Source: Isotricha intestinalis
Taxonomy: Eukaryota > Ciliophora > Litostomatea > Vestibuliferida > Isotrichidae
Assembly: GCA_023807065.1 (NCBI GenBank)
Contig: JAJJLU010000002.1
Location: forward strand, 1 to 64,000
Direction: 5' to 3'
Length of the DNA stretch: 64,000 bases
A model generated the notes under the pieces. It did not search any database, was not told where the DNA came from, and worked only from the letters and a program-made list of their open reading frames with translations. Of this stretch, positions 1 to 64,000 are shown piece after piece (position 1 is the stretch's first letter; each line of letters begins with the position of its first letter). Position numbers and translations under genes: made by a program.

Positions 1-45
1 AATCCCCAATCCCCAATCCCCAATCCCCAATACCCAAACCCCCAG
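1..45. repeat. Telomeric repeat tract (C-rich strand)
   Basis: Four perfect copies of the 7-mer AATCCCC fill positions 1-28, followed by degenerate copies (AATACCC, AAACCCCC) up to about 43. Read outward, the G-strand unit is GGGGATT. A short C-rich repeat exactly at the sequence end, beside gene-poor AT-rich DNA, is what a telomere-capped chromosome end looks like. The unit resembles ciliate C4A2-type telomeres with one extra T. The degenerate inner copies suggest the junction with subtelomeric DNA. Confidence 0.85.
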
Positions 46-674
46 GTACAATTATTCAATTAATTATAAAAATTAAATAAAAGTTCATTTATTATCATAA
101 TAATATTATTAAATTAATAATAAAAAATTTCTTTTTTATTTTTATAATAAATTAATCAAAATTAGTAAATTTTTCTTTAAAATTATTGGAAAATTAAATA
201 ATTTTTATAATTTTCGACTAAAGTCAAAATTTATATGAATTCATTAATTACTCTCATCTTTGTACCATAATTATAATAAAATTTTTAAAATCAAATTTCT
301 CTTTTTAAAATTCAAATCATATAATTTATGGATTTAATATCACTTTATTTTAAAAAGATTGAACTTAAAAGAAAAAATAAAGTAAAAAAACATATTTCAA
401 TTTAATTCATTTATGTTTAGAAAATCGAAAAACATTTAAATATTGGATAATTTTACATAAAATATAAATATAAAAATATATTACAACAGATATATATTTC
501 AAAAATAAAGTAAAAATTATTCCTCATCATCAATTAATAATTAAATTATAGAGAACACTAAATTAGTTAAATATCTTTATCTAAATTTAGATAATGTTTC
601 CACTTTTTAAATTTGTAATTAAAAAAAATTATATATAAAAGAACTTATTCTTTGAATCTCAATAAAAAAAATAA
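46..674. other. Subtelomeric AT-rich spacer
   Basis: No open reading frame of note, no repeat and no RNA-like GC island was seen. It separates the telomere repeats from the antigen-like gene and presumably contains that gene's promoter. Confidence 0.5.
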
Positions 675-1339
675 ATGAAAAAAATATTTCTTATTTTTAT
701 CATTTTTTCATTGTTTATATCATCATTATGTATAGATGGATGTTCAAATAGTTATTCTCCATGTACAACATGTAAAGAAGGATATTTAAAAATAAATGAG
801 GGTAACGTGTTTGTTTGGATGTAAAACTGAATCATCAACAAAAGGAAAATGTGAAACTTGAAATGATGGATTCTTAAAAGTCTCAGATGGTTCAGCATGT
901 CTTTATGGATGTGAAGAGTGAAGGAACTGGCGATGATAAAGGAACATGTGCAACATGTAAAAGCACTGAAAAATTAAAAACAGATAAATCAGGATGTCTT
1001 TATGGATGTAAAATACAAGATAGCAATGCATATACAGCTTGTAATGATGGATATATATTAACAAAAGCTGGAACATTTATAAAGGGATGTGTTACTGTTG
1101 ATACTACTGCTGATTGTGCTAAATGTTCGAAATGTACTACAGACGCTAATCTCTACTGATAAGTTATCTTGTATAGCTAATTGTAAAACACTGGTCATAA
1201 TTTTGATGTTTGTTCTGAATGTACTTCAGGTTATTCTTTATCTACTGATAAAACTAGTCTTACTGCTGAAATTAAAAACAATGGAATTTTTGGTTTACGT
1301 GTAGGTTTATTAATTTTTGTTTTACTTTTTTTATTTTAA
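675..1339 (+). pseudogene. Broken cysteine-rich GPI-type surface antigen gene
   Basis: From the ATG at 675 the reading gives a signal peptide (MKKIFLIFIIFSLFISSLC), then repeated cysteine modules of the type C-x2-C-x-(D/E)-G-(Y/F) and C-L-(Y/F)-G-C-K. It ends with a hydrophobic tail (GLRVGLLIFVLLFLF) and stop at 1337-1339, typical of a GPI attachment signal. The frame is broken repeatedly: a one-base loss near 800, an in-frame TGA near 859 where the repeat expects Cys (CET-stop-NDGF), an extra base near 916, an extra base near 1153 and a loss near 1190. This general architecture is known from ciliate immobilisation antigens and other protist surface proteins. Five lesions in 665 bp point to a decayed subtelomeric copy; poor assembly next to the telomere is the alternative. 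Confidence 0.7.
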
Positions 1340-3739
1340 ATAATAAATAATTTTTAATTTATATATCTTTTTGATAATTTAAAATCATAGTTTTATCTTA
1401 TAGTATATATTTTAAATAAACATTTATGTAATAATATAAAAATAAATAATAATATGATATAATTATATTGAGATTTATGTGAATAAAAAACTGATTTCAA
1501 ATAATGGTCTTTCGTTTGTTTTCAAAAAAATAAATGATATTAAAGAAAGAAATTTTTATTATCTATCTATGTTTGAAAATAGTGAATATCAATTTTTAAT
1601 TTTTTAATATTTCAAATATATATATATTTAAATGATTTTAGTTTTTCTTTCTCAATTTATACTTTTGAAATTCAAAACATCAAAGATAATATAATAAAAT
1701 ATAATAATCTAAATTTTAAAAATATGAATAACCGAGAAATTAGAACAAAATTATTATAAATTCATTTTTTTCATATTCATAAAAGAAAAGTTTTTCAAAT
1801 CATCCTTAAAATTAATAATATTGGTTAATATAAATTAATTATGCTTTGATGAAAAAATAAAACAAAAAACAATTGACTCTTTTTATTATGAATTCAAAAA
1901 CAATTTTCATAAAAAGAAAAAATTATAAAAAAAATTTATTTTGATTTGATCTTATTGTTTAATATCAATTTTTATTTAAATATTTGATGAGTAATTTTAT
2001 TTTTATTTCTTTCTATTTAAAAGTTGTAAATTAAGATATATTACATTTTGATTTCTTATTGAAATAATTCTTTTTCTTAGGTTAATGTCATTTTCTGAGT
2101 ACATATAAATCTAAAGAAAGAAATTAATTAAAAGGTGATTTTGTTGAATTATTTTTTGATTCTGAGAATGTCATTTGTTGATTATAATCTACTTTTATTT
2201 TTTTACAGGAAAAATTTTTTTTCAATCACCCTTAAAAAGTTTTTCAAAAAAAATATAGTCTTTTATTAATGAATTAATTAAATTAAGAATTTATTTAATA
2301 TGGAAAATCCAGGACTATAGTAAATATTTTATATTATTAAAAAAACTAATATTATAAATTAAATATAAACTTTCTTTTTAATTTTTTTTATGTTAAATTT
2401 ATATATATGCTAATGTCTTTAGTGTTTCTCAAAACAATATTTTGAAAGTCATCCCTCAAATTTTTCAATTACCTTTATTACCTTTAAAATATTTTTTTCT
2501 TTAAAAAATTAAACACTATATTTTTAATTCTTATGTAATAAATTACACGATAGACCCTTAATTATTTAAGGTATTTAAATAGAAAATTGAGCCCAGGACC
2601 AGACAATGTCTCAGGAGGTTTTTCCGATTAGGACACAGAGGATGAGTTGTCACAAAAATGTCTATATCGCCTACGGTATTTCAAAAACGAGAAAATATGA
2701 AATTTTAAACCTCAATTATTTTTTTTAAAATTTTTTTGTTTAATTTGAATTATTTTTATACTTTTATTAATAATTTTTCAAAAATTATATATTATTTTAT
2801 AAAATAGATAAGAGTAAAAAATATATAATATATATATTTTATAATTTTTTATTTTTGGAATTGAAAAAAAATGAAAAGAACAATTAAAATAAAATACTTT
2901 TTTCTTTTTTTTCCTTAAATTAGTTTAAATTGTTTTAATTATCATTAGATTTGTTTTTTTTATTGAAAAAAATTATGAAAGAAAAAAAAATTCAAAATAA
3001 ATAAATTTATATGAGTGATATTTTATCTTGTCCTCTGATTAAAATTAATTTAAAAGAATTCAAAAGAAAAAATAATTAAAGATATCGAATATTTTCTAAA
3101 TCTAATTAAACATTTTTAATCATTTATATATTAAAAATAATTCTTTAAATCTTATTAATTCAATTTAAATTTTGCTGAAAGTTTATGTATAATTAAATGA
3201 TGATAATTTAAAAAGAATCAATAGTATAAATATGAAATTTTCCAATGAGATAATTTATTTTTTAATATTAAAGGAATCTTAAAAGGGTTATAATAATGAT
3301 ATTCTTTATTGAACAAACAGAAAATATAGAATCACCTTTTATTTAATATTTTTTTTGCCCTAATTGATATAAAATCTGAATTTTTTTAATTGAGAATAAA
3401 AAAGTACAAAAAAGTATTTCCATTATCAAATAATATTTTAATTACTTATATATTATTTTTTAATTTAATTCAATAATTTCTACACTCATAATAAAAACTT
3501 TGAATTTATTTGTTTTAAAAAAAAATATTTAATATCCTAATATTAATTCATATTAATAGTTACTCTTTCAAATAATCCAAATTATATAATTCTTCATATA
3601 GAGCTTTAACCTTATTTTTTTATTTTCTACACATATATTTTATTTATTAATATTTGTGATCATCAAATATTAATTATTTTTTTATTAAATCTCAATTAAA
3701 AAATCAAATTTTTAATAATATTATATATATATTATTTAT
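1340..3739. other. Gene-poor subtelomeric spacer
   Basis: About 2.4 kb of strongly AT-rich DNA with no convincing reading frame on either strand. The only compositional landmark is the GC-rich island at 2586-2690, listed separately. Confidence 0.5.
2586..2690. ncRNA. Candidate structured RNA (GC-rich island)
   Basis: About 105 bases of roughly balanced composition sit alone in DNA that is otherwise almost only A and T. The stretch has local self-complementarity: AGAC-AAT-GTCT near 2600-2612, GACA with TGTC near 2631-2652, and a six-pair hairpin ATATCG-CCTA-CGGTAT near 2673-2688. Just upstream, ACCCTTAA and TTAAGGT (about 2554-2573) can also pair. No coding frame crosses it. In such genomes isolated GC islands are often small RNA genes, but I could not match it to tRNA, U1-U6, SRP, RNase P or telomerase RNA. 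Strand is undecided. Confidence 0.35.
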
Positions 3740-8680
<4,941 letters not shown>

Positions 8681-8852
8681 TTATTTAATTGGTGAAACAA
8701 TAATTTAAAAAAATTAAAATAAATAATATAAAGGGATAAATCATCAAAATAAATTAAATCATAAAATAAATAATTATTTTTAATAAATAGAACATAATAA
8801 AAAATATAAAAATAATAAAAAATTAATTTAATTAAAATTAATTAAAAATAAT

Positions 8853-11800
8853 TTATTTATGTTTCTTATATTTAGACATCCAATCAATACTCATATCTCT
8901 ACTATTAGATGTCTTATCAAAATCTTCAACTTGATAATCACTATTTTGAATAGAACTATCTTCAATTCTTTCAATTCTACTTTCATTTTTTCCTTCAACA
9001 ACTGTAGGACTAAAAACATATTTTTTTTGAACAGTAGTATAATATTTTTTACTCATTTCTTCATTCATAGAAGGTTCTTCAGCAGAAAACATTCCAAGAT
9101 TAGAACCAAATCTTTCAAATTCTTTAATAACAGAAGGATTCATTTCATCTTCATCACCAAAAACTTCATTTGCCATTTGTAAATAAGAATAATGTAAATT
9201 TTTATACATTAATTCTAATTTTTTTCTTGCCATTTTTTTAACAAAAGCTGCAAATCTCCATTTTCTAACAAGTTCTCTAATAAATCTATTTTTTGCAACA
9301 TTTTGATGCATTTTAGTAATTCTAATTAAATATATTAATAAATACATTCTATTTGGTTCTATCATTGATTCACATACATGTTTTACATATTTTCTTCTAA
9401 ATAATGAATATAATTTATTTAATAATGGTCCTGTTTTATCCACATAATCACTTCTTTCTTTCATATTTGTTACTAATTCTACTTTTGGTTCTATCATTTT
9501 TTTATTCGAATAATTTTTATATAATTTACAAAATCTTGTGAATAAATCATTTTTCTTTAATTTATTCATTGTCTCTCTTTTTCTATTTAGTATTTTAGAT
9601 TCTAAATATTTTACAAAGAAAGGAAGAAGTTTTTTTATTGGAGCTGAATTATCTTTTTGAGTTATTTTTGTTTTTTTAGAATTTGATTTAAAAGATAATT
9701 TTGTTACTGGAGTTTGATGACTTGAAGTTTGTTCTCCTTTATATTCATATTGGGTTTTTTTAGATAAATTATTATATAATTTATCTAAAAATTCTTTGGC
9801 ATAAAGCGGCTTTATTGTTTTTTTAACATAATTATTACATGTATTATTCATTTGTTCTAATTTTTTAAAAATATATAATTTCATTACTCTTTGAATTAAT
9901 TGTTGTTTATTTTGATCTACAATATTATTTTTTGATTTATTTAATGTTTGTCCTAATTTTTCAAATTTTTTCTTATTTTCTGCGTTTTTCTTCAATTTAT
10001 TTAAAAAATCTATTGCTCTTATTCTTGGAATATCATGGAATAATTTTTTTAATAAAGATACTTTTGTATATATATCTAAAGATATTATTTTTCTTCTATT
10101 ATCTATTAAATTTAATGCTTTATTAAATATCTCTTCTCTTTCTTTTATTTTTTTAACTGTTTTATTCCATTTATTAACTGTATCTTTTAAATTAAGTTCA
10201 TTTCTTTTCTTATCATATTTAATATATATTTCCTTTAAAATTTCTATTATTTTTTTTCTTCTTTTCATATCATTTAATTTAGAAAAAACTTCTTTTTGTG
10301 CATTTTTCACAATAGGATTTTTTAATTTTTTCATTAAAACAAATTGTTTTAATTTATTCAAAATATTTCCAATATTAGAATTTCTATTTCTAATATTATA
10401 TTTTTGGGAAATATTTTTCCAATTTTGTCTTGCATTTACTAATTTATATCTTTTAATAATATATCTATTTATTCTACTAGCAGCTCTTTTAACTTTAATA
10501 GTTTCAACTTTTTTACTCCATTTTTGAAGATAAGTATGAACAATATTATTTTTCTTATTACTTAATTTATTTAATATTCTTTTTAATTTATCAAGAATTT
10601 TATTTTTTCTTGTTCTTATTAAATATAATCTCCAATTTTTTTGAATTTTAGAAGCAGCAAATTTATTATTTAATTTATCAGTATTTATTTTCCAAGTATC
10701 AATAAATTTTTTATAAATTCTATTTCTTAAATTATCTGGTACTTTCATCACTTTTCTTAATAAATTATTTTTAGCTTGATTTTTAATTCTATCATAAGTT
10801 TCTTTTAGAGTTGTTGTTCTTTTTTCAATAATTGTAGTGAAAAATTTATTTAAAGTTTTTTGTTCTCCATTAGTTTTGATTTTATCAAAAGCATCTTTAC
10901 AACCAAATTTAGTATTAAATAATTTATCTAAACCTTTTTGAATTTTTCTTTGTCTTAACATTTCTCTTCTATCATCCATTTTTTTTCTAATTTCATTCAT
11001 AAAATTTTGAATAACTTTAGAAGAATCATTAAATTTTCTGACATTTGCATTATTTTTCCATCTATATAAAGCAATTCTTTTTTTATTATTAATATTATTA
11101 CTTTTTCTTAATAAAATCCTTTTTAATCTTTCTTTAATTCCTTTTAATCTATTTAATTTTTTTCTGGCTTTTAAACCTCTGAAAAGAGTTTGAATTAAAG
11201 TTGATTTAGTTTGTCTTGATTCATTTACTTTATCTTTTTGATTTTTCCATTTATCAAGATATTTCTTTAAATTCATTGTTTTTAAATCTTCAGTTAATTT
11301 TGTTGTTCTTTTAATTAAAATTTTCTTAATATCTAATTTTCTAGTATTATCTTTTAATCCTTTTGTTAAAGTTGGCATTGAAATTTTTTGAAGAATTTTT
11401 TTTAATTTATTAAATTTAACTGCTTGAAGAATTCTTTTTCCTGCAAGTTTTTGAGCATGTTTAATATAATAACTTTTAAATTTATCATTTAATTTTTTTG
11501 CAATTTTTGGTCTTAAATATCTTTGAATTAATTTACTTTTTTCATTAACACCAATTAATCTAGATTTATTATTCCATTTTCTTAATGCAGTATTTATTTT
11601 ATTATTATTTTTAGCATTTTTTCTATCAACAAATTTATTAAGTAAAATATTTATTTTCTTTAATTTATCTTTTTTATTTTTGGCTTTATAGTTTCTGAAA
11701 GCATTTTGAATTTTATTAGCACTTTTATTAGTAAAAGAACAATATTGTTGCCATTTATTAATATATCTTTTTAAAGCAGAAATACCATCAGTATAAGCTC

Positions 11801-14800
11801 TTTTAGTAGATAAATTTTGTAAATATTTTACTCTTAAAGTATTATTAACACTTGAAATAATATTATTAGTTGCATATCTTTTTTCAATTTGGCTTTTCAT
11901 TTTTGACATTGATTTTTTTAAAGGAGCCATATATCTATTTGCTTCTATTAATATATCTGCAATTTCTCTTACTGCAGTTCCTTTAAATAATCTTTGAAAT
12001 TTATTCATTGCATCTAATTTATCTCCTTCTTTTTTTCCAATATAATTTTTAAAAGCATTTTGAATTTTATTCACTGCTTTATTCATTTTTTCCATTCTTA
12101 CTTTTCTTGCCCATAATGTAAATGGAATTCTCAATGCAATTTCTTTATCTTTTTGTTTTTTTAATATATATTTATTTAAGATATCTGTTCTTTTAATTGT
12201 ATCTTTTTCTTTTTTAATATTCTTCTTCTTTTTTAACCATGTAACTATTTTTTCTTTATTTGTTATTGTTTTATCATAAGTTTTATTTTTCCATCTATTA
12301 AGATAAATTGGTAAGAAATGTTTTTCTAAAGAATTTTTTATTTTTGGTTGAACTTTTAATAATGCTTTTTGTCTTGAAATTGTTTTTAAACCATTTTTTA
12401 ATATATTATATGGTCTTTTAATATAAATATCTTCTAAAGTTTTATACATTGCTTCTCCTTTTCCACCAATAATTCTAGAAGCTTTATTCATTAAATTATT
12501 TAATTGATGTTTCATACTTTTCTTAAATAATTTTTGTAATTTATCTTCTGCATTATTTCTATTTAATCTTTCCACATTATCTCTAATAAATGCTTGTATA
12601 ATTTTCATATTGTCTTCATTTTTTAAATATTGAGATATTCTTAACCATTTTCTTAAATAAACTTGTGTCATTCTTTTTCTTTCATAATCATTTTTTTCAA
12701 AAAGTTCATTTATTTTAATATTTCTGGTTTTTAAATCATCTCTTTTTTTTCTTGATTTTAAATTTCTAAAAGCATTTTGAATTTTTAAAGCAGCTTCATT
12801 ATTTTTAAGAACTGGAATTAAATTTTTCCATTTATTAAAAGTATCACTTAATATTTTTCTATTAATATTATCTTGTTTGTTAATATGATTTAAAAGTGTT
12901 TTTCCCATATGTTTATTTTTACCACTTTCAAATACTTTTTTAAACATAGTTTTTTTAGTATATTTACTTATTAATTCAGCTCCTTCAACTATTTTTTTTC
13001 TTCTATCTGCTGGTCTAGTTAATCTTGCTTTAAGAAAATGTTGAATTATATGAGCATTTTTATTATTTTTTAAAGCTTGGGCAATTCTATTAAATCTTAA
13101 TAAATATAATTTTGCTTTATTCTTTAAATTTTCATTTTTATTTTTAACAATTTTATTCAATAATAAAGTCAATTTCATTCTATTAATTGAATTTTTAGTA
13201 TTTAATATTTTTTTAAAGAAATTTTGAATGTTATCTGCTTTTTCTCTTTTTTTCTTATCAAAAGTTTTAATTGATTCTATTATAATATTTTTAGGTTCTG
13301 TAAAAACATCATTATGAATTTTTCCTGATGGAATATATCTTTCAAATAAATCTTTAATTTTATTTTTCATTCTATTTGTGTCACCTAATTTACTCAACCA
13401 AATTTTAATTGCTTTTTTTTCATCTTCTAAATTTATTCTAGGTTTAATTTTATTAATCATAATTTTTAATAAATGATTAATTCTTCTAGTTTTAGCTCTT
13501 TCTTTAATACCAGAATAAATTTGAGGTTCATCTCTTTTTTTCAAACCTCTTTTTAATAATTGACAACCTCTTCTAATTCTTTTTAAATTATCTAAATAAT
13601 TTGTAGGAGTTATATTGGCTCTCCATTTTAATAAACAAGCATGTAATCTTGCTTTATCATTTGCTTTTTCTTTTAAAGTTTGAGAATTTTTAATTTGTTT
13701 AACTAATAAACTTTTTAAATATGCTTCTCTTATTTGATGTATTTTTTTCTTCCAATTACTAAAATATCTATTTTTAATCATTTTATCATTTTGTCTTAAT
13801 GTATTTCCTATAATTTTTTTAGCTTTTTCTACATCTTTTTCTCTTAATTGAATTTTTTTTGTTTTATATTGCCAAATTCTAAAAGCTTGTGATAATGGCT
13901 TTCCTTGTTTTTCTTTTAATAATCTTCTTAATCTTGTTTTTATTTTTCTAAATTTATTTGGGTCTATTTTTGCTGCATTTCTAAACCATTTTAATAACGC
14001 ATTATGTAATAAATTTTTTTTATATGATGAACTTGTTTTAAATACTGATGTTAAACCTTTATTTTTTTGAACTGAATTAACTTTAGTTTTCATTACATTT
14101 AAAACTTTTTTAAAACTATCTTTTCTTGCTTTATTTTGAATAAGCATTAACCCTTTATAAAAATTATAATCTAATCCTTTTCTTCTATATAATTTCCATC
14201 TTGTGAAATATTTAGATAATAATTTTATATCATTGTTTTTTTTTAAATCTTGTTTTGTTTTTAACATAAGTTCAGTTTTTAAATTTTTAATATTTCCTAA
14301 ATTTATCTTTCTTCTCCATTTATTTAATGTTTTTCTTAAAATATCCTTTTTAAGTTTATTTTCATTTTTAGTTCTATTTTTGAGAATAGGATTAAGTCTT
14401 CTTTTGTAATTTTTAGAACTTTTTAATTTAGTAAAAGGTTCTTTGCAATCTTTATTATTAATATAATGTTTTAATAAATTTAAACCTTTCATCATTTTAG
14501 GATAATATTCTTCAGGTTTCCTGCATTCATTTCTCCATTTAAAGAAAGCTTTTAATAATTTATCTCTGTTAGATCTTTCTTTAACTCTATTTGCATTTTG
14601 TTTAATAAATTTAGCTTTTAAATTTAATATATTTTCTTTAACTTTTTCTCTTTCGGTATTTCTTCTCCATCTATCAAATACTTCTCTTAAAGTTGATCTT
14701 GGTTTATTTAATCTATTATATATTGATTTTAAATAATAGGGTCTATAATCTTTTCCCATTTTTCTATATAATTTAACCAATACTGTTAAAGCTCTATTAT

Positions 14801-17800
14801 CATAAATTTTGTGTAATTTATCAAATCCTTCTCTTACTCTTCTTAATTTTTCTATATTATCATAATGTTTCTTTGAAGCACAAAATAATTTCCATCTTGT
14901 TAAATATCTTGCTAATTTTAACTTTTTATTTCTAGATTCATTATTTTGATATAAATATTTAATTAGTTGAGTTTTTAAATCTCTTATTTCATAGTTATTG
15001 CATTGCTCTCTCCATTTAAAGAAAAAATATCTTAAAATACTTTTATCTTTATTCAAATATTTGGATAATATTTTTTTACTTGCTTTATCTAAAGCTCTTT
15101 TAGCTTTAACTTTAGTAATTCTTTTCATAAATTCTTGTTCAGCAGGATAAATAGCATCTCTTCCTAATTTATTTAAAATTTTAGACATTAATTTATATTT
15201 ATTAAACAAAGCTTCTAAATCAATTTTTGGTCTTTGTCTCCATTGATGAAATCTCTTAGATAAAACTCTAATTCTATATTTTTTAAATATAGTTTCCACT
15301 AAAGTTTTATATAATTTATCGTGAATTTCTCTATTCTTAGCTTTTAAAGCTTTATCTTTCCATCTTATTAAATAATCTCTCCAATTATGTTTAATGTATC
15401 TTTCCTTAACTCCAAAAGCTCTTAAAATACCATCTCTTTCTAATTCATATTCTGTTTTTTCTTTAATTGCATTTAATGGATCTTCATATGTTGCTCTAAA
15501 ACAAAATTTTTCCAATAATTCTGCTCCTTGTAAATAATTTAATAATTTATTATTTGGAACTTGCTTTTTCCATTTGTCAAAATATTTTTTTAATTTTATT
15601 TTATCCATTCTACTATCTAATCTCTCTACTTTATTTTTAAAAACTCCTTTTTTGAAACTTTCAAGTTGTAATTTATTAGTAATTTTCTTCCATTTATTTA
15701 AAATATTCCTTAAATCATTTTGTAAATTTTTTCCTCCTTTTTTGATCATTTTCTTCAATTTCAATTGTTTAATAATTTCAGTTAAATAATCTTTTAATTT
15801 AGGTTCAGCACTAATTAAACCATGTCTTTTACTTAATTTATTTAATCCATTAATCATATCAAGAGCTCCGAAAAATTTTTTTTTCTGAGCTTCTGCATTT
15901 TTAGATTTACTCATATATTTTAAGCAATTTGCTTTAAGTGCCCATTCATCTAAATATTTCTTTAATTTCCTTTTATTTTTTTCATCATTCTCTCTTTTAT
16001 AAACTAATTTTGTTCCTTTTTCAAGTCGATTTTTAATTAAATGACTTTTATCATTCCATGCCCTTAAATAAGGCAAAGCTCTAATAAGAGATAATTTATT
16101 ATCTTTTTCTAATAATATTTTAGTCAAAGCATCTTTTCTCCATTTATTTTGTGAGAAAATTTCATTCCAAACTAAAGGTCTAACATGTCTGACTAAAGCA
16201 TTTTCAATGCTATCACAAAATCTTTGATGTAACATACTTAAATATATTATATCATACATATATTTTCTTAACCATCTTCCTCTCCAATAACTTTGTATTT
16301 TAATTATTTTTTGAAGAACACCTTCATATTTTTCTTTAAGTCCTCTCCACCATCCTTGAACAATTTTAGCTGCTTTTTCTCTAAATTTAGGATTCACATT
16401 TATTGTTGATTTTCCTCCTGCTTTTTTAGTAACTTTTTTAATTTTAAATTGCTCTTTTTTTTTAAAAGCTTCTTGAGCTAAATCTACTACTCCTCCTTTT
16501 TCAAAACGCATTCTTCTTAAAATTGTCCTATCTTCTGTATTTCCTCCTTTTGAACTTAACATTGCTAAAGTAACATAAAGAAATTTATTTTGATTTGTTC
16601 TTGTATTTTTTTTCCCTGCTAAAGTAGAATTTAAAGTATTTCTATCAAAAGTTTTTTTATTTTCTTCAAAACTTCTTCCTAAATTTGGATCAGGACTTTG
16701 AGAAACAGTTCGATTTTTTGATAATAAAATAGAACTTAATTTATTCATTTTCTGAAGAACTTTATATCTATCATTAAATAAATCATCATTAGCACTTGGA
16801 ATAACAGTTTGTGAAGTTGAAATTAATCTACCTTCTTTTCCTTTACTAGGATCATAACCTTTAGTCATTTGTTTAATTAATTTCTTTACTTCAGCTTCAG
16901 TCATATTTTCTCTTTGATCTTTTGTTCTTACATAATCTTCTATTTTCTCCATATCATTTTGAATTGGTCTAACTCCTTCAACCATTCCATCAGCATCAGG
17001 CCTAATTAAAACATTTTGATTTCTATCCATTTGACTTTTTAAATCTTTTAATTGAGTCTGAGGAATATCACTTTGTTTTATATCACTAGTACTTTCATCT
17101 TCTACATTTTGCTTAGGTGACATTTTCCCTGTTCCAATTGATTGTTCATTTAAATCTCTTGGATTCATATTATATTGTATTTCTCTACTATTTCCACTTA
17201 AGTAATCTACATTTCCATGTATTGGTATTCCGGGAGATCCCATTGATTGCATTGATTGCATATTCATTGGGGATCCCATTGTATAATTTACTTGGTTTTC
17301 TCCTTGAATAAATGAACCTTGTAACATTGGTTGATCTAAAAATATATTTCCAGGCTCATTTTGATTAAAACTTTGATAACTTTGATATATAATTTGACCA
17401 CTTTGATTACTATTATTCATCATTCCATTATTCATATTATTATACATTGACATATTATTATAATTACTCCCATTATTATAATTTGAACTTACTCTAGGGC
17501 TTCTTCTTTGATTTAAAGTTCTAATATTATATTCAATTTCTTCTTTAGTTTCCCCTATATTAATTGTCTTAGGACTTCTTTCTAATCTTTCTCTGTTCCT
17601 TTCAATATTCATAGTTAAAGTAGGTATAGGTCTTTTCCCCATGACTTGAGCAGTATCTGCTCTATCATTGAGATCATTTCTGACAGCAGAGACAACACTC
17701 TGTCCAATCATAGTAGGAGATCGCATTTCATTAACTCGTGTTGTAGCTCTAGGAGACATAGCCGCTGTCCGACGGAAGTTCACCTCGTTTGGGTCGAGAT

Positions 17801-17984
17801 AAAGCAATTCCCCATACGACTCCATCGTCTGGTCCATTCGGACTGGACTCCGACGAATGTATGATTGATCTAGAGGAGAACGGGAACGGGAGTTGAGAGT
17901 AGAGGTCATACGCTCATCCACGTACATCTGTGAGGTGTGGGTGGTCTGAATGTATTTTTTGCTTCCACCTTTTGATAGCTGCAT
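8853..17984 (-). CDS. Giant Sfi1-like centrin-binding protein
   Basis: A 3043-residue uninterrupted frame. The first ~500 residues are Ser/Pro/Asn/Met-rich with SP sites and look disordered. From about 545 two IQ-like elements appear (KIVQGWWRGLKEKY and IKIQSYWRGRW). They are followed over some 2300 residues by dozens of spaced basic repeats built around L-x-K-W or L-x-R-W (for example KKYFDKWKKQVP and LSKYFTRWKLYRRKG), the signature of Sfi1/centrin-binding repeats. Sfi1-type proteins form filaments decorated with centrin at basal bodies and contractile fibres, and ciliates carry many. The C-terminal ~150 residues are acidic and unlike the repeats. The 5' end of the gene is unusually GC-rich. 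Function is inferred from repeat pattern only. Confidence 0.85.
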   Translation of the reverse strand: MQLSKGGSKKYIQTTHTSQMYVDERMTSTLNSRSRSPLDQSYIRRSPVRMDQTMESYGELLYLDPNEVNFRRTAAMSPRATTRVNEMRSPTMIGQSVVSAVRNDLNDRADTAQVMGKRPIPTLTMNIERNRERLERSPKTINIGETKEEIEYNIRTLNQRRSPRVSSNYNNGSNYNNMSMYNNMNNGMMNNSNQSGQIIYQSYQSFNQNEPGNIFLDQPMLQGSFIQGENQVNYTMGSPMNMQSMQSMGSPGIPIHGNVDYLSGNSREIQYNMNPRDLNEQSIGTGKMSPKQNVEDESTSDIKQSDIPQTQLKDLKSQMDRNQNVLIRPDADGMVEGVRPIQNDMEKIEDYVRTKDQRENMTEAEVKKLIKQMTKGYDPSKGKEGRLISTSQTVIPSANDDLFNDRYKVLQKMNKLSSILLSKNRTVSQSPDPNLGRSFEENKKTFDRNTLNSTLAGKKNTRTNQNKFLYVTLAMLSSKGGNTEDRTILRRMRFEKGGVVDLAQEAFKKKEQFKIKKVTKKAGGKSTINVNPKFREKAAKIVQGWWRGLKEKYEGVLQKIIKIQSYWRGRWLRKYMYDIIYLSMLHQRFCDSIENALVRHVRPLVWNEIFSQNKWRKDALTKILLEKDNKLSLIRALPYLRAWNDKSHLIKNRLEKGTKLVYKRENDEKNKRKLKKYLDEWALKANCLKYMSKSKNAEAQKKKFFGALDMINGLNKLSKRHGLISAEPKLKDYLTEIIKQLKLKKMIKKGGKNLQNDLRNILNKWKKITNKLQLESFKKGVFKNKVERLDSRMDKIKLKKYFDKWKKQVPNNKLLNYLQGAELLEKFCFRATYEDPLNAIKEKTEYELERDGILRAFGVKERYIKHNWRDYLIRWKDKALKAKNREIHDKLYKTLVETIFKKYRIRVLSKRFHQWRQRPKIDLEALFNKYKLMSKILNKLGRDAIYPAEQEFMKRITKVKAKRALDKASKKILSKYLNKDKSILRYFFFKWREQCNNYEIRDLKTQLIKYLYQNNESRNKKLKLARYLTRWKLFCASKKHYDNIEKLRRVREGFDKLHKIYDNRALTVLVKLYRKMGKDYRPYYLKSIYNRLNKPRSTLREVFDRWRRNTEREKVKENILNLKAKFIKQNANRVKERSNRDKLLKAFFKWRNECRKPEEYYPKMMKGLNLLKHYINNKDCKEPFTKLKSSKNYKRRLNPILKNRTKNENKLKKDILRKTLNKWRRKINLGNIKNLKTELMLKTKQDLKKNNDIKLLSKYFTRWKLYRRKGLDYNFYKGLMLIQNKARKDSFKKVLNVMKTKVNSVQKNKGLTSVFKTSSSYKKNLLHNALLKWFRNAAKIDPNKFRKIKTRLRRLLKEKQGKPLSQAFRIWQYKTKKIQLREKDVEKAKKIIGNTLRQNDKMIKNRYFSNWKKKIHQIREAYLKSLLVKQIKNSQTLKEKANDKARLHACLLKWRANITPTNYLDNLKRIRRGCQLLKRGLKKRDEPQIYSGIKERAKTRRINHLLKIMINKIKPRINLEDEKKAIKIWLSKLGDTNRMKNKIKDLFERYIPSGKIHNDVFTEPKNIIIESIKTFDKKKREKADNIQNFFKKILNTKNSINRMKLTLLLNKIVKNKNENLKNKAKLYLLRFNRIAQALKNNKNAHIIQHFLKARLTRPADRRKKIVEGAELISKYTKKTMFKKVFESGKNKHMGKTLLNHINKQDNINRKILSDTFNKWKNLIPVLKNNEAALKIQNAFRNLKSRKKRDDLKTRNIKINELFEKNDYERKRMTQVYLRKWLRISQYLKNEDNMKIIQAFIRDNVERLNRNNAEDKLQKLFKKSMKHQLNNLMNKASRIIGGKGEAMYKTLEDIYIKRPYNILKNGLKTISRQKALLKVQPKIKNSLEKHFLPIYLNRWKNKTYDKTITNKEKIVTWLKKKKNIKKEKDTIKRTDILNKYILKKQKDKEIALRIPFTLWARKVRMEKMNKAVNKIQNAFKNYIGKKEGDKLDAMNKFQRLFKGTAVREIADILIEANRYMAPLKKSMSKMKSQIEKRYATNNIISSVNNTLRVKYLQNLSTKRAYTDGISALKRYINKWQQYCSFTNKSANKIQNAFRNYKAKNKKDKLKKINILLNKFVDRKNAKNNNKINTALRKWNNKSRLIGVNEKSKLIQRYLRPKIAKKLNDKFKSYYIKHAQKLAGKRILQAVKFNKLKKILQKISMPTLTKGLKDNTRKLDIKKILIKRTTKLTEDLKTMNLKKYLDKWKNQKDKVNESRQTKSTLIQTLFRGLKARKKLNRLKGIKERLKRILLRKSNNINNKKRIALYRWKNNANVRKFNDSSKVIQNFMNEIRKKMDDRREMLRQRKIQKGLDKLFNTKFGCKDAFDKIKTNGEQKTLNKFFTTIIEKRTTTLKETYDRIKNQAKNNLLRKVMKVPDNLRNRIYKKFIDTWKINTDKLNNKFAASKIQKNWRLYLIRTRKNKILDKLKRILNKLSNKKNNIVHTYLQKWSKKVETIKVKRAASRINRYIIKRYKLVNARQNWKNISQKYNIRNRNSNIGNILNKLKQFVLMKKLKNPIVKNAQKEVFSKLNDMKRRKKIIEILKEIYIKYDKKRNELNLKDTVNKWNKTVKKIKEREEIFNKALNLIDNRRKIISLDIYTKVSLLKKLFHDIPRIRAIDFLNKLKKNAENKKKFEKLGQTLNKSKNNIVDQNKQQLIQRVMKLYIFKKLEQMNNTCNNYVKKTIKPLYAKEFLDKLYNNLSKKTQYEYKGEQTSSHQTPVTKLSFKSNSKKTKITQKDNSAPIKKLLPFFVKYLESKILNRKRETMNKLKKNDLFTRFCKLYKNYSNKKMIEPKVELVTNMKERSDYVDKTGPLLNKLYSLFRRKYVKHVCESMIEPNRMYLLIYLIRITKMHQNVAKNRFIRELVRKWRFAAFVKKMARKKLELMYKNLHYSYLQMANEVFGDEDEMNPSVIKEFERFGSNLGMFSAEEPSMNEEMSKKYYTTVQKKYVFSPTVVEGKNESRIERIEDSSIQNSDYQVEDFDKTSNSRDMSIDWMSKYKKHK

Positions 17985-19295
17985 TTTTTTATGAATTTAA
18001 ATATTTTTTGGTGTTTTAAATATTTATATGGAGAGGATTATTTATTTTATTATGAATATTTTTTTTTTACTTTTTTTTTATTTATTTATTTGTTGAGGTT
18101 TTAATACTATGATGATTGGATCTTTTCTCTTTTAGAGTTTTAAGTTTAAGGGTTTTGGAGAAGGAAATGAATTTTTTCAAAAAAATGGTTTTTTGAGGTT
18201 TGGGGTGGGGAAGGTTTTTAAATTTAAAATTTAAATTGTATAATGAAATTATATTTATTCATCAATATTAAAAAATTAATTTTTAAAAATTTTATTGTTA
18301 ATTTTTTTTCATATTTAAATAATATTTTTTATATATTTTTTTGAATTCTTTTAAAAAAATGAATTCATGAAATATTGAGAAGGAAAAAAATGATAATCAA
18401 TGTAAAGTATTTTTTAAATTTAATTAAAATTAAATCTCTTCAAGGTTTTTTTCATTTAATTAGATTGTTAATTCATGATTGATGATTCTTTATAGAAAAA
18501 TATGTTTCAATTAGTTAAACTTTTTTAATAAACTGATTATTTCTACTTTTCTTTTATAAGAAAATTAACTTTTTAACACACATATTTAAGTGTTTATTCA
18601 AACCAAAATATATAATTAATAAAGTAATATTTTTTCTTTCATTTATTTCCTTTGTTTTTCAAACAAAATCATAAATAATAATAATTTTTCCCTTATTCTT
18701 TGAGTAATTTTTTTATAAAAGCAAACCTTTTAAATTTACAAATTAAAACATATCTAATTATTTTTGAGAAAAATTGGGTTTGATTAATAATTTTTTTAGA
18801 CTTTATTAAAGAATTAAATATCAATTAAAACTCAATTACTATTATAAAATAAAAAATATAATAAAAAAAGAAAAAACTAAGGAATATAATAATAATAATA
18901 TATACAATGACTTAATTAAATAATGAAGTAGAAGCTTATTTCTTATTTTTACAATTTTTAGATTTTTATTTTATAATTTTTAATTTGGAATTAAACAATT
19001 GAATTATTTTTTTTATTCTTCTAAATTATGATTTAATGATTAAAATACATTTTTAAGTCGATTTTACAATTTTTATTTTTTTCACAAATTAACAGAGAAT
19101 TTATTTTTAATTAGAAAAAAATTATCAATTATTTTAAAACACATTGAAAAAAATTTAATTTTTTCTCCAACAAAAATCATTCGATTTTAAATCAATAATA
19201 TTAAAAAAATAAATGATTAAATTTCTAAAAATTATTTTACTCTAAAAATAAATATAATCACTTTAATTATTATTATTTAACATCATATTGAAACA
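17985..19295. other. Intergenic region between divergent genes
   Basis: About 1.3 kb between the starts of the Sfi1-like gene (minus) and the zinc-finger gene (plus). The first ~250 bases next to the Sfi1-like gene are richer in G on the plus strand (for example near 18150-18220); the rest is featureless AT-rich DNA. No additional reading frame or RNA was recognised. Confidence 0.4.
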
Positions 19296-20430
19296 ATGTC
19301 AGAAAAAAAAGACAATAATCTCATTGAGATAAACAAAAAAAATTTAACAGAAAAAAAATTATATGATAAGAACGTAGAAGAATCAAAAGAAGTAAATGAA
19401 GAAACAACAGAAAATTTACTTTCTATAGATTTAATAAATCAAATAAATTTAAATTATGAAGATGAAAATTCTAATAATATAAATTTTAACATAAATCCTT
19501 TTAATAATAATGAAAAAGAATTAACAGATAATAATAGTAATAGTTCGGATAATGATTTAATGTTTGTTGAAAATGATATTCAAAATAATTTTAATCCTGA
19601 AAAAATAGATTTAACAGAATATTTAAAGCAACAAAGTTTACAAAATGATAATAATAATAATAATGATAATTTAAATTATTTTGAAGAAAATAAAGAGAAA
19701 GGAAAAAAAAATGTATATTCTCAAATGCAAACTACATTTAATTTAAATAATAATAAACCAATTCCAAGAGTTCCTTCAAATCCAATTCCAGCATCTTATT
19801 TAGGGAATTTTAAGATAAATAATAATATAGAAAATTCCTTAAATTCATTTGATTTTTATCAAAATAATTATAGTCATTCAAATAGTAATTTAAATTTAGG
19901 TAATATTATGTTTCCAAATAATTCTTTTTCAATGAATGGAAAATATGGATGGATTTGTTCAAATTGCGAAAATTTTAATTATGAAAGTAAAATATTTTTT
20001 ATTTAAATATTATTTAATTTATATAGTGAGAATTCAATGTAATAGATGTGGAAGAATTCAAAATCAAATGATGTTTAATTCAAATAATGGAAGTTCTCAT
20101 AGTTTAAATGAAAATAATTTTTTAAGAAATAGAATTATTAATATTCAAAATTTTCAAAATAATATAAATAAAAATAATATGTATAGAGATTTATTGTATA
20201 AAATGTCAAATATTAAATATAGTCATAGTTATTCTCCTAAAAATAAAAAAAATAATAACGAAAAAAAAAAGAAAAAACCTTTTGTTGAGAGAGAAGGAGA
20301 TTGGATATGTTATAATTGTGATAATTTAAATTTTGCTTTTAGAACCCAATGTAATAGATGTCATTTAGCTAAAAGTGATAATCCAAAAATTATTCAAAAA
20401 TTTATGAGTTATTATAATAATAATAATTAG
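19296..20430 (+). CDS. RanBP2-type zinc-finger protein, two exons
   Basis: Join of 19296-19986 and 20027-20430 (364 aa). The 40-bp intron 19987-20026 starts GTAAAA and ends ATATAG; unspliced, the frame stops at 20006. Removing it rebuilds a RanBP2 finger, W-x-C-x2-C-x3-N-x6-C-x2-C, as GWICSNCENFNYE joined to MRIQCNRCG. A second, uninterrupted finger lies near the C-terminus (GDWICYNCDNLNF followed by RTQCNRC). The N-terminal two thirds are Asn/Asp/Glu-rich and disordered. RanBP2 fingers bind single-stranded RNA or ubiquitin; paired fingers with Asn at the third conserved position suggest RNA binding. Repair of a known motif by splicing makes the intron reliable. Confidence 0.85.
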
Positions 20431-20639
20431 AAAAAAGAATATTCAACAAAGTAAAAAAGTTTTATTTTAGTTAGAATATAAATATAAATTTTAAAATATA
20501 AATAGAAATCAGGTAATTTATAAAAAATAATGAAAAATAAATTTAGATTATTTTTTTCCTAATTTATTCTCCTTTTTTTTCATTTTTATTTTTTGATTTT
20601 ATTGTTATTACTTAATTTTTTTATTTTAATTTTTTGTTT

Positions 20640-21998
20640 TTATTTTTTTACTCTATCAGTATAAAAACCAATATACTGTTCATTTAAAAGAAAATTAGAT
20701 TTAACTTTATTTCCCAATTCTTCTAATTTTTTAATACGAAAAATTTTTTTTCCTTTTTCTGAATTTTTTTCATTACTATAATTTGTATTATAAATTTGGT
20801 ATAAATCAATAGTATTATTTCTTCCTAAAACACTTCTAATTTTTTTATGAACTTTCTTATTATTAATAGAAGGAGAAGTAGCAGTTGAAATAAAAAAAGT
20901 TTTTAAAATTTCTCTATTTTTATTTTGATTAAACCCATTAATATTATTTATATGGTTATGATTATTATTTTTATCCATAGTATTAAAAGATAATAATTTA
21001 TATTTTTTTTCTTTACTATTATAACTTCCCACAATATTTATTTTAGGCATTGAAAAAGTAGTTTTATGATTAATTTGTCTACTTGAATTAACAGAATTAT
21101 TATTAGTTAAACTAAAATTATTTTTTAAATTTCTTGATGTTATTGAAGGAGAATTATTTGGATTTTGGTAAAATTGAGTTGAATTTGGAGATAAAGAATT
21201 TATTGATACTGAAGTTAAAACACTTTGTTTATTTTTATATTCATTTATTGTTTTTATATTTGTTGTTTGAATAGATAATTTTGGCTTATTTTTAATTGAT
21301 TTTAATCCTAATTTTATTTTATTTTTTATTGAATTATTTATTTGAATTTTTTCTTTTGGTTCATATTTAGTTATTTCATTTATTATTTTCTCCATTTTTT
21401 CAAATTCTTTTTCTTCATTTTCATCAATTAAAGGTTTAATTATGTTTAAACCATTTTTTTCTTTTTTTATCCCAAATATTATTCTTAATAAAGATTCACT
21501 TTGATTTAATATTTCATTATATGCAGTATCATTAAAAACAGTATCAACTTTTTCTTTATTTTTATTTTTATTTTTAATTTTTATTTTCCCAATTTCCATT
21601 TTTTCTTCTAATTCTTGTTGTTCATCAATAACTTTTTGTTTTCTCAAAATATTTTTATAAATATATTTAGCTTCTCTTAAAGGAGTATAATTTGGAAAAA
21701 TTACAGAAGTTTCAAAATAATATTTTGCTATTTTATAGATTCTAGGAATTATTTCTTTAATTTTATAATATCTTTTTAAAAATTCAGAATTATCATCTTC
21801 AATTAAATATTCTTTAAATGTTGCAACTACATGGCATTTACCATTTGATAACAAATTATCTAACATTAAAGTATTATACGTTGTTCCTATTTTATTGTAA
21901 TGTTTTAACATTAAAATTTTTGATCTTTTTTCTATTGATAAAAGGGAAGATAATTTTTCATTTTCTTTTTTTGGGATTGATTTCATTGTTGTTGACAT
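20640..21998 (-). CDS. Conserved-looking hypothetical protein
   Basis: A 452-residue frame. Residues 25-120 look structured, with a basic helical start, then GKCHVVATFKEYLIEDDNSE, SEFLKRYYKIKEIIPRIYKI and PNYTPLREAKYIYKNI. The remainder is low-complexity, rich in Ser, Asn and Lys. The N-terminal block resembles a domain I associate with uncharacterised ciliate proteins, but I cannot name it. The gene converges on the zinc-finger gene, with 209 bp between their ends. Confidence 0.6.
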   Translation of the reverse strand: MSTTMKSIPKKENEKLSSLLSIEKRSKILMLKHYNKIGTTYNTLMLDNLLSNGKCHVVATFKEYLIEDDNSEFLKRYYKIKEIIPRIYKIAKYYFETSVIFPNYTPLREAKYIYKNILRKQKVIDEQQELEEKMEIGKIKIKNKNKNKEKVDTVFNDTAYNEILNQSESLLRIIFGIKKEKNGLNIIKPLIDENEEKEFEKMEKIINEITKYEPKEKIQINNSIKNKIKLGLKSIKNKPKLSIQTTNIKTINEYKNKQSVLTSVSINSLSPNSTQFYQNPNNSPSITSRNLKNNFSLTNNNSVNSSRQINHKTTFSMPKINIVGSYNSKEKKYKLLSFNTMDKNNNHNHINNINGFNQNKNREILKTFFISTATSPSINNKKVHKKIRSVLGRNNTIDLYQIYNTNYSNEKNSEKGKKIFRIKKLEELGNKVKSNFLLNEQYIGFYTDRVKK

Positions 21999-23216
21999 TA
22001 TTCCCTTTTTAATTTAATCAATATTTTAATTTTTTATAAATATTAATTAATTGTTTTAGAAAATAATGAAATAATCAATTTATTTATTGTTTATTTGAAA
22101 AAGTTTTAACTTAATTATTTTCAAATTGTTTTTAAACTTTTTTACAGACAAAATTAAGAAAAATTAAAAAATTCATTACAATTTTTAATCTTTTTGTATA
22201 AAAACAACTCAAAGAAATGTTCAATGAAATAATTTAAATTTCGTTTATTATTTTCATATTATTGAATATTCTTTGATAAATAATATAATATTTTATAAAA
22301 TAGTTCTTAAATTAAAATTGTCTTGTATATTAATTTTCTTTAAATTGAAATACATATAAAAGACATATTATCCATTGAAAATAATATTTATTGCTTCTTA
22401 ATTCATCTTTTTTTTAAGATAAAACAAATTTCATAGAACAATAGATTTGTGATTATATTAATATATATTTATAATATAAAAGGAAAGAAATTAAGAGATC
22501 ATGAACATATTATATTGAAAAGCTCAATTTATAAATATTAACCCACAAAGTTTATGTTACAAAATTTTATAATTATTTATATTAATATCAAAAAATTAGT
22601 ATAAATTACCCTAAATTTTAGATTTTCATTGAAATGTAATTCTTCGAATATTAAAGGAAAAGAAGGAAATTCGACTTTTTTTATTCCTTGTATTTTTCAA
22701 AATATTAATGAATAAAACATCAAAAAAACAAAAAATTTTTAAAATCTATAATAATACCCTAAATTTTAGATTTTCATTGAAATGTAATTCTTCGAATATT
22801 AAAGGAAAAGAAGGAAATTCGACTTTTTTTATTCCTTGTATTTTTCAAAATATTAATGAATAAAACATCAAAAAAACAAAAAATTTTTAAAATCTATAAT
22901 AATTATTAACATCAATTAAAAGAATTAACTTTTATTATTTATCATCAATTTAATTAAATGAATTTATAAATATTTTTGAAAAAAAAAATATTATTTTATT
23001 ATATATTATTCATAATTTAATTTTTAAAAATTTTTTTTTTGTATACCAGTAGTTAAAGTTATTAATGAATTTCTTCGGATGTAAAATTAAAAAGTATATC
23101 TATTTTATGTTTATGTCTTTAATATATTGTTAAATTTGATAAGAGATAATGTAAATATAAAAAATATATTTCAATTAAAAAGAAAGTGTTAAAATTTTAA
23201 TTATTTTCCAATAAAA
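21999..23216. other. Intergenic region with a tandem duplication
   Basis: About 1.2 kb upstream of both the 20640-21998 gene (minus) and the microexon gene (plus). It contains the perfect 148-bp tandem duplication at 22607-22902. Nothing else coding was recognised. In particular, no remnant of a protease domain is visible upstream of the microexon gene. Confidence 0.4.
22607..22902. repeat. 148-bp perfect tandem duplication
   Basis: Copy 1 is 22607-22754 and copy 2 is 22755-22902. Both begin TACCCTAAATTTTAG and run without visible difference to AAAATCTATAATAA. Perfect identity implies a recent event. The unit has slightly more G and C than its surroundings, including TTCTTCGAAT and GAAATTCGAC, but no coding frame or known RNA was recognised. 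Confidence 0.85.
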
Positions 23217-24144
23217 ATGAATGAATATAGTATTCAAAACTAAATAATATCTAGCAGATAATGATAATAAAAATGAAATTAATCAAAATAACCAATTAAA
23301 AGAATTTAAACCCATAGGAAAACAAAAACATTCTTTAGAGAAAAAGGAATTTGATTTATATTCTTATGAACAATTTAAAGAAAATAAATACTCTTGGTAA
23401 AAATTATTTTGGTAATAAAAAGTTTGTAAGAATTATTCTTAAAAATAGTAAGTAAAATAAAAATAAAAAAATATAGATGTGGGTATATAATAAAAACAAT
23501 ATCTTAGAGTGTAAGAGAAAAATTTAACAACATTACAGTATGTGAGAAATAAAATATAAAATTTTAGGGTGTATAATATCAAATTATAATATAGTCCGTA
23601 AAATAATAAAATAAAATTATTATAGTCGGTATGAATAAAAATAATATATTGAATGCAAGAAACAAAAAATGATATTATTATAGTTGGTATATATAAAAAG
23701 AAAATAATACTATATAGTTGGTAAAACATTAAATAATAATTCATAGTTCGTAGGAATTTAAATATGATAATAATTAGTTGGTAAAAAATACAATAATTAA
23801 TTTCAAGTGCGTAAATTTAATAATAAAAATAGTGTGTAAAAAAAAAAATAAAAAATAGACCGTAAAGAAACTTATAATATAGTATAGAGGGTAACTAATA
23901 AAATCTAAAAAAATAAGTTAGTAAGAAATAAAATAAAAATAATATAGTGGGTAATAATAAAATTATGAAAATAATCTAGTTAGTAAGAAAGAAAATAATA
24001 AATGTAGTTGGTCAAAATTATATTTTTATTTATAGTCCGTAATTTTATTTTTTATTTTTTAGAAAGTACTTTATTTATATAATATTAAGATGGTCTTAAG
24101 TTATTTTAATTCATAGCAAGTTTGATATTCATAATTTAATTTAA
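23217..24144 (+). CDS. Small zinc-ribbon protein encoded by a microexon chain
   Basis: Exon 1 is 23217-23229 (ATG at 23217) and intron 1 is 23230-23254 (25 bp, GTATTC...CTAG). Exon 2 is 23255-23396, followed by an array of 3-nt exons, then a 28-nt last exon 24117-24144 ending TAA. Microexon left ends are 23423, 23449, 23477 (6 nt), 23508, 23539, 23568, 23595, 23626, 23684, 23718, 23747, 23778, 23808, 23833, 23859, 23888, 23918, 23948, 23980, 24008, 24036, 24063 and 24090. The joined frame is open (84 aa). It contains PIG, then LYSYEQFKENKYS, then CFKCG, a Cys-rich middle and GYGYCPKCKFDI: a C-x2-C ... C-x2-C zinc-ribbon pattern. The same blocks occur at the end of the protease gene at 41146-43334. 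Function unknown. Confidence reflects in-silico splicing only. Confidence 0.78.
23397..24116 (+). other. Microexon array A: about 24 introns of 22-31 bp around 3-nt exons
   Basis: The motif AG-NNN-GTA recurs every 25-34 bp. Each unit begins GTAA, GTAT, GTGA, GTAG or GTC and ends AG, and the interior is almost pure A/T. Units differ from one another in sequence, so this is not a simple tandem repeat. All introns fall in phase 2, as the exon before the array ends with two bases of a codon (TG). One interval, 23629-23683, is 55 bp, twice the norm. It could hide one more exon (AAT at 23652-23654) if a TTG acceptor and a GC donor are allowed. At 23862-23887 an alternative acceptor exists at 23882. 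Confidence 0.8.
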
Positions 24145-25212
24145 TTATAGATATATATTCTATGTTAAATTAAATTAACTTTTTTGTGAAACATAAATAA
24201 TTTATTTTTGCTGGATTTTTAGATTTAATTCCTTAATAAAAAATAAAGTAAATAATAAAATTGCATCTTATTATCTTTTAATCATATTATCTTCAAATTA
24301 AACGTTTTAATGATAAAAAAATTTAATTCATTGTTAAATTATTTTTTTATATACTAAAAATTTTATTATATTTATTTTTATATTTTATGAAAAATTTTTT
24401 TATTTATTCTATAAATTAAATTTAAAATTCATTATTATAAAATTAAGAATTCAAAAAAAATTAATTTACAATCAAAAAATTTTTTATTTGAAAAATATAA
24501 TATTATTCACTCAATATTTATTAAAATATTCTCCAAATTAAAACAAAGAAAATACTTCAAATTCCAAATTTATTTATTTTATCAGATGAAAACAGTTTAT
24601 TTTTTAAAGATTTATAATTTTTAAATGATGATGAAAAGAAATTGATATCCTTTATATATCAAAACAAATCTTCTGATTTATTATACACTGTTATTTTTAT
24701 CGATTTTTTAAATAGAATTTTTTCATTCATTTAAAATTTGTTTTTGAATCTCAAACAAAATAAAAATTTAAAAATTCAAATTTGTTTATAAATAAAATTA
24801 AATGTGTGAATGAATTTAAAATTTTTTAAATGATAATATTTAAAAAAATTAAATTAATTAAAAAATATTGTTTACATTTAAACAAATTTTATAAGGTTTA
24901 TCTTAAGATTTAATGATTTAAATAAAATAATTTTAATAATATCAAATTCATCATTATTAAAAATTTACCGAATAAAAAAAATATTAAAAATTATTTCTTC
25001 AAACTTTTAAAAATAATTAATAAAAAAAAATAAAAAACATTAATCAATCAGAAACAAACAAAAAAATACTCAAAACTTTTATTTATTCTTTTCCTAGAAG
25101 CATTAAAATAATCTTTTTTATTCAAGAAAATAAAAGCTGAAAAGGAAAAAACCCAAAAAATAACAATAAACTTTTTAAAAAAAAAAAATAAAAAAAAATC
25201 ATTTAAAAAAAA
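24145..25212. other. Intergenic region with a possible coding remnant
   Basis: About 1.07 kb upstream of the Rab gene, strongly AT-rich. The only non-random stretch is 24561-24734, listed separately. The last ~150 bp before the Rab ATG are A-rich on the plus strand. Confidence 0.4.
24561..24734 (+). pseudogene. Possible decayed coding fragment
   Basis: One plus frame reads as plausible protein (IPNLFILSDENSLFFKDL, an in-frame TAA at 24615, then FLNDDEKKLISFIYQNKSSD and a hydrophobic end) to a stop at 24732. Codon choice matches neighbouring genes, but there is no start codon, and the length is within what chance can give in AT-rich DNA. No family recognised. Confidence 0.25.
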
Positions 25213-25896
25213 ATGGAAGATTTAACATGTGAAATCCTTCCAGACAATTTTTCCCAATATGACTTATCATTTAAATTAATAGTAATAGGAGATTCTGGAG
25301 TAGGAAAATCATGTTTAACAATGAGAGCAACTAAAGATTATTTTGAGGATTTTTATTCTCCAACAGTAGGATTTGAATTTTTTACTTTTAATATAAAAAT
25401 AAATGATAAAATAGTAAAATTACAAATATGGGATACATGTGGACAAGAAGTTTATAGAAGTTTAATATCTTCATTTTATAGAAATTCATCTTTAGCAATA
25501 ATGGTTTATTCAGTTGATAATGAAGATAGTTTTAAACATTTAGATTCTTGGTTAAATGAAATTAAAACTCAAAGTAATCCTGATGTGAAAATATTTTTAA
25601 TTGGAAATAAAATAGATTTAGATGATAAAAGGAAAATTCAAATTAATGATGGTGAAACTTTTAAAAATGAAAATCAAATAAATTTATTTATGGAAACTTC
25701 AGCAAAAACTGGGTTTAATGCACAAAATATATTTATTCAAGCTGCTAAATTATTATATAGTGAACATTTAAAATATAAAGATAGAGCAAGTAGACCTGGA
25801 AGTCTTGCTGAAGTTATGCCTGTTTCATCTTTTAAGAATGGGGATAATATTGTTGGAAATGATAATGTAAGGAGAAAAAAAGGTTGTTGTTCTTAG
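25213..25896 (+). CDS. Rab-family small GTPase
   Basis: 227 residues, full length for a Rab. Visible motifs are the P-loop GDSGVGKS (about 27-34), the switch I region YSPTVGFEFFTFNI, switch II WDTCGQEVYRS, GNKIDL and ETSAKTG. The C-terminus KKGCCS has the paired cysteines that receive geranylgeranyl groups. Rabs direct vesicle transport on membranes. The switch II alanine of the usual DTAGQE is Cys here. Closest in style to Rab2/Rab4/Rab14-type proteins, but I would not fix a subfamily without an alignment. It lies 231 bp upstream of the capping-enzyme gene on the same strand. Confidence 0.93.
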   Translation: MEDLTCEILPDNFSQYDLSFKLIVIGDSGVGKSCLTMRATKDYFEDFYSPTVGFEFFTFNIKINDKIVKLQIWDTCGQEVYRSLISSFYRNSSLAIMVYSVDNEDSFKHLDSWLNEIKTQSNPDVKIFLIGNKIDLDDKRKIQINDGETFKNENQINLFMETSAKTGFNAQNIFIQAAKLLYSEHLKYKDRASRPGSLAEVMPVSSFKNGDNIVGNDNVRRKKGCCS

Positions 25897-26127
25897 AATA
25901 TTTATTTTTTTTTCTCTAAATATAAATTAAAGTATTCTACATAAAAAATTTAGAGTTTTCTTTTAATTATGTATCAATTTTTTTAATGTTTTATCTGTTG
26001 AGTTATTTTATCAATTTTTAATTGTATTAAATAATTAAATTAAAAAACCAAAAATATTTTTATAAATTGACTAAATAAAACAACAAAAAAAATTCTTATA
26101 TAATTTATTCAAAAAAGTAAAAGAAAA

Positions 26128-27930
26128 ATGAAAAATCTTCCCATATATAATAAAATAGAAGAAATTTTAGAAAATCCAGGAATATATATATTTAAAGTAG
26201 ATAATAATGAAGAGCACATTCAAAAAAAATCACAATTATCAAAAGATAATATGAAAAGTATAACGAATTCCATAAAAATGTGTTTTCAGAAAATTTCAGA
26301 TGATTTAGATAAAAGAATTCAGAATTCAGAATATTTATATCAAATTTCTTCTAAATTAAAAAGATTTGGAAGAAAATTTAATTTTCCAGGATTACAAGTA
26401 GTTAATATAGATAGAGAAAAATTAAATTTTTTTTCTTATTTTCCAAATCATTTTTTAATTTGTGAAAAATCAGATGGAGTTCGTTATTTATTAATATATT
26501 TTAAAAATGGAGTTACTATTTTATTAGGAAGAAATTTAGAATTTTTCCAAGTTAAATTAACAGAACAATTTAGTTATAATTATAAAAATTCTTATTCTAA
26601 TTGGAATATTGTTCATTTTTTAGACGGAGAATTAATTTTAGATGATATTAAGAATAATAATAATGAAGTAAAAGGAAATGAAATTATTTTAGAAGGAAAA
26701 AAAAAAGCAGTTAATTTCTTAGTTTTTGATGCTATTGTTATTGATGAAAAAAATATTGGTTCATATCCTTTTTATGAAAGATTAAATTGTTTAAGTCGAT
26801 TATTTCAAGAAATAAAAATGAAAAGAAAACAAATAGTTTTTAAGAATACTTATTTTACAAAATATAATAAAGAAATAAAACATTCTTTTATAAATTATGA
26901 TAAATTAACAAATGAATTAATAAAAGATTTAAACCCAACTCATAGTTTTAATAATAAAAATCAATTAAAATTTTCTATTTCATTATTTATGAAAGATTAT
27001 TTTACTTTAGAACAAGTAGAAATTGTAAAAAATATTATTCCAAAGCTTCCACATCATAATGATGGAATTATAATAAATACAAGTGATTATCCTTATTATT
27101 CTGGTCAATCAACAGAAATATATAAATGGAAACCAAATGAACAAAATACAATTGATTTTGAAATTAAATATAATAAAAAGAACGATATTTATAATTTATT
27201 TGTTTCTGGGGATAATAATTTAATTAGTGTTGGTCAATTAAGCTTTAAAGAAGATTCAGATGATAAAAAAAAATTTTTATCTGGATTTAATGAAATAAAT
27301 GTTAATATTGCAGAATGTTTTTATGATAATACTTTATATGATTCTTTTACTAATAAAGTGGGAGGATGGAGATTTAATAGATTTAGAAATGATAAAGGAA
27401 CTCCAAATTATATTAAAACTTATGAAAATATATTAGTTTGTTTAAAAGAAAATATTCATATTGATGATATTATTAATATTGTTAATCAAAATAAAAATAA
27501 AAATGATTTTGTAAATGATTTAAAAAATGCTAATGATAGTATTAGTAATGCTATTTGGAATAAATTTTTTAAAGTTCAAAAAGATTTAGATTTTGATGAT
27601 GATTTTGGTTATGGAGATGTTTTAATTGAAGAAAAAAAACCTAAAAAAAATGTAAAAGATACTAAAAATATAATAAAAGATAAAAAGACTCCTGAAGATA
27701 AAAAAGAAGAGTTAATTGCTAAGAAAAGAAAAAGAGAACAGGAAAAAATTGAAAAAAAATTAACGGAAGAACAATTAAAAAAACATAAAAATGAAGAAAA
27801 GATAAATAATTTTAATGAGACTTTAGGATTAATAAATAATACTAAAAGTAATTTAGTAACTAATAATAATAAAAATGAAGAAGATGATGAAGAATCTTTA
27901 GGTTCTTTTGATGATGGTTATGATGATTAA
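26128..27930 (+). CDS. mRNA capping enzyme, guanylyltransferase
   Basis: 600 residues. The nucleotidyltransferase motifs are in order: motif I CEKSDGVRYLLIY (Lys about 114 is the GMP-binding residue), motif III HFLDGELILDD, motif IIIa FLVFDAIVID, motif IV HHNDGIIINTSDYP, motif V EIYKWKP, and an OB-fold with motif VI-like WRFNRFRNDKGTPN. It transfers GMP to the 5' diphosphate end of nascent mRNA in the nucleus. No triphosphatase domain is present: the ~110 residues before motif I are helical and unlike a cysteine phosphatase, so that activity must be a separate protein. The last ~120 residues are Lys/Glu/Asp-rich and acidic, possibly contacting the polymerase tail. Confidence 0.92.
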   Translation: MKNLPIYNKIEEILENPGIYIFKVDNNEEHIQKKSQLSKDNMKSITNSIKMCFQKISDDLDKRIQNSEYLYQISSKLKRFGRKFNFPGLQVVNIDREKLNFFSYFPNHFLICEKSDGVRYLLIYFKNGVTILLGRNLEFFQVKLTEQFSYNYKNSYSNWNIVHFLDGELILDDIKNNNNEVKGNEIILEGKKKAVNFLVFDAIVIDEKNIGSYPFYERLNCLSRLFQEIKMKRKQIVFKNTYFTKYNKEIKHSFINYDKLTNELIKDLNPTHSFNNKNQLKFSISLFMKDYFTLEQVEIVKNIIPKLPHHNDGIIINTSDYPYYSGQSTEIYKWKPNEQNTIDFEIKYNKKNDIYNLFVSGDNNLISVGQLSFKEDSDDKKKFLSGFNEINVNIAECFYDNTLYDSFTNKVGGWRFNRFRNDKGTPNYIKTYENILVCLKENIHIDDIINIVNQNKNKNDFVNDLKNANDSISNAIWNKFFKVQKDLDFDDDFGYGDVLIEEKKPKKNVKDTKNIIKDKKTPEDKKEELIAKKRKREQEKIEKKLTEEQLKKHKNEEKINNFNETLGLINNTKSNLVTNNNKNEEDDEESLGSFDDGYDD

Positions 27931-28645
27931 AATATAATAATATTTATATTAAACTAAAAAAAAAAATTTAAAAAATTATATTTTATATATTAAAGGAGAA
28001 TAAATCATCCAAAAAAATAAAAAAAAAGTTATGAGATAAAATTAGTATTTTTAAAATTACAATTATATATTTTAAAGTATCTAATTTAGAAGCATTATTG
28101 AAAACTTTTGATTCATATTAGTATATATTTCAATAATCAATTCAATATAGATTATTATAATTCGATAAAAAAGTATTTAAATATAATAAAATATAAAAAA
28201 CTTTTATTAATATATAAAAAGTTTAAAAATTCTTGATGGAATGGACAATTATTCTTTCTACATTTTTTTAAAAGAAATTTAAGTTATATCTCTTTGAATG
28301 AATATTATTTAATTGTTTTTATCTTTACTTTATGATACTATTAATTTTTGAAAAGGAGATTTAAAAACATTCCTTTTGTTTCTCATTATAATATTATTTT
28401 CATTTGAATTTTGTCCACAAATCCTTTTTTAAAATCTAAGTAACAATATAATAAAATTTTATTGAAAAATTTACATTCTGAAATTACAATGAATTTTTAT
28501 TGAATTAACTTAAGTTAATACAAAAAGAATCAAGAGTTTCTTTAAATTGATTGATGTGAGATGAAATAATAATAATTATTTTACTGTCATTTAACTCTCA
28601 ATAATATTTTAAATATTAAAAAGAATAATAAAAATAAATTATAAA
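27931..28645. other. Intergenic spacer
   Basis: About 0.7 kb of AT-rich DNA between two plus-strand genes. No reading frame, repeat or RNA-like island was recognised. Confidence 0.4.
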
Positions 28646-29200
28646 ATGTCAAATAGACATTCTTTGGAAATAATAGAAGATAATAAAAAAACTAAAAATC
28701 ACAATCATGAAAATATAAATTTAAATCAACATCAAAATGAAATATCATTAAATACCAATTCAAAAACCAAAAAAAATAATATATCAAAAGATTACAATGA
28801 AAATAAAATTTCAAATTCAAGTTATTATAATAAGGAAAATAATGATAATGATATTCCAATCGATAATTATAATATTGATAATAATATGAATAAGAAATTA
28901 TTTGATAAAACAGATTGGATAGAATATAAAAATTTTTCTTTGACACTTTCAATAATTTGTTTAATATTTAATATATTTTTACCAGGAATTGGTACAATAA
29001 TTGGTATTTATGGAATGAATGAAAAAAAAATAAAAAAATCTTTTGTATGTACTGGAATATGTCAAGTTATTTCTTCTTTTTGTTTTGTTGGATGGTGTTA
29101 TGCTCAATGTACTTCTTGCTTTTATATTGCTGCTGCCAATTATGGGAAATCTTTTGAAGAATTTATACAATTTGAAAATATTAAAAATGATAAAAGTTAA
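28646..29200 (+). CDS. Spec3/Stum-like small membrane protein
   Basis: 184 residues. The first ~90 are hydrophilic and rich in Asn, His and Lys. They are followed by two or three membrane segments: LTLSIICLIFNIFLPGIGTI, then ICQVISSFCFVGWCYAQCTS running into SCFYIAAANYG. The order N-x-F-x-P-G-x-G-T-I, short basic loop, then G-x-x-Q-x-x-x-S-x-x-x-x-G-W is the pattern of the Spec3/Stum family. In animals Stum is tied to mechanosensory transduction and Spec3 to cilia. The assignment rests on motif spacing and should be confirmed with a profile. The gene converges on the DUF726-like gene (162 bp apart). Confidence 0.6.
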   Translation: MSNRHSLEIIEDNKKTKNHNHENINLNQHQNEISLNTNSKTKKNNISKDYNENKISNSSYYNKENNDNDIPIDNYNIDNNMNKKLFDKTDWIEYKNFSLTLSIICLIFNIFLPGIGTIIGIYGMNEKKIKKSFVCTGICQVISSFCFVGWCYAQCTSCFYIAAANYGKSFEEFIQFENIKNDKS

Positions 29201-29362
29201 ACACATTTAAATTAGTTTTAATATTTATTATTTATTTTTTTTGTAATTATAATAAAATAGTTTTTATTTTTAAATAATCTTTTTAATTCAATTTTCATTT
29301 TTTTAAATAATTTTATATTTGATTTTTAAATCAAATAAACTCTAAAATTAAATATTAACTAT

Positions 29363-31564
29363 TTAAAATAATTTAATATCTTCATTAATAATTCTTGGAA
29401 TAAGATTCAAATAACCAAATTGATTAATTTCCTTATGACTTAAATTAATATTGATAATAGAATGACTGGTTTTATAAGGACTATTATTAATTAGCATTTT
29501 TAATCCTAAACAATCTTCATTATATCCTCTTAAAAATTTATCATTTTCAGAATAAACATTAATAATTCTTCCTCCAATATTATTTAAAATATTAGGAAAT
29601 TTATCTATATTTAAATCAGTAGCAGCTCCAATAAAAATAACATCATTTAAAACATCATCACTATCAATTTTAGAAGAAATTTTATTTAATTCAAGTAAGC
29701 AATGTTTAATTACATGACAACCTACTGAAAAACCAATTAAATTAATACATTGGAATTTAAATATTGTTCTTGAAGTTATTATATATGCTAATAATTTACC
29801 ATAAAATTTAGCTACTTTTTTATTATAAAATATTTCTGAAGAATTAATATTTGTTTGCCATTCATATGTATAAAAATCACAATTTGAATTTTTATTTTGA
29901 TATAAGTAAGAATTTAAATTTTGGAATTGAATATTATTTGAAAATTTACCATCAATTAAAATAGAAATTTGAGTTGAAGTTTTATATACACTTACTGGAA
30001 TTAAAGATAATTGTTTTATATCATATTTGATTAATGAATGAATACTTTTTGCTTTTTTTGAAAGTAAAGATAAAGGAATTTGAAATTTAATAGGTATATT
30101 TATATTTAAAGGTAAATTAAATCCTCCTGATTCAAAAACTTCGCTTTTTTGTTTAATAAATTTACCTAAACTATTTGATATAACATTTACTTCTAAATCA
30201 TTTAATGTCGTGTCTTGACTATTTGAAAGATTTGTTAATAATTTTATTAATTTTTCAAATTTAATTGTTTCTTTTTTTTGATTGTTTGCATCATATAAAA
30301 TTTTAGTATATGATTTTAATATTTGTTGATAAATAAAACTTTCTAAATAATAATTGATTTCAGTACTATCAAAAGTTAATAATAAATGAATTAAAAATTG
30401 TCTTTCTTTTGATGAAATTTTTAATTTAGGTAAATTTGGGATTTGTTCTTTCTCTTTATTTGAATTTAAAACTGAAGAAAGTGAATTTAACATGATTGAA
30501 AATGAAAGAATAAAAAATAAAAATTTCTCGTTTGAATTTAATTTGTTTAATATTTCTTCTTTAATATTATTTAAATCTTTTTTAATTTCATCTTCATCTT
30601 TTATTTCAATGATTTTTCTAAATTCATTAACAATATCATTAAATTTATCTTTTAATCCTAATGAAGTAATATATTTTTTTATATTATTATATATAATTTT
30701 TTTATTATTTTCATTGTTGTTAATATATTTCCAATTACATAAAATAAATATTTTAAAAAATAAAATTTTTTCTTCTTGTTCAAAAATACTTTTATCAAAA
30801 ATTTCAATTTTACCATCAATAATTTCTTGAAATTTAGTTTTTAAATAATTAAATTTATCACTTTCAAGAAAAGGATCATGATCAACTTTAAATTGATATA
30901 AAAAAACTAAAATTTCTTCAACTTTAAATTTAAATAATTGTTTAACAGGATAAATAATAAAATTTGGAATTGTTTCGAATTGAATTTTTTTTTTTACATA
31001 ATTGAAACCAAGATTTAAAACAGAAGTTTGTGTTCTTTTTAAAATTTCTTTTTTTTCTATTCCAAAATCTTTTCCTTCATCTTTAAAAAATATTTTTTTT
31101 ATTTCTCCAATTATATCTTGAGTAAAATAAAATTCAAATAAAGCATTTAAAACATCTTTTTCATAAGCACATTTTTTTTTTAAAATAATTAAGTCTTTTT
31201 CATTAAAGAAATGATTATAAAATAAATTATGAATTTTTTCAATATAAGAAGTTTCTTTAAAAGATTTTGTTGTAAATATATTTTTTTCAATGGAATTATA
31301 ATTAATTATTTGTTGTCTTACATCTTCTATACTTTCTAAATTTTTAAATTTCTCATTTATTTCTTCAATTAATTTATTAAAAGAATTATCATTATTTATT
31401 TCTTCTTTTTTAATTTCTTCTTTCTTTTCTTCTATAATTTCTTCTTTTTTTTCTTCTATAATTTCTTCTTTTTTTTCTTCTTTAATTTCTTCTTTTTTTT
31501 CTTCTATTATTTGATTTACATTTTCATCTTCTGTTTTTTTATTTTGTTCATTTGTATTATCCAT
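29363..31564 (-). CDS. DUF726/TMCO4-like alpha/beta hydrolase
   Basis: 733 residues. The N-terminal ~60 residues are runs of EEKKEEI. A long middle part is helical. Residues ~490-720 carry a hydrolase-like domain with GFSVGCHVIKHCLLEL, where GFSVG is the nucleophile elbow (G-x-S-x-G). This is followed by DVIFIGAATDL, then GGRIINVYSENDKFLRGYNE and a His in NLSHKEINQFGY. This order fits the DUF726 (TMCO4/yeast Mil1) family, membrane-associated proteins with a serine hydrolase fold. I see no clear membrane helix pair here. Its start faces the start of the next gene across only 58 bp. Confidence 0.75.
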   Translation of the reverse strand: MDNTNEQNKKTEDENVNQIIEEKKEEIKEEKKEEIIEEKKEEIIEEKKEEIKKEEINNDNSFNKLIEEINEKFKNLESIEDVRQQIINYNSIEKNIFTTKSFKETSYIEKIHNLFYNHFFNEKDLIILKKKCAYEKDVLNALFEFYFTQDIIGEIKKIFFKDEGKDFGIEKKEILKRTQTSVLNLGFNYVKKKIQFETIPNFIIYPVKQLFKFKVEEILVFLYQFKVDHDPFLESDKFNYLKTKFQEIIDGKIEIFDKSIFEQEEKILFFKIFILCNWKYINNNENNKKIIYNNIKKYITSLGLKDKFNDIVNEFRKIIEIKDEDEIKKDLNNIKEEILNKLNSNEKFLFFILSFSIMLNSLSSVLNSNKEKEQIPNLPKLKISSKERQFLIHLLLTFDSTEINYYLESFIYQQILKSYTKILYDANNQKKETIKFEKLIKLLTNLSNSQDTTLNDLEVNVISNSLGKFIKQKSEVFESGGFNLPLNINIPIKFQIPLSLLSKKAKSIHSLIKYDIKQLSLIPVSVYKTSTQISILIDGKFSNNIQFQNLNSYLYQNKNSNCDFYTYEWQTNINSSEIFYNKKVAKFYGKLLAYIITSRTIFKFQCINLIGFSVGCHVIKHCLLELNKISSKIDSDDVLNDVIFIGAATDLNIDKFPNILNNIGGRIINVYSENDKFLRGYNEDCLGLKMLINNSPYKTSHSIININLSHKEINQFGYLNLIPRIINEDIKLF

Positions 31565-31622
31565 TTATATAATATAATAATAATATAATCAATAATAAAA
31601 AAACGAAAAATAAAATATTATA
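31565..31622. promoter_or_regulatory. 58-bp divergent intergenic spacer
   Basis: The hydrolase gene (minus) and the gene at 31623 (plus) start only 58 bp apart, so both promoters must lie within this spacer or overlap the genes. It is almost entirely A and T; no specific element can be named. Confidence 0.4.
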
Positions 31623-32408
31623 ATGTCGTTATTTTTTTCAAAAATAAAAAACTGTACAAATATTAAATCTAGAAATTTCATTGTCACAGGAAGTTTTACT
31701 GATAAATTGCTTCAAAGTTCTAAAAGTTGTTCTCATTTAATTTCAAAGGAAAACAATAAAAATTTTCTGATCGAAAATAATAAAATTGAAAATAGTAATA
31801 TTGAAGATTTTATTAATAATAAAAATGATATTTCTGATATTTCAATTGATTTTAAGGATAATGTTTTAAATTTATTTAATAATTTTAAAGAAGAAAAAAA
31901 TAAAAAAAATAATATCGATATTAAAATTCCAAAATTAAATTTCAATAAATGTTCTTCTGCTTCAAATTTTATTGAGAAAAAAATAAATGAAAAAAAAAAT
32001 TTATTAAATGTAAAAAATATTTTTCCAAATAAAAAAAATTATTTACAAGATTCATTAAACAAATTTTATTTGAAATTGAATAAAAAAACTTCTTTATTTA
32101 ATAATTTAAAAAATTCACAAATTAAATCAAATCGATTTTCATTTTCAAATTTAAATGATAGATTAAAAAATATAAATAAAATTTTTGAAAAAAATAAAGA
32201 AAGGAAAAGTAATTCTTTAATCAAAATTAATGAAAAGAAAAAAGAATTAGAAAAAATATTTAAACAGGATTCTTTACCTTCTTTTAAACCACTTTTATCA
32301 TCAAGAATTCATCAAATCAATAAATTTAAAAAAACAAAAGATTCAATTGAATTAAAAGAATATAAAAGAGGTTTTAATACAACAAGAAATATTTCTATTT
32401 TATATTAA
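31623..32408 (+). CDS. Lys/Asn-rich hypothetical protein
   Basis: 261 residues, strongly basic with many Lys, Asn, Ser and Phe. No domain recognised. The middle (about 150-215) could form a charged helix (INKIFEKNKERKSNSLIK), and the end is RGFNTTRNISILY. The open frame is long for such AT-rich DNA and starts at the first ATG after the divergent spacer, so it is probably a real gene. Disordered basic proteins of this kind are common among its neighbours. Confidence 0.55.
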   Translation: MSLFFSKIKNCTNIKSRNFIVTGSFTDKLLQSSKSCSHLISKENNKNFLIENNKIENSNIEDFINNKNDISDISIDFKDNVLNLFNNFKEEKNKKNNIDIKIPKLNFNKCSSASNFIEKKINEKKNLLNVKNIFPNKKNYLQDSLNKFYLKLNKKTSLFNNLKNSQIKSNRFSFSNLNDRLKNINKIFEKNKERKSNSLIKINEKKKELEKIFKQDSLPSFKPLLSSRIHQINKFKKTKDSIELKEYKRGFNTTRNISILY

Positions 32409-32603
32409 AGAAAAAGGTTTTTATTTTTTAAATGATTTATAATTCTAAAATAAATATATTATAAATATAAAAAAACATTCAATATTTATGTTTAAATAAA
32501 AATATTTTATTAAAAAATAATAATTAACTATTTATAAAGAATATCAAAATTTAATAAAATCTAAAATATATAGATTAAAAATTAAAAATTCTATATAAAA
32601 AAT

Positions 32604-34961
32604 ATGATTCCAACAAAATTTAAACAAACATCAGAAATAAATTTGAAGTCTAAATTATTAGAATATTTTATAAAATTAGATATTAATAATGAACAATTAA
32701 TTACTTTTATAACTCAATTACAACTAAATAGAAATGTAATATCAAATTTGAAAATGACATATTACACTTTAGAAGAAGTAGAGAGACTAAGAACAATTTT
32801 AACAGTTTATATTAGTGATTTAAATGCTTTAAAATCAAAAATTTCTTTTGGAAATTCTAATGGGATAAATATTGAATTTATTTGGAATGATACAATAAAA
32901 AATAAAAAATGGAAATCTAAAAATATTGAATTTGAATATTATAATTCAATATTTAATTTAGCTTCTTGTTATTTTATGATTGGAATTTTTAGATTAAATA
33001 AATTAGAAAGAAACAATTCAAATGATTCTATTATAATTAAAAATTTTAGATATGCTAATTATTTATTTGATTTAATTAAAAGAGAAGCTCATCAAAAAAT
33101 AGAAAAAGAAAATTTACCTTATGATTTAAATCCTTATTGTGCAAAATTATATTCTATTTTTTCAATAATAAAATCTCAATTAACTTTTATTGAACTTGGA
33201 GAAAGACAACAAAAATATTTTGAATATTTAGGAAAAAATTATAATGGAATTTCAAAATTATATAAAAATTGTTATGAATTATGTATAAAGGAACCTTTAA
33301 TTAATATTGTTGATAAAATATATATTAAATATTTATATAATAGAATTTTTTATTATAAAGGGAAAATGTATTTAAAATTAAAAGAAAAAGAAATAGAATC
33401 ATTTAACAAAGATGGTAAAAGATTTAAATATGCTTTATCTTATCAAACTTTAGCAGTTATAAATTTACAAGAATGTCAAAAAACAATAAATGAAGTTTCT
33501 ATTTATACTAATGTTAATGAATTTAATATATTCTTGGAAAAAGAAAAAAAAGAAAGAGAAGATATGAATTACAAAAATAAAAATATTTATCGTGATGGTG
33601 AAATTGATTTATCTAAAGAAACTATAGAAGAAGTTATTAGAGATCAATCTTTAATTCCACAAGATTTATTCATTGAAAATATGAAACCTGAAATTAATAG
33701 TGATTATTATAATAAGATAATAATATTAAATAATATCATTGACCCAAAAATAAAAATGAAAGTATATTCTTTTAGAGAACAAATGAAACAATATTTTACA
33801 TTAAATATTGCCAATTTAGAAAATGAAATTTCAATTAATTCATTTATAAATTCTTTTAATCTTCCAAAGAGATTAACATCAAATGATGAAGAACAGAATT
33901 TATCTTTTGATATTCAAATTCCTTTCAATTTATGGAATAAAATAGAAACAGTTCAAAATTTAGGAGGAATTACAGGTTTATTAACAGCTATTCAAAATAT
34001 AATAAATCATTCAGAATATACATTAAAAATATTAAATGAAACTTTATATGAAATGAATTCTGAAGAAAAAGAAGATTTTTCTTTTAGAAATCAATTTGGA
34101 AAAGATAAATGGATAATAGTTCCTTCAAATGAATTAAACAAAAATATTGTAATGAGTTTAAATAATCATATTAACAATTTAAATCAAATGAGTGTATTAA
34201 ATTTTCAACAAAAAAATGATGTTTTAAATAATTCAGAATATTTTCAAATTTTAAGTGAATCTCAAGGAACCTTAAACCAAAGAATTCCTGGTTCAAAAAT
34301 TATTAAAAATAATTTAAATAAAGAAGAAAATGAAACTAAACAAAAAATATTATTTTTAAAAGATTTAAGTCAAAAGAATGAAAAATTGAAAAATTCTGTT
34401 TTTAATTATATTGAAAATGATAATAAAATTATTCAATTATTTTATGATGAAAAATATGATGAAAAATCTATTTTTAATTCTCAAAAAGCTATAATAGATT
34501 TGAAAATAAATGAATTGAAAAAAAAATCTGATGAAATTAAAAATTGTGAAAATGAAATAAAAGTATTGATTTCTAAAATTCCTCCTCCAGATAATAATAT
34601 TCAAATTCCAAAAGAAGCACAAAATTTTTTTAATAATTTAAATGCTTATGCTGATTTTTTTATTAAAAAATATAATAAATTTAAATCAGCTGGTGAATAT
34701 TTTGATAATTTACATAAAGAAATATATAAAATTATTAAAATAGCAAAAGAATTTTTAGATAAAAGAATGGTAGAAAAAAAAGCTTTATTTAAATATTTAA
34801 CTGGGAAAGAATATGATAATTGGAAAAATCCTCAAAATAATAATAACAATAAAGTTAATACTAATGATACTAATGCCTTTTTAGATCCTAATAATAATAT
34901 ATTTACTAATATGAATGTTTTTAATGGACTTTCTTCTTCTTATATACATGGTTTTAAATAA
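32604..34961 (+). CDS. BRO1-domain protein, ALIX/Rim20-like
   Basis: 785 residues. The first ~370 match the BRO1 layout: a start such as MIPTKFKQTSEINLKSKLL, IEFIWNDTIKN and FNLASCYFMIGIFRLNK. Also present are a long helical solenoid with YFLAG-like positions (KFKYALSYQTLAVINLQE) and QSLIPQDLF. After it comes a V-domain-like region with IPFNLWNKIETVQNLGG and helical coiled-coil segments. The C-terminus is short and Asn-rich instead of the long proline-rich tail of animal ALIX. BRO1 proteins bind ESCRT-III and act in endosomal sorting, membrane repair and abscission. Not all landmark residues can be placed by eye. Confidence 0.8.
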   Translation: MIPTKFKQTSEINLKSKLLEYFIKLDINNEQLITFITQLQLNRNVISNLKMTYYTLEEVERLRTILTVYISDLNALKSKISFGNSNGINIEFIWNDTIKNKKWKSKNIEFEYYNSIFNLASCYFMIGIFRLNKLERNNSNDSIIIKNFRYANYLFDLIKREAHQKIEKENLPYDLNPYCAKLYSIFSIIKSQLTFIELGERQQKYFEYLGKNYNGISKLYKNCYELCIKEPLINIVDKIYIKYLYNRIFYYKGKMYLKLKEKEIESFNKDGKRFKYALSYQTLAVINLQECQKTINEVSIYTNVNEFNIFLEKEKKEREDMNYKNKNIYRDGEIDLSKETIEEVIRDQSLIPQDLFIENMKPEINSDYYNKIIILNNIIDPKIKMKVYSFREQMKQYFTLNIANLENEISINSFINSFNLPKRLTSNDEEQNLSFDIQIPFNLWNKIETVQNLGGITGLLTAIQNIINHSEYTLKILNETLYEMNSEEKEDFSFRNQFGKDKWIIVPSNELNKNIVMSLNNHINNLNQMSVLNFQQKNDVLNNSEYFQILSESQGTLNQRIPGSKIIKNNLNKEENETKQKILFLKDLSQKNEKLKNSVFNYIENDNKIIQLFYDEKYDEKSIFNSQKAIIDLKINELKKKSDEIKNCENEIKVLISKIPPPDNNIQIPKEAQNFFNNLNAYADFFIKKYNKFKSAGEYFDNLHKEIYKIIKIAKEFLDKRMVEKKALFKYLTGKEYDNWKNPQNNNNNKVNTNDTNAFLDPNNNIFTNMNVFNGLSSSYIHGFK

Positions 34962-35500
34962 GAAAAAATATTATTAAATAAATTTTTTTTAAAAAATAAA
35001 AAAAAGCACATTACTTATTAAATAATAGAAAATAATTTAAAATCCATCTCAATTTCCAAAAGGAAAAAATATATTTAAACACAAAAGAATTAGGAGTTAT
35101 ATTTTTTTATTCATATTAATATAAAAAGAATTATATTTATTTCCTTTCACAAAACAAAATTTCCAAGAAAATATATATATGTATAAAAAATAATTCTCAA
35201 ATATCATTTTATAATAAAATATAGGATGTATTTTTTCCTATTTGATACCCAAATAATAAAATAATTCATTTATATTAATATTATTTATCATAATAGATTC
35301 AATAATCTAAAAATTATTAATTTAGTAATTGTTCAATTTGTGACTAATTTATAGAGTAAAATTAAAATCAATATTAAATTTGTGGTATATTTTGATTATG
35401 TTCTTTGATTTTAGAATTTTTAGTTAATTATTTTTTTAATATTTAGTATTTTCATTTATATTTATATAAACAATGAATTTCAAAATAATAAAAAAATTAA

Positions 35501-35643
35501 CCCCATAATAATTTTATAATTATAAATAAATTAAAAAATTGATTTCCCATAAAAAGAGATAAGTATTTCATATTTTTTACTTAATTATTATTTTTAAAAT
35601 TCACCCCATAATAATTTTATTATTATAAATAAATTAAAAAATT
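35501..35643. repeat. Direct repeat, about 40 bp, two copies
   Basis: CCCCATAATAATTTTAT starts copy 1 at 35501 and copy 2 at 35604. Both run through TATAAATAAATTAAAAAATT with one or two differences. The copies are 103 bp apart. No function suggested. Confidence 0.6.
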
Positions 35644-35759
35644 CTAACTATAATTAAAAAAAAGGGTTTTTAATATTTTATTATTTTTAAAATTTATAAT
35701 TCATAATTTTATTAAATTAAATAATAATTATCTATTAAGTGGAGGTTAATTGATTAGGA

Positions 35760-36000
35760 ATAAAAAAAGGAATTATTTGAAAAAGAGTTAAAAGTAATTC
35801 ATAAAATTTCGATTCATAATCAAGTTATTGAAATTTTAGAATTAAATAAATATATTTTTTTCACAAGAGACCAATCTTCACAATAATAACAGCTTCTTTT
35901 GATGAAAAAATTAAAATATGGGAATTTTTAAATAATAATAGTAATAATTCTTATATTAATAATATTCAATATCAATGTATTTCATTTTTCAAATTCAATT
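35760..36000 (+). pseudogene. Decayed WD40-repeat gene fragment
   Basis: Two adjacent frames together read as WD40 blades. One gives KELKVIHKISIHNQVIEILE then LNKYIFFT. After a shift near 35870 the next gives ITASFDEKIKIWEFLNNN, where the ending D-x-K-I-K-I-W is the classic close of a WD repeat. Stops and shifts follow on both sides (TAA near 35884 in the first frame and near 36000 in the second). I infer a fragment of a once longer WD40 gene. A gene with several short introns is the alternative, but no GT...AG pair that repairs the frame was found. Confidence 0.5.
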
Positions 36001-36782
36001 AAATCAATTAATGCATTTTTTATTACCTTTAAATAATCAAAATTAAAATCTTTTAAATCTTGTTTAAAATAAATTTAAAGAAGAATTAACACAAATATAA
36101 AATTCAATAAAAAGCATTTATATTTCTTTATGAAATTTAGATTCATCAAATCAATATTCAATACGATTAAAATCTTTGTGAATATAATTGTTTATGTTGT
36201 TTTAATTATATTATTATTGATATTGTGAAAAAGATTTTAATTATTGAACTTTATTTATAAAAGATAAATTATTGTAAATTATTGGATATATATTAATTAT
36301 AAAATATTCATTTAGACATTTGTTTGTTCTGATTTATTTATTAGGAAATGGGATTATTAATATTTTTTTATAAAAATATGGGAATTGAAAATATATTCTA
36401 TATGTAATTTGTTAAATATTTAGTATGGAAATTTACATTAAATTTTTGCTATTTCGTTTTTTTCCTTTTTCCTTTTTACTTTTAATTTTTATATTTTATG
36501 CGCATATTTTAAAAAAGAGAGATATTCCAAAAATGTATTTTAATAAAATTATTAAATAAATAAATCAAGAAAAATACAATTAATAATTATATATTTAGTA
36601 AGAATAAAATATAATATATATTCTTTAGTTAATATATTTATTCGTTGTTTCTTAATATGTTTATGTGAAAATTTTTTATGAAATTTAAATAATAATTAAT
36701 ATTCTTCAATTAATAATAAAAATTATATTATATAAAAAATATTCACATGAAAAATTTCTTAAAATAAAATTAATTTAAATAT

Positions 36783-39101
36783 TTAATCAACATCGCTATC
36801 TGAATCATCTTCTGAATCATCATCTTCATCATCATCCTTTTTTTCTATAATTTCTTCTTTATATTGCCATCTTTGGATTAAAATTTTAAGCATTTTTTTA
36901 AAAGGTAATTCTATAAAAGCATAAATATAAATTGAAAAAATGATAAGAAATGTTCCACAAACTAAAGAATAAAGAATAATATTAATATCCGAAAATAAAA
37001 TCCTAGCATCACTCATATAAATCACATTTAAAATTATAATATTAATGATTAAAATATAAGTAAAATAAAATTTATTTAACATTAACCATAAATTATTGCT
37101 TAAAAAATCAATAATTAAATTTAATCCTTTAATATAAAAAATAAGAGCAATTGAATGAATAATAATAACATAAATTTCATTATCAAAAATTAAAAATTTA
37201 TTTAAAAATGAATTTTGAATCATTTTGTCTAGATCTTCATCCATAAATATATAAATTGAACAAGAAATAAAGATAGCAATAATAATTTGAAAAAAAACAT
37301 AAAAAGAAATTAAATAATTACCACATGATTTATAATAATTAACTATTTTACAAGGAATTATTAAATAAGGTTTATTCTTAATTTCATTTGATTCATTTAT
37401 ATTTGAAACTACAATTCCTTTTTGAATGGTGAAATTAATTGAACCAAAAAACATTCCAATTAAAAAATAAGATAAATTAAAAATAGGATTTGTCATTAAT
37501 TTTCCATAATCAAAAAAATAATAAAAAATCGTAGGATAAAAATCACCCAAAATTAAACAAAAAATAATTTTAAACACATAAATAATCAAAGTTAAAAATA
37601 TTAAAAATTTATCATTTCTAAATTTAAATTTATAACAAAAAAAAAAAATAAAAGTTCCAATTAAAAAAAAAATAATTTCATTATTAACAATCCATAAATA
37701 ATCAAAAATATTTTGATCAATTCTTGAGCTTCTTTTAAAAGAAAAAGAAGGAATAAAAAGGAAAGATAAAAACAATTCCCAAATAGGAGGTTTATCACAA
37801 AAATATTCGCCAAAAAAAAACCAAACAGGATTATCAAACTTTTTGAATAAAGTAAAAAGAGAAAATTTACAAAACAAAATAACAAAGATGAGCATAAAAT
37901 ATTTATGACTTTGATATAAAATAAAAGGAATTAATTTCATATGTTTATCACTTTTATTATCAAAATAACACATTAATTTATAATTTAAACAATAACCAGA
38001 ACAAGAAAATAAAATTGAAGGACAAAATTTTATTCCAATTGTAAAAATAGGATAAATATAACTATTAAATAAATTAGATAAAGAAGATTTTCCAAGTAAT
38101 CTTAATGGAGAATTAAATAATGCAAAAAAAGTAAATCCTAAAATTAAAAGTAACATTGAAATTCCTCTTATTCCCTTTATATATGTTAAACCACTATAAT
38201 TATTTATTTTTGTATAGGTTAATTTAAAATTTAATAATTCTGATAAATTTTCTTTCCAATTAAAACATTCTTTTATTTCTTTATTTGCAAACTTTTTTCC
38301 TATTGATTGTCTTCTTTCTTTATTTTCAGAAAATGAAAAAAAAAATTGATATGTAAAAAATACAATTAATATATATATTAATAAAATAACAAAAGGAATT
38401 ATTTTTAAGAAATCTTTTAGTTCAAAATCCTTTGATTTTTCATTTAAGAGAATTCCTTTTACATTTTGTATTTTTTTTAAATCCAAAACATTATTTATAT
38501 TTAAAACAGTAGAAAAAAACATTGAAAATAAATCTTTTACAGAACAATTATCATTTTTTGGAATACATAATCCTAAAAAATACATTTGTTCATCAAAAGA
38601 AGAAGAATATTTTTTTGTTTCATTTGATTTATCAATAATAACTATAAAATATTGTGTATCTTGTTTTATAAATCTATAACTTTTTTTATAACATTGAGCA
38701 TATAATCCTAAATCATTTTTGTTTTTTGATGAATCACTTAATAATTTTAGATAATAAAAATTTGAAATTTCTTCTGTCTCGTTTCCAAATATTGATTGTA
38801 AATAATCTATACAGTTTTTTTTGATTGGAGCACTATCATTTTTTAATTTATCATAATTATTTAATAATCTTTGAAATTGTACTCTTAATATATCAAAAAG
38901 AATATCTATTGGTTCTTTAAAATTTTTATTTTCATTATTTAAGTCTTGAAGAACAACGTCCGTTAAATTATTATTTAAATCGTATTTTAATTGTAAATCT
39001 AATTCATTTGATTTTATTTTTGAAAATGAGATTATGATGAAAAATATTAAAAAGAAATATAAAATTTTGAAAGAATATAAAATTAGATTCGACATATACA
39101 A
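36783..39101 (-). CDS. NRF/acyltransferase-3 family membrane protein
   Basis: 772 residues. A signal or anchor helix (about 5-28) is followed by a lumenal domain (~30-240) with Cys and the GLYAQCYK block typical of the NRF N-terminal domain. Then come about ten membrane helices. The acyltransferase-3 start is visible as YSGLTYIKGIRGISMLLLIL (about 300), with further family-like features: FSCSGYCLNYKLM, then YFCDKPPIWELFLSFLFIPSF. The C-terminus is a long acidic tail (KKDDDEDDDSEDDSDSDVD). Animal NRF-6/NDG-4 proteins move or acylate lipids; the substrate here is unknown. The strict His of the first helix of bacterial relatives is not obvious (IRGI instead of L-R-x-x-A-x-x-x-V-x-x-x-H). Confidence 0.8.
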   Translation of the reverse strand: MYMSNLILYSFKILYFFLIFFIIISFSKIKSNELDLQLKYDLNNNLTDVVLQDLNNENKNFKEPIDILFDILRVQFQRLLNNYDKLKNDSAPIKKNCIDYLQSIFGNETEEISNFYYLKLLSDSSKNKNDLGLYAQCYKKSYRFIKQDTQYFIVIIDKSNETKKYSSSFDEQMYFLGLCIPKNDNCSVKDLFSMFFSTVLNINNVLDLKKIQNVKGILLNEKSKDFELKDFLKIIPFVILLIYILIVFFTYQFFFSFSENKERRQSIGKKFANKEIKECFNWKENLSELLNFKLTYTKINNYSGLTYIKGIRGISMLLLILGFTFFALFNSPLRLLGKSSLSNLFNSYIYPIFTIGIKFCPSILFSCSGYCLNYKLMCYFDNKSDKHMKLIPFILYQSHKYFMLIFVILFCKFSLFTLFKKFDNPVWFFFGEYFCDKPPIWELFLSFLFIPSFSFKRSSRIDQNIFDYLWIVNNEIIFFLIGTFIFFFCYKFKFRNDKFLIFLTLIIYVFKIIFCLILGDFYPTIFYYFFDYGKLMTNPIFNLSYFLIGMFFGSINFTIQKGIVVSNINESNEIKNKPYLIIPCKIVNYYKSCGNYLISFYVFFQIIIAIFISCSIYIFMDEDLDKMIQNSFLNKFLIFDNEIYVIIIHSIALIFYIKGLNLIIDFLSNNLWLMLNKFYFTYILIINIIILNVIYMSDARILFSDINIILYSLVCGTFLIIFSIYIYAFIELPFKKMLKILIQRWQYKEEIIEKKDDDEDDDSEDDSDSDVD

Positions 39102-39676
39102 TCAACAATAAAAATTAAAAAAAATAACACAAAAAAAAAGTGAAATTAAATAAAATATAGAAAAATATCAAAAATAAATATTAAAAAATATAAATTACTT
39201 TCTCAAATAAAAAATAATAAAAACATGAAGCAAAACATATTTATTTAAATTGAAATGAAAGAGAAGAATCAATAATAAATAGTGGAAAATATTATATTGT
39301 ATTTAATATTCTAAAAATACAAATTAAATTTTAAGGAATTAAAAAAATAATAAATGTATATTCCAATTTTTCCTTGTTGAGTCATATGAAATCATCTGAT
39401 TGATGAATATATATAACTCATAAATATTTGTTAAAATAAATTAATATTTTTAACAAAATTAAGGGATTGTGGAGTAAGTAAATAAAAAAATGTTTATTTA
39501 TTTTTTAAAAAATTATATCAAATTTATATATTATTTTGGGTTTTTGAAATTATAAAAAAAAAATTTTTTTTATTGCTAATATTTTTCTTATCGAATTGTT
39601 TACAATTTTTTTTTCTATAGACTTTTATTCATAATAAAAAAAATTAATACTAATATCTCCTAAATAATAAAAAATA
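39102..39676. other. Intergenic spacer
   Basis: 575 bp of AT-rich DNA between two minus-strand genes. Nothing coding, repeated or RNA-like was recognised. Confidence 0.4.
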
Positions 39677-40753
39677 TTAATCATTTTTTTTAATTACAAC
39701 AATTTTAGAAGGAATACTATTATTAGAATTATAATTATTACCATTATTTGAGATTTTATTTGAATTTCGTAAATTTAAACTTACGAATTTATCACTTAAA
39801 GTTTTTTGGTTGAAAGAATTATTTAATTTATTTTTTCCTTTACTCTTTCTATTATAAATTTCTTCCATTTGAATTTGCTCATCGTTTTCTAATTTTTCAT
39901 AATTATCAACAACATTTTTATATTTAGAAATTAAATATTTTGCAAAAGGAGTTACTTTATTTTTTTTTTCTTCAAAATCATATGAAAATTTTTCATTGTT
40001 AAAAATATTATTTATAATATTATTTTTTTTATATTTTTCTTTTAAAGCACTTTTACTTCTTTGAAAAATATTTGGAGATGATTTATTTAAATTTTGACTA
40101 TAACGCAAATTAATATAATGTTTTTTATTTGAATTTATTTGAGTAGTTAAAAAAGAATTATTTGGTAAAGTATAATAATTATCTAAAGACATATTTATTA
40201 TTTTTTCATTAATTTTCTTTTTTGATAATTGTTGACTTATTTTTGATTTTATTCCGTTAATTATTTTTGGTAAATTATTTTTGGTTTTTTCAATGGAATT
40301 TTTTTTATTTTTTTTTATTTCTTTTTTATTATCTTGTTTTGAAAAATTTAACTTTGAATTAATAGAATTATCCTTCTTTTTTTTCGAAGAAATTGAAAAT
40401 GAATTTTTATTTGGTGTATTATATAACTTATTTAATATTGAAAATGAATTTTGATGATTGTAATTTAATATAAATTTTCTTTCATTTATAAATGATAATA
40501 AATTTGCAATATTTTTTGAAAGAATTGATAAGTTTGACTGGATTAATTCATTTATTTTATTTTCTTCTTCTTCTTTTATTATTTGAATCAAAAAATTTAA
40601 TTGTGATATTAATGTAGATGTTAATGATGATAAAAAATTTTGTTTAAATTCATTTAAAGTTGGATTTAATATCATAGTTACTGTATTATAAGATGATATT
40701 AAATGGTTATAATGTTGTTCTATTAATGAAAAGTTTGAATTTTCAGAATTCAT
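39677..40753 (-). CDS. Hypothetical basic protein
   Basis: 358 residues. Residues 1-100 look like a folded helical segment (SLIEQHYNHLISSYNTVTMI, then LIQIIKEEEENKINELIQSN). The remainder is Ser/Asn/Lys-rich and probably disordered, with a central GIKSKISQQLSKKKINEK and a terminal SIPSKIVVIKKND. No family recognised. It lies downstream of the microexon protease gene on the same strand, 392 bp away. Confidence 0.55.
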   Translation of the reverse strand: MNSENSNFSLIEQHYNHLISSYNTVTMILNPTLNEFKQNFLSSLTSTLISQLNFLIQIIKEEEENKINELIQSNLSILSKNIANLLSFINERKFILNYNHQNSFSILNKLYNTPNKNSFSISSKKKKDNSINSKLNFSKQDNKKEIKKNKKNSIEKTKNNLPKIINGIKSKISQQLSKKKINEKIINMSLDNYYTLPNNSFLTTQINSNKKHYINLRYSQNLNKSSPNIFQRSKSALKEKYKKNNIINNIFNNEKFSYDFEEKKNKVTPFAKYLISKYKNVVDNYEKLENDEQIQMEEIYNRKSKGKNKLNNSFNQKTLSDKFVSLNLRNSNKISNNGNNYNSNNSIPSKIVVIKKND

Positions 40754-41145
40754 TTATTTTTGTTTTTTAAACTTATAATTATTTATAAAAAAATAAAATT
40801 AATTAAAATATTTTTTGTATTTGATATTTTAATATTAAATCAATATAACTTCATTAAGACAAATATATATAATTTCAAAACTTCTTATTTTAAAATTAAT
40901 AGTTGCTAATTTTATAAAATAATTAAATTAATTTATATAAAGCATAATAAATAGGTAAATTGAATTTAAGATTATAGTTTAAAAAAGAAAAAAATAATAT
41001 ATTTTATTAACATAAATATTAATATATAATTTTTTAATAACTTCAAGTAATTGTAAAATTTTAGTAATAAAAAATTAAAGAAAATCTTATATCAAAAAAT
41101 GATAATTTGAAAATAAGAATTTTTGATTTTAATATTAAAGAAATT
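40754..41145. other. Spacer downstream of the microexon protease gene
   Basis: About 390 bp of AT-rich DNA between the TGA of the protease gene (41146-41148, minus) and the start of the next minus-strand gene. No further AG-NNN-GT units occur here, so the microexon array has a sharp 3' end. Confidence 0.45.
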
Positions 41146-43334
41146 TCAATCTTTTTGTAGAAAAAATGAATATCTAAAAATAAACATAAATATTATACTC
41201 ACTATAATGAATATTATAAAATATTAACCATCTAAAAAAGGTAAAAAATAAGTTACTTTCTACAATTATAAATTATATTACGAACTAAATTGAGAAATAT
41301 AATTTACCATCTATTTTTTATTTATTTTTTTATACTTACTATTAAATATATTTCTTTTATGTTTTACCGACTAACATTATATTATTATACAAACTAATAT
41401 TAATCTTTTTATATTCTTTACGCACTATAATATAATAAAAAAACTAAAATTCAAACAGTCTATAATTTATATAATTAAATTTTTTTTACTTACTATATTA
41501 TTTTTATTTTAAGAATGACTTTCTGTGATTTTATTATATCTTTTACTTTCTGTAATATTATTATTTAATTCTAACTGTCTAAAATAGGATAATTTCCATA
41601 TATTTACAGACTAAATATTTAAATTTTATTTTATACAATCTATGATGTTTATTATTTTATTTCTGACTTACTATAAATAAAATTAAATTTATTTCTTACT
41701 AACTTTAAGAATATTATCAATTATTTCTTACAAACTATAATAATATTTGTTAATTTATTTCTAACGAACTAAATTATTTTTCTTCAATTTTCTTACAATC
41801 TAAAATATTATGAGTTCAAATTATACCCACTATTATATTAGTAAATTTATTACATTCTTATGAAATTTTTTTATTTTTTTCTTACGTTCTAAAAGAATAT
41901 TATTAATTAATTTTTACAAACTATAATCATTTCAATTCATATTTTACCGGCTATAATATTATTATTTATTTTATACTTCCTAAAATTTTTAATTTCTTAT
42001 TTACAGACTAGATATTTTATTTTTTTTTTTACTCACTGAAGAAATTATAATTTTTACTTACGGCCTAAATATAATTCTTATTAATGTTTTACTCACTAAT
42101 AAATCATTAATTTATTATTTACTCTCTTAAATAAATTTTATTTATTTTTACAGACTGTAATATTATTATCTTTTTTATTACTAACTTTTATATAATCAAT
42201 TATTATTTTTTACAGTCTGAAAATCAATATTAATAAATTTTTACAGTCTATAATATTTTTCATTTTTATTAATTACGAACTTAATAATTTATTTTTTTTT
42301 ACTTCCTATATAAATATTATAATATTGATATTTCTTACCCACAACAATTATTTTTTATTTTTTTTATTTACTTACTATATTTTATTGTTAATCCTTACAA
42401 ACTTTTATTATTTAGTATCTTACCAAAATTCTTTATTTTCTTCAAATTGATCTTCTTCATATAAAGGATAATCTTTATTATTATATTCATAACTTCCAAT
42501 TGGTTGAAATTTTATGGTTTTGCTTTTTTTAAAAATCTTTCTGGGATCTTTGTCTTCTTTTTTTGTGTTCATCATTAAATTAGTTCTATAAAAATCAGCA
42601 GGATTATTAGAAAGTCTTCTTTCACTTAATATTTTTTTTTTTTCTTTATAATTAAAAAATTGTTTTTCAATATCTTCAATAATATGTTTCATTAAAATTC
42701 CTTTGTTTAAATTTTTCTCTTTTCCACAATGAATACCAATAATTTTTAAATTTCTTGTATCTAAACATATAGGAGAACCAGAAGAACCACTTTCAGTACT
42801 AATTGAATGAATTATTTGATATTCATTTTGAATTTTATTTAAATATCCTTCTGCAAATGAAACTCCATTTCCTCCTGGATTTTGTATAATAACAAATTCA
42901 TCATTTATATATTCTTCTTCTGGATTATCAATATCAATATTTTTTTCTACTTTAAAAAAATTATTAAAATTATCTTTATCTAATATTTCAATTGCTGTGT
43001 AATCATATTTTAAACTTGTGCTAAAAAATCTATTTTTAGGATTTATTTCTTTTATTTCTTTTTCATATTCTATTTTTATTGGTGAATCTTTTTTGTCTAT
43101 AATATGATTATTTGTAAATAGAAATTTCATTAATTCAATTTTTTTGTCAAAATTATTTCTTATTTTTAATTCACAAAAAAAACCAGTTCCACTTGTTTCA
43201 TTAACCATTATTTTACAAATTGCAGAAAATTTTTTTTTATATCTTTCAACTGCTCTTGCATTTATTGGTTTTTGGTTATTGATAATTAATTCTGGTTTAA
43301 AATTATTTTGTTTGTTTTTCTTCATTTTTTTCAA
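41146..43334 (-). CDS. Trypsin-like peptidase with zinc-ribbon tail encoded by 41 microexons
   Basis: Exon 1 is 43334-42424 (303 codons plus two bases). It carries a trypsin-like/HtrA-type peptidase with a plausible triad: His77 in FLFTNNHII, Asp111 in KYDYTAIEI and Ser185 in SGSSGSP. A basic linker and PIG ... LYEEDQFEENKEF follow. Left unspliced, the frame stops at once (TGG TAA, 42420-42425). With the array of microexons and the last exon 41173-41146 (28 nt, stop TGA), the product is 354 aa. Its tail begins CFNCG and ends RKCSKCEYSFFLQKD: C-x2-C, 34 residues, C-x2-C. Only the reading phase set by exon 1 is open through the array; the other two meet stops. No signal peptide is seen, so it is probably cytosolic. 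Substrate unknown. Confidence 0.85.
41174..42423 (-). other. Microexon array B: 42 introns of 20-33 bp around 3-nt exons
   Basis: Read on the minus strand, AG-NNN-GT(A/T/C) recurs about every 30 bp. Left ends of the microexons, 5' to 3', are 42399, 42372, 42339 (6 nt), 42303, 42277, 42245, 42214, 42182, 42152, 42123, 42093, 42062, 42033, 42005, 41977, 41948, 41918, 41886, 41854, 41827, 41797, 41766, 41732, 41700, 41668, 41637, 41608, 41576, 41547, 41520, 41490, 41457, 41422, 41391, 41368, 41336, 41308, 41282, 41257, 41229 and 41199. The shortest intron is 20 bp (41371-41390). Most donors are GTAA; GTAT, GTTA, GTCA and GTTT also occur. All acceptors are AG except the one before the 6-nt exon, which reads TTG. 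Every intron is phase 2. Introns are nearly pure A/T; the exons are visibly richer in G and C. Confidence 0.85.
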
Positions 43335-43542
43335 TAAACAAACTTATTTTTTTTTAGTGTTAATAATTTTGTTTAAACTAATTTTTTATTTTATATTTTA
43401 ATATTTTTATTATTTTATTTAATATATTATTATAACAAAATACTTGAAAATATTTTACTTATGAAAAAATAATCAAGTAAAATAATATATAATAATTACA
43501 TGAAATATTTTATAACAAACATTAAATATTATCAAATAATTT

Positions 43543-44400
43543 TCATTTATTTATTTCAAATTCATTTACATCAAAATCAAAAGTTATTTTTTCACATAAT
43601 TCATTTAAACCATAATTATTTTTAACAGAAATTTCAAAATGAGAAATTTGATTATCATTACAATAATTAATAATATTTTCATTATTATTTCCTAAATCTT
43701 TTTTATTTCCAATAAAAATAATATTAGACAATTCATGATTATTTTTCATTTTATTTTTTAAATTATTTTCATATATTTCTTTAATAAAAATAAAAGAATC
43801 TTGATTATTTATTTCATATATTAAAATATAATAATCAATTTGACTTTGAAACATTTCTTTTAAATTTTCAAATAAAGGAATATGAAAACTAATATTATAT
43901 AATCTATTATTTAAATTAACTCTAGAAAGATAATTTTCATCATTTTTACTTTCAATATAATTGTCTTTAAATTTATCTTTACTAATTTTTGAACCAAATG
44001 AACTTTTTCCAACTTTATGATCTCCAATTAATAAAATATTAATATATGTTCTATTTAAAAAAACAGATCTTCTTTCAACAGTATGACTTTTTACTTTTTT
44101 TCTTATAACATTATTAAAAGAATTATTGGTATTTTTTGAATTTGGAGATAAACTTTTATTTTCGAAAATTTTACTTTGAGGAGAATTTATTGATGTTCTT
44201 TCTTCTGTTGTTTTTGAATTTCTTTTATTTCCTTTTATAAAAGAAGTCGTTCTTCCTAATTTTTGCTTTTTATTTTTTTTCTGAAATTTTTCCTTTTTTG
44301 TTGTTTGTTGTGTACTTTCAATTTCATTTACTTTTATTATATTTTTATCTTCTATTATTTCATTTCTTTGATGACAATAACATAAATTTGCATTTCCCAT
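43543..44400 (-). CDS. Lipid-anchored Ras-like GTPase, divergent
   Basis: 285 residues. The start MGNANLCYCHQ has Gly2 for myristoylation and nearby cysteines for palmitoylation. Residues ~20-115 are a basic disordered extension. A Ras/Rab-like G domain follows: P-loop LLIGDHKVGKSSF (about 123-135), GNKKDL for guanine recognition and EISVKNNYG in place of the usual SAK. The switch II motif DTAGQE is missing (PLFENLKEMFQSQ at its place), which suggests altered or absent GTP hydrolysis. The C-terminus lacks prenylation cysteines, consistent with anchoring at the N-terminus. It ends with TGA. Confidence 0.8.
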   Translation of the reverse strand: MGNANLCYCHQRNEIIEDKNIIKVNEIESTQQTTKKEKFQKKNKKQKLGRTTSFIKGNKRNSKTTEERTSINSPQSKIFENKSLSPNSKNTNNSFNNVIRKKVKSHTVERRSVFLNRTYINILLIGDHKVGKSSFGSKISKDKFKDNYIESKNDENYLSRVNLNNRLYNISFHIPLFENLKEMFQSQIDYYILIYEINNQDSFIFIKEIYENNLKNKMKNNHELSNIIFIGNKKDLGNNNENIINYCNDNQISHFEISVKNNYGLNELCEKITFDFDVNEFEINK

Positions 44401-44504
44401 TATAATATTTTTTATTGTTTAAATTATAAAATAATTATTATTTTTAATTAATATATAACAATACTTTATAAATTTTGTTTATAAAATATAAAAAATTATT
44501 ATTT

Positions 44505-45635
44505 TTAAGAATCGATTTCTAATTCATATTCAATTATTAAATCTCTGTATTTATTTTTAAAATGCGAAGATGACATTTCTGTTAATGAATTAGGTCTTTT
44601 TTCATTTATTTTTAATTTTTTATTTTTTATCAAATGATATAATAATTGTTTTTGTGTTAATCTATTTAAAATTTCTGAGTTTGTTACAACTAATTGATTT
44701 ATATTATTTGTTAATTTTGTTGATTTTATTATTTCTATTTTTTTTATTTTCTTATTTTTATATGAATATATCCTTTGAAAATCGTTTATTACTGTATTAT
44801 TTTTTTTATTATTTATATTATCATTATTGTCTGAATTGTTAAATAATAAATTACTATTATTTACAGAAATAGAATTTGATTTTTTAATATGGTTTTTTTT
44901 TATAGACTTTATATTACTATTATTATTATTTAATTTATCTACTTTTGTTTGTTTTATATTCGAAAATATTAATTTTTCATTGTTTTTTAAAATATTTGAG
45001 TCTGATATAAATTTATTAAATGAATTAATTTCTTTATTTATATTATTTTCAGTATTAATTCTTTTACTTGATATAATATTTTTTGATAAATCATTTGTGT
45101 TATTCTTACTTTTTGAATTATAATTAAAGGAAGAAGAATAAATTTTTCTTTTTATATCTGCTGAAAATACTCTTTTAACTTTTAAATTTTTATTTTTTTC
45201 AATATTTTTTTTTGGATATTTATCATTATTCTTTTTTAATTCTTCCTTTGTTTCTTTAATAAATTTCTTTTTATTCAAATTTTTCTTTTCTAAAGAATTA
45301 CTTTGAGTAAAATTTTTTTTTTGAAAATCCATTGAACTTACTTTCGAACAATTATTATATATTAGAAATTTTTTATTAATATTTCTTGAAGATATTACTT
45401 TATTAATATCTTCTCTTGCTTTATTATAGTATTTATTTTTTTTCTTTTCTAAAAAAGAATCTATCCAATTATTTGAATTATTATTTAAATGAAAACTTCT
45501 TTTGATTGGTGTTTTCTCAATATTTTCATTTAATATATTCTTTTTATCTTCTTTTTTTTTTGTTCTTTTTGATAAAAATTTTTCAAGAAATCTTTTTGAA
45601 GAAATTTCATTATATTTTTCATAAAATTTCTTCAT
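44505..45635 (-). CDS. Hypothetical Lys/Asn/Ser-rich protein
   Basis: 376 residues, highly basic and of low complexity. The N-terminus MKKFYEKYNEISSKRFLEKF may be helical, and the C-terminal ~60 residues (LTQKQLLYHLIKNKKLKINE then SSSHFKNKYRDLIIEYELEI) look more ordered. No family recognised. It lies 104 bp upstream of the Ras-like gene on the same strand and probably has its own promoter. Confidence 0.5.
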   Translation of the reverse strand: MKKFYEKYNEISSKRFLEKFLSKRTKKKEDKKNILNENIEKTPIKRSFHLNNNSNNWIDSFLEKKKNKYYNKAREDINKVISSRNINKKFLIYNNCSKVSSMDFQKKNFTQSNSLEKKNLNKKKFIKETKEELKKNNDKYPKKNIEKNKNLKVKRVFSADIKRKIYSSSFNYNSKSKNNTNDLSKNIISSKRINTENNINKEINSFNKFISDSNILKNNEKLIFSNIKQTKVDKLNNNNSNIKSIKKNHIKKSNSISVNNSNLLFNNSDNNDNINNKKNNTVINDFQRIYSYKNKKIKKIEIIKSTKLTNNINQLVVTNSEILNRLTQKQLLYHLIKNKKLKINEKRPNSLTEMSSSHFKNKYRDLIIEYELEIDS

Positions 45636-45778
45636 TTAAAAAAATAACAATAAAACTTATAAAAAAATAAATAAAAAATAAAAGAAAATAATAACTTCAA
45701 AACTAAAAATTCAAATAAATAAATATTTTAAAAATAAATTCTACTATGAAATTAAAGAAAATAAAAAAAGAATATACA

Positions 45779-47758
45779 TCAAATATTAATTTTAAAATTT
45801 CTTTGTCTAGGCATTTTAGTTCTAATACCATCAATAATACTACTTCCTAATTCTCTTAAAAATTCATTTCTTTTAGGTTTACGTTGTCTTTTAGATTGTC
45901 CTTCATTATTATCTCCTTGATAATTTGATCTTTGACTTCCCCAATTTTTAGTTTTAATGATATTAGTATTAAAATTATTTATTTGTGTCATATCTAAATT
46001 TCTTTTACTTAAATTAAAGAAACTTTGATGAAATAAATTTCTATTATTTATACTTTTACTTTCATATTCATCTACTTCAGTTAAATTTCTCATTGAATCA
46101 AGTTCTAATTTCAATGATGTACTTAAAATTTTTTTTTTATTCATTTTTATTGTATCATCTAAATTTAAAGTTAAATTGTTTTTAGAATAATTTAAAAAAG
46201 GATTATTTGATGATAATAAAGGATTTGAAATATTTAAATTATTTCCAATAGAATATGTATAATTTTTATTAGGAGAAAACTCTCTTTCTGAATTAAGAGT
46301 ATTATAATTATTATTAGAACTATTTAATAAAGGATTACTCATTAAATTATTATTACTAACTAAATTATTATTATTATTTATCTTAGTATTACTATTATCT
46401 AAAATATTATCATTGCTTGAGTTGTTGTTATTAATTTGTTCTTTTTCTTCTAATTTCTTAATAGAATCATTAAAACTTGTTTTTAACATACTTTGATTTT
46501 GAAGAGGAACAAATTCATTTAAAATTTTATCATAATCTTCTAATGAAGTTTTATTAAAAAATTTACTAAATTCCATATTTCCACCTTTACTTTTTTTATT
46601 TTCTTGAATTTTAACTCCAACACTTGGTTTCATTATATCATAATTACTTCCCATTGGAATTATTTTTTCATTATTATTTATTTTTTCATTTAATTTTTCT
46701 TTAAATGGATCTATCACTTTATCTGAAGGATTCATTATTACTCCATTTTCATTTTTTGTTTCGTGAAAATTTGGCCTTTCTTTTTTTTTTGGAAGCTCTA
46801 ATTTTTGATAATTTAAATTTTTAATATTATTTTTTAATAATGTGAATTCTTTTGCTAAATGATCTGTTTTTAATGGTTTAAATTTTAATATTGTTCCTTC
46901 AGAATCAAAAGTAAATTTTGTAAAATCAAAATTTTTTTCTTTTTTTTTTTGATCTTTTTCCTTTTCTTCTTTTTCTTTTAATTTTTCTTCTAAAATTTTT
47001 TGTTTTATTTCTTTTTCCCTTCTAATAATAAATTCATTCATTTCTCTTCTTAAATCTCTTATATTTTCAACATCTTTTTCATCTCTAAAATAATCTTCAT
47101 TAACATTAGGAATATCAAAAGATTCAATTGGTAAAATAATATTTTTTTTTTTTTTATCTATAATATCATTTTTATTAGTATTTTGATTATTATTAGTATT
47201 AATATTTTCTTTATTTAAATCAAAAGTATTTCTAAGAGTGCTTTTTCTTTCAACTTTTTTAATATCATTTGAATTTAAATTAGAATCTTTTTTTTCATTA
47301 ATTACATTTTTACTTTCATTTAATTCTTTATTTTCTTCAATATTTTTTTCAAAAGGAATATTCATTTTAATCATTGTACTCATACATCTATCTTCTTTAC
47401 CTAAATTAGGTTCTTCAATTTCTATCCAAGTATTTTTATCATTTAAATAATTACTAAAATATAATTCATTTTCATTTTGTTCTGAATGAAAAATATATTT
47501 TTGAGATAAAATTGGTCTTATTTGATCTTTTATAAAATCAAAACAATATTCTCCCATTCTTGTCTCTATTTCATTACTTTTTGATTTTCTTATTGATAAT
47601 GAGATTATTTTATCTATTAATATTTTTATTATTGCTTCTGAAGGAATTGAATATTTTGATTCTTCTTCTATTTGATTGTGATCTATTGTTTCATTTAAAT
47701 CTTTCTCTTTTTGATTTTGATTTTGATTTTCAGTTTCTTTTTCATTCTGTTTCGACAT
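45779..47758 (-). CDS. Hypothetical protein with conserved-looking N-terminal domain
   Basis: 659 residues, ending in TGA. After a Gln/Asn/Glu-rich start, residues ~37-150 look folded: AIIKILIDKIISLSIRKSKS, RMGEYCFDFIKDQIRPILSQ, and NTWIEIEEPNLGKEDRCMST. A charged coiled coil (EFIIRREKEIKQKILEEKLK) lies near 240-270. The rest is Asn-rich disordered sequence; the C-terminus is basic (KRQRKPKRNEF then GIRTKMPRQRNFKI). I suspect a cytoskeletal or ciliary protein because of the coiled coil, but this is only a guess. Confidence 0.55.
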   Translation of the reverse strand: MSKQNEKETENQNQNQKEKDLNETIDHNQIEEESKYSIPSEAIIKILIDKIISLSIRKSKSNEIETRMGEYCFDFIKDQIRPILSQKYIFHSEQNENELYFSNYLNDKNTWIEIEEPNLGKEDRCMSTMIKMNIPFEKNIEENKELNESKNVINEKKDSNLNSNDIKKVERKSTLRNTFDLNKENINTNNNQNTNKNDIIDKKKKNIILPIESFDIPNVNEDYFRDEKDVENIRDLRREMNEFIIRREKEIKQKILEEKLKEKEEKEKDQKKKEKNFDFTKFTFDSEGTILKFKPLKTDHLAKEFTLLKNNIKNLNYQKLELPKKKERPNFHETKNENGVIMNPSDKVIDPFKEKLNEKINNNEKIIPMGSNYDIMKPSVGVKIQENKKSKGGNMEFSKFFNKTSLEDYDKILNEFVPLQNQSMLKTSFNDSIKKLEEKEQINNNNSSNDNILDNSNTKINNNNNLVSNNNLMSNPLLNSSNNNYNTLNSEREFSPNKNYTYSIGNNLNISNPLLSSNNPFLNYSKNNLTLNLDDTIKMNKKKILSTSLKLELDSMRNLTEVDEYESKSINNRNLFHQSFFNLSKRNLDMTQINNFNTNIIKTKNWGSQRSNYQGDNNEGQSKRQRKPKRNEFLRELGSSIIDGIRTKMPRQRNFKINI

Positions 47759-48398
47759 TTTTTTTTATTGAATTTTTTTCATAAAGTTTTTTTTTTTATA
47801 TTAAGGAAATTATTATATAATGAATTGTTTTAATATAATTCTTTTTTTATAGATTAAATATTTTAATCATTTAATTGATTTTAAACATTTTTGATAAAGT
47901 TTTTTCATCAATAAGAAATTAATATTATAGATAATATAATATCATCATTATAAAATTTTCCAATATTTTAAATAACTTTTATAATTTTTTCTTATTCAAA
48001 AAAGTTTTAAAATTATATCTAATTATTTTTTATCTTTTCAATTTTCGAATTATATTTTGATGTTTTCGTAAAGTTTTTTATTCTGAATTATTATTTTCAT
48101 TTTTTGAGTTGTTTTTTTATCGTTTCATATTAAATAATTGTTAGAATTTAAACATTTATTTTTATCATAAAATTTCTAAAGTTAATGAATATATAATTTA
48201 TCAGAATACTTTTTTCAAAATTTTGTTGAAAAAAATAAATCACCTTATTTTTTAAATTAAACTTAATTGAATTATTTTTACCCTTTACCTGATTAAAAAA
48301 AAATATTTTTTTTAAAAATTTTTTATTTAACTTAAAAGGAATTGAAATTTATAATAATAATAAAGTAAAGGCACAAACCAACAAAAATAAAAAATTAT
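47759..48398. other. Intergenic spacer
   Basis: 640 bp of AT-rich DNA upstream of the 45779-47758 gene and downstream of the phosphatase gene (both minus). Nothing recognised. Confidence 0.4.
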
Positions 48399-49535
48399 TT
48401 AAACATTCATTAAAACATTTGAAGGTACATTACTTAATAAATTTTTTTCAATTTCTTCCATAATGCTTTTAAAATTAAAAAAATGTTCATTAACTTTTCT
48501 AACATCTTGAGCATTCGAAAGAAATCCAATTAAATAATTTAAAACATTTAATAATTCCATATCACTTTTATCACCATAAAAAGAATTAATTAAAATTCCA
48601 TTAGATATTTGATTCATAAAAGAATATAATGAATTATCAACAATTATTACATTTTCCATATTTTGAAAAATTGAAATATCTTTTATAAAAATTTGATTAT
48701 TAATGTTTAAACAATCATTTCTAAATAATATTTCTTTAAATATATTTCTTTCTGGATCTATTAAATTAATTATTGAATTGCAGTAATTTATTGTTGATGC
48801 TGTATAAATATATAAATCAAATTTTTCTTTTGCAATTTTTAAAAAATCAAATAATCCTGGTCTTAAATATATTCCTACTGAATAATTTATATTATTATCA
48901 TCATTAAAATTTATTATTCCATCATAATTATTTAATAATTTAAATTTTCCTTCAAAATCTGAATGAATTAAAGTTTCATCAAGGTCTAAAACTAAAATTT
49001 TTTTTTCATTATTATTATTCATTTCAATATTATGATTATTGCTATTTTTTTCATTAATAATATCATTATTGTTATTATTATCATTATTAATATTATTATT
49101 ATTAATATTATTGTTATTATTATTAATATTATAATTATTCTTATTATATTTCAAATCATTATTATTATTTTTTTCTTTTTCAATATTCTCTTCTTTTTCA
49201 TCTTTGATTTTCTTTTCATTTTTTCCCTTTTGAAAATCTGAATTTTGATTTTGTAAAAATTGTTTAATTAAAATAATAGAAGTTAAAGTATTAGTAACAT
49301 AATTTTGATAATTTCCAGCATAATTAAAAGAAGAATCAATAATAGGAAAATCAAAAACCATTTCTACCATAGAGCCAGTGATAGATTTGGTTACATTTTT
49401 TTTCATTTTTGAGTCTTTTCCACTTTTTGGTGAAAAAGACTCATTTAAAGAGTCATCGTCAAAAATTCCAACACTTACTATAGGATTGGTATATTTTTGA
49501 GACTCCTCTTCATTTATTTCATTAGTGGCTCTCAT
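48399..49535 (-). CDS. SCP/FCP1-type (NIF family) HAD phosphatase
   Basis: 378 residues. The catalytic motif ILVLDLDETLIHSDF (D-x-D-x-T, about 180-194) is followed by LRPGLFDFLKIA, YIYTASTINYCNSI, DPERNIFKEILFRNDC and IIVDNSLYSFMNQISNGILI, the full order of the SCP/CTDSP family. Such enzymes remove phosphate from the RNA polymerase II tail or other phosphoserine targets. The first ~170 residues are disordered with a long Asn run encoded by AAT/AAC. One Arg commonly found in the ILFR-x-x-C block is kept, so activity is likely. Confidence 0.9.
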   Translation of the reverse strand: MRATNEINEEESQKYTNPIVSVGIFDDDSLNESFSPKSGKDSKMKKNVTKSITGSMVEMVFDFPIIDSSFNYAGNYQNYVTNTLTSIILIKQFLQNQNSDFQKGKNEKKIKDEKEENIEKEKNNNNDLKYNKNNYNINNNNNNINNNNINNDNNNNNDIINEKNSNNHNIEMNNNNEKKILVLDLDETLIHSDFEGKFKLLNNYDGIINFNDDNNINYSVGIYLRPGLFDFLKIAKEKFDLYIYTASTINYCNSIINLIDPERNIFKEILFRNDCLNINNQIFIKDISIFQNMENVIIVDNSLYSFMNQISNGILINSFYGDKSDMELLNVLNYLIGFLSNAQDVRKVNEHFFNFKSIMEEIEKNLLSNVPSNVLMNV

Positions 49536-50026
49536 TTAATTATATTTTTTTTTTGTTTATTTTTATTTATTTAGTAAAATTTTTATTTTGTGTTTTTTTG
49601 GTTATTTTTTTTTATTTATTTGATAATGATATTTTTTACAGGTTTTTTATACATATTTAATTTCTTTTTGTTATTTTTATTTTTTTACATTTTTATTTTG
49701 ATCCTTATTTTTTTTTTTATTTGTTTTATTTTTTTTTTTTGTTTTTATAAATAAAATAATATATCAAATAAAAAAAATTATACAGTTTAATTTTTTTTTT
49801 TCCATTATTTGAATTTAAATTAAATCAAATTTATATTATATTATCAATATAAAAATCAAATCTTCTCTACAAAAATCCTAAAAAACATTTTTGAAATATT
49901 TAAAACAAAAAAAAAAGAAAATAAGGACAAAAATAAAAAAAATAAATAAAAAATTTAAAATACTTTTTATTAAATCTTCAAAAATAAAAAAAACAAAATT
50001 TAAACTTTATAAAAACAAAAAATGAA
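49536..50026. other. Intergenic spacer
   Basis: About 490 bp with long T runs on the plus strand near 49540-49800. No gene recognised. Confidence 0.4.
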
Positions 50027-50323
50027 TCACATTTTTTGAAATTCCCAATCTCTATTATCCAAAGGACAAACAGGCCTAGTTTTAAGCCATTTAGTAATGC
50101 AATGATAATGAAAAGTATGATTACAAGTTCCCCATGCAACAGGACAATCAATTGTTTGATGATTATCTTGAAGAGCTTGACATTCTATACATGGATCTTG
50201 AACATTATTTTTACATATTGCACATGTATCTATGTGAACATCCCATGCCCATAATGCTACTGCTGTCCATTTTTTAATTTTAAATATTTCTTCTTCTGGG
50301 TTTTCTGTTTTTACTGGTTCCAT
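50027..50323 (-). CDS. RBX1: RBX1/ROC1 RING-H2 subunit of cullin ubiquitin ligases
   Basis: 98 residues, close to the ~108 of human RBX1. The whole RING-H2 is readable: [52 protein letters not shown] and [19 protein letters not shown]1 binds the cullin C-terminus through its N-terminal strand and recruits the E2 through the RING. The protein ends at WEFQKM with a TGA, just where relatives end (usually two or three residues later). This is a good local demonstration that TGA means stop in this genome. Confidence 0.96.
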
Positions 50324-50753
50324 TATTTTTTTATTTTTTATATTTTTTTTATTTAAATTTTTGTTTTTTTGGAAAAATAAATTTTAAGTTTTTGATAATA
50401 TTAATATACTTTTATTATATTTTTTTAAAATAAATATAGAAACCTATTAATATTTACAATTCGAGAATATATTAATATTTCTCAAATTATCAATATATCA
50501 TATTTTTTTTTTATATTTCAAACATACTTAAACACAATATAATTTCATCTAAAAAATAAAAAAAAGAAATTTATTTTCAAATTTTTTATAATAATATTAT
50601 TTAATCACAATTAAAAACCTGAATATTATCAAAACGATCCATTAATATAAAAAAGTTCTAAAATATAAACAGTAAAATAAAAAAATATGCCAAATAAAAA
50701 AAATAAAAAAAACCAAAAAAATAATATACCAATAAAAAATTTCCAAAAATTTT
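50324..50753. other. Intergenic spacer
   Basis: 430 bp between RBX1 and the kinase gene, both on the minus strand. AT-rich, nothing recognised. Confidence 0.4.
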
Positions 50754-51674
50754 TCATTCCAACAAATTTCTAATTCTAATAGCTTCATTAAGAGCAGTTT
50801 TAGCATTAAATCTCCTAGCAGGATATTTTTCTAATAATCTCATACATAAATTCCTAATATCTTCATGAGCAATAACATCAAATTGAATATCTTTTTCTAA
50901 GACTTCATTATCAATATCTTTATCTTCACCCTCAGTACTAAAAGGTTGACAACCAGTGGCCATATTAAAAAGAATGACCCCAACACTCCATAAATCAATT
51001 TTTTCACTATAAGACCATTTTTGTATTATTTCAGGAGCAGTGTATATTGGAGTTCCAAAAAAATCATTCATAAATCCTGTTTTTGGTATATGACATGCAA
51101 AACCAAAATCTATTAATTTTATTATTGGCTTTTTTTCCTTATATTCTATTAAAAAATTTTCTGGCTTTAAATCACGGTGAACAATGTTTAATTCATTATG
51201 CAAATATGATATTGTACTCAATATTTGAATTAAAAAATCCATTGTTTCTATATTATTTAATTTTCCTTCTGAGGAATTTAATATATATTCAAATAAATCT
51301 CCTCCTTCTACTAATTCCATTATGAAACTTATTGTTTTTGCATCTTCATATATTTCATATGTTCTTATTATATTTTTGTGATTCATTGATTTTGAAATTT
51401 GTACTTCTTCTGTTATATGAATATAATTTTTTATCGTGTTTTTATTTACTCTTTTAACTGCAAAAGTTTGGCCTTTTAAATTAGTCGCTTCACATACTAT
51501 TCCACTTGAACCTTTCCCTAAATATTCTTCTTTTAATTTATAATATTTTGTTATATCATCTTTTTTTGTATACCTATCTGGAAAAAAAAAATCACCGTCT
51601 TTTGTTGTTTTTATATGAAAATCACTGTTTATTGTTATTTCTTTGGTTTTTGGGTCTGAGGAACAAGTACCCAT
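50754..51674 (-). CDS. CDPK-like Ser/Thr protein kinase without EF-hands
   Basis: 306 residues. N-terminus MGTCSSD fits myristoylation at Gly2 and palmitoylation at Cys4. The kinase domain spans about 46-304: glycine loop LGKGSSGIVCEA, FAVKRVNK, VHRDLKPENFLI (catalytic loop), LIDFGFAC (DFG), GTPIYTAPEI and WSVGVILFNMATG. It is most like calcium-dependent protein kinases, which normally continue with a junction helix and four EF-hands, but the frame ends right after the catalytic domain (RIRNLLE, TGA). Calcium regulation must therefore be absent or supplied in trans. Its start and that of the Tmc-like gene diverge. Confidence 0.9.
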   Translation of the reverse strand: MGTCSSDPKTKEITINSDFHIKTTKDGDFFFPDRYTKKDDITKYYKLKEEYLGKGSSGIVCEATNLKGQTFAVKRVNKNTIKNYIHITEEVQISKSMNHKNIIRTYEIYEDAKTISFIMELVEGGDLFEYILNSSEGKLNNIETMDFLIQILSTISYLHNELNIVHRDLKPENFLIEYKEKKPIIKLIDFGFACHIPKTGFMNDFFGTPIYTAPEIIQKWSYSEKIDLWSVGVILFNMATGCQPFSTEGEDKDIDNEVLEKDIQFDVIAHEDIRNLCMRLLEKYPARRFNAKTALNEAIRIRNLLE

Positions 51675-52135
51675 TTTTTTATATTTATTTTACTTTGGAA
51701 ATAATATTTAAATACAATGAAAAAAATCAAACTTCAAGTAATTCAATAGTTATTAAATAGTAAAGTCAAATCATACATAAAAATATAAAATTTATCATAT
51801 ATAAAATAGGATTTTATAATATATATAAACGAATTAGTTGTTAAATAATTATTTCTTTTGTTTTTATCTTTCAATTATTGTTTTATATAGTAAAATGATT
51901 AATTTCAAATTATATATTAATTCAATTAGCAAATTTAAATATATTATTTTTTTTTTCGAGAGAAATTTAATTTTAATTATAAAAAATTCTATTCATAAAT
52001 TAATTTATTATATTCTTTTGAAAAGATGAAAACCAAAAATTGATTTTTATTTCAATAAAATATTTTTTAATTTTAATAAATTTTTTTTGTTTAATGAATA
52101 AATTGATATTTGATAAAGTGGAAAATATTTAATAA
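51675..52135. other. Divergent intergenic region
   Basis: 461 bp between the starts of the kinase (minus) and the Tmc-like gene (plus). AT-rich; it must contain both promoters, but no element can be named. Confidence 0.4.
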
Positions 52136-55100
52136 ATGAAAAAAGAAAATGAACAAGAATTACTAAATTTAAAATTAAACATAAACAAAACCTCAAATAA
52201 AGCAAGTAATTTAGTAAATGGAATAAAATCTCATTTTTTTCATTTAATATATATTTTAATCCAAAATCAAGCAGATGATATTTTTTTAGAATCAATTTTA
52301 ATAGTATTTCAATTTATTCAATTAATTTCATTTCCTTTATGTGATATATTTAAAGATGGTTGGAAAAAGAAATATTATAAAACAATAAGTTTATTTTTTC
52401 AATATTCAACAATAACTCCAATTTTTGAAGGAAATAACAAAATATTTATAGTAATGTATTTTTTTGTAATTATATATGTAATATTTAATATTGTAGTATT
52501 TTCATATGGAATGTTTTTAGTTTCGAAATATCAATTAAAATCAGAATTTTTAATTGAATTATTAATAAAAATATTTAAATTTGATTCTGTTATTTTTCTT
52601 CCTATAACAAAAATGTTATTTTCAGTTTATGGTTGTGAAAATAAAAGAATGAAATATGCAAATGATATAAAATGTTTTAAAAGCATTCATTGGGGACTTT
52701 GTATAATAAGTGGAATAATGTTGATAATATACTTATATATATCTGTTATTGTTCATATTATTTTTTATGAATTTCACCCTTCTAAAAGAGCAATAATGGC
52801 AAAATTAATTTCTAAAACAGATACTCAATTAATAATTATTAAATTTATTCTAGTTTTTTTATATCAATTTTTTCCAAAGGAAGATTTATTACTTTCTTCA
52901 ATTACTTTAATTTTTGGAATTTTATTCACATATGAATTTTGGAAATATAAACCTTACTTTGATAGATATATTACTAATTTATTATTAATTATGTATTATA
53001 CTTTTGCTTGGTGTTGCTTTGTTTGTTTTTTAAGTTTAGTTTTAAAAAATAGTTCTTTTCAAGGAGGAATGCCAATGTTTATTTTAGGCAGTTTAATTAT
53101 TATAATGGGGACTGATTATGTTACTCCGAAATATTCTTTTGAAGAAATTTTAAATTTTGCTGATATTAAATCAGAATATGAATTTTTAAAACATATTAAA
53201 ATTTTTTTAAAAATTGTTGAAAATTCTGAAAAAGATATTAGAGCAAGAGATAATATAATTTTATTTGGTTATATTACTGAATTTGAAAAAACTTGTGCTG
53301 ATGAAAATTGTGCTTTAAAACATTTTATGAATGAAGATTTTAGTCAAGATAATTTATTTGATTCTAGAATATTTTTATTACAACATGCAGAACTTTTATA
53401 TAAAACTGCATTAACAAAATATCCAAGTTCTGTAAGATTAAGATTATCTTTTGGTTTATTTTTATATGATAAATTAAATAAAAAAACAAAAGGTCAAAAA
53501 GAAGTATTTTCTATGAAAAATCAAATTGTAAATTTGGAAGATTCATTTTTAATATATAGAGTAGAAAGATATATGGAAGATTCAACAGATAACAATTTAG
53601 ATAATGATGGTTTAGTTTCTTCTATAACATATAAATCAATATTAAATTCATTTAAAAATTTAATAAGTAAAATAACAGTAAATTATATAGAATTTTGGTC
53701 ATTATTAGCAGTTTCTGAAGATAAAAGAGCAGATAATTTTCATAAAATGAGTTCAATAGGAAATAAAATATCTCAAAGTTTAGAAGAAATAAATAAAACT
53801 TTTGAAACTTTAACTAAAGTTAATCCTTCTGATCCAGATGTTATTAAATTATATTCTCAATTTTTATCTGAAGTTACTAATAATCAAAAAAAAGCTACTT
53901 TATATAATAATAAATTAGATGAATTGGAAATGAAGAAAAATAAATACGATGAAAATAATTTATATACTTTAAATTATAAAGGTTTATCAAGATATGAAGA
54001 TAAATATATAGTAATTTCAGGTCAAAATTCTATTTTTGGAAATATTATAAATTTATCTCCTTCTGTTTGTCATTTATTTGGTTTTACTAAAAATGAATTA
54101 ATAGGACAAAAAATTGATTATATTATGCCTGAATTATTTCAAGTTCCACATAAAGAAATTTTACATGAAAGATTAGAAGATTTTAAAAAACATGCTATTG
54201 CAAAAAGAAAAGAAATTGTTCCTAATACTCATTCAATATTAAAAGATGTTGTTTCTTTTGGAAATAATAAATTAAAATATTTAGTTCCTATTAAATTAAA
54301 AGTTGGATTAGTTTCTACTGAAGAAGGAGAAATATTTTTTATAAGTAAAATATATGAAAGTGAAAATATAAATAAAAAAAGTGATTTTGAATCTTGTATT
54401 GTTTTAACTGATACTAATTTAATTATACAAAATTTTAGTCCTGAAGGACCAAAATTATTAAATTTAAATTCTTCAGTGATAAAAAATAATATTGAAATAA
54501 CAGAATATATAAAAGAATTTAATGAAAAATTTTTAAAACATATTGTATTAATTGAAGATCAAGAACCTTTAAAAATAAAGCAAATGAAAATTCATTTATT
54601 AAATAAATTATTTAGAAATAGAAGTAAAATAACATGGAAATATGATGGAACATTAGTTGATGCAAGTTATAAATGGAAAAATTATAGTAAAATTTTTGAT
54701 AATTCTATTCCAAATGAACATGGAATTAATAAAATGGAAATATCAAATAGTGTAAAAAAACTAAAAAATAATAATAATATTTCTTCTCCTAGAAAATTAA
54801 CTGCTCTACCAAAAAAAATAATAAGAAGTCCTGAAAAAAATAAAACCAAAAAAACAAAAGATATTCATTTAAATAATAGTTCAAGTAATATAACAAGTAA
54901 TATTCAAATAATAAATAATAATATAGATTTTAATTCAAACATTGGAACAAAAGTTGTTTCTTTTACTCCAAAAAATTCAAATTCTAATTTAAACAATAAT
55001 AACATTAATGTTTTAAGGGCAAATTCAATATTTTTAAAAGGAGAAGAATTTTATTTATCTATTGAAGATGTTTTAATTAACCATAAACAAATTGGATTTA

Positions 55101-57871
55101 TTTTTATATTTGAAAGACCAAAAACAACTCAAAAAGAATCCACAATAATAATATCTCCAACATCAAAACCTTCTTTTAAAAATCAAGTAAATTCACTACA
55201 TTTAAAAAATTCATCATCTAATTTATCTAAATTTAACAATTCAAATAATATGAATAACCCAATTAATATAGAGCCATCATTTATTCCAATATTAAATGAA
55301 GAAGATGAATTTATAATCAATATTCAAAAAATGGCTTTTACTCAATTTAAACCTAAAAATTATTCTAATAATGAATTAAAACAATTAGCAGTTAAAAAAT
55401 TAGCGACAATGACTGGATATAATTCTAATGATAAATCAGAAGAAAATGAAGAATTAGAAAGCAGTTATTCTTCAAGTGATTGTGATTATGATGATGATTC
55501 TATTGATATTAAAAGTGATAATAATAATCAAATGTTAAAAAGAGATGAAAGCAATGTTTCTAAGAAAAATCATTTATTTGATGAAAAAAATAATATTGAT
55601 GATTATTATCATATTGATATTTCCAAAATCACTTATTGGATTTATGATTTTAAAAATGGAGGAATTGATTTTGTCAAGGATAATGAATATAAAATTAATC
55701 CTGTTGAACAAAAAACAATGGAATATAAAAGAGAGTTAAATGAAAACACTGAATTTACTAATAATGATAATAAAAGTGATTCAGCTAAAAATAATAATAA
55801 GAAAAAAAATAGTGAAAATGAAAATGAAAATATTTTTTATGATGAAAAACAAATTTTATTAAAACAAATTAAACAAGCTTTAAATAATAAAGAAACTCAT
55901 TCTTCTATTATTAAATTATGTCTTGCAAGCTTTGTAATCTTTTTAATAATAAGTGCTTCTGCAATTTTATGTTTAATTGCTTTTTTAAGTGGAAAAAATA
56001 GTTGTTCTAAAAGTTATAATATATTATCTAAATCAATATTATTTCATAAAAACATTTTAGTAACTGTATTTTATATTCGAGAACTGTTAATAATTAAAAG
56101 AGATGAATACACTAATATTTATATACCAAATAAGGAAGATTATTTCAAAAATATTTCTTCAACTTGTTATGATTATTTTGTTGATTCAATATATTTATTA
56201 TCAAATTTATCTACTTCTGTTGAAACTTTAAGTAAAAAAAATAAGGAAAGATTACAAAATAAAGAAATTAGTTTAGATATAATTGATTTTGAACATTCTA
56301 CAAGTAAAGATATTAAAATTAAAACTTATAAATTAACTGTTTTTTCAGCTTATGATGAATTAATTGCTTCTTTATATCATATTTCACAAATTGACGTTGA
56401 AAAAATTAATTCTTTTTGTGATAATGTTTATTATTATATGAGGAATTGTTTAAATTCAATTGAAACTGAATCTAATGAATTAATAGAAAATTTTTTAGAT
56501 GAATTTTATAAAACAACAAAATCAAAAAAACAGTTCATTATTATTTGTATGGGAACAACAATTTTAGCATATATTATTTGTTATTTTATTTTTGTTTATT
56601 TTTATGAATTAGTAGAATTAAAAAAAGAAAGTTACTTATCTGTTTTTTATGAAATAGGAAATATTTTTATATATAATTCCTTAATGAAATGTGAGAAATT
56701 TTCTCAAAAATTACAAATTGAAAATGACGGTGTTAATCAAGATAAACTTTCTTTTGAAGAAGATTCAGAAGAATATTATTCTCAAAATGCAGAAAATTTA
56801 CTTACAAATTCATCTTCAAATGAGATAAAATCGAATAATAATAATCAAATGAAAAATCAAATTAAACATACAGAAAAATCAAGTCATCATACAACAAATA
56901 AAAAAAAAGGAATTTTAATATTATGTTCATTGTTAACATATACTTTAATAACATATACTTTTTTTTATTTTATAAACGAACAGATATAATTATTACGCTA
57001 AATTTACTTTTTATGGTTCAAATTATCAATTAAAATATTATATCCTTTAATTGCTTTAAGAGAATATTATTATGATCCTTTAGAATCAGTTCAAGGAATT
57101 TATGCAAAAGATTTTATAGAAAAATTGTTAGAAGATTTTTATATTGAATCAAGAGATGATATAAATGAATTAAGATTAAGTTTACTTCATTTACCAAAAA
57201 ATTTCCAAGATTATTATAATAAAATGTATTCTTCTTCTCTTTGTTATACTATTGAAGAAATTTTTATAAATTATCCTAATGAAAATTATCCTAATTGTTC
57301 TTATTTTTATTCTGGAACTATTGAATATGGTTTAAGAACTATTTATAATTATTATCTTGAAGAAATTAGATATTTAAAAACAATGATGCAAAATCAAATT
57401 GATTTAATTCATAAAAGTAATTATTTCGATAAATATAATTCTACTTTAAAATTTACTATTTTTGAAGATGCTATTGGAAATGATGATGTTAAAAATGAAG
57501 AAGAATATAAAAAATTAGATCCTATAAATTTATTTAATCTTGAATCACATAAACAATCTTTTATTATTTTTAGAAATGTTATTAAAATTGCTGCTGAAAA
57601 AATTATTTCTTATTTAACGAGTGATGTTGAAAAACAAATGAATAATAATTCTTTTATTGGATATATTTTAATTTTTGTTTTTATTGGAATTGTTTTTTTC
57701 GGTTTTATTTTAGGTTGGATTCCCTTTGAAATAGGAGAAAATGAAACTATATATAAAACAAAAAATATGCTTTCTATAATTCCTAAAGAATTATTAACTA
57801 CTTTACCACATATTAAAATTATGCTTGGATTAGAACATCAAAAAAAAGAAAATAAAAAATTTAAAAAATAA
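52136..57871 (+). CDS. Tiny-macrocysts (Tmc)-like PAS-domain membrane protein, with two apparent frameshifts
   Basis: The first frame (52136-56989, 1617 codons) has a multi-helix membrane region (residues ~40-330), a helical linker and a PAS domain near 622-690 (KYIVISGQNSIFGNIINLSP, then CHLFGFTKNELIGQ). A long disordered part and membrane helices near 1256, 1465 and 1595 follow. It stops at 56987, but the protein clearly continues. Frame 3 (56988-57047) reads NYYAKFTFYGSNYQ then LKYYIL; the original frame resumes at 57050 with IALREYYYDPLESVQG and a last helix near 57650, ending at 57869-57871. Read this way the product is about 1910 aa. Introns that repair the frame (56932-56983 with 57016-57062) would remove the third helix, so I prefer indels or frameshifting. 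Tmc proteins are ciliate/amoeba sensors of unknown ligand. Confidence 0.8.
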
Positions 57872-58486
57872 AACTTTTTCATTTGTATCTACAATTTCAA
57901 TTAATTTTTGTTAATTTTTTTGTAATTTCTTTAATATGAATAATATTATATTATATTCTATTTAATTATATTATTTTGGCTTTGTTTAAAAAATATATAA
58001 TTTTGGTGTGTAAATTCTATTTCTCTATTAATGAAAATATTCAAAATCTTGTATATTCAATAAAAATTTTAATAGGAATAATATCATTTTAACTATATTA
58101 CTTTAATAAATTAACTCTGTAAAATTCTTAATTAATTCATTATAAGAATTATAAAATAATTTTTATTATTGTTAATATTTACAAACATAAAATTATGATT
58201 TTTTTTGGTTTAAAATTTGAGATTGAAAATATTTCTGTAGTGAAGACACTCTAATTATTGGGACAAGAATACAATATTATTTATATTGTATTTTTTTGTT
58301 CATTTATTTTTATAGATATTAATTTTATCATATATTATTTTATTTTAAATAAACATAAATTCAAAAACATTTATTTTTTCCCTTAATTTTTAAATATAAA
58401 TAAATAAATAATTTAATTTTTTTTCAAAAATTTTTTATTAATTTATTTATTTATATAAAGTAAAGTAGGAGATTATAAATTTGATA
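57872..58486. other. Intergenic spacer
   Basis: 615 bp between the convergent ends of the Tmc-like gene and the two-exon gene. AT-rich, nothing recognised. Confidence 0.4.
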
Positions 58487-59155
58487 TTATTTATTTTTTT
58501 TTTTTTTGAAACAACAAGTGAAATCTGTATTGTTACTTTTTTTATTTTGTTTATTATTTTCTTTATTATTTGTAAGTTTACAATTCATATTCATCATTTT
58601 TTCCATTTTTTTCGTCATTTTTTCACAATTAGAATTAATTTGATTAAAATTAAATTTTTCGTTTTTAAATAATTCATTATGAGAATTATCCATTAAACAA
58701 GCATTATCTAAATTATTTCTACATTTATAATAATTATTTTCATAATTATTTATAAAATTTAAACTTTTATCATTTTTAATAATATTATTATAAACAAAAT
58801 TATATTCTTTTTCATTTTTTTTTTGACTAATAGTTGGTCTTTTATGTTTGAAAAAACTTGATATATATTCTATATTTCTATAAAAAAATTACAAAAAAAA
58901 TAATGAAATAATATAAAATTTATTTTACTCATTTATACTATTATCATTTTCTCCATTATATTTTTTATCAATTTCTTTTCCTTCTAATTGACTCAAATTC
59001 AAAATTATATTATTTAGATTATTATTTAATTGTTTGTTTGTTTCTAATTTAGTTTTAAGAGAAACATTTGATTCAATTTTATTATGAGAATCTCTTTTAG
59101 AAGATTGGTCTTTTGTATCTCTATATTCTGTTTGATCTTGATTTTCATTTTCCAT
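58487..59155 (-). CDS. Hypothetical two-exon protein with Cys-Cys/polybasic tail
   Basis: Join of 59155-58929 and 58877-58487 on the minus strand (205 aa). The intron 58878-58928 is 51 bp, GTAAAA...TTATAG; without splicing exon 1 stops at once (AAT GAG TAA). Splicing gives GA+A and a continuous frame through ENIEYISSFFKHKRPTI to the end. The protein is Asn/Lys/Glu-rich, with a short helical segment LNNIILNLSQLEGKEIDKKY (about 45-64). It finishes DFTCCFKKKKNK: two cysteines next to a run of lysines, a context seen in S-acylated, membrane-attached proteins. No family recognised. The second exon alone looks like a shorter reading frame but has no independent start. Confidence 0.65.
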
Positions 59156-59648
59156 TCAAAAGAAAAATAATTTTTATTTAATTATGATAAAAATTCTTTG
59201 AGAATGAATATAATCCATTTTAAAAATTTATTGTTTTAATTATTTATTCAAATTGATTTTTCTATTATATGAGTGAAAAAATTTAAAGAGTTTTAAAGAT
59301 AATATTTGAATTCTTTTATGTTTAGTGAAAATATATAAGTGTTTACTTTGGTAAAATATTTTTTTATTTTTTAAGTCTTTTATAATAAAGATAGTTTTTT
59401 AAATAGAAAAATAACTTAGAAACAAGTGAAAAAAGATTTCAACAAAGATATGACTCAAAAGTGTTTTTATTAAGATTCGATTAATAGAAAATAATATTAG
59501 TAAAATAATATTTTATCATTGATAATTAATAAAATTTAAACCAATTATCATTTATTTAATATAAATATAAAAAATGTAATAAAAAACCTTTAATAAAATA
59601 TAATAAAAACACACCTTCATAGACAATAAAAAATAATAAAAATAATAA
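59156..59648. other. Divergent intergenic region
   Basis: 493 bp between the starts of the two-exon gene (minus) and the PP2C gene (plus). AT-rich, nothing recognised. Confidence 0.4.
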
Positions 59649-60770
59649 ATGGGAGGAACAGAAGGAAAGCGTAAAAAACAGAACAAAAAGAATGAAAATG
59701 AAGTGAAAAATATATTTGGTTTCACTCATGATGGAATAAAATCTTGTGCGGGTCAAGATACATATCACTACTTTGGTTTCGAAGTGGAAAACACGAACAT
59801 AAAATTTATGGGAGTATATGATGGTCATGGAGAAAAAGGGAAAGAAGCGTCATCATATGTAGAGAAGGAGATAAAGAAATTAGTATCAGATAATAAAAAT
59901 AAAATTAGAAAATGGTCTCTACAAGCAAATTCTCGTGAAGTTATAACAAAGCTTTTTGTAGAAGGATATAAAAAAATTCAAAACCAAATGAAGAAACAAG
60001 ATGGAATGTTCGAATTAAGTGGTTCCTGTTGCATATCTGCACTTTTAATCGACAAGGTCTGTTATGTGATCAACCTCGGTGACTCAAGAGCTGTGATTGG
60101 AGGGAAGCTCATTGACAACATATTTGCTATCCAAATGAGCATTGATCATAAGCCATCTCTCCCTGAGGAGATGGAGAGGATAAAAAAGAGTGGAGGTGAA
60201 GTTAAGAACATGGCTGAAGGAGGCGGTCCAATGAGAGTTTATAAACTTAATGACCCAAATCCTGGTCTAGCTGTAGCCAGAAGCTTAGGTGACTGCTATG
60301 GACATGAGTGTGGAGTGAGCGAGGAGCCTCAGGTGTCCTATAGGATTCTCGAGGAGACTGATGAATTCATTGTTATGGGGTCTGATGGTATTTGGGATGT
60401 GATGAATAGTGTGGAAATTGTAGGATATGTTTTTGAAAGAACTACTGATAAAGTTAATAGAGTTGATAAAGATAAAATTGCTGAGGAAGTAGTTGAGGAA
60501 TGTAGGAAAAGATGGATTATCATTAATAAGTTTAAGGATAATCAAGTTATTGAAAGAATTAAGAATGATCCTAATTTAGATATGACTACTAAAACTAATT
60601 GCATTCAACAATATATTAAACAAGTTCAAGAACAATGTAATTTAGATAGAAGTGCACAACCTACAGCTGCAGTTCAAAATATTGCTGCCTTTCAAAATAA
60701 TGCTGAGGAAAGATTCACTGGGAAACATAATATTGATGATATTACTTGTGTTATTTGTTTTTTTAAATAA
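59649..60770 (+). CDS. PP2C-family Ser/Thr phosphatase
   Basis: 373 residues. PP2C motifs appear in order: KSCAGQDTYHYF, FMGVYDGHGEKG (metal-binding Asp and Gly), GSCCISALLI, NLGDSRAVIGG, SIDHKPSLPEEMERIKKSGG, GLAVARSLGDCYG, EFIVMGSDGIWDVM and HNIDDITCVICFF. All metal-ligand aspartates that can be placed by eye are present, so it should be active. N-terminus MGGTEGK suggests myristoylation. A segment of about 25 residues near 300-350, rich in Gln and Asn, is inserted before the last strand. Codons between about 60040 and 60360 are much richer in G and C than elsewhere in the gene and the window. Confidence 0.95.
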   Translation: MGGTEGKRKKQNKKNENEVKNIFGFTHDGIKSCAGQDTYHYFGFEVENTNIKFMGVYDGHGEKGKEASSYVEKEIKKLVSDNKNKIRKWSLQANSREVITKLFVEGYKKIQNQMKKQDGMFELSGSCCISALLIDKVCYVINLGDSRAVIGGKLIDNIFAIQMSIDHKPSLPEEMERIKKSGGEVKNMAEGGGPMRVYKLNDPNPGLAVARSLGDCYGHECGVSEEPQVSYRILEETDEFIVMGSDGIWDVMNSVEIVGYVFERTTDKVNRVDKDKIAEEVVEECRKRWIIINKFKDNQVIERIKNDPNLDMTTKTNCIQQYIKQVQEQCNLDRSAQPTAAVQNIAAFQNNAEERFTGKHNIDDITCVICFFK

Positions 60771-60876
60771 GGTTTTTTTATTATTTTATATAGGAATTTG
60801 TTAGATTTTTGATTTTACTCAAATTTTATTTTATTTTTATTTTTATATTTTTATTTTTTTAATTTTTTTTATTTTT

Positions 60877-62088
60877 ATGATTTTTGGAATTTGGACTTTT
60901 ATTTTTGTTAAAGAGATTTATTGTGGGGATGATGAAATAAAATATTTATTATTTAATTATAATTCAAATAATGAAAATTTAATAGAAACAACAATCACAT
61001 TAAATTCAGAAATATATATATTACCAATTGATATTAGTAGTGAAATAACTTGGATAAATAAAACATATAATATAAATCCAAAAAGAGAAAAACCTTCAAT
61101 TGAAAAATTTTGTTTTATTTTTGATTATAATGAAAAAAAAAATGACTTTATATTTAATAATGGGAACATTAGAATTAATCCAATATATTATTATGAAATA
61201 GATTATTTCAATAATGAAAATTGTCCTTATAAAGGAATTTTAGGTTTTAGAGATTTAAATCCAGATTATAGTATTTTAAATTCTTTCCGTAAAACTTTTA
61301 TAATGAATACAACTTTTAGTTTAACAAAACTTGATAATAATTTAATTGAAATGAAAATAGGAAATCATTTGAATTATATTGTAAATAATGAAGAAAAAAT
61401 AATTAAGTGTGATTTAATTTATGATGAAAAAAGAATGTCTGTTCTTCAAGGAATAATTATAGGTAATTTAGATAATGAAAAAAAAAGATATAATGTAAAT
61501 TATATCACTTCTTCTGATAAAAGATTACATATTATTAATAAAAATATTACTTTTGAATCTATTCAAAAATATATTTTTGCTAGAAAACAATTTATTGATT
61601 TTTTAAAAAATAATCTTTTTGATTCTTCTATTAAAAATAATATTTGTAAATATGAAAAAAGAACAAATTTTTTTGGTTTTTTTTGTTCTAATCAAATTAT
61701 AAATAATTTTCCTAATATTTCTTTTATAATAAGTGATTCATTAATTCAATTTACTTCAAATGAATTATTTGAAAAAATAGATGAAAATAATTATGTTTTT
61801 ATTATAGTGAATAATGAAAATGATAATAATAAAATTTGGAGATTTGGACATATATTACTTAATAAATTTAATAATATTATTTTTGACCCTTTAACAATTT
61901 ATTTAGTTGGAAACGATATTGTTGAAAAAATAAGAATAATTGAACCTTTTGATCCTTATGAAGAATCTAAAAATAATTTAAAATATTTAATTACTTTTTG
62001 TATATTTATAATTATGAATTTAACAGGAATTATTACTCTATTAATTTCTCTTTTTAAAGAAAAAATATTAGTTATTCCTAAAATATAA
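60877..62088 (+). CDS. Pepsin-like (aspartyl protease fold) membrane protein, probably inactive
   Basis: 403 residues. After a short hydrophobic start (MIFGIWTFIFVKEIYC) the layout follows pepsin-type proteases. The first catalytic strand is YILPIDISSEITWI (DTGSS replaced by DISSE). Then come CPYKGILGFRDLNPDY (flap-side GILG), an FIDFLKNNLF helix, paired cysteines in the C-terminal lobe and WRFGHILLNKFNNIIFDPLT, the usual W-x-x-G-x-x-F/L-L-x-x-x-x-x-x-F-D. The second catalytic Asp (usually D-T/S-G) is not found where expected. A membrane helix (about 370-393) and a short basic tail end the protein. I infer a type I membrane pseudoprotease or binding protein. It starts 106 bp after PP2C. Confidence 0.65.
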   Translation: MIFGIWTFIFVKEIYCGDDEIKYLLFNYNSNNENLIETTITLNSEIYILPIDISSEITWINKTYNINPKREKPSIEKFCFIFDYNEKKNDFIFNNGNIRINPIYYYEIDYFNNENCPYKGILGFRDLNPDYSILNSFRKTFIMNTTFSLTKLDNNLIEMKIGNHLNYIVNNEEKIIKCDLIYDEKRMSVLQGIIIGNLDNEKKRYNVNYITSSDKRLHIINKNITFESIQKYIFARKQFIDFLKNNLFDSSIKNNICKYEKRTNFFGFFCSNQIINNFPNISFIISDSLIQFTSNELFEKIDENNYVFIIVNNENDNNKIWRFGHILLNKFNNIIFDPLTIYLVGNDIVEKIRIIEPFDPYEESKNNLKYLITFCIFIIMNLTGIITLLISLFKEKILVIPKI

Positions 62089-62293
62089 TGTTTTAATTAT
62101 TTTAAATTATTTAATTTTATTGTTTTCGTTTTTCAAACCAATTATTTATTTTATTTAAATTGTCAAATCTCAATAATTATTATTAAAGAATGAAAAGATA
62201 TGAAAACAATTAATCAATATTAATTTTTATTTAATATTTGAAATAATTATATTTTAAAATATTTATAATATTAATAATTATATAAAAAAATAT

Positions 62294-64000
62294 ATGAATA
62301 GACAAGACGAAAATAATCAATATCAAAATAATTATTCACGAAATATACTTCATATTGACAAAATAGAAGATATTTTAATAATAAAAGATCCAGATGAAAT
62401 GGATAATAGAATAAATAAAAATATGGGTAATGTTCATAAAATATTTTATTCTTTTCTTAAAAAAATATTATACAATGTAATTACAATTTCAAAAGAAGAA
62501 ATAGATAATTTCATTTATACTTTAAAATTTGTAGATACTTTAAATTTATTTATTCAAAATCAAACTTTAAAAACTTTATTAGATTACATGAAATCTATAT
62601 ATGATAATGCTAAGAAATTAAGTAATAATTTTGAATATAAAGAATTAATATTGAAGAAAATAAAATATACAGAAATGACAGTAATATTTTATAAAAAAAG
62701 AATATTTAAAAATTTATATTTTGGAGATGGAAGAATGTTAGGAAAAGAAATAGAAAATAATTTAGAACAAGTAACAAGAGGAGGAAAATTTGATCAAATT
62801 ATTTTTAAACAAATGCAAAATTTATTTTATGTTGTTCAAGGAAGAATAGAAGAAAATAAAAGAAATGAATTACAAAATAAATTTTCAGAAATGAAAAATT
62901 TAAGTATTAAATATAAGAAACAAAGATTAAATCAAGGAAATTATTTTGAAGATTATGATTATTCAGATTATAAAAATTATTCTAATGCAGGAAATAATTT
63001 ATATGATTATAATGAAAATTTTTATGATAATAGAAATTATTATGAAGAAGATTATAATAATAATTATTATAAAGATTCTTCAAGAAGATTTCATAGACAT
63101 TCTTATAGAAATAATACTTATAATTCAAATTATTATATTAAAAAATATTATGAAGGAGAAGAAAAAGAATTTGAAGGTAATTATAAAAATAATAAAGAAA
63201 ATAATGAAGATAATGATGATAAAAAAAATGATAATATTGAAGTTATTCAAAATGTTGTTCAAGGAAAAAATTATTATAATAATGAATATGGAAGATACAG
63301 GAATTTAAATAGTAATTCAAATCCAAATTTACAACAAAATATTAATACTGGATATAATAGTAATTATAGAAAAGGAAAAAAAATTCAAAAGCAAAGAGGA
63401 ATTACTTTAGTTGAAGTTCCTTTACCTAATTCAATTGTTCAAAATGAAGAAAATGAAAATAATAATAATGATAATAATAATGATAATAATAATAATGAAG
63501 ATAATAATAATAAGGAGATTGTTGAACAAGAAGAAAATAATGTTGAGAAATATCAAAATAAATTTTATTATAATAATTCTAATTATAAACAAAATTCATA
63601 TAATAAAGGAAATTATTATAACAATTATCATCATAGAGATAATTATTATTATAATAATTATTATAATAGTCAAAATAATTTACAATCTGGAAATAATTCT
63701 GATAGTAATAGTTATTATAATAATAGAAGAAATAAGAATTATTATCAAAATATGAATAAAAAAAGAGATTTTTTTGAAGTGAATGATTTAACAAAAAATA
63801 AAAATAAAACAGAAGTTAAAGAAGAAGATAATAAAATTAAAACATTAACATTTAATGAAAATAATGAAAATATTGAAAATAATGAAGATATAAAAGAAAT
63901 TAAAAATCCTGAAAATAAAGAAAATAATGAAGATATAAAAGAGATTAATAAAATTGAAAATATAGATAATAATATCATGACAAATGATATAGAAATTAAA
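62294..64000 (+). CDS. Asn/Tyr-rich hypothetical protein, 3' end beyond the window
   Basis: The frame opens at the ATG 62294 and stays open for 569 codons to the last base. Residues 1-200 look folded and helical (HIDKIEDILIIKDPDEMDNR, then NFIYTLKFVDTLNLFIQNQT and YFGDGRMLGKEIENN). From about 215 the protein is dominated by Asn, Tyr, Lys and Glu in runs such as NNYYKDSSRRFHRHSYRNN. One more conserved-looking block, KIQKQRGITLVEVPLPNSIV, lies near 365-385. The end is Glu/Asn/Ile-rich. Composition suggests a prion-like, RNA-associated protein, but no family is recognised. Confidence 0.65.
   Translation, partial: MNRQDENNQYQNNYSRNILHIDKIEDILIIKDPDEMDNRINKNMGNVHKIFYSFLKKILYNVITISKEEIDNFIYTLKFVDTLNLFIQNQTLKTLLDYMKSIYDNAKKLSNNFEYKELILKKIKYTEMTVIFYKKRIFKNLYFGDGRMLGKEIENNLEQVTRGGKFDQIIFKQMQNLFYVVQGRIEENKRNELQNKFSEMKNLSIKYKKQRLNQGNYFEDYDYSDYKNYSNAGNNLYDYNENFYDNRNYYEEDYNNNYYKDSSRRFHRHSYRNNTYNSNYYIKKYYEGEEKEFEGNYKNNKENNEDNDDKKNDNIEVIQNVVQGKNYYNNEYGRYRNLNSNSNPNLQQNINTGYNSNYRKGKKIQKQRGITLVEVPLPNSIVQNEENENNNNDNNNDNNNNEDNNNKEIVEQEENNVEKYQNKFYYNNSNYKQNSYNKGNYYNNYHHRDNYYYNNYYNSQNNLQSGNNSDSNSYYNNRRNKNYYQNMNKKRDFFEVNDLTKNKNKTEVKEEDNKIKTLTFNENNENIENNEDIKEIKNPENKENNEDIKEINKIENIDNNIMTNDIEIK

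Follow-up and report, generated by a model that had tools for sequence, protein, structure and literature searches.

Spliceosomal introns far below the usual length are known from ciliates, having been described, in the accessible parts of the respective reports, in Stentor (PMC9505925) and Nyctotherus (PMC2633312). The introns considered here are likewise tiny and likewise come from a ciliate, but they follow one another serially, up to 108 at a time, with single codons between them. We know of no series of tiny introns in Stentor or Nyctotherus. Among genes built of tiny exons, the micro-exon genes of Schistosoma have, in the available text of the source, exons of 6-81 bp (3-81 in its abstract), mostly of 15 bp, with 10-20 of them per gene and introns of 0.1-5 kb (PMC10526429); like the present genes, they string many tiny exons together in a single gene, most with a length divisible by three, whereas here the exons are of 3 nt and as many as 107, and the introns, at about 28 nt, are short where those of Schistosoma are long. 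Exons of 3 nt are also present in the duplicated lipS genes of the fungus Dactylellina, yet there, as far as the accessible text goes, they number two per gene (PMC5639578), as against the series found here. The aphid bicycle genes, in the portion of the report at hand, are likewise a gene family recognised by exon structure (PMC9168663). Their proteins are unrelated to those encoded by the arrays. The exons of bicycle genes are small, yet larger than single codons. As regards the introns themselves, introners occur as many near-identical copies per genome (PMC9860276), as the introns do here, and tandem duplication has been described as a source of introns (PMC4974935), as it possibly was here, both according to the available portions of these papers; unlike in either system, the intron copies in the arrays lie one codon apart, inside one domain. 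There are precedents for tiny introns, for micro-exon genes and for 3-nt exons in isolation; 40 to 107 serial one-codon exons represent the extreme end, of which no report was found among the best matches in the open-licence PMC literature; an earlier note on this DNA had likewise taken a run of about 40 to be undescribed.

The DNA analysed, hereafter the window, is a stretch of 64,000 nucleotides that begins with six AATCCCC repeats, as L054 and L092 also do. The repeat (CCCCAAT)n forms the telomeres of Entodinium caudatum (PMC6211341) and, in the accessible text of the respective papers, those of Balantidium ctenopharyngodoni (PMC10978948) and of Muniziella cunhai, which uses the standard code (PMC11316547). 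The GC content is 18%, and the window has 23 ORFs of at least 120 aa, its long ORFs being in the standard code, without reassigned stops. Judging by the telomere repeat, the GC content and the standard-code ORFs, the 57.3-Mb assembly is very likely macronuclear and derived from a trichostome ciliate. By eye, the window also contains a large ubiquitin fusion (a 1635-aa ORF with a complete C-terminal ubiquitin at 3740-8647, minus strand) and an apparent 40-nt intron (19987-20026) inside a RanBP2-type-like zinc finger; a search for ordinary introns yields 4 GT-AG candidates, about as many as controls do (3-4).

Gene A lies on the minus strand of the window, as do all its parts. Its exon 1 (42424..43325, 902 nt), defined by ORF, Pfam match and phase, codes for a Trypsin_2-like peptidase with the tail ..KFQPIGSYEYNNKDYPLYEEDQFEENKEF and ends in phase 2 (TG-GT); the match to PF13365 (Trypsin_2) reaches 29.2 bits at a gathering cut-off of 27.6. 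Downstream of it, array A (41174..42423; first donor 42423, last acceptor 41174), as traced by its AG-NNN-GT chain and by parsing, has 41 microexons set between 42 introns and codes for CFNCGNSLLYLDEPDLNRLTIGFSFYKFLQKNKLAFRKCSKC; of the microexons, 40 are 3 nt long and one is 6 nt long, exactly as counted in the note. The last exon (41146..41173) reads ..EYSFFLQKD and ends with the stop TGA (41148-41146). With regard to the introns, the claimed lengths of 20-33 nt (mean 26.8) and GT starts hold throughout, but AG ends do not: intron 3 (42345..42371, GTAAATAAAAAAAATAAAAAATAATTG) has the non-canonical acceptor TTG, because of which the count of 42 needs one hand-set non-AG acceptor, an AG-requiring parse giving 41 introns. 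Nor are the introns nearly pure A/T, as had been stated; their measured A/T content is about 86%. Next to intron 3 lies the 6-nt microexon TTGTGG (42339..42344), which codes for the second Cys and the Gly of the motif CFxCG, and whose counterpart is ATGTGG in L010, L012, L017, L019, L025 and array B. If intron 3 were unused, the 6-nt exon would be dropped or part of the intron retained; the TTG acceptor may mean that this exon is skipped or that non-canonical splicing is required.

When gene A is joined in the phase of exon 1, the first stop is reached only after FRKCSKCEYSFFLQKD, in the reading ..EENKEFCFNCGNSLLYLDEPDLNRLTIGFSFYKFLQKNKLAFRKCSKCEYSFFLQKD; thus the frame is open, as claimed, up to the gene's own TGA, and the stops claimed for the other two phases are there as well (7 and 3 in the microexon string). 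The strict AG-NNN-GT chain has 38 members in array A, whereas none of twenty Markov sequences of 64 kb yields a chain of more than 3, and a parser in which exon length is free up to 40 nt gives array A a score of 134.9, the best score in ten 64-kb Markov sequences being 16.9. At a score cut-off of 28, this parser detects A and B as the sole arrays of the window; elsewhere in the genome, the U2 locus, seven Rab loci and eight interior stretches of 5 kb each (40 kb for these eight) contain none. The match to the double zinc ribbon (PF12773) stays, at 14.7 bits, below the gathering cut-off of 27.3, and the likeness consists in the spacing of the Cys pairs only.

Array A is one of a class rather than a single curiosity, and a homologous array, B, absent from the earlier note, lies in the same window. 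Gene B, on the plus strand, has a predicted exon 1 (23217..23229, MNEY..), deduced from the frame that stays open over a putative ordinary intron of 25 nt (23230..23254, GTATTC...CTAG), and an exon 2 (23255..23396) with a tail homologous to that of gene A (..KPIGKQKHSLEKKEFDLYSYEQFKENKYS). It is followed by array B (23397..24150), which codes for CFKCGVMVPRCCSCAVPGYGYCPKC. Its 25 introns include one of 55 nt, and its 24 microexons comprise 23 of 3 nt and a single one of 6 nt; the last exon (24151..24178) reads ..KYIFYVKLN before the stop TAA, and the spliced end of the gene is YSCFKCGVMVPRCCSCAVPGYGYCPKCKYIFYVKLN. Both arrays open with TG-TTT-TAA-(A/T)TGTGG and close on CxxC-x-Y-x-F. Upstream of gene B, at 22600-22903, a 148-bp unit is tandemly duplicated with 98% identity.

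In the genome as a whole, 36 stretches on 32 contigs score above 28, making 34 arrays once C453 and C661, which the parser split, are counted singly; these counts exclude four low-scoring stretches (L079, L083, L085, L089). The 36 stretches add up to 1114 introns and 966 3-nt exons. In the longest array, C1893, behind an exon that exceeds the Trypsin_2 (PF13365) gathering score with 30.3 bits, 108 introns separate 107 exons, every one of 3 nt. In 20 arrays parsed with exon length left free, 656 of 740 exons are of 3 nt; many of the others are of 6 nt or of 26-37 nt, the latter mostly being units with a splice site that the parser rejected. Exon 1 of gene A, used as a query, gave 55 matches in the genome at E ≤10, itself and split pieces included, and AG-NNN-GT chains of at least four members were present at 13 of the 30 loci returned; further arrays were reached through the 15 matches of the tail and the 136 matches of the L054 array DNA. 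In 15 of 18 weaker stretches, the 3-nt exons number four or more, and the other 3 have none; 11 of the 18 scored above 28. A single frame open from end to end emerged from machine parsing only for C1893, L011, L054 and, up to the last intron, L025, while for A, B, L013 and L033 this took a simpler parser or sites placed by hand; the arrays L016, L018, L024, L055, L067-L069 and L072 were not parsed end to end. A contig end is found within 5 kb of 27 of the 36 stretches (49% expected) and within 2 kb of 24 (20% expected), and in L054 the array gene stops some 340 bases short of telomere repeats; a subtelomeric location is only suggested by this, since repeats break assemblies too and several contigs end inside arrays. 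Array-free paralogs, with the same peptidase fused to other domains, were seen by eye at L015, L021, L023 and L036; the partner is Hsp70-like in L021 and consists of PF03382-like repeats in the other three, and PF03382 is also annotated on relatives of gene A, e.g. P0055.

The coding signal was assessed in the phase set by exon 1, which is phase 2 in the TG-GT family and in C1893, and phase 0 where a first exon of 1 nt (L013, L033, L067, L068, L072) or 10 nt (L069) follows; the second intron of L033 was also set by hand, and in L012, L018, L019 and L054, where the parser took another first donor, phase 2 was assigned by homology. Within runs of 3-nt exons, to which the stop counts apply, 20 arrays have 0 in-phase stops in 612 codons, as compared with 131 in 1194 codons of the other two phases. 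In L013, L033, L067, L068 and L072, the 1-nt exon (A) seems to be required before the first 3-nt exon for the phase to be open. Shuffling the letters of the microexons in 11 arrays, with the phase of L070 and L071 taken by homology, predicts about 30 in-phase stops, whereas 0 were observed in 388 codons; for single arrays, P ≤0.05 is attained only by A (0.033), C1893, L071 and L033, and short arrays give weak values (B 0.35, L025 0.48, L017 0.77). Each of the 14 arrays of unassigned phase (L070 and L071 included) has at least one stop-free phase, as is expected by chance for the short ones. Shuffling the order of the microexons proved a poor control, because every exon retains its own constraint, and was replaced by the phase comparison and the letter shuffles.

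In C1893, 107 codons contain 0 stops in phase 2 but 5 and 18 in the other phases, the reading KVKKTDQSGEELNKLMKEREELEKKNETVRKELEKLKKALAEL.. is followed by a stop directly after the array, and the microexons have 41% GC compared with 8% in the introns. In its first 50 residues, hydrophobic residues recur with a period of 3.5 (P 0.0002), which the second half does not show (P 0.29); for the whole, P is 0.012. The array part has no Pfam match above cut-off, and an uninterrupted version of this coil was found neither in the same genome (best E 0.58) nor in the protein collection; in the PDB, the best match (E 0.021) is FOSW, which we take to be a leucine zipper. Over the 20 arrays, with the open phase used for three of them, microexon residues are richer than the window ORFs in W (2.8 vs 0.6%), C (5.4 vs 1.0%) and G (7.7 vs 2.8%). 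The array peptides of L075 and L082, read in the open phase, look like binding loops, with a very high content of Trp, Tyr and Gly, as in YKWGYEGYGWWKWIWKYG.

Five paralogous arrays keep the zinc-ribbon ends CFxCG ... CxxC-x-Y-x-F, in agreement with the second C-x2-C that had been noticed at the end of array A. In the five spliced tails, those of L010 and L025 being read partly by hand, 15 columns are invariant, 7 of them in exon 1 and 2 in the last exon; the remaining 6, wholly or partly microexon-coded, are both Cys pairs, the Phe and the Gly. The loop between the Cys ends, in turn, varies widely in length. In L010, the frame is lost when every unit is spliced strictly, the AT-AG unit and two apparent 1-nt exons included. 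A second type of zinc ribbon, ..WEL(R/K)-C-x2-C-x-Y-x-F-W.., occurs in L013 and L072; the proteins P0003 and P0032 run uninterrupted into KWKCPICSC..NNPICSICGN and may be an uninterrupted relative of that type.

Gene A has 862 relatives in 5.8 billion proteins. Among the best 120 of the 862, 43 relatives have at least 290 aa, of which 31 end in W, a residue that would result from exon 1 being read into GTAA. Their tails resemble ..YDLYSEEQFEENKxCW; with such tails, the boundary between exon 1 and the array seems to be old and common in the peptidase family. Only exon-1 pieces, and no spliced form of full-length A, were present among these best 120, and a profile of the five spliced tails retrieved 4 proteins from the collection, all of them exon-1 pieces running into the first intron. 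A single-sequence query of viral and prokaryote contigs, which reaches close relatives only, returned no relatives.

These observations have to be confronted with the view that the arrays do not code at all and are instead a degenerate AT-rich tandem repeat or a pseudogene tail in which AG-NNN-GT occurs by accident, or one big intron taken out as a whole. Such a view could draw on the near-identical introns repeated within several arrays, on the damaged splice sites of some units and on the proximity of 27 of the 36 stretches to contig ends; however, it is at odds with the lack of stops in all 612 in-phase codons, with the Cys, Phe and Gly kept at the ends of five paralogous arrays, with the GC contrast in C1893 and with the several-fold enrichment of W and C, and a single join of 42423 to 41173 would drop the zinc ribbon that the paralogs retain. 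We consider it highly improbable.

The machinery for splicing is encoded in the genome: a U1 gene (72.6 bits, cut-off 69.5; 5' end ..ACTTACCTG), a U2 gene (146.3 bits) and two copies of U6 (108 bits) were detected, the search for U12 being silent and uninformative. The array donors match the 5' end of U1. With a parser that admits only GT, AT and GC donors and demands AG, 766 introns in 17 arrays have 730 GT, 30 AT and 6 GC donors; in the 20 arrays, the introns have a median length of 28 nt and are 89% A/T. Of 30 units that lack GT but have 3-nt flanks and an AG end, 21 start with AT, and 15 of these 21 with ATAAG, compared with GTAAG in 96 of 546 GT donors of the same arrays (P 2e-7). Such an excess of ATAAG would be expected of splice sites that are compensated and functional; the indication is indirect, some of these arrays being GTAAG-rich anyway. 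Units of the AT-AG kind with ATAAG donors recur in L010, L013, L016, L018 and L067-L069, along with GC-AG and a few GT-TG units. Some units in other arrays are without GT or AG, and therefore some array copies may be decaying.

Since the organism is a ciliate, as marked by the telomere repeat, one has also to ask whether the AT-rich elements are IESs that are cut out of the DNA, the assembly then being of germline DNA. The IESs of Paramecium include lengths such as these, and the elements fall within their range. Their borders, though, are GT..AG and not TA..TA, and their donors fit the U1 5' end; TA-to-TA excision in C1893, the sole array tested, leaves 37-38 stops per 253 codons in every frame; and the 23 window ORFs of at least 120 aa, together with telomere repeats on contigs, fit a macronuclear assembly. 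The probability of this alternative appears very low.

We are therefore confident that these are real spliceosomal microexon arrays in a trichostome macronucleus, in many cases placed behind Trypsin_2 exons. Among the readings that we found, microexon arrays alone account jointly for the phase, the borders, the conservation and the recurrence, although 3-nt exons between 27-nt introns leave scant room for the spliceosome. The earlier proposal of a microexon array, putatively functional, with an intron at almost every codon thus gains support from the phase, the zinc-ribbon ends kept among paralogs and the spliceosomal RNAs. Array A would form part of the 3' portion of a protein-coding gene. 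In gene A, the peptidase and the conserved tail are coded by exon 1, and the zinc-ribbon domain would then be split over 41 microexons, 40 of them of three bases, with U2-type introns of about 27 nt in between. The ordinary spliceosome, working by intron definition, would excise the 42 introns from the transcript and restore one frame; the introns removed in this way would be tiny GT-AG ones, with some AT-AG, GC-AG and possibly GT-TG. Since every unit contributes three bases of coding sequence and no more, a unit could be gained, lost or skipped with the frame intact, the protein becoming longer or shorter by one residue; this would account for the 3-nt rule, for damaged splice sites being tolerated and for the variable loops with fixed, presumably zinc-binding Cys ends. 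The benefit would be the diversification of a variable loop. On the best reading, the arrays code for zinc-ribbon loops or a coiled coil, and their length changes by whole codon-plus-intron units.

A change of this kind is seen between L017 and L025. Over 947 bases, the two differ in nothing but a single block of 72 bases, present in L025, that corresponds to exactly two units (CCC, TCC) and is flanked by two copies of one intron; hence the arrays change by whole units, and recombination between equal introns, in either direction, would be a source of the difference. In the arrays, which this comparison covered, near-identical introns occur at many loci, within and between paralogous arrays, as in introners. 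One 28-nt intron is found 13 times in L013, and one 33-nt intron is common to L016, with 5 copies, and L054, with 3. In L013, L016, L020, L025 and L054, the introns are pairwise 71-83% identical (59-64% after letter shuffling), while the 3-nt exons are 36-45% identical, just as in arrays with diverged introns. In 52 unit pairs with identical introns, from 8 arrays, the next codon is shared in 21% and the previous one in 17%; in 487 pairs whose introns show over 8 differences, the respective values are 4% and 7%. With near-identical introns but mostly different codons in recently expanded arrays, introns and codons evolve largely apart, and the small share of common history reflects either copying or homogenisation of introns or very fast divergence of codons.

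Two routes to this state can be envisaged. In the first, intron-plus-codon units were duplicated in tandem and strong diversifying selection then acted on the codons, with no insertion of introns. The exon lengths in multiples of three, as frame-safe duplication demands, the exact two-unit difference between L017 and L025 with copies of one intron at its flanks, the next codon shared in 21% as against 4% of pairs, and the excess of equal neighbouring exons over shuffles in L054 (P 0.006) all speak for it; on the other hand, copies with unchanged introns of 28-33 nt would be expected to keep most codons unchanged, yet the next codon differs in 79% and the previous one in 83% of the 52 identical-intron pairs, and 15 of 16 arrays have no excess of equal neighbours at P 0.05. 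We give this route a little under an even chance. In the second, intron sequence was copied or homogenised, in the manner of introners, between codons that were already there, as the repeated 28-nt and 33-nt introns of L013, L016 and L054 suggest, as does the hydrophobic period in the first 50 residues of C1893, which is unlike a random codon string. However, free insertion requires no particular codon spacing, whereas exons of 3 nt are found nearly everywhere, and no uninterrupted C1893 coil turned up in the genome or in the protein collection; we give the second route a chance only slightly smaller than the first.

If microexon arrays are indeed a dedicated device for protein variation, every residue of a zinc-ribbon loop would be a cassette open to duplication, loss, swapping or skipping with the frame intact, hypervariable recognition loops of the peptidases would be the benefit, perhaps with codon-by-codon variation of the loops by splicing as well, and the introns would spread independently; at present we regard this as a rather unlikely, speculative extension of the sequence data. 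Such arrays would probably escape the gene finders and RNA aligners in common use, as may be seen from the 31 of 43 longer relatives, among the best 120 of 862, that end in W. The largely uncoupled divergence of introns and codons offers a natural test of intron multiplication. The arrays would stretch the known limits on how finely genes can be split: if they are spliced as read here, the lower limit of an exon is one codon, sustained over more than 100 consecutive exons, and the limits of intron definition and of spliceosome packing would become directly testable.
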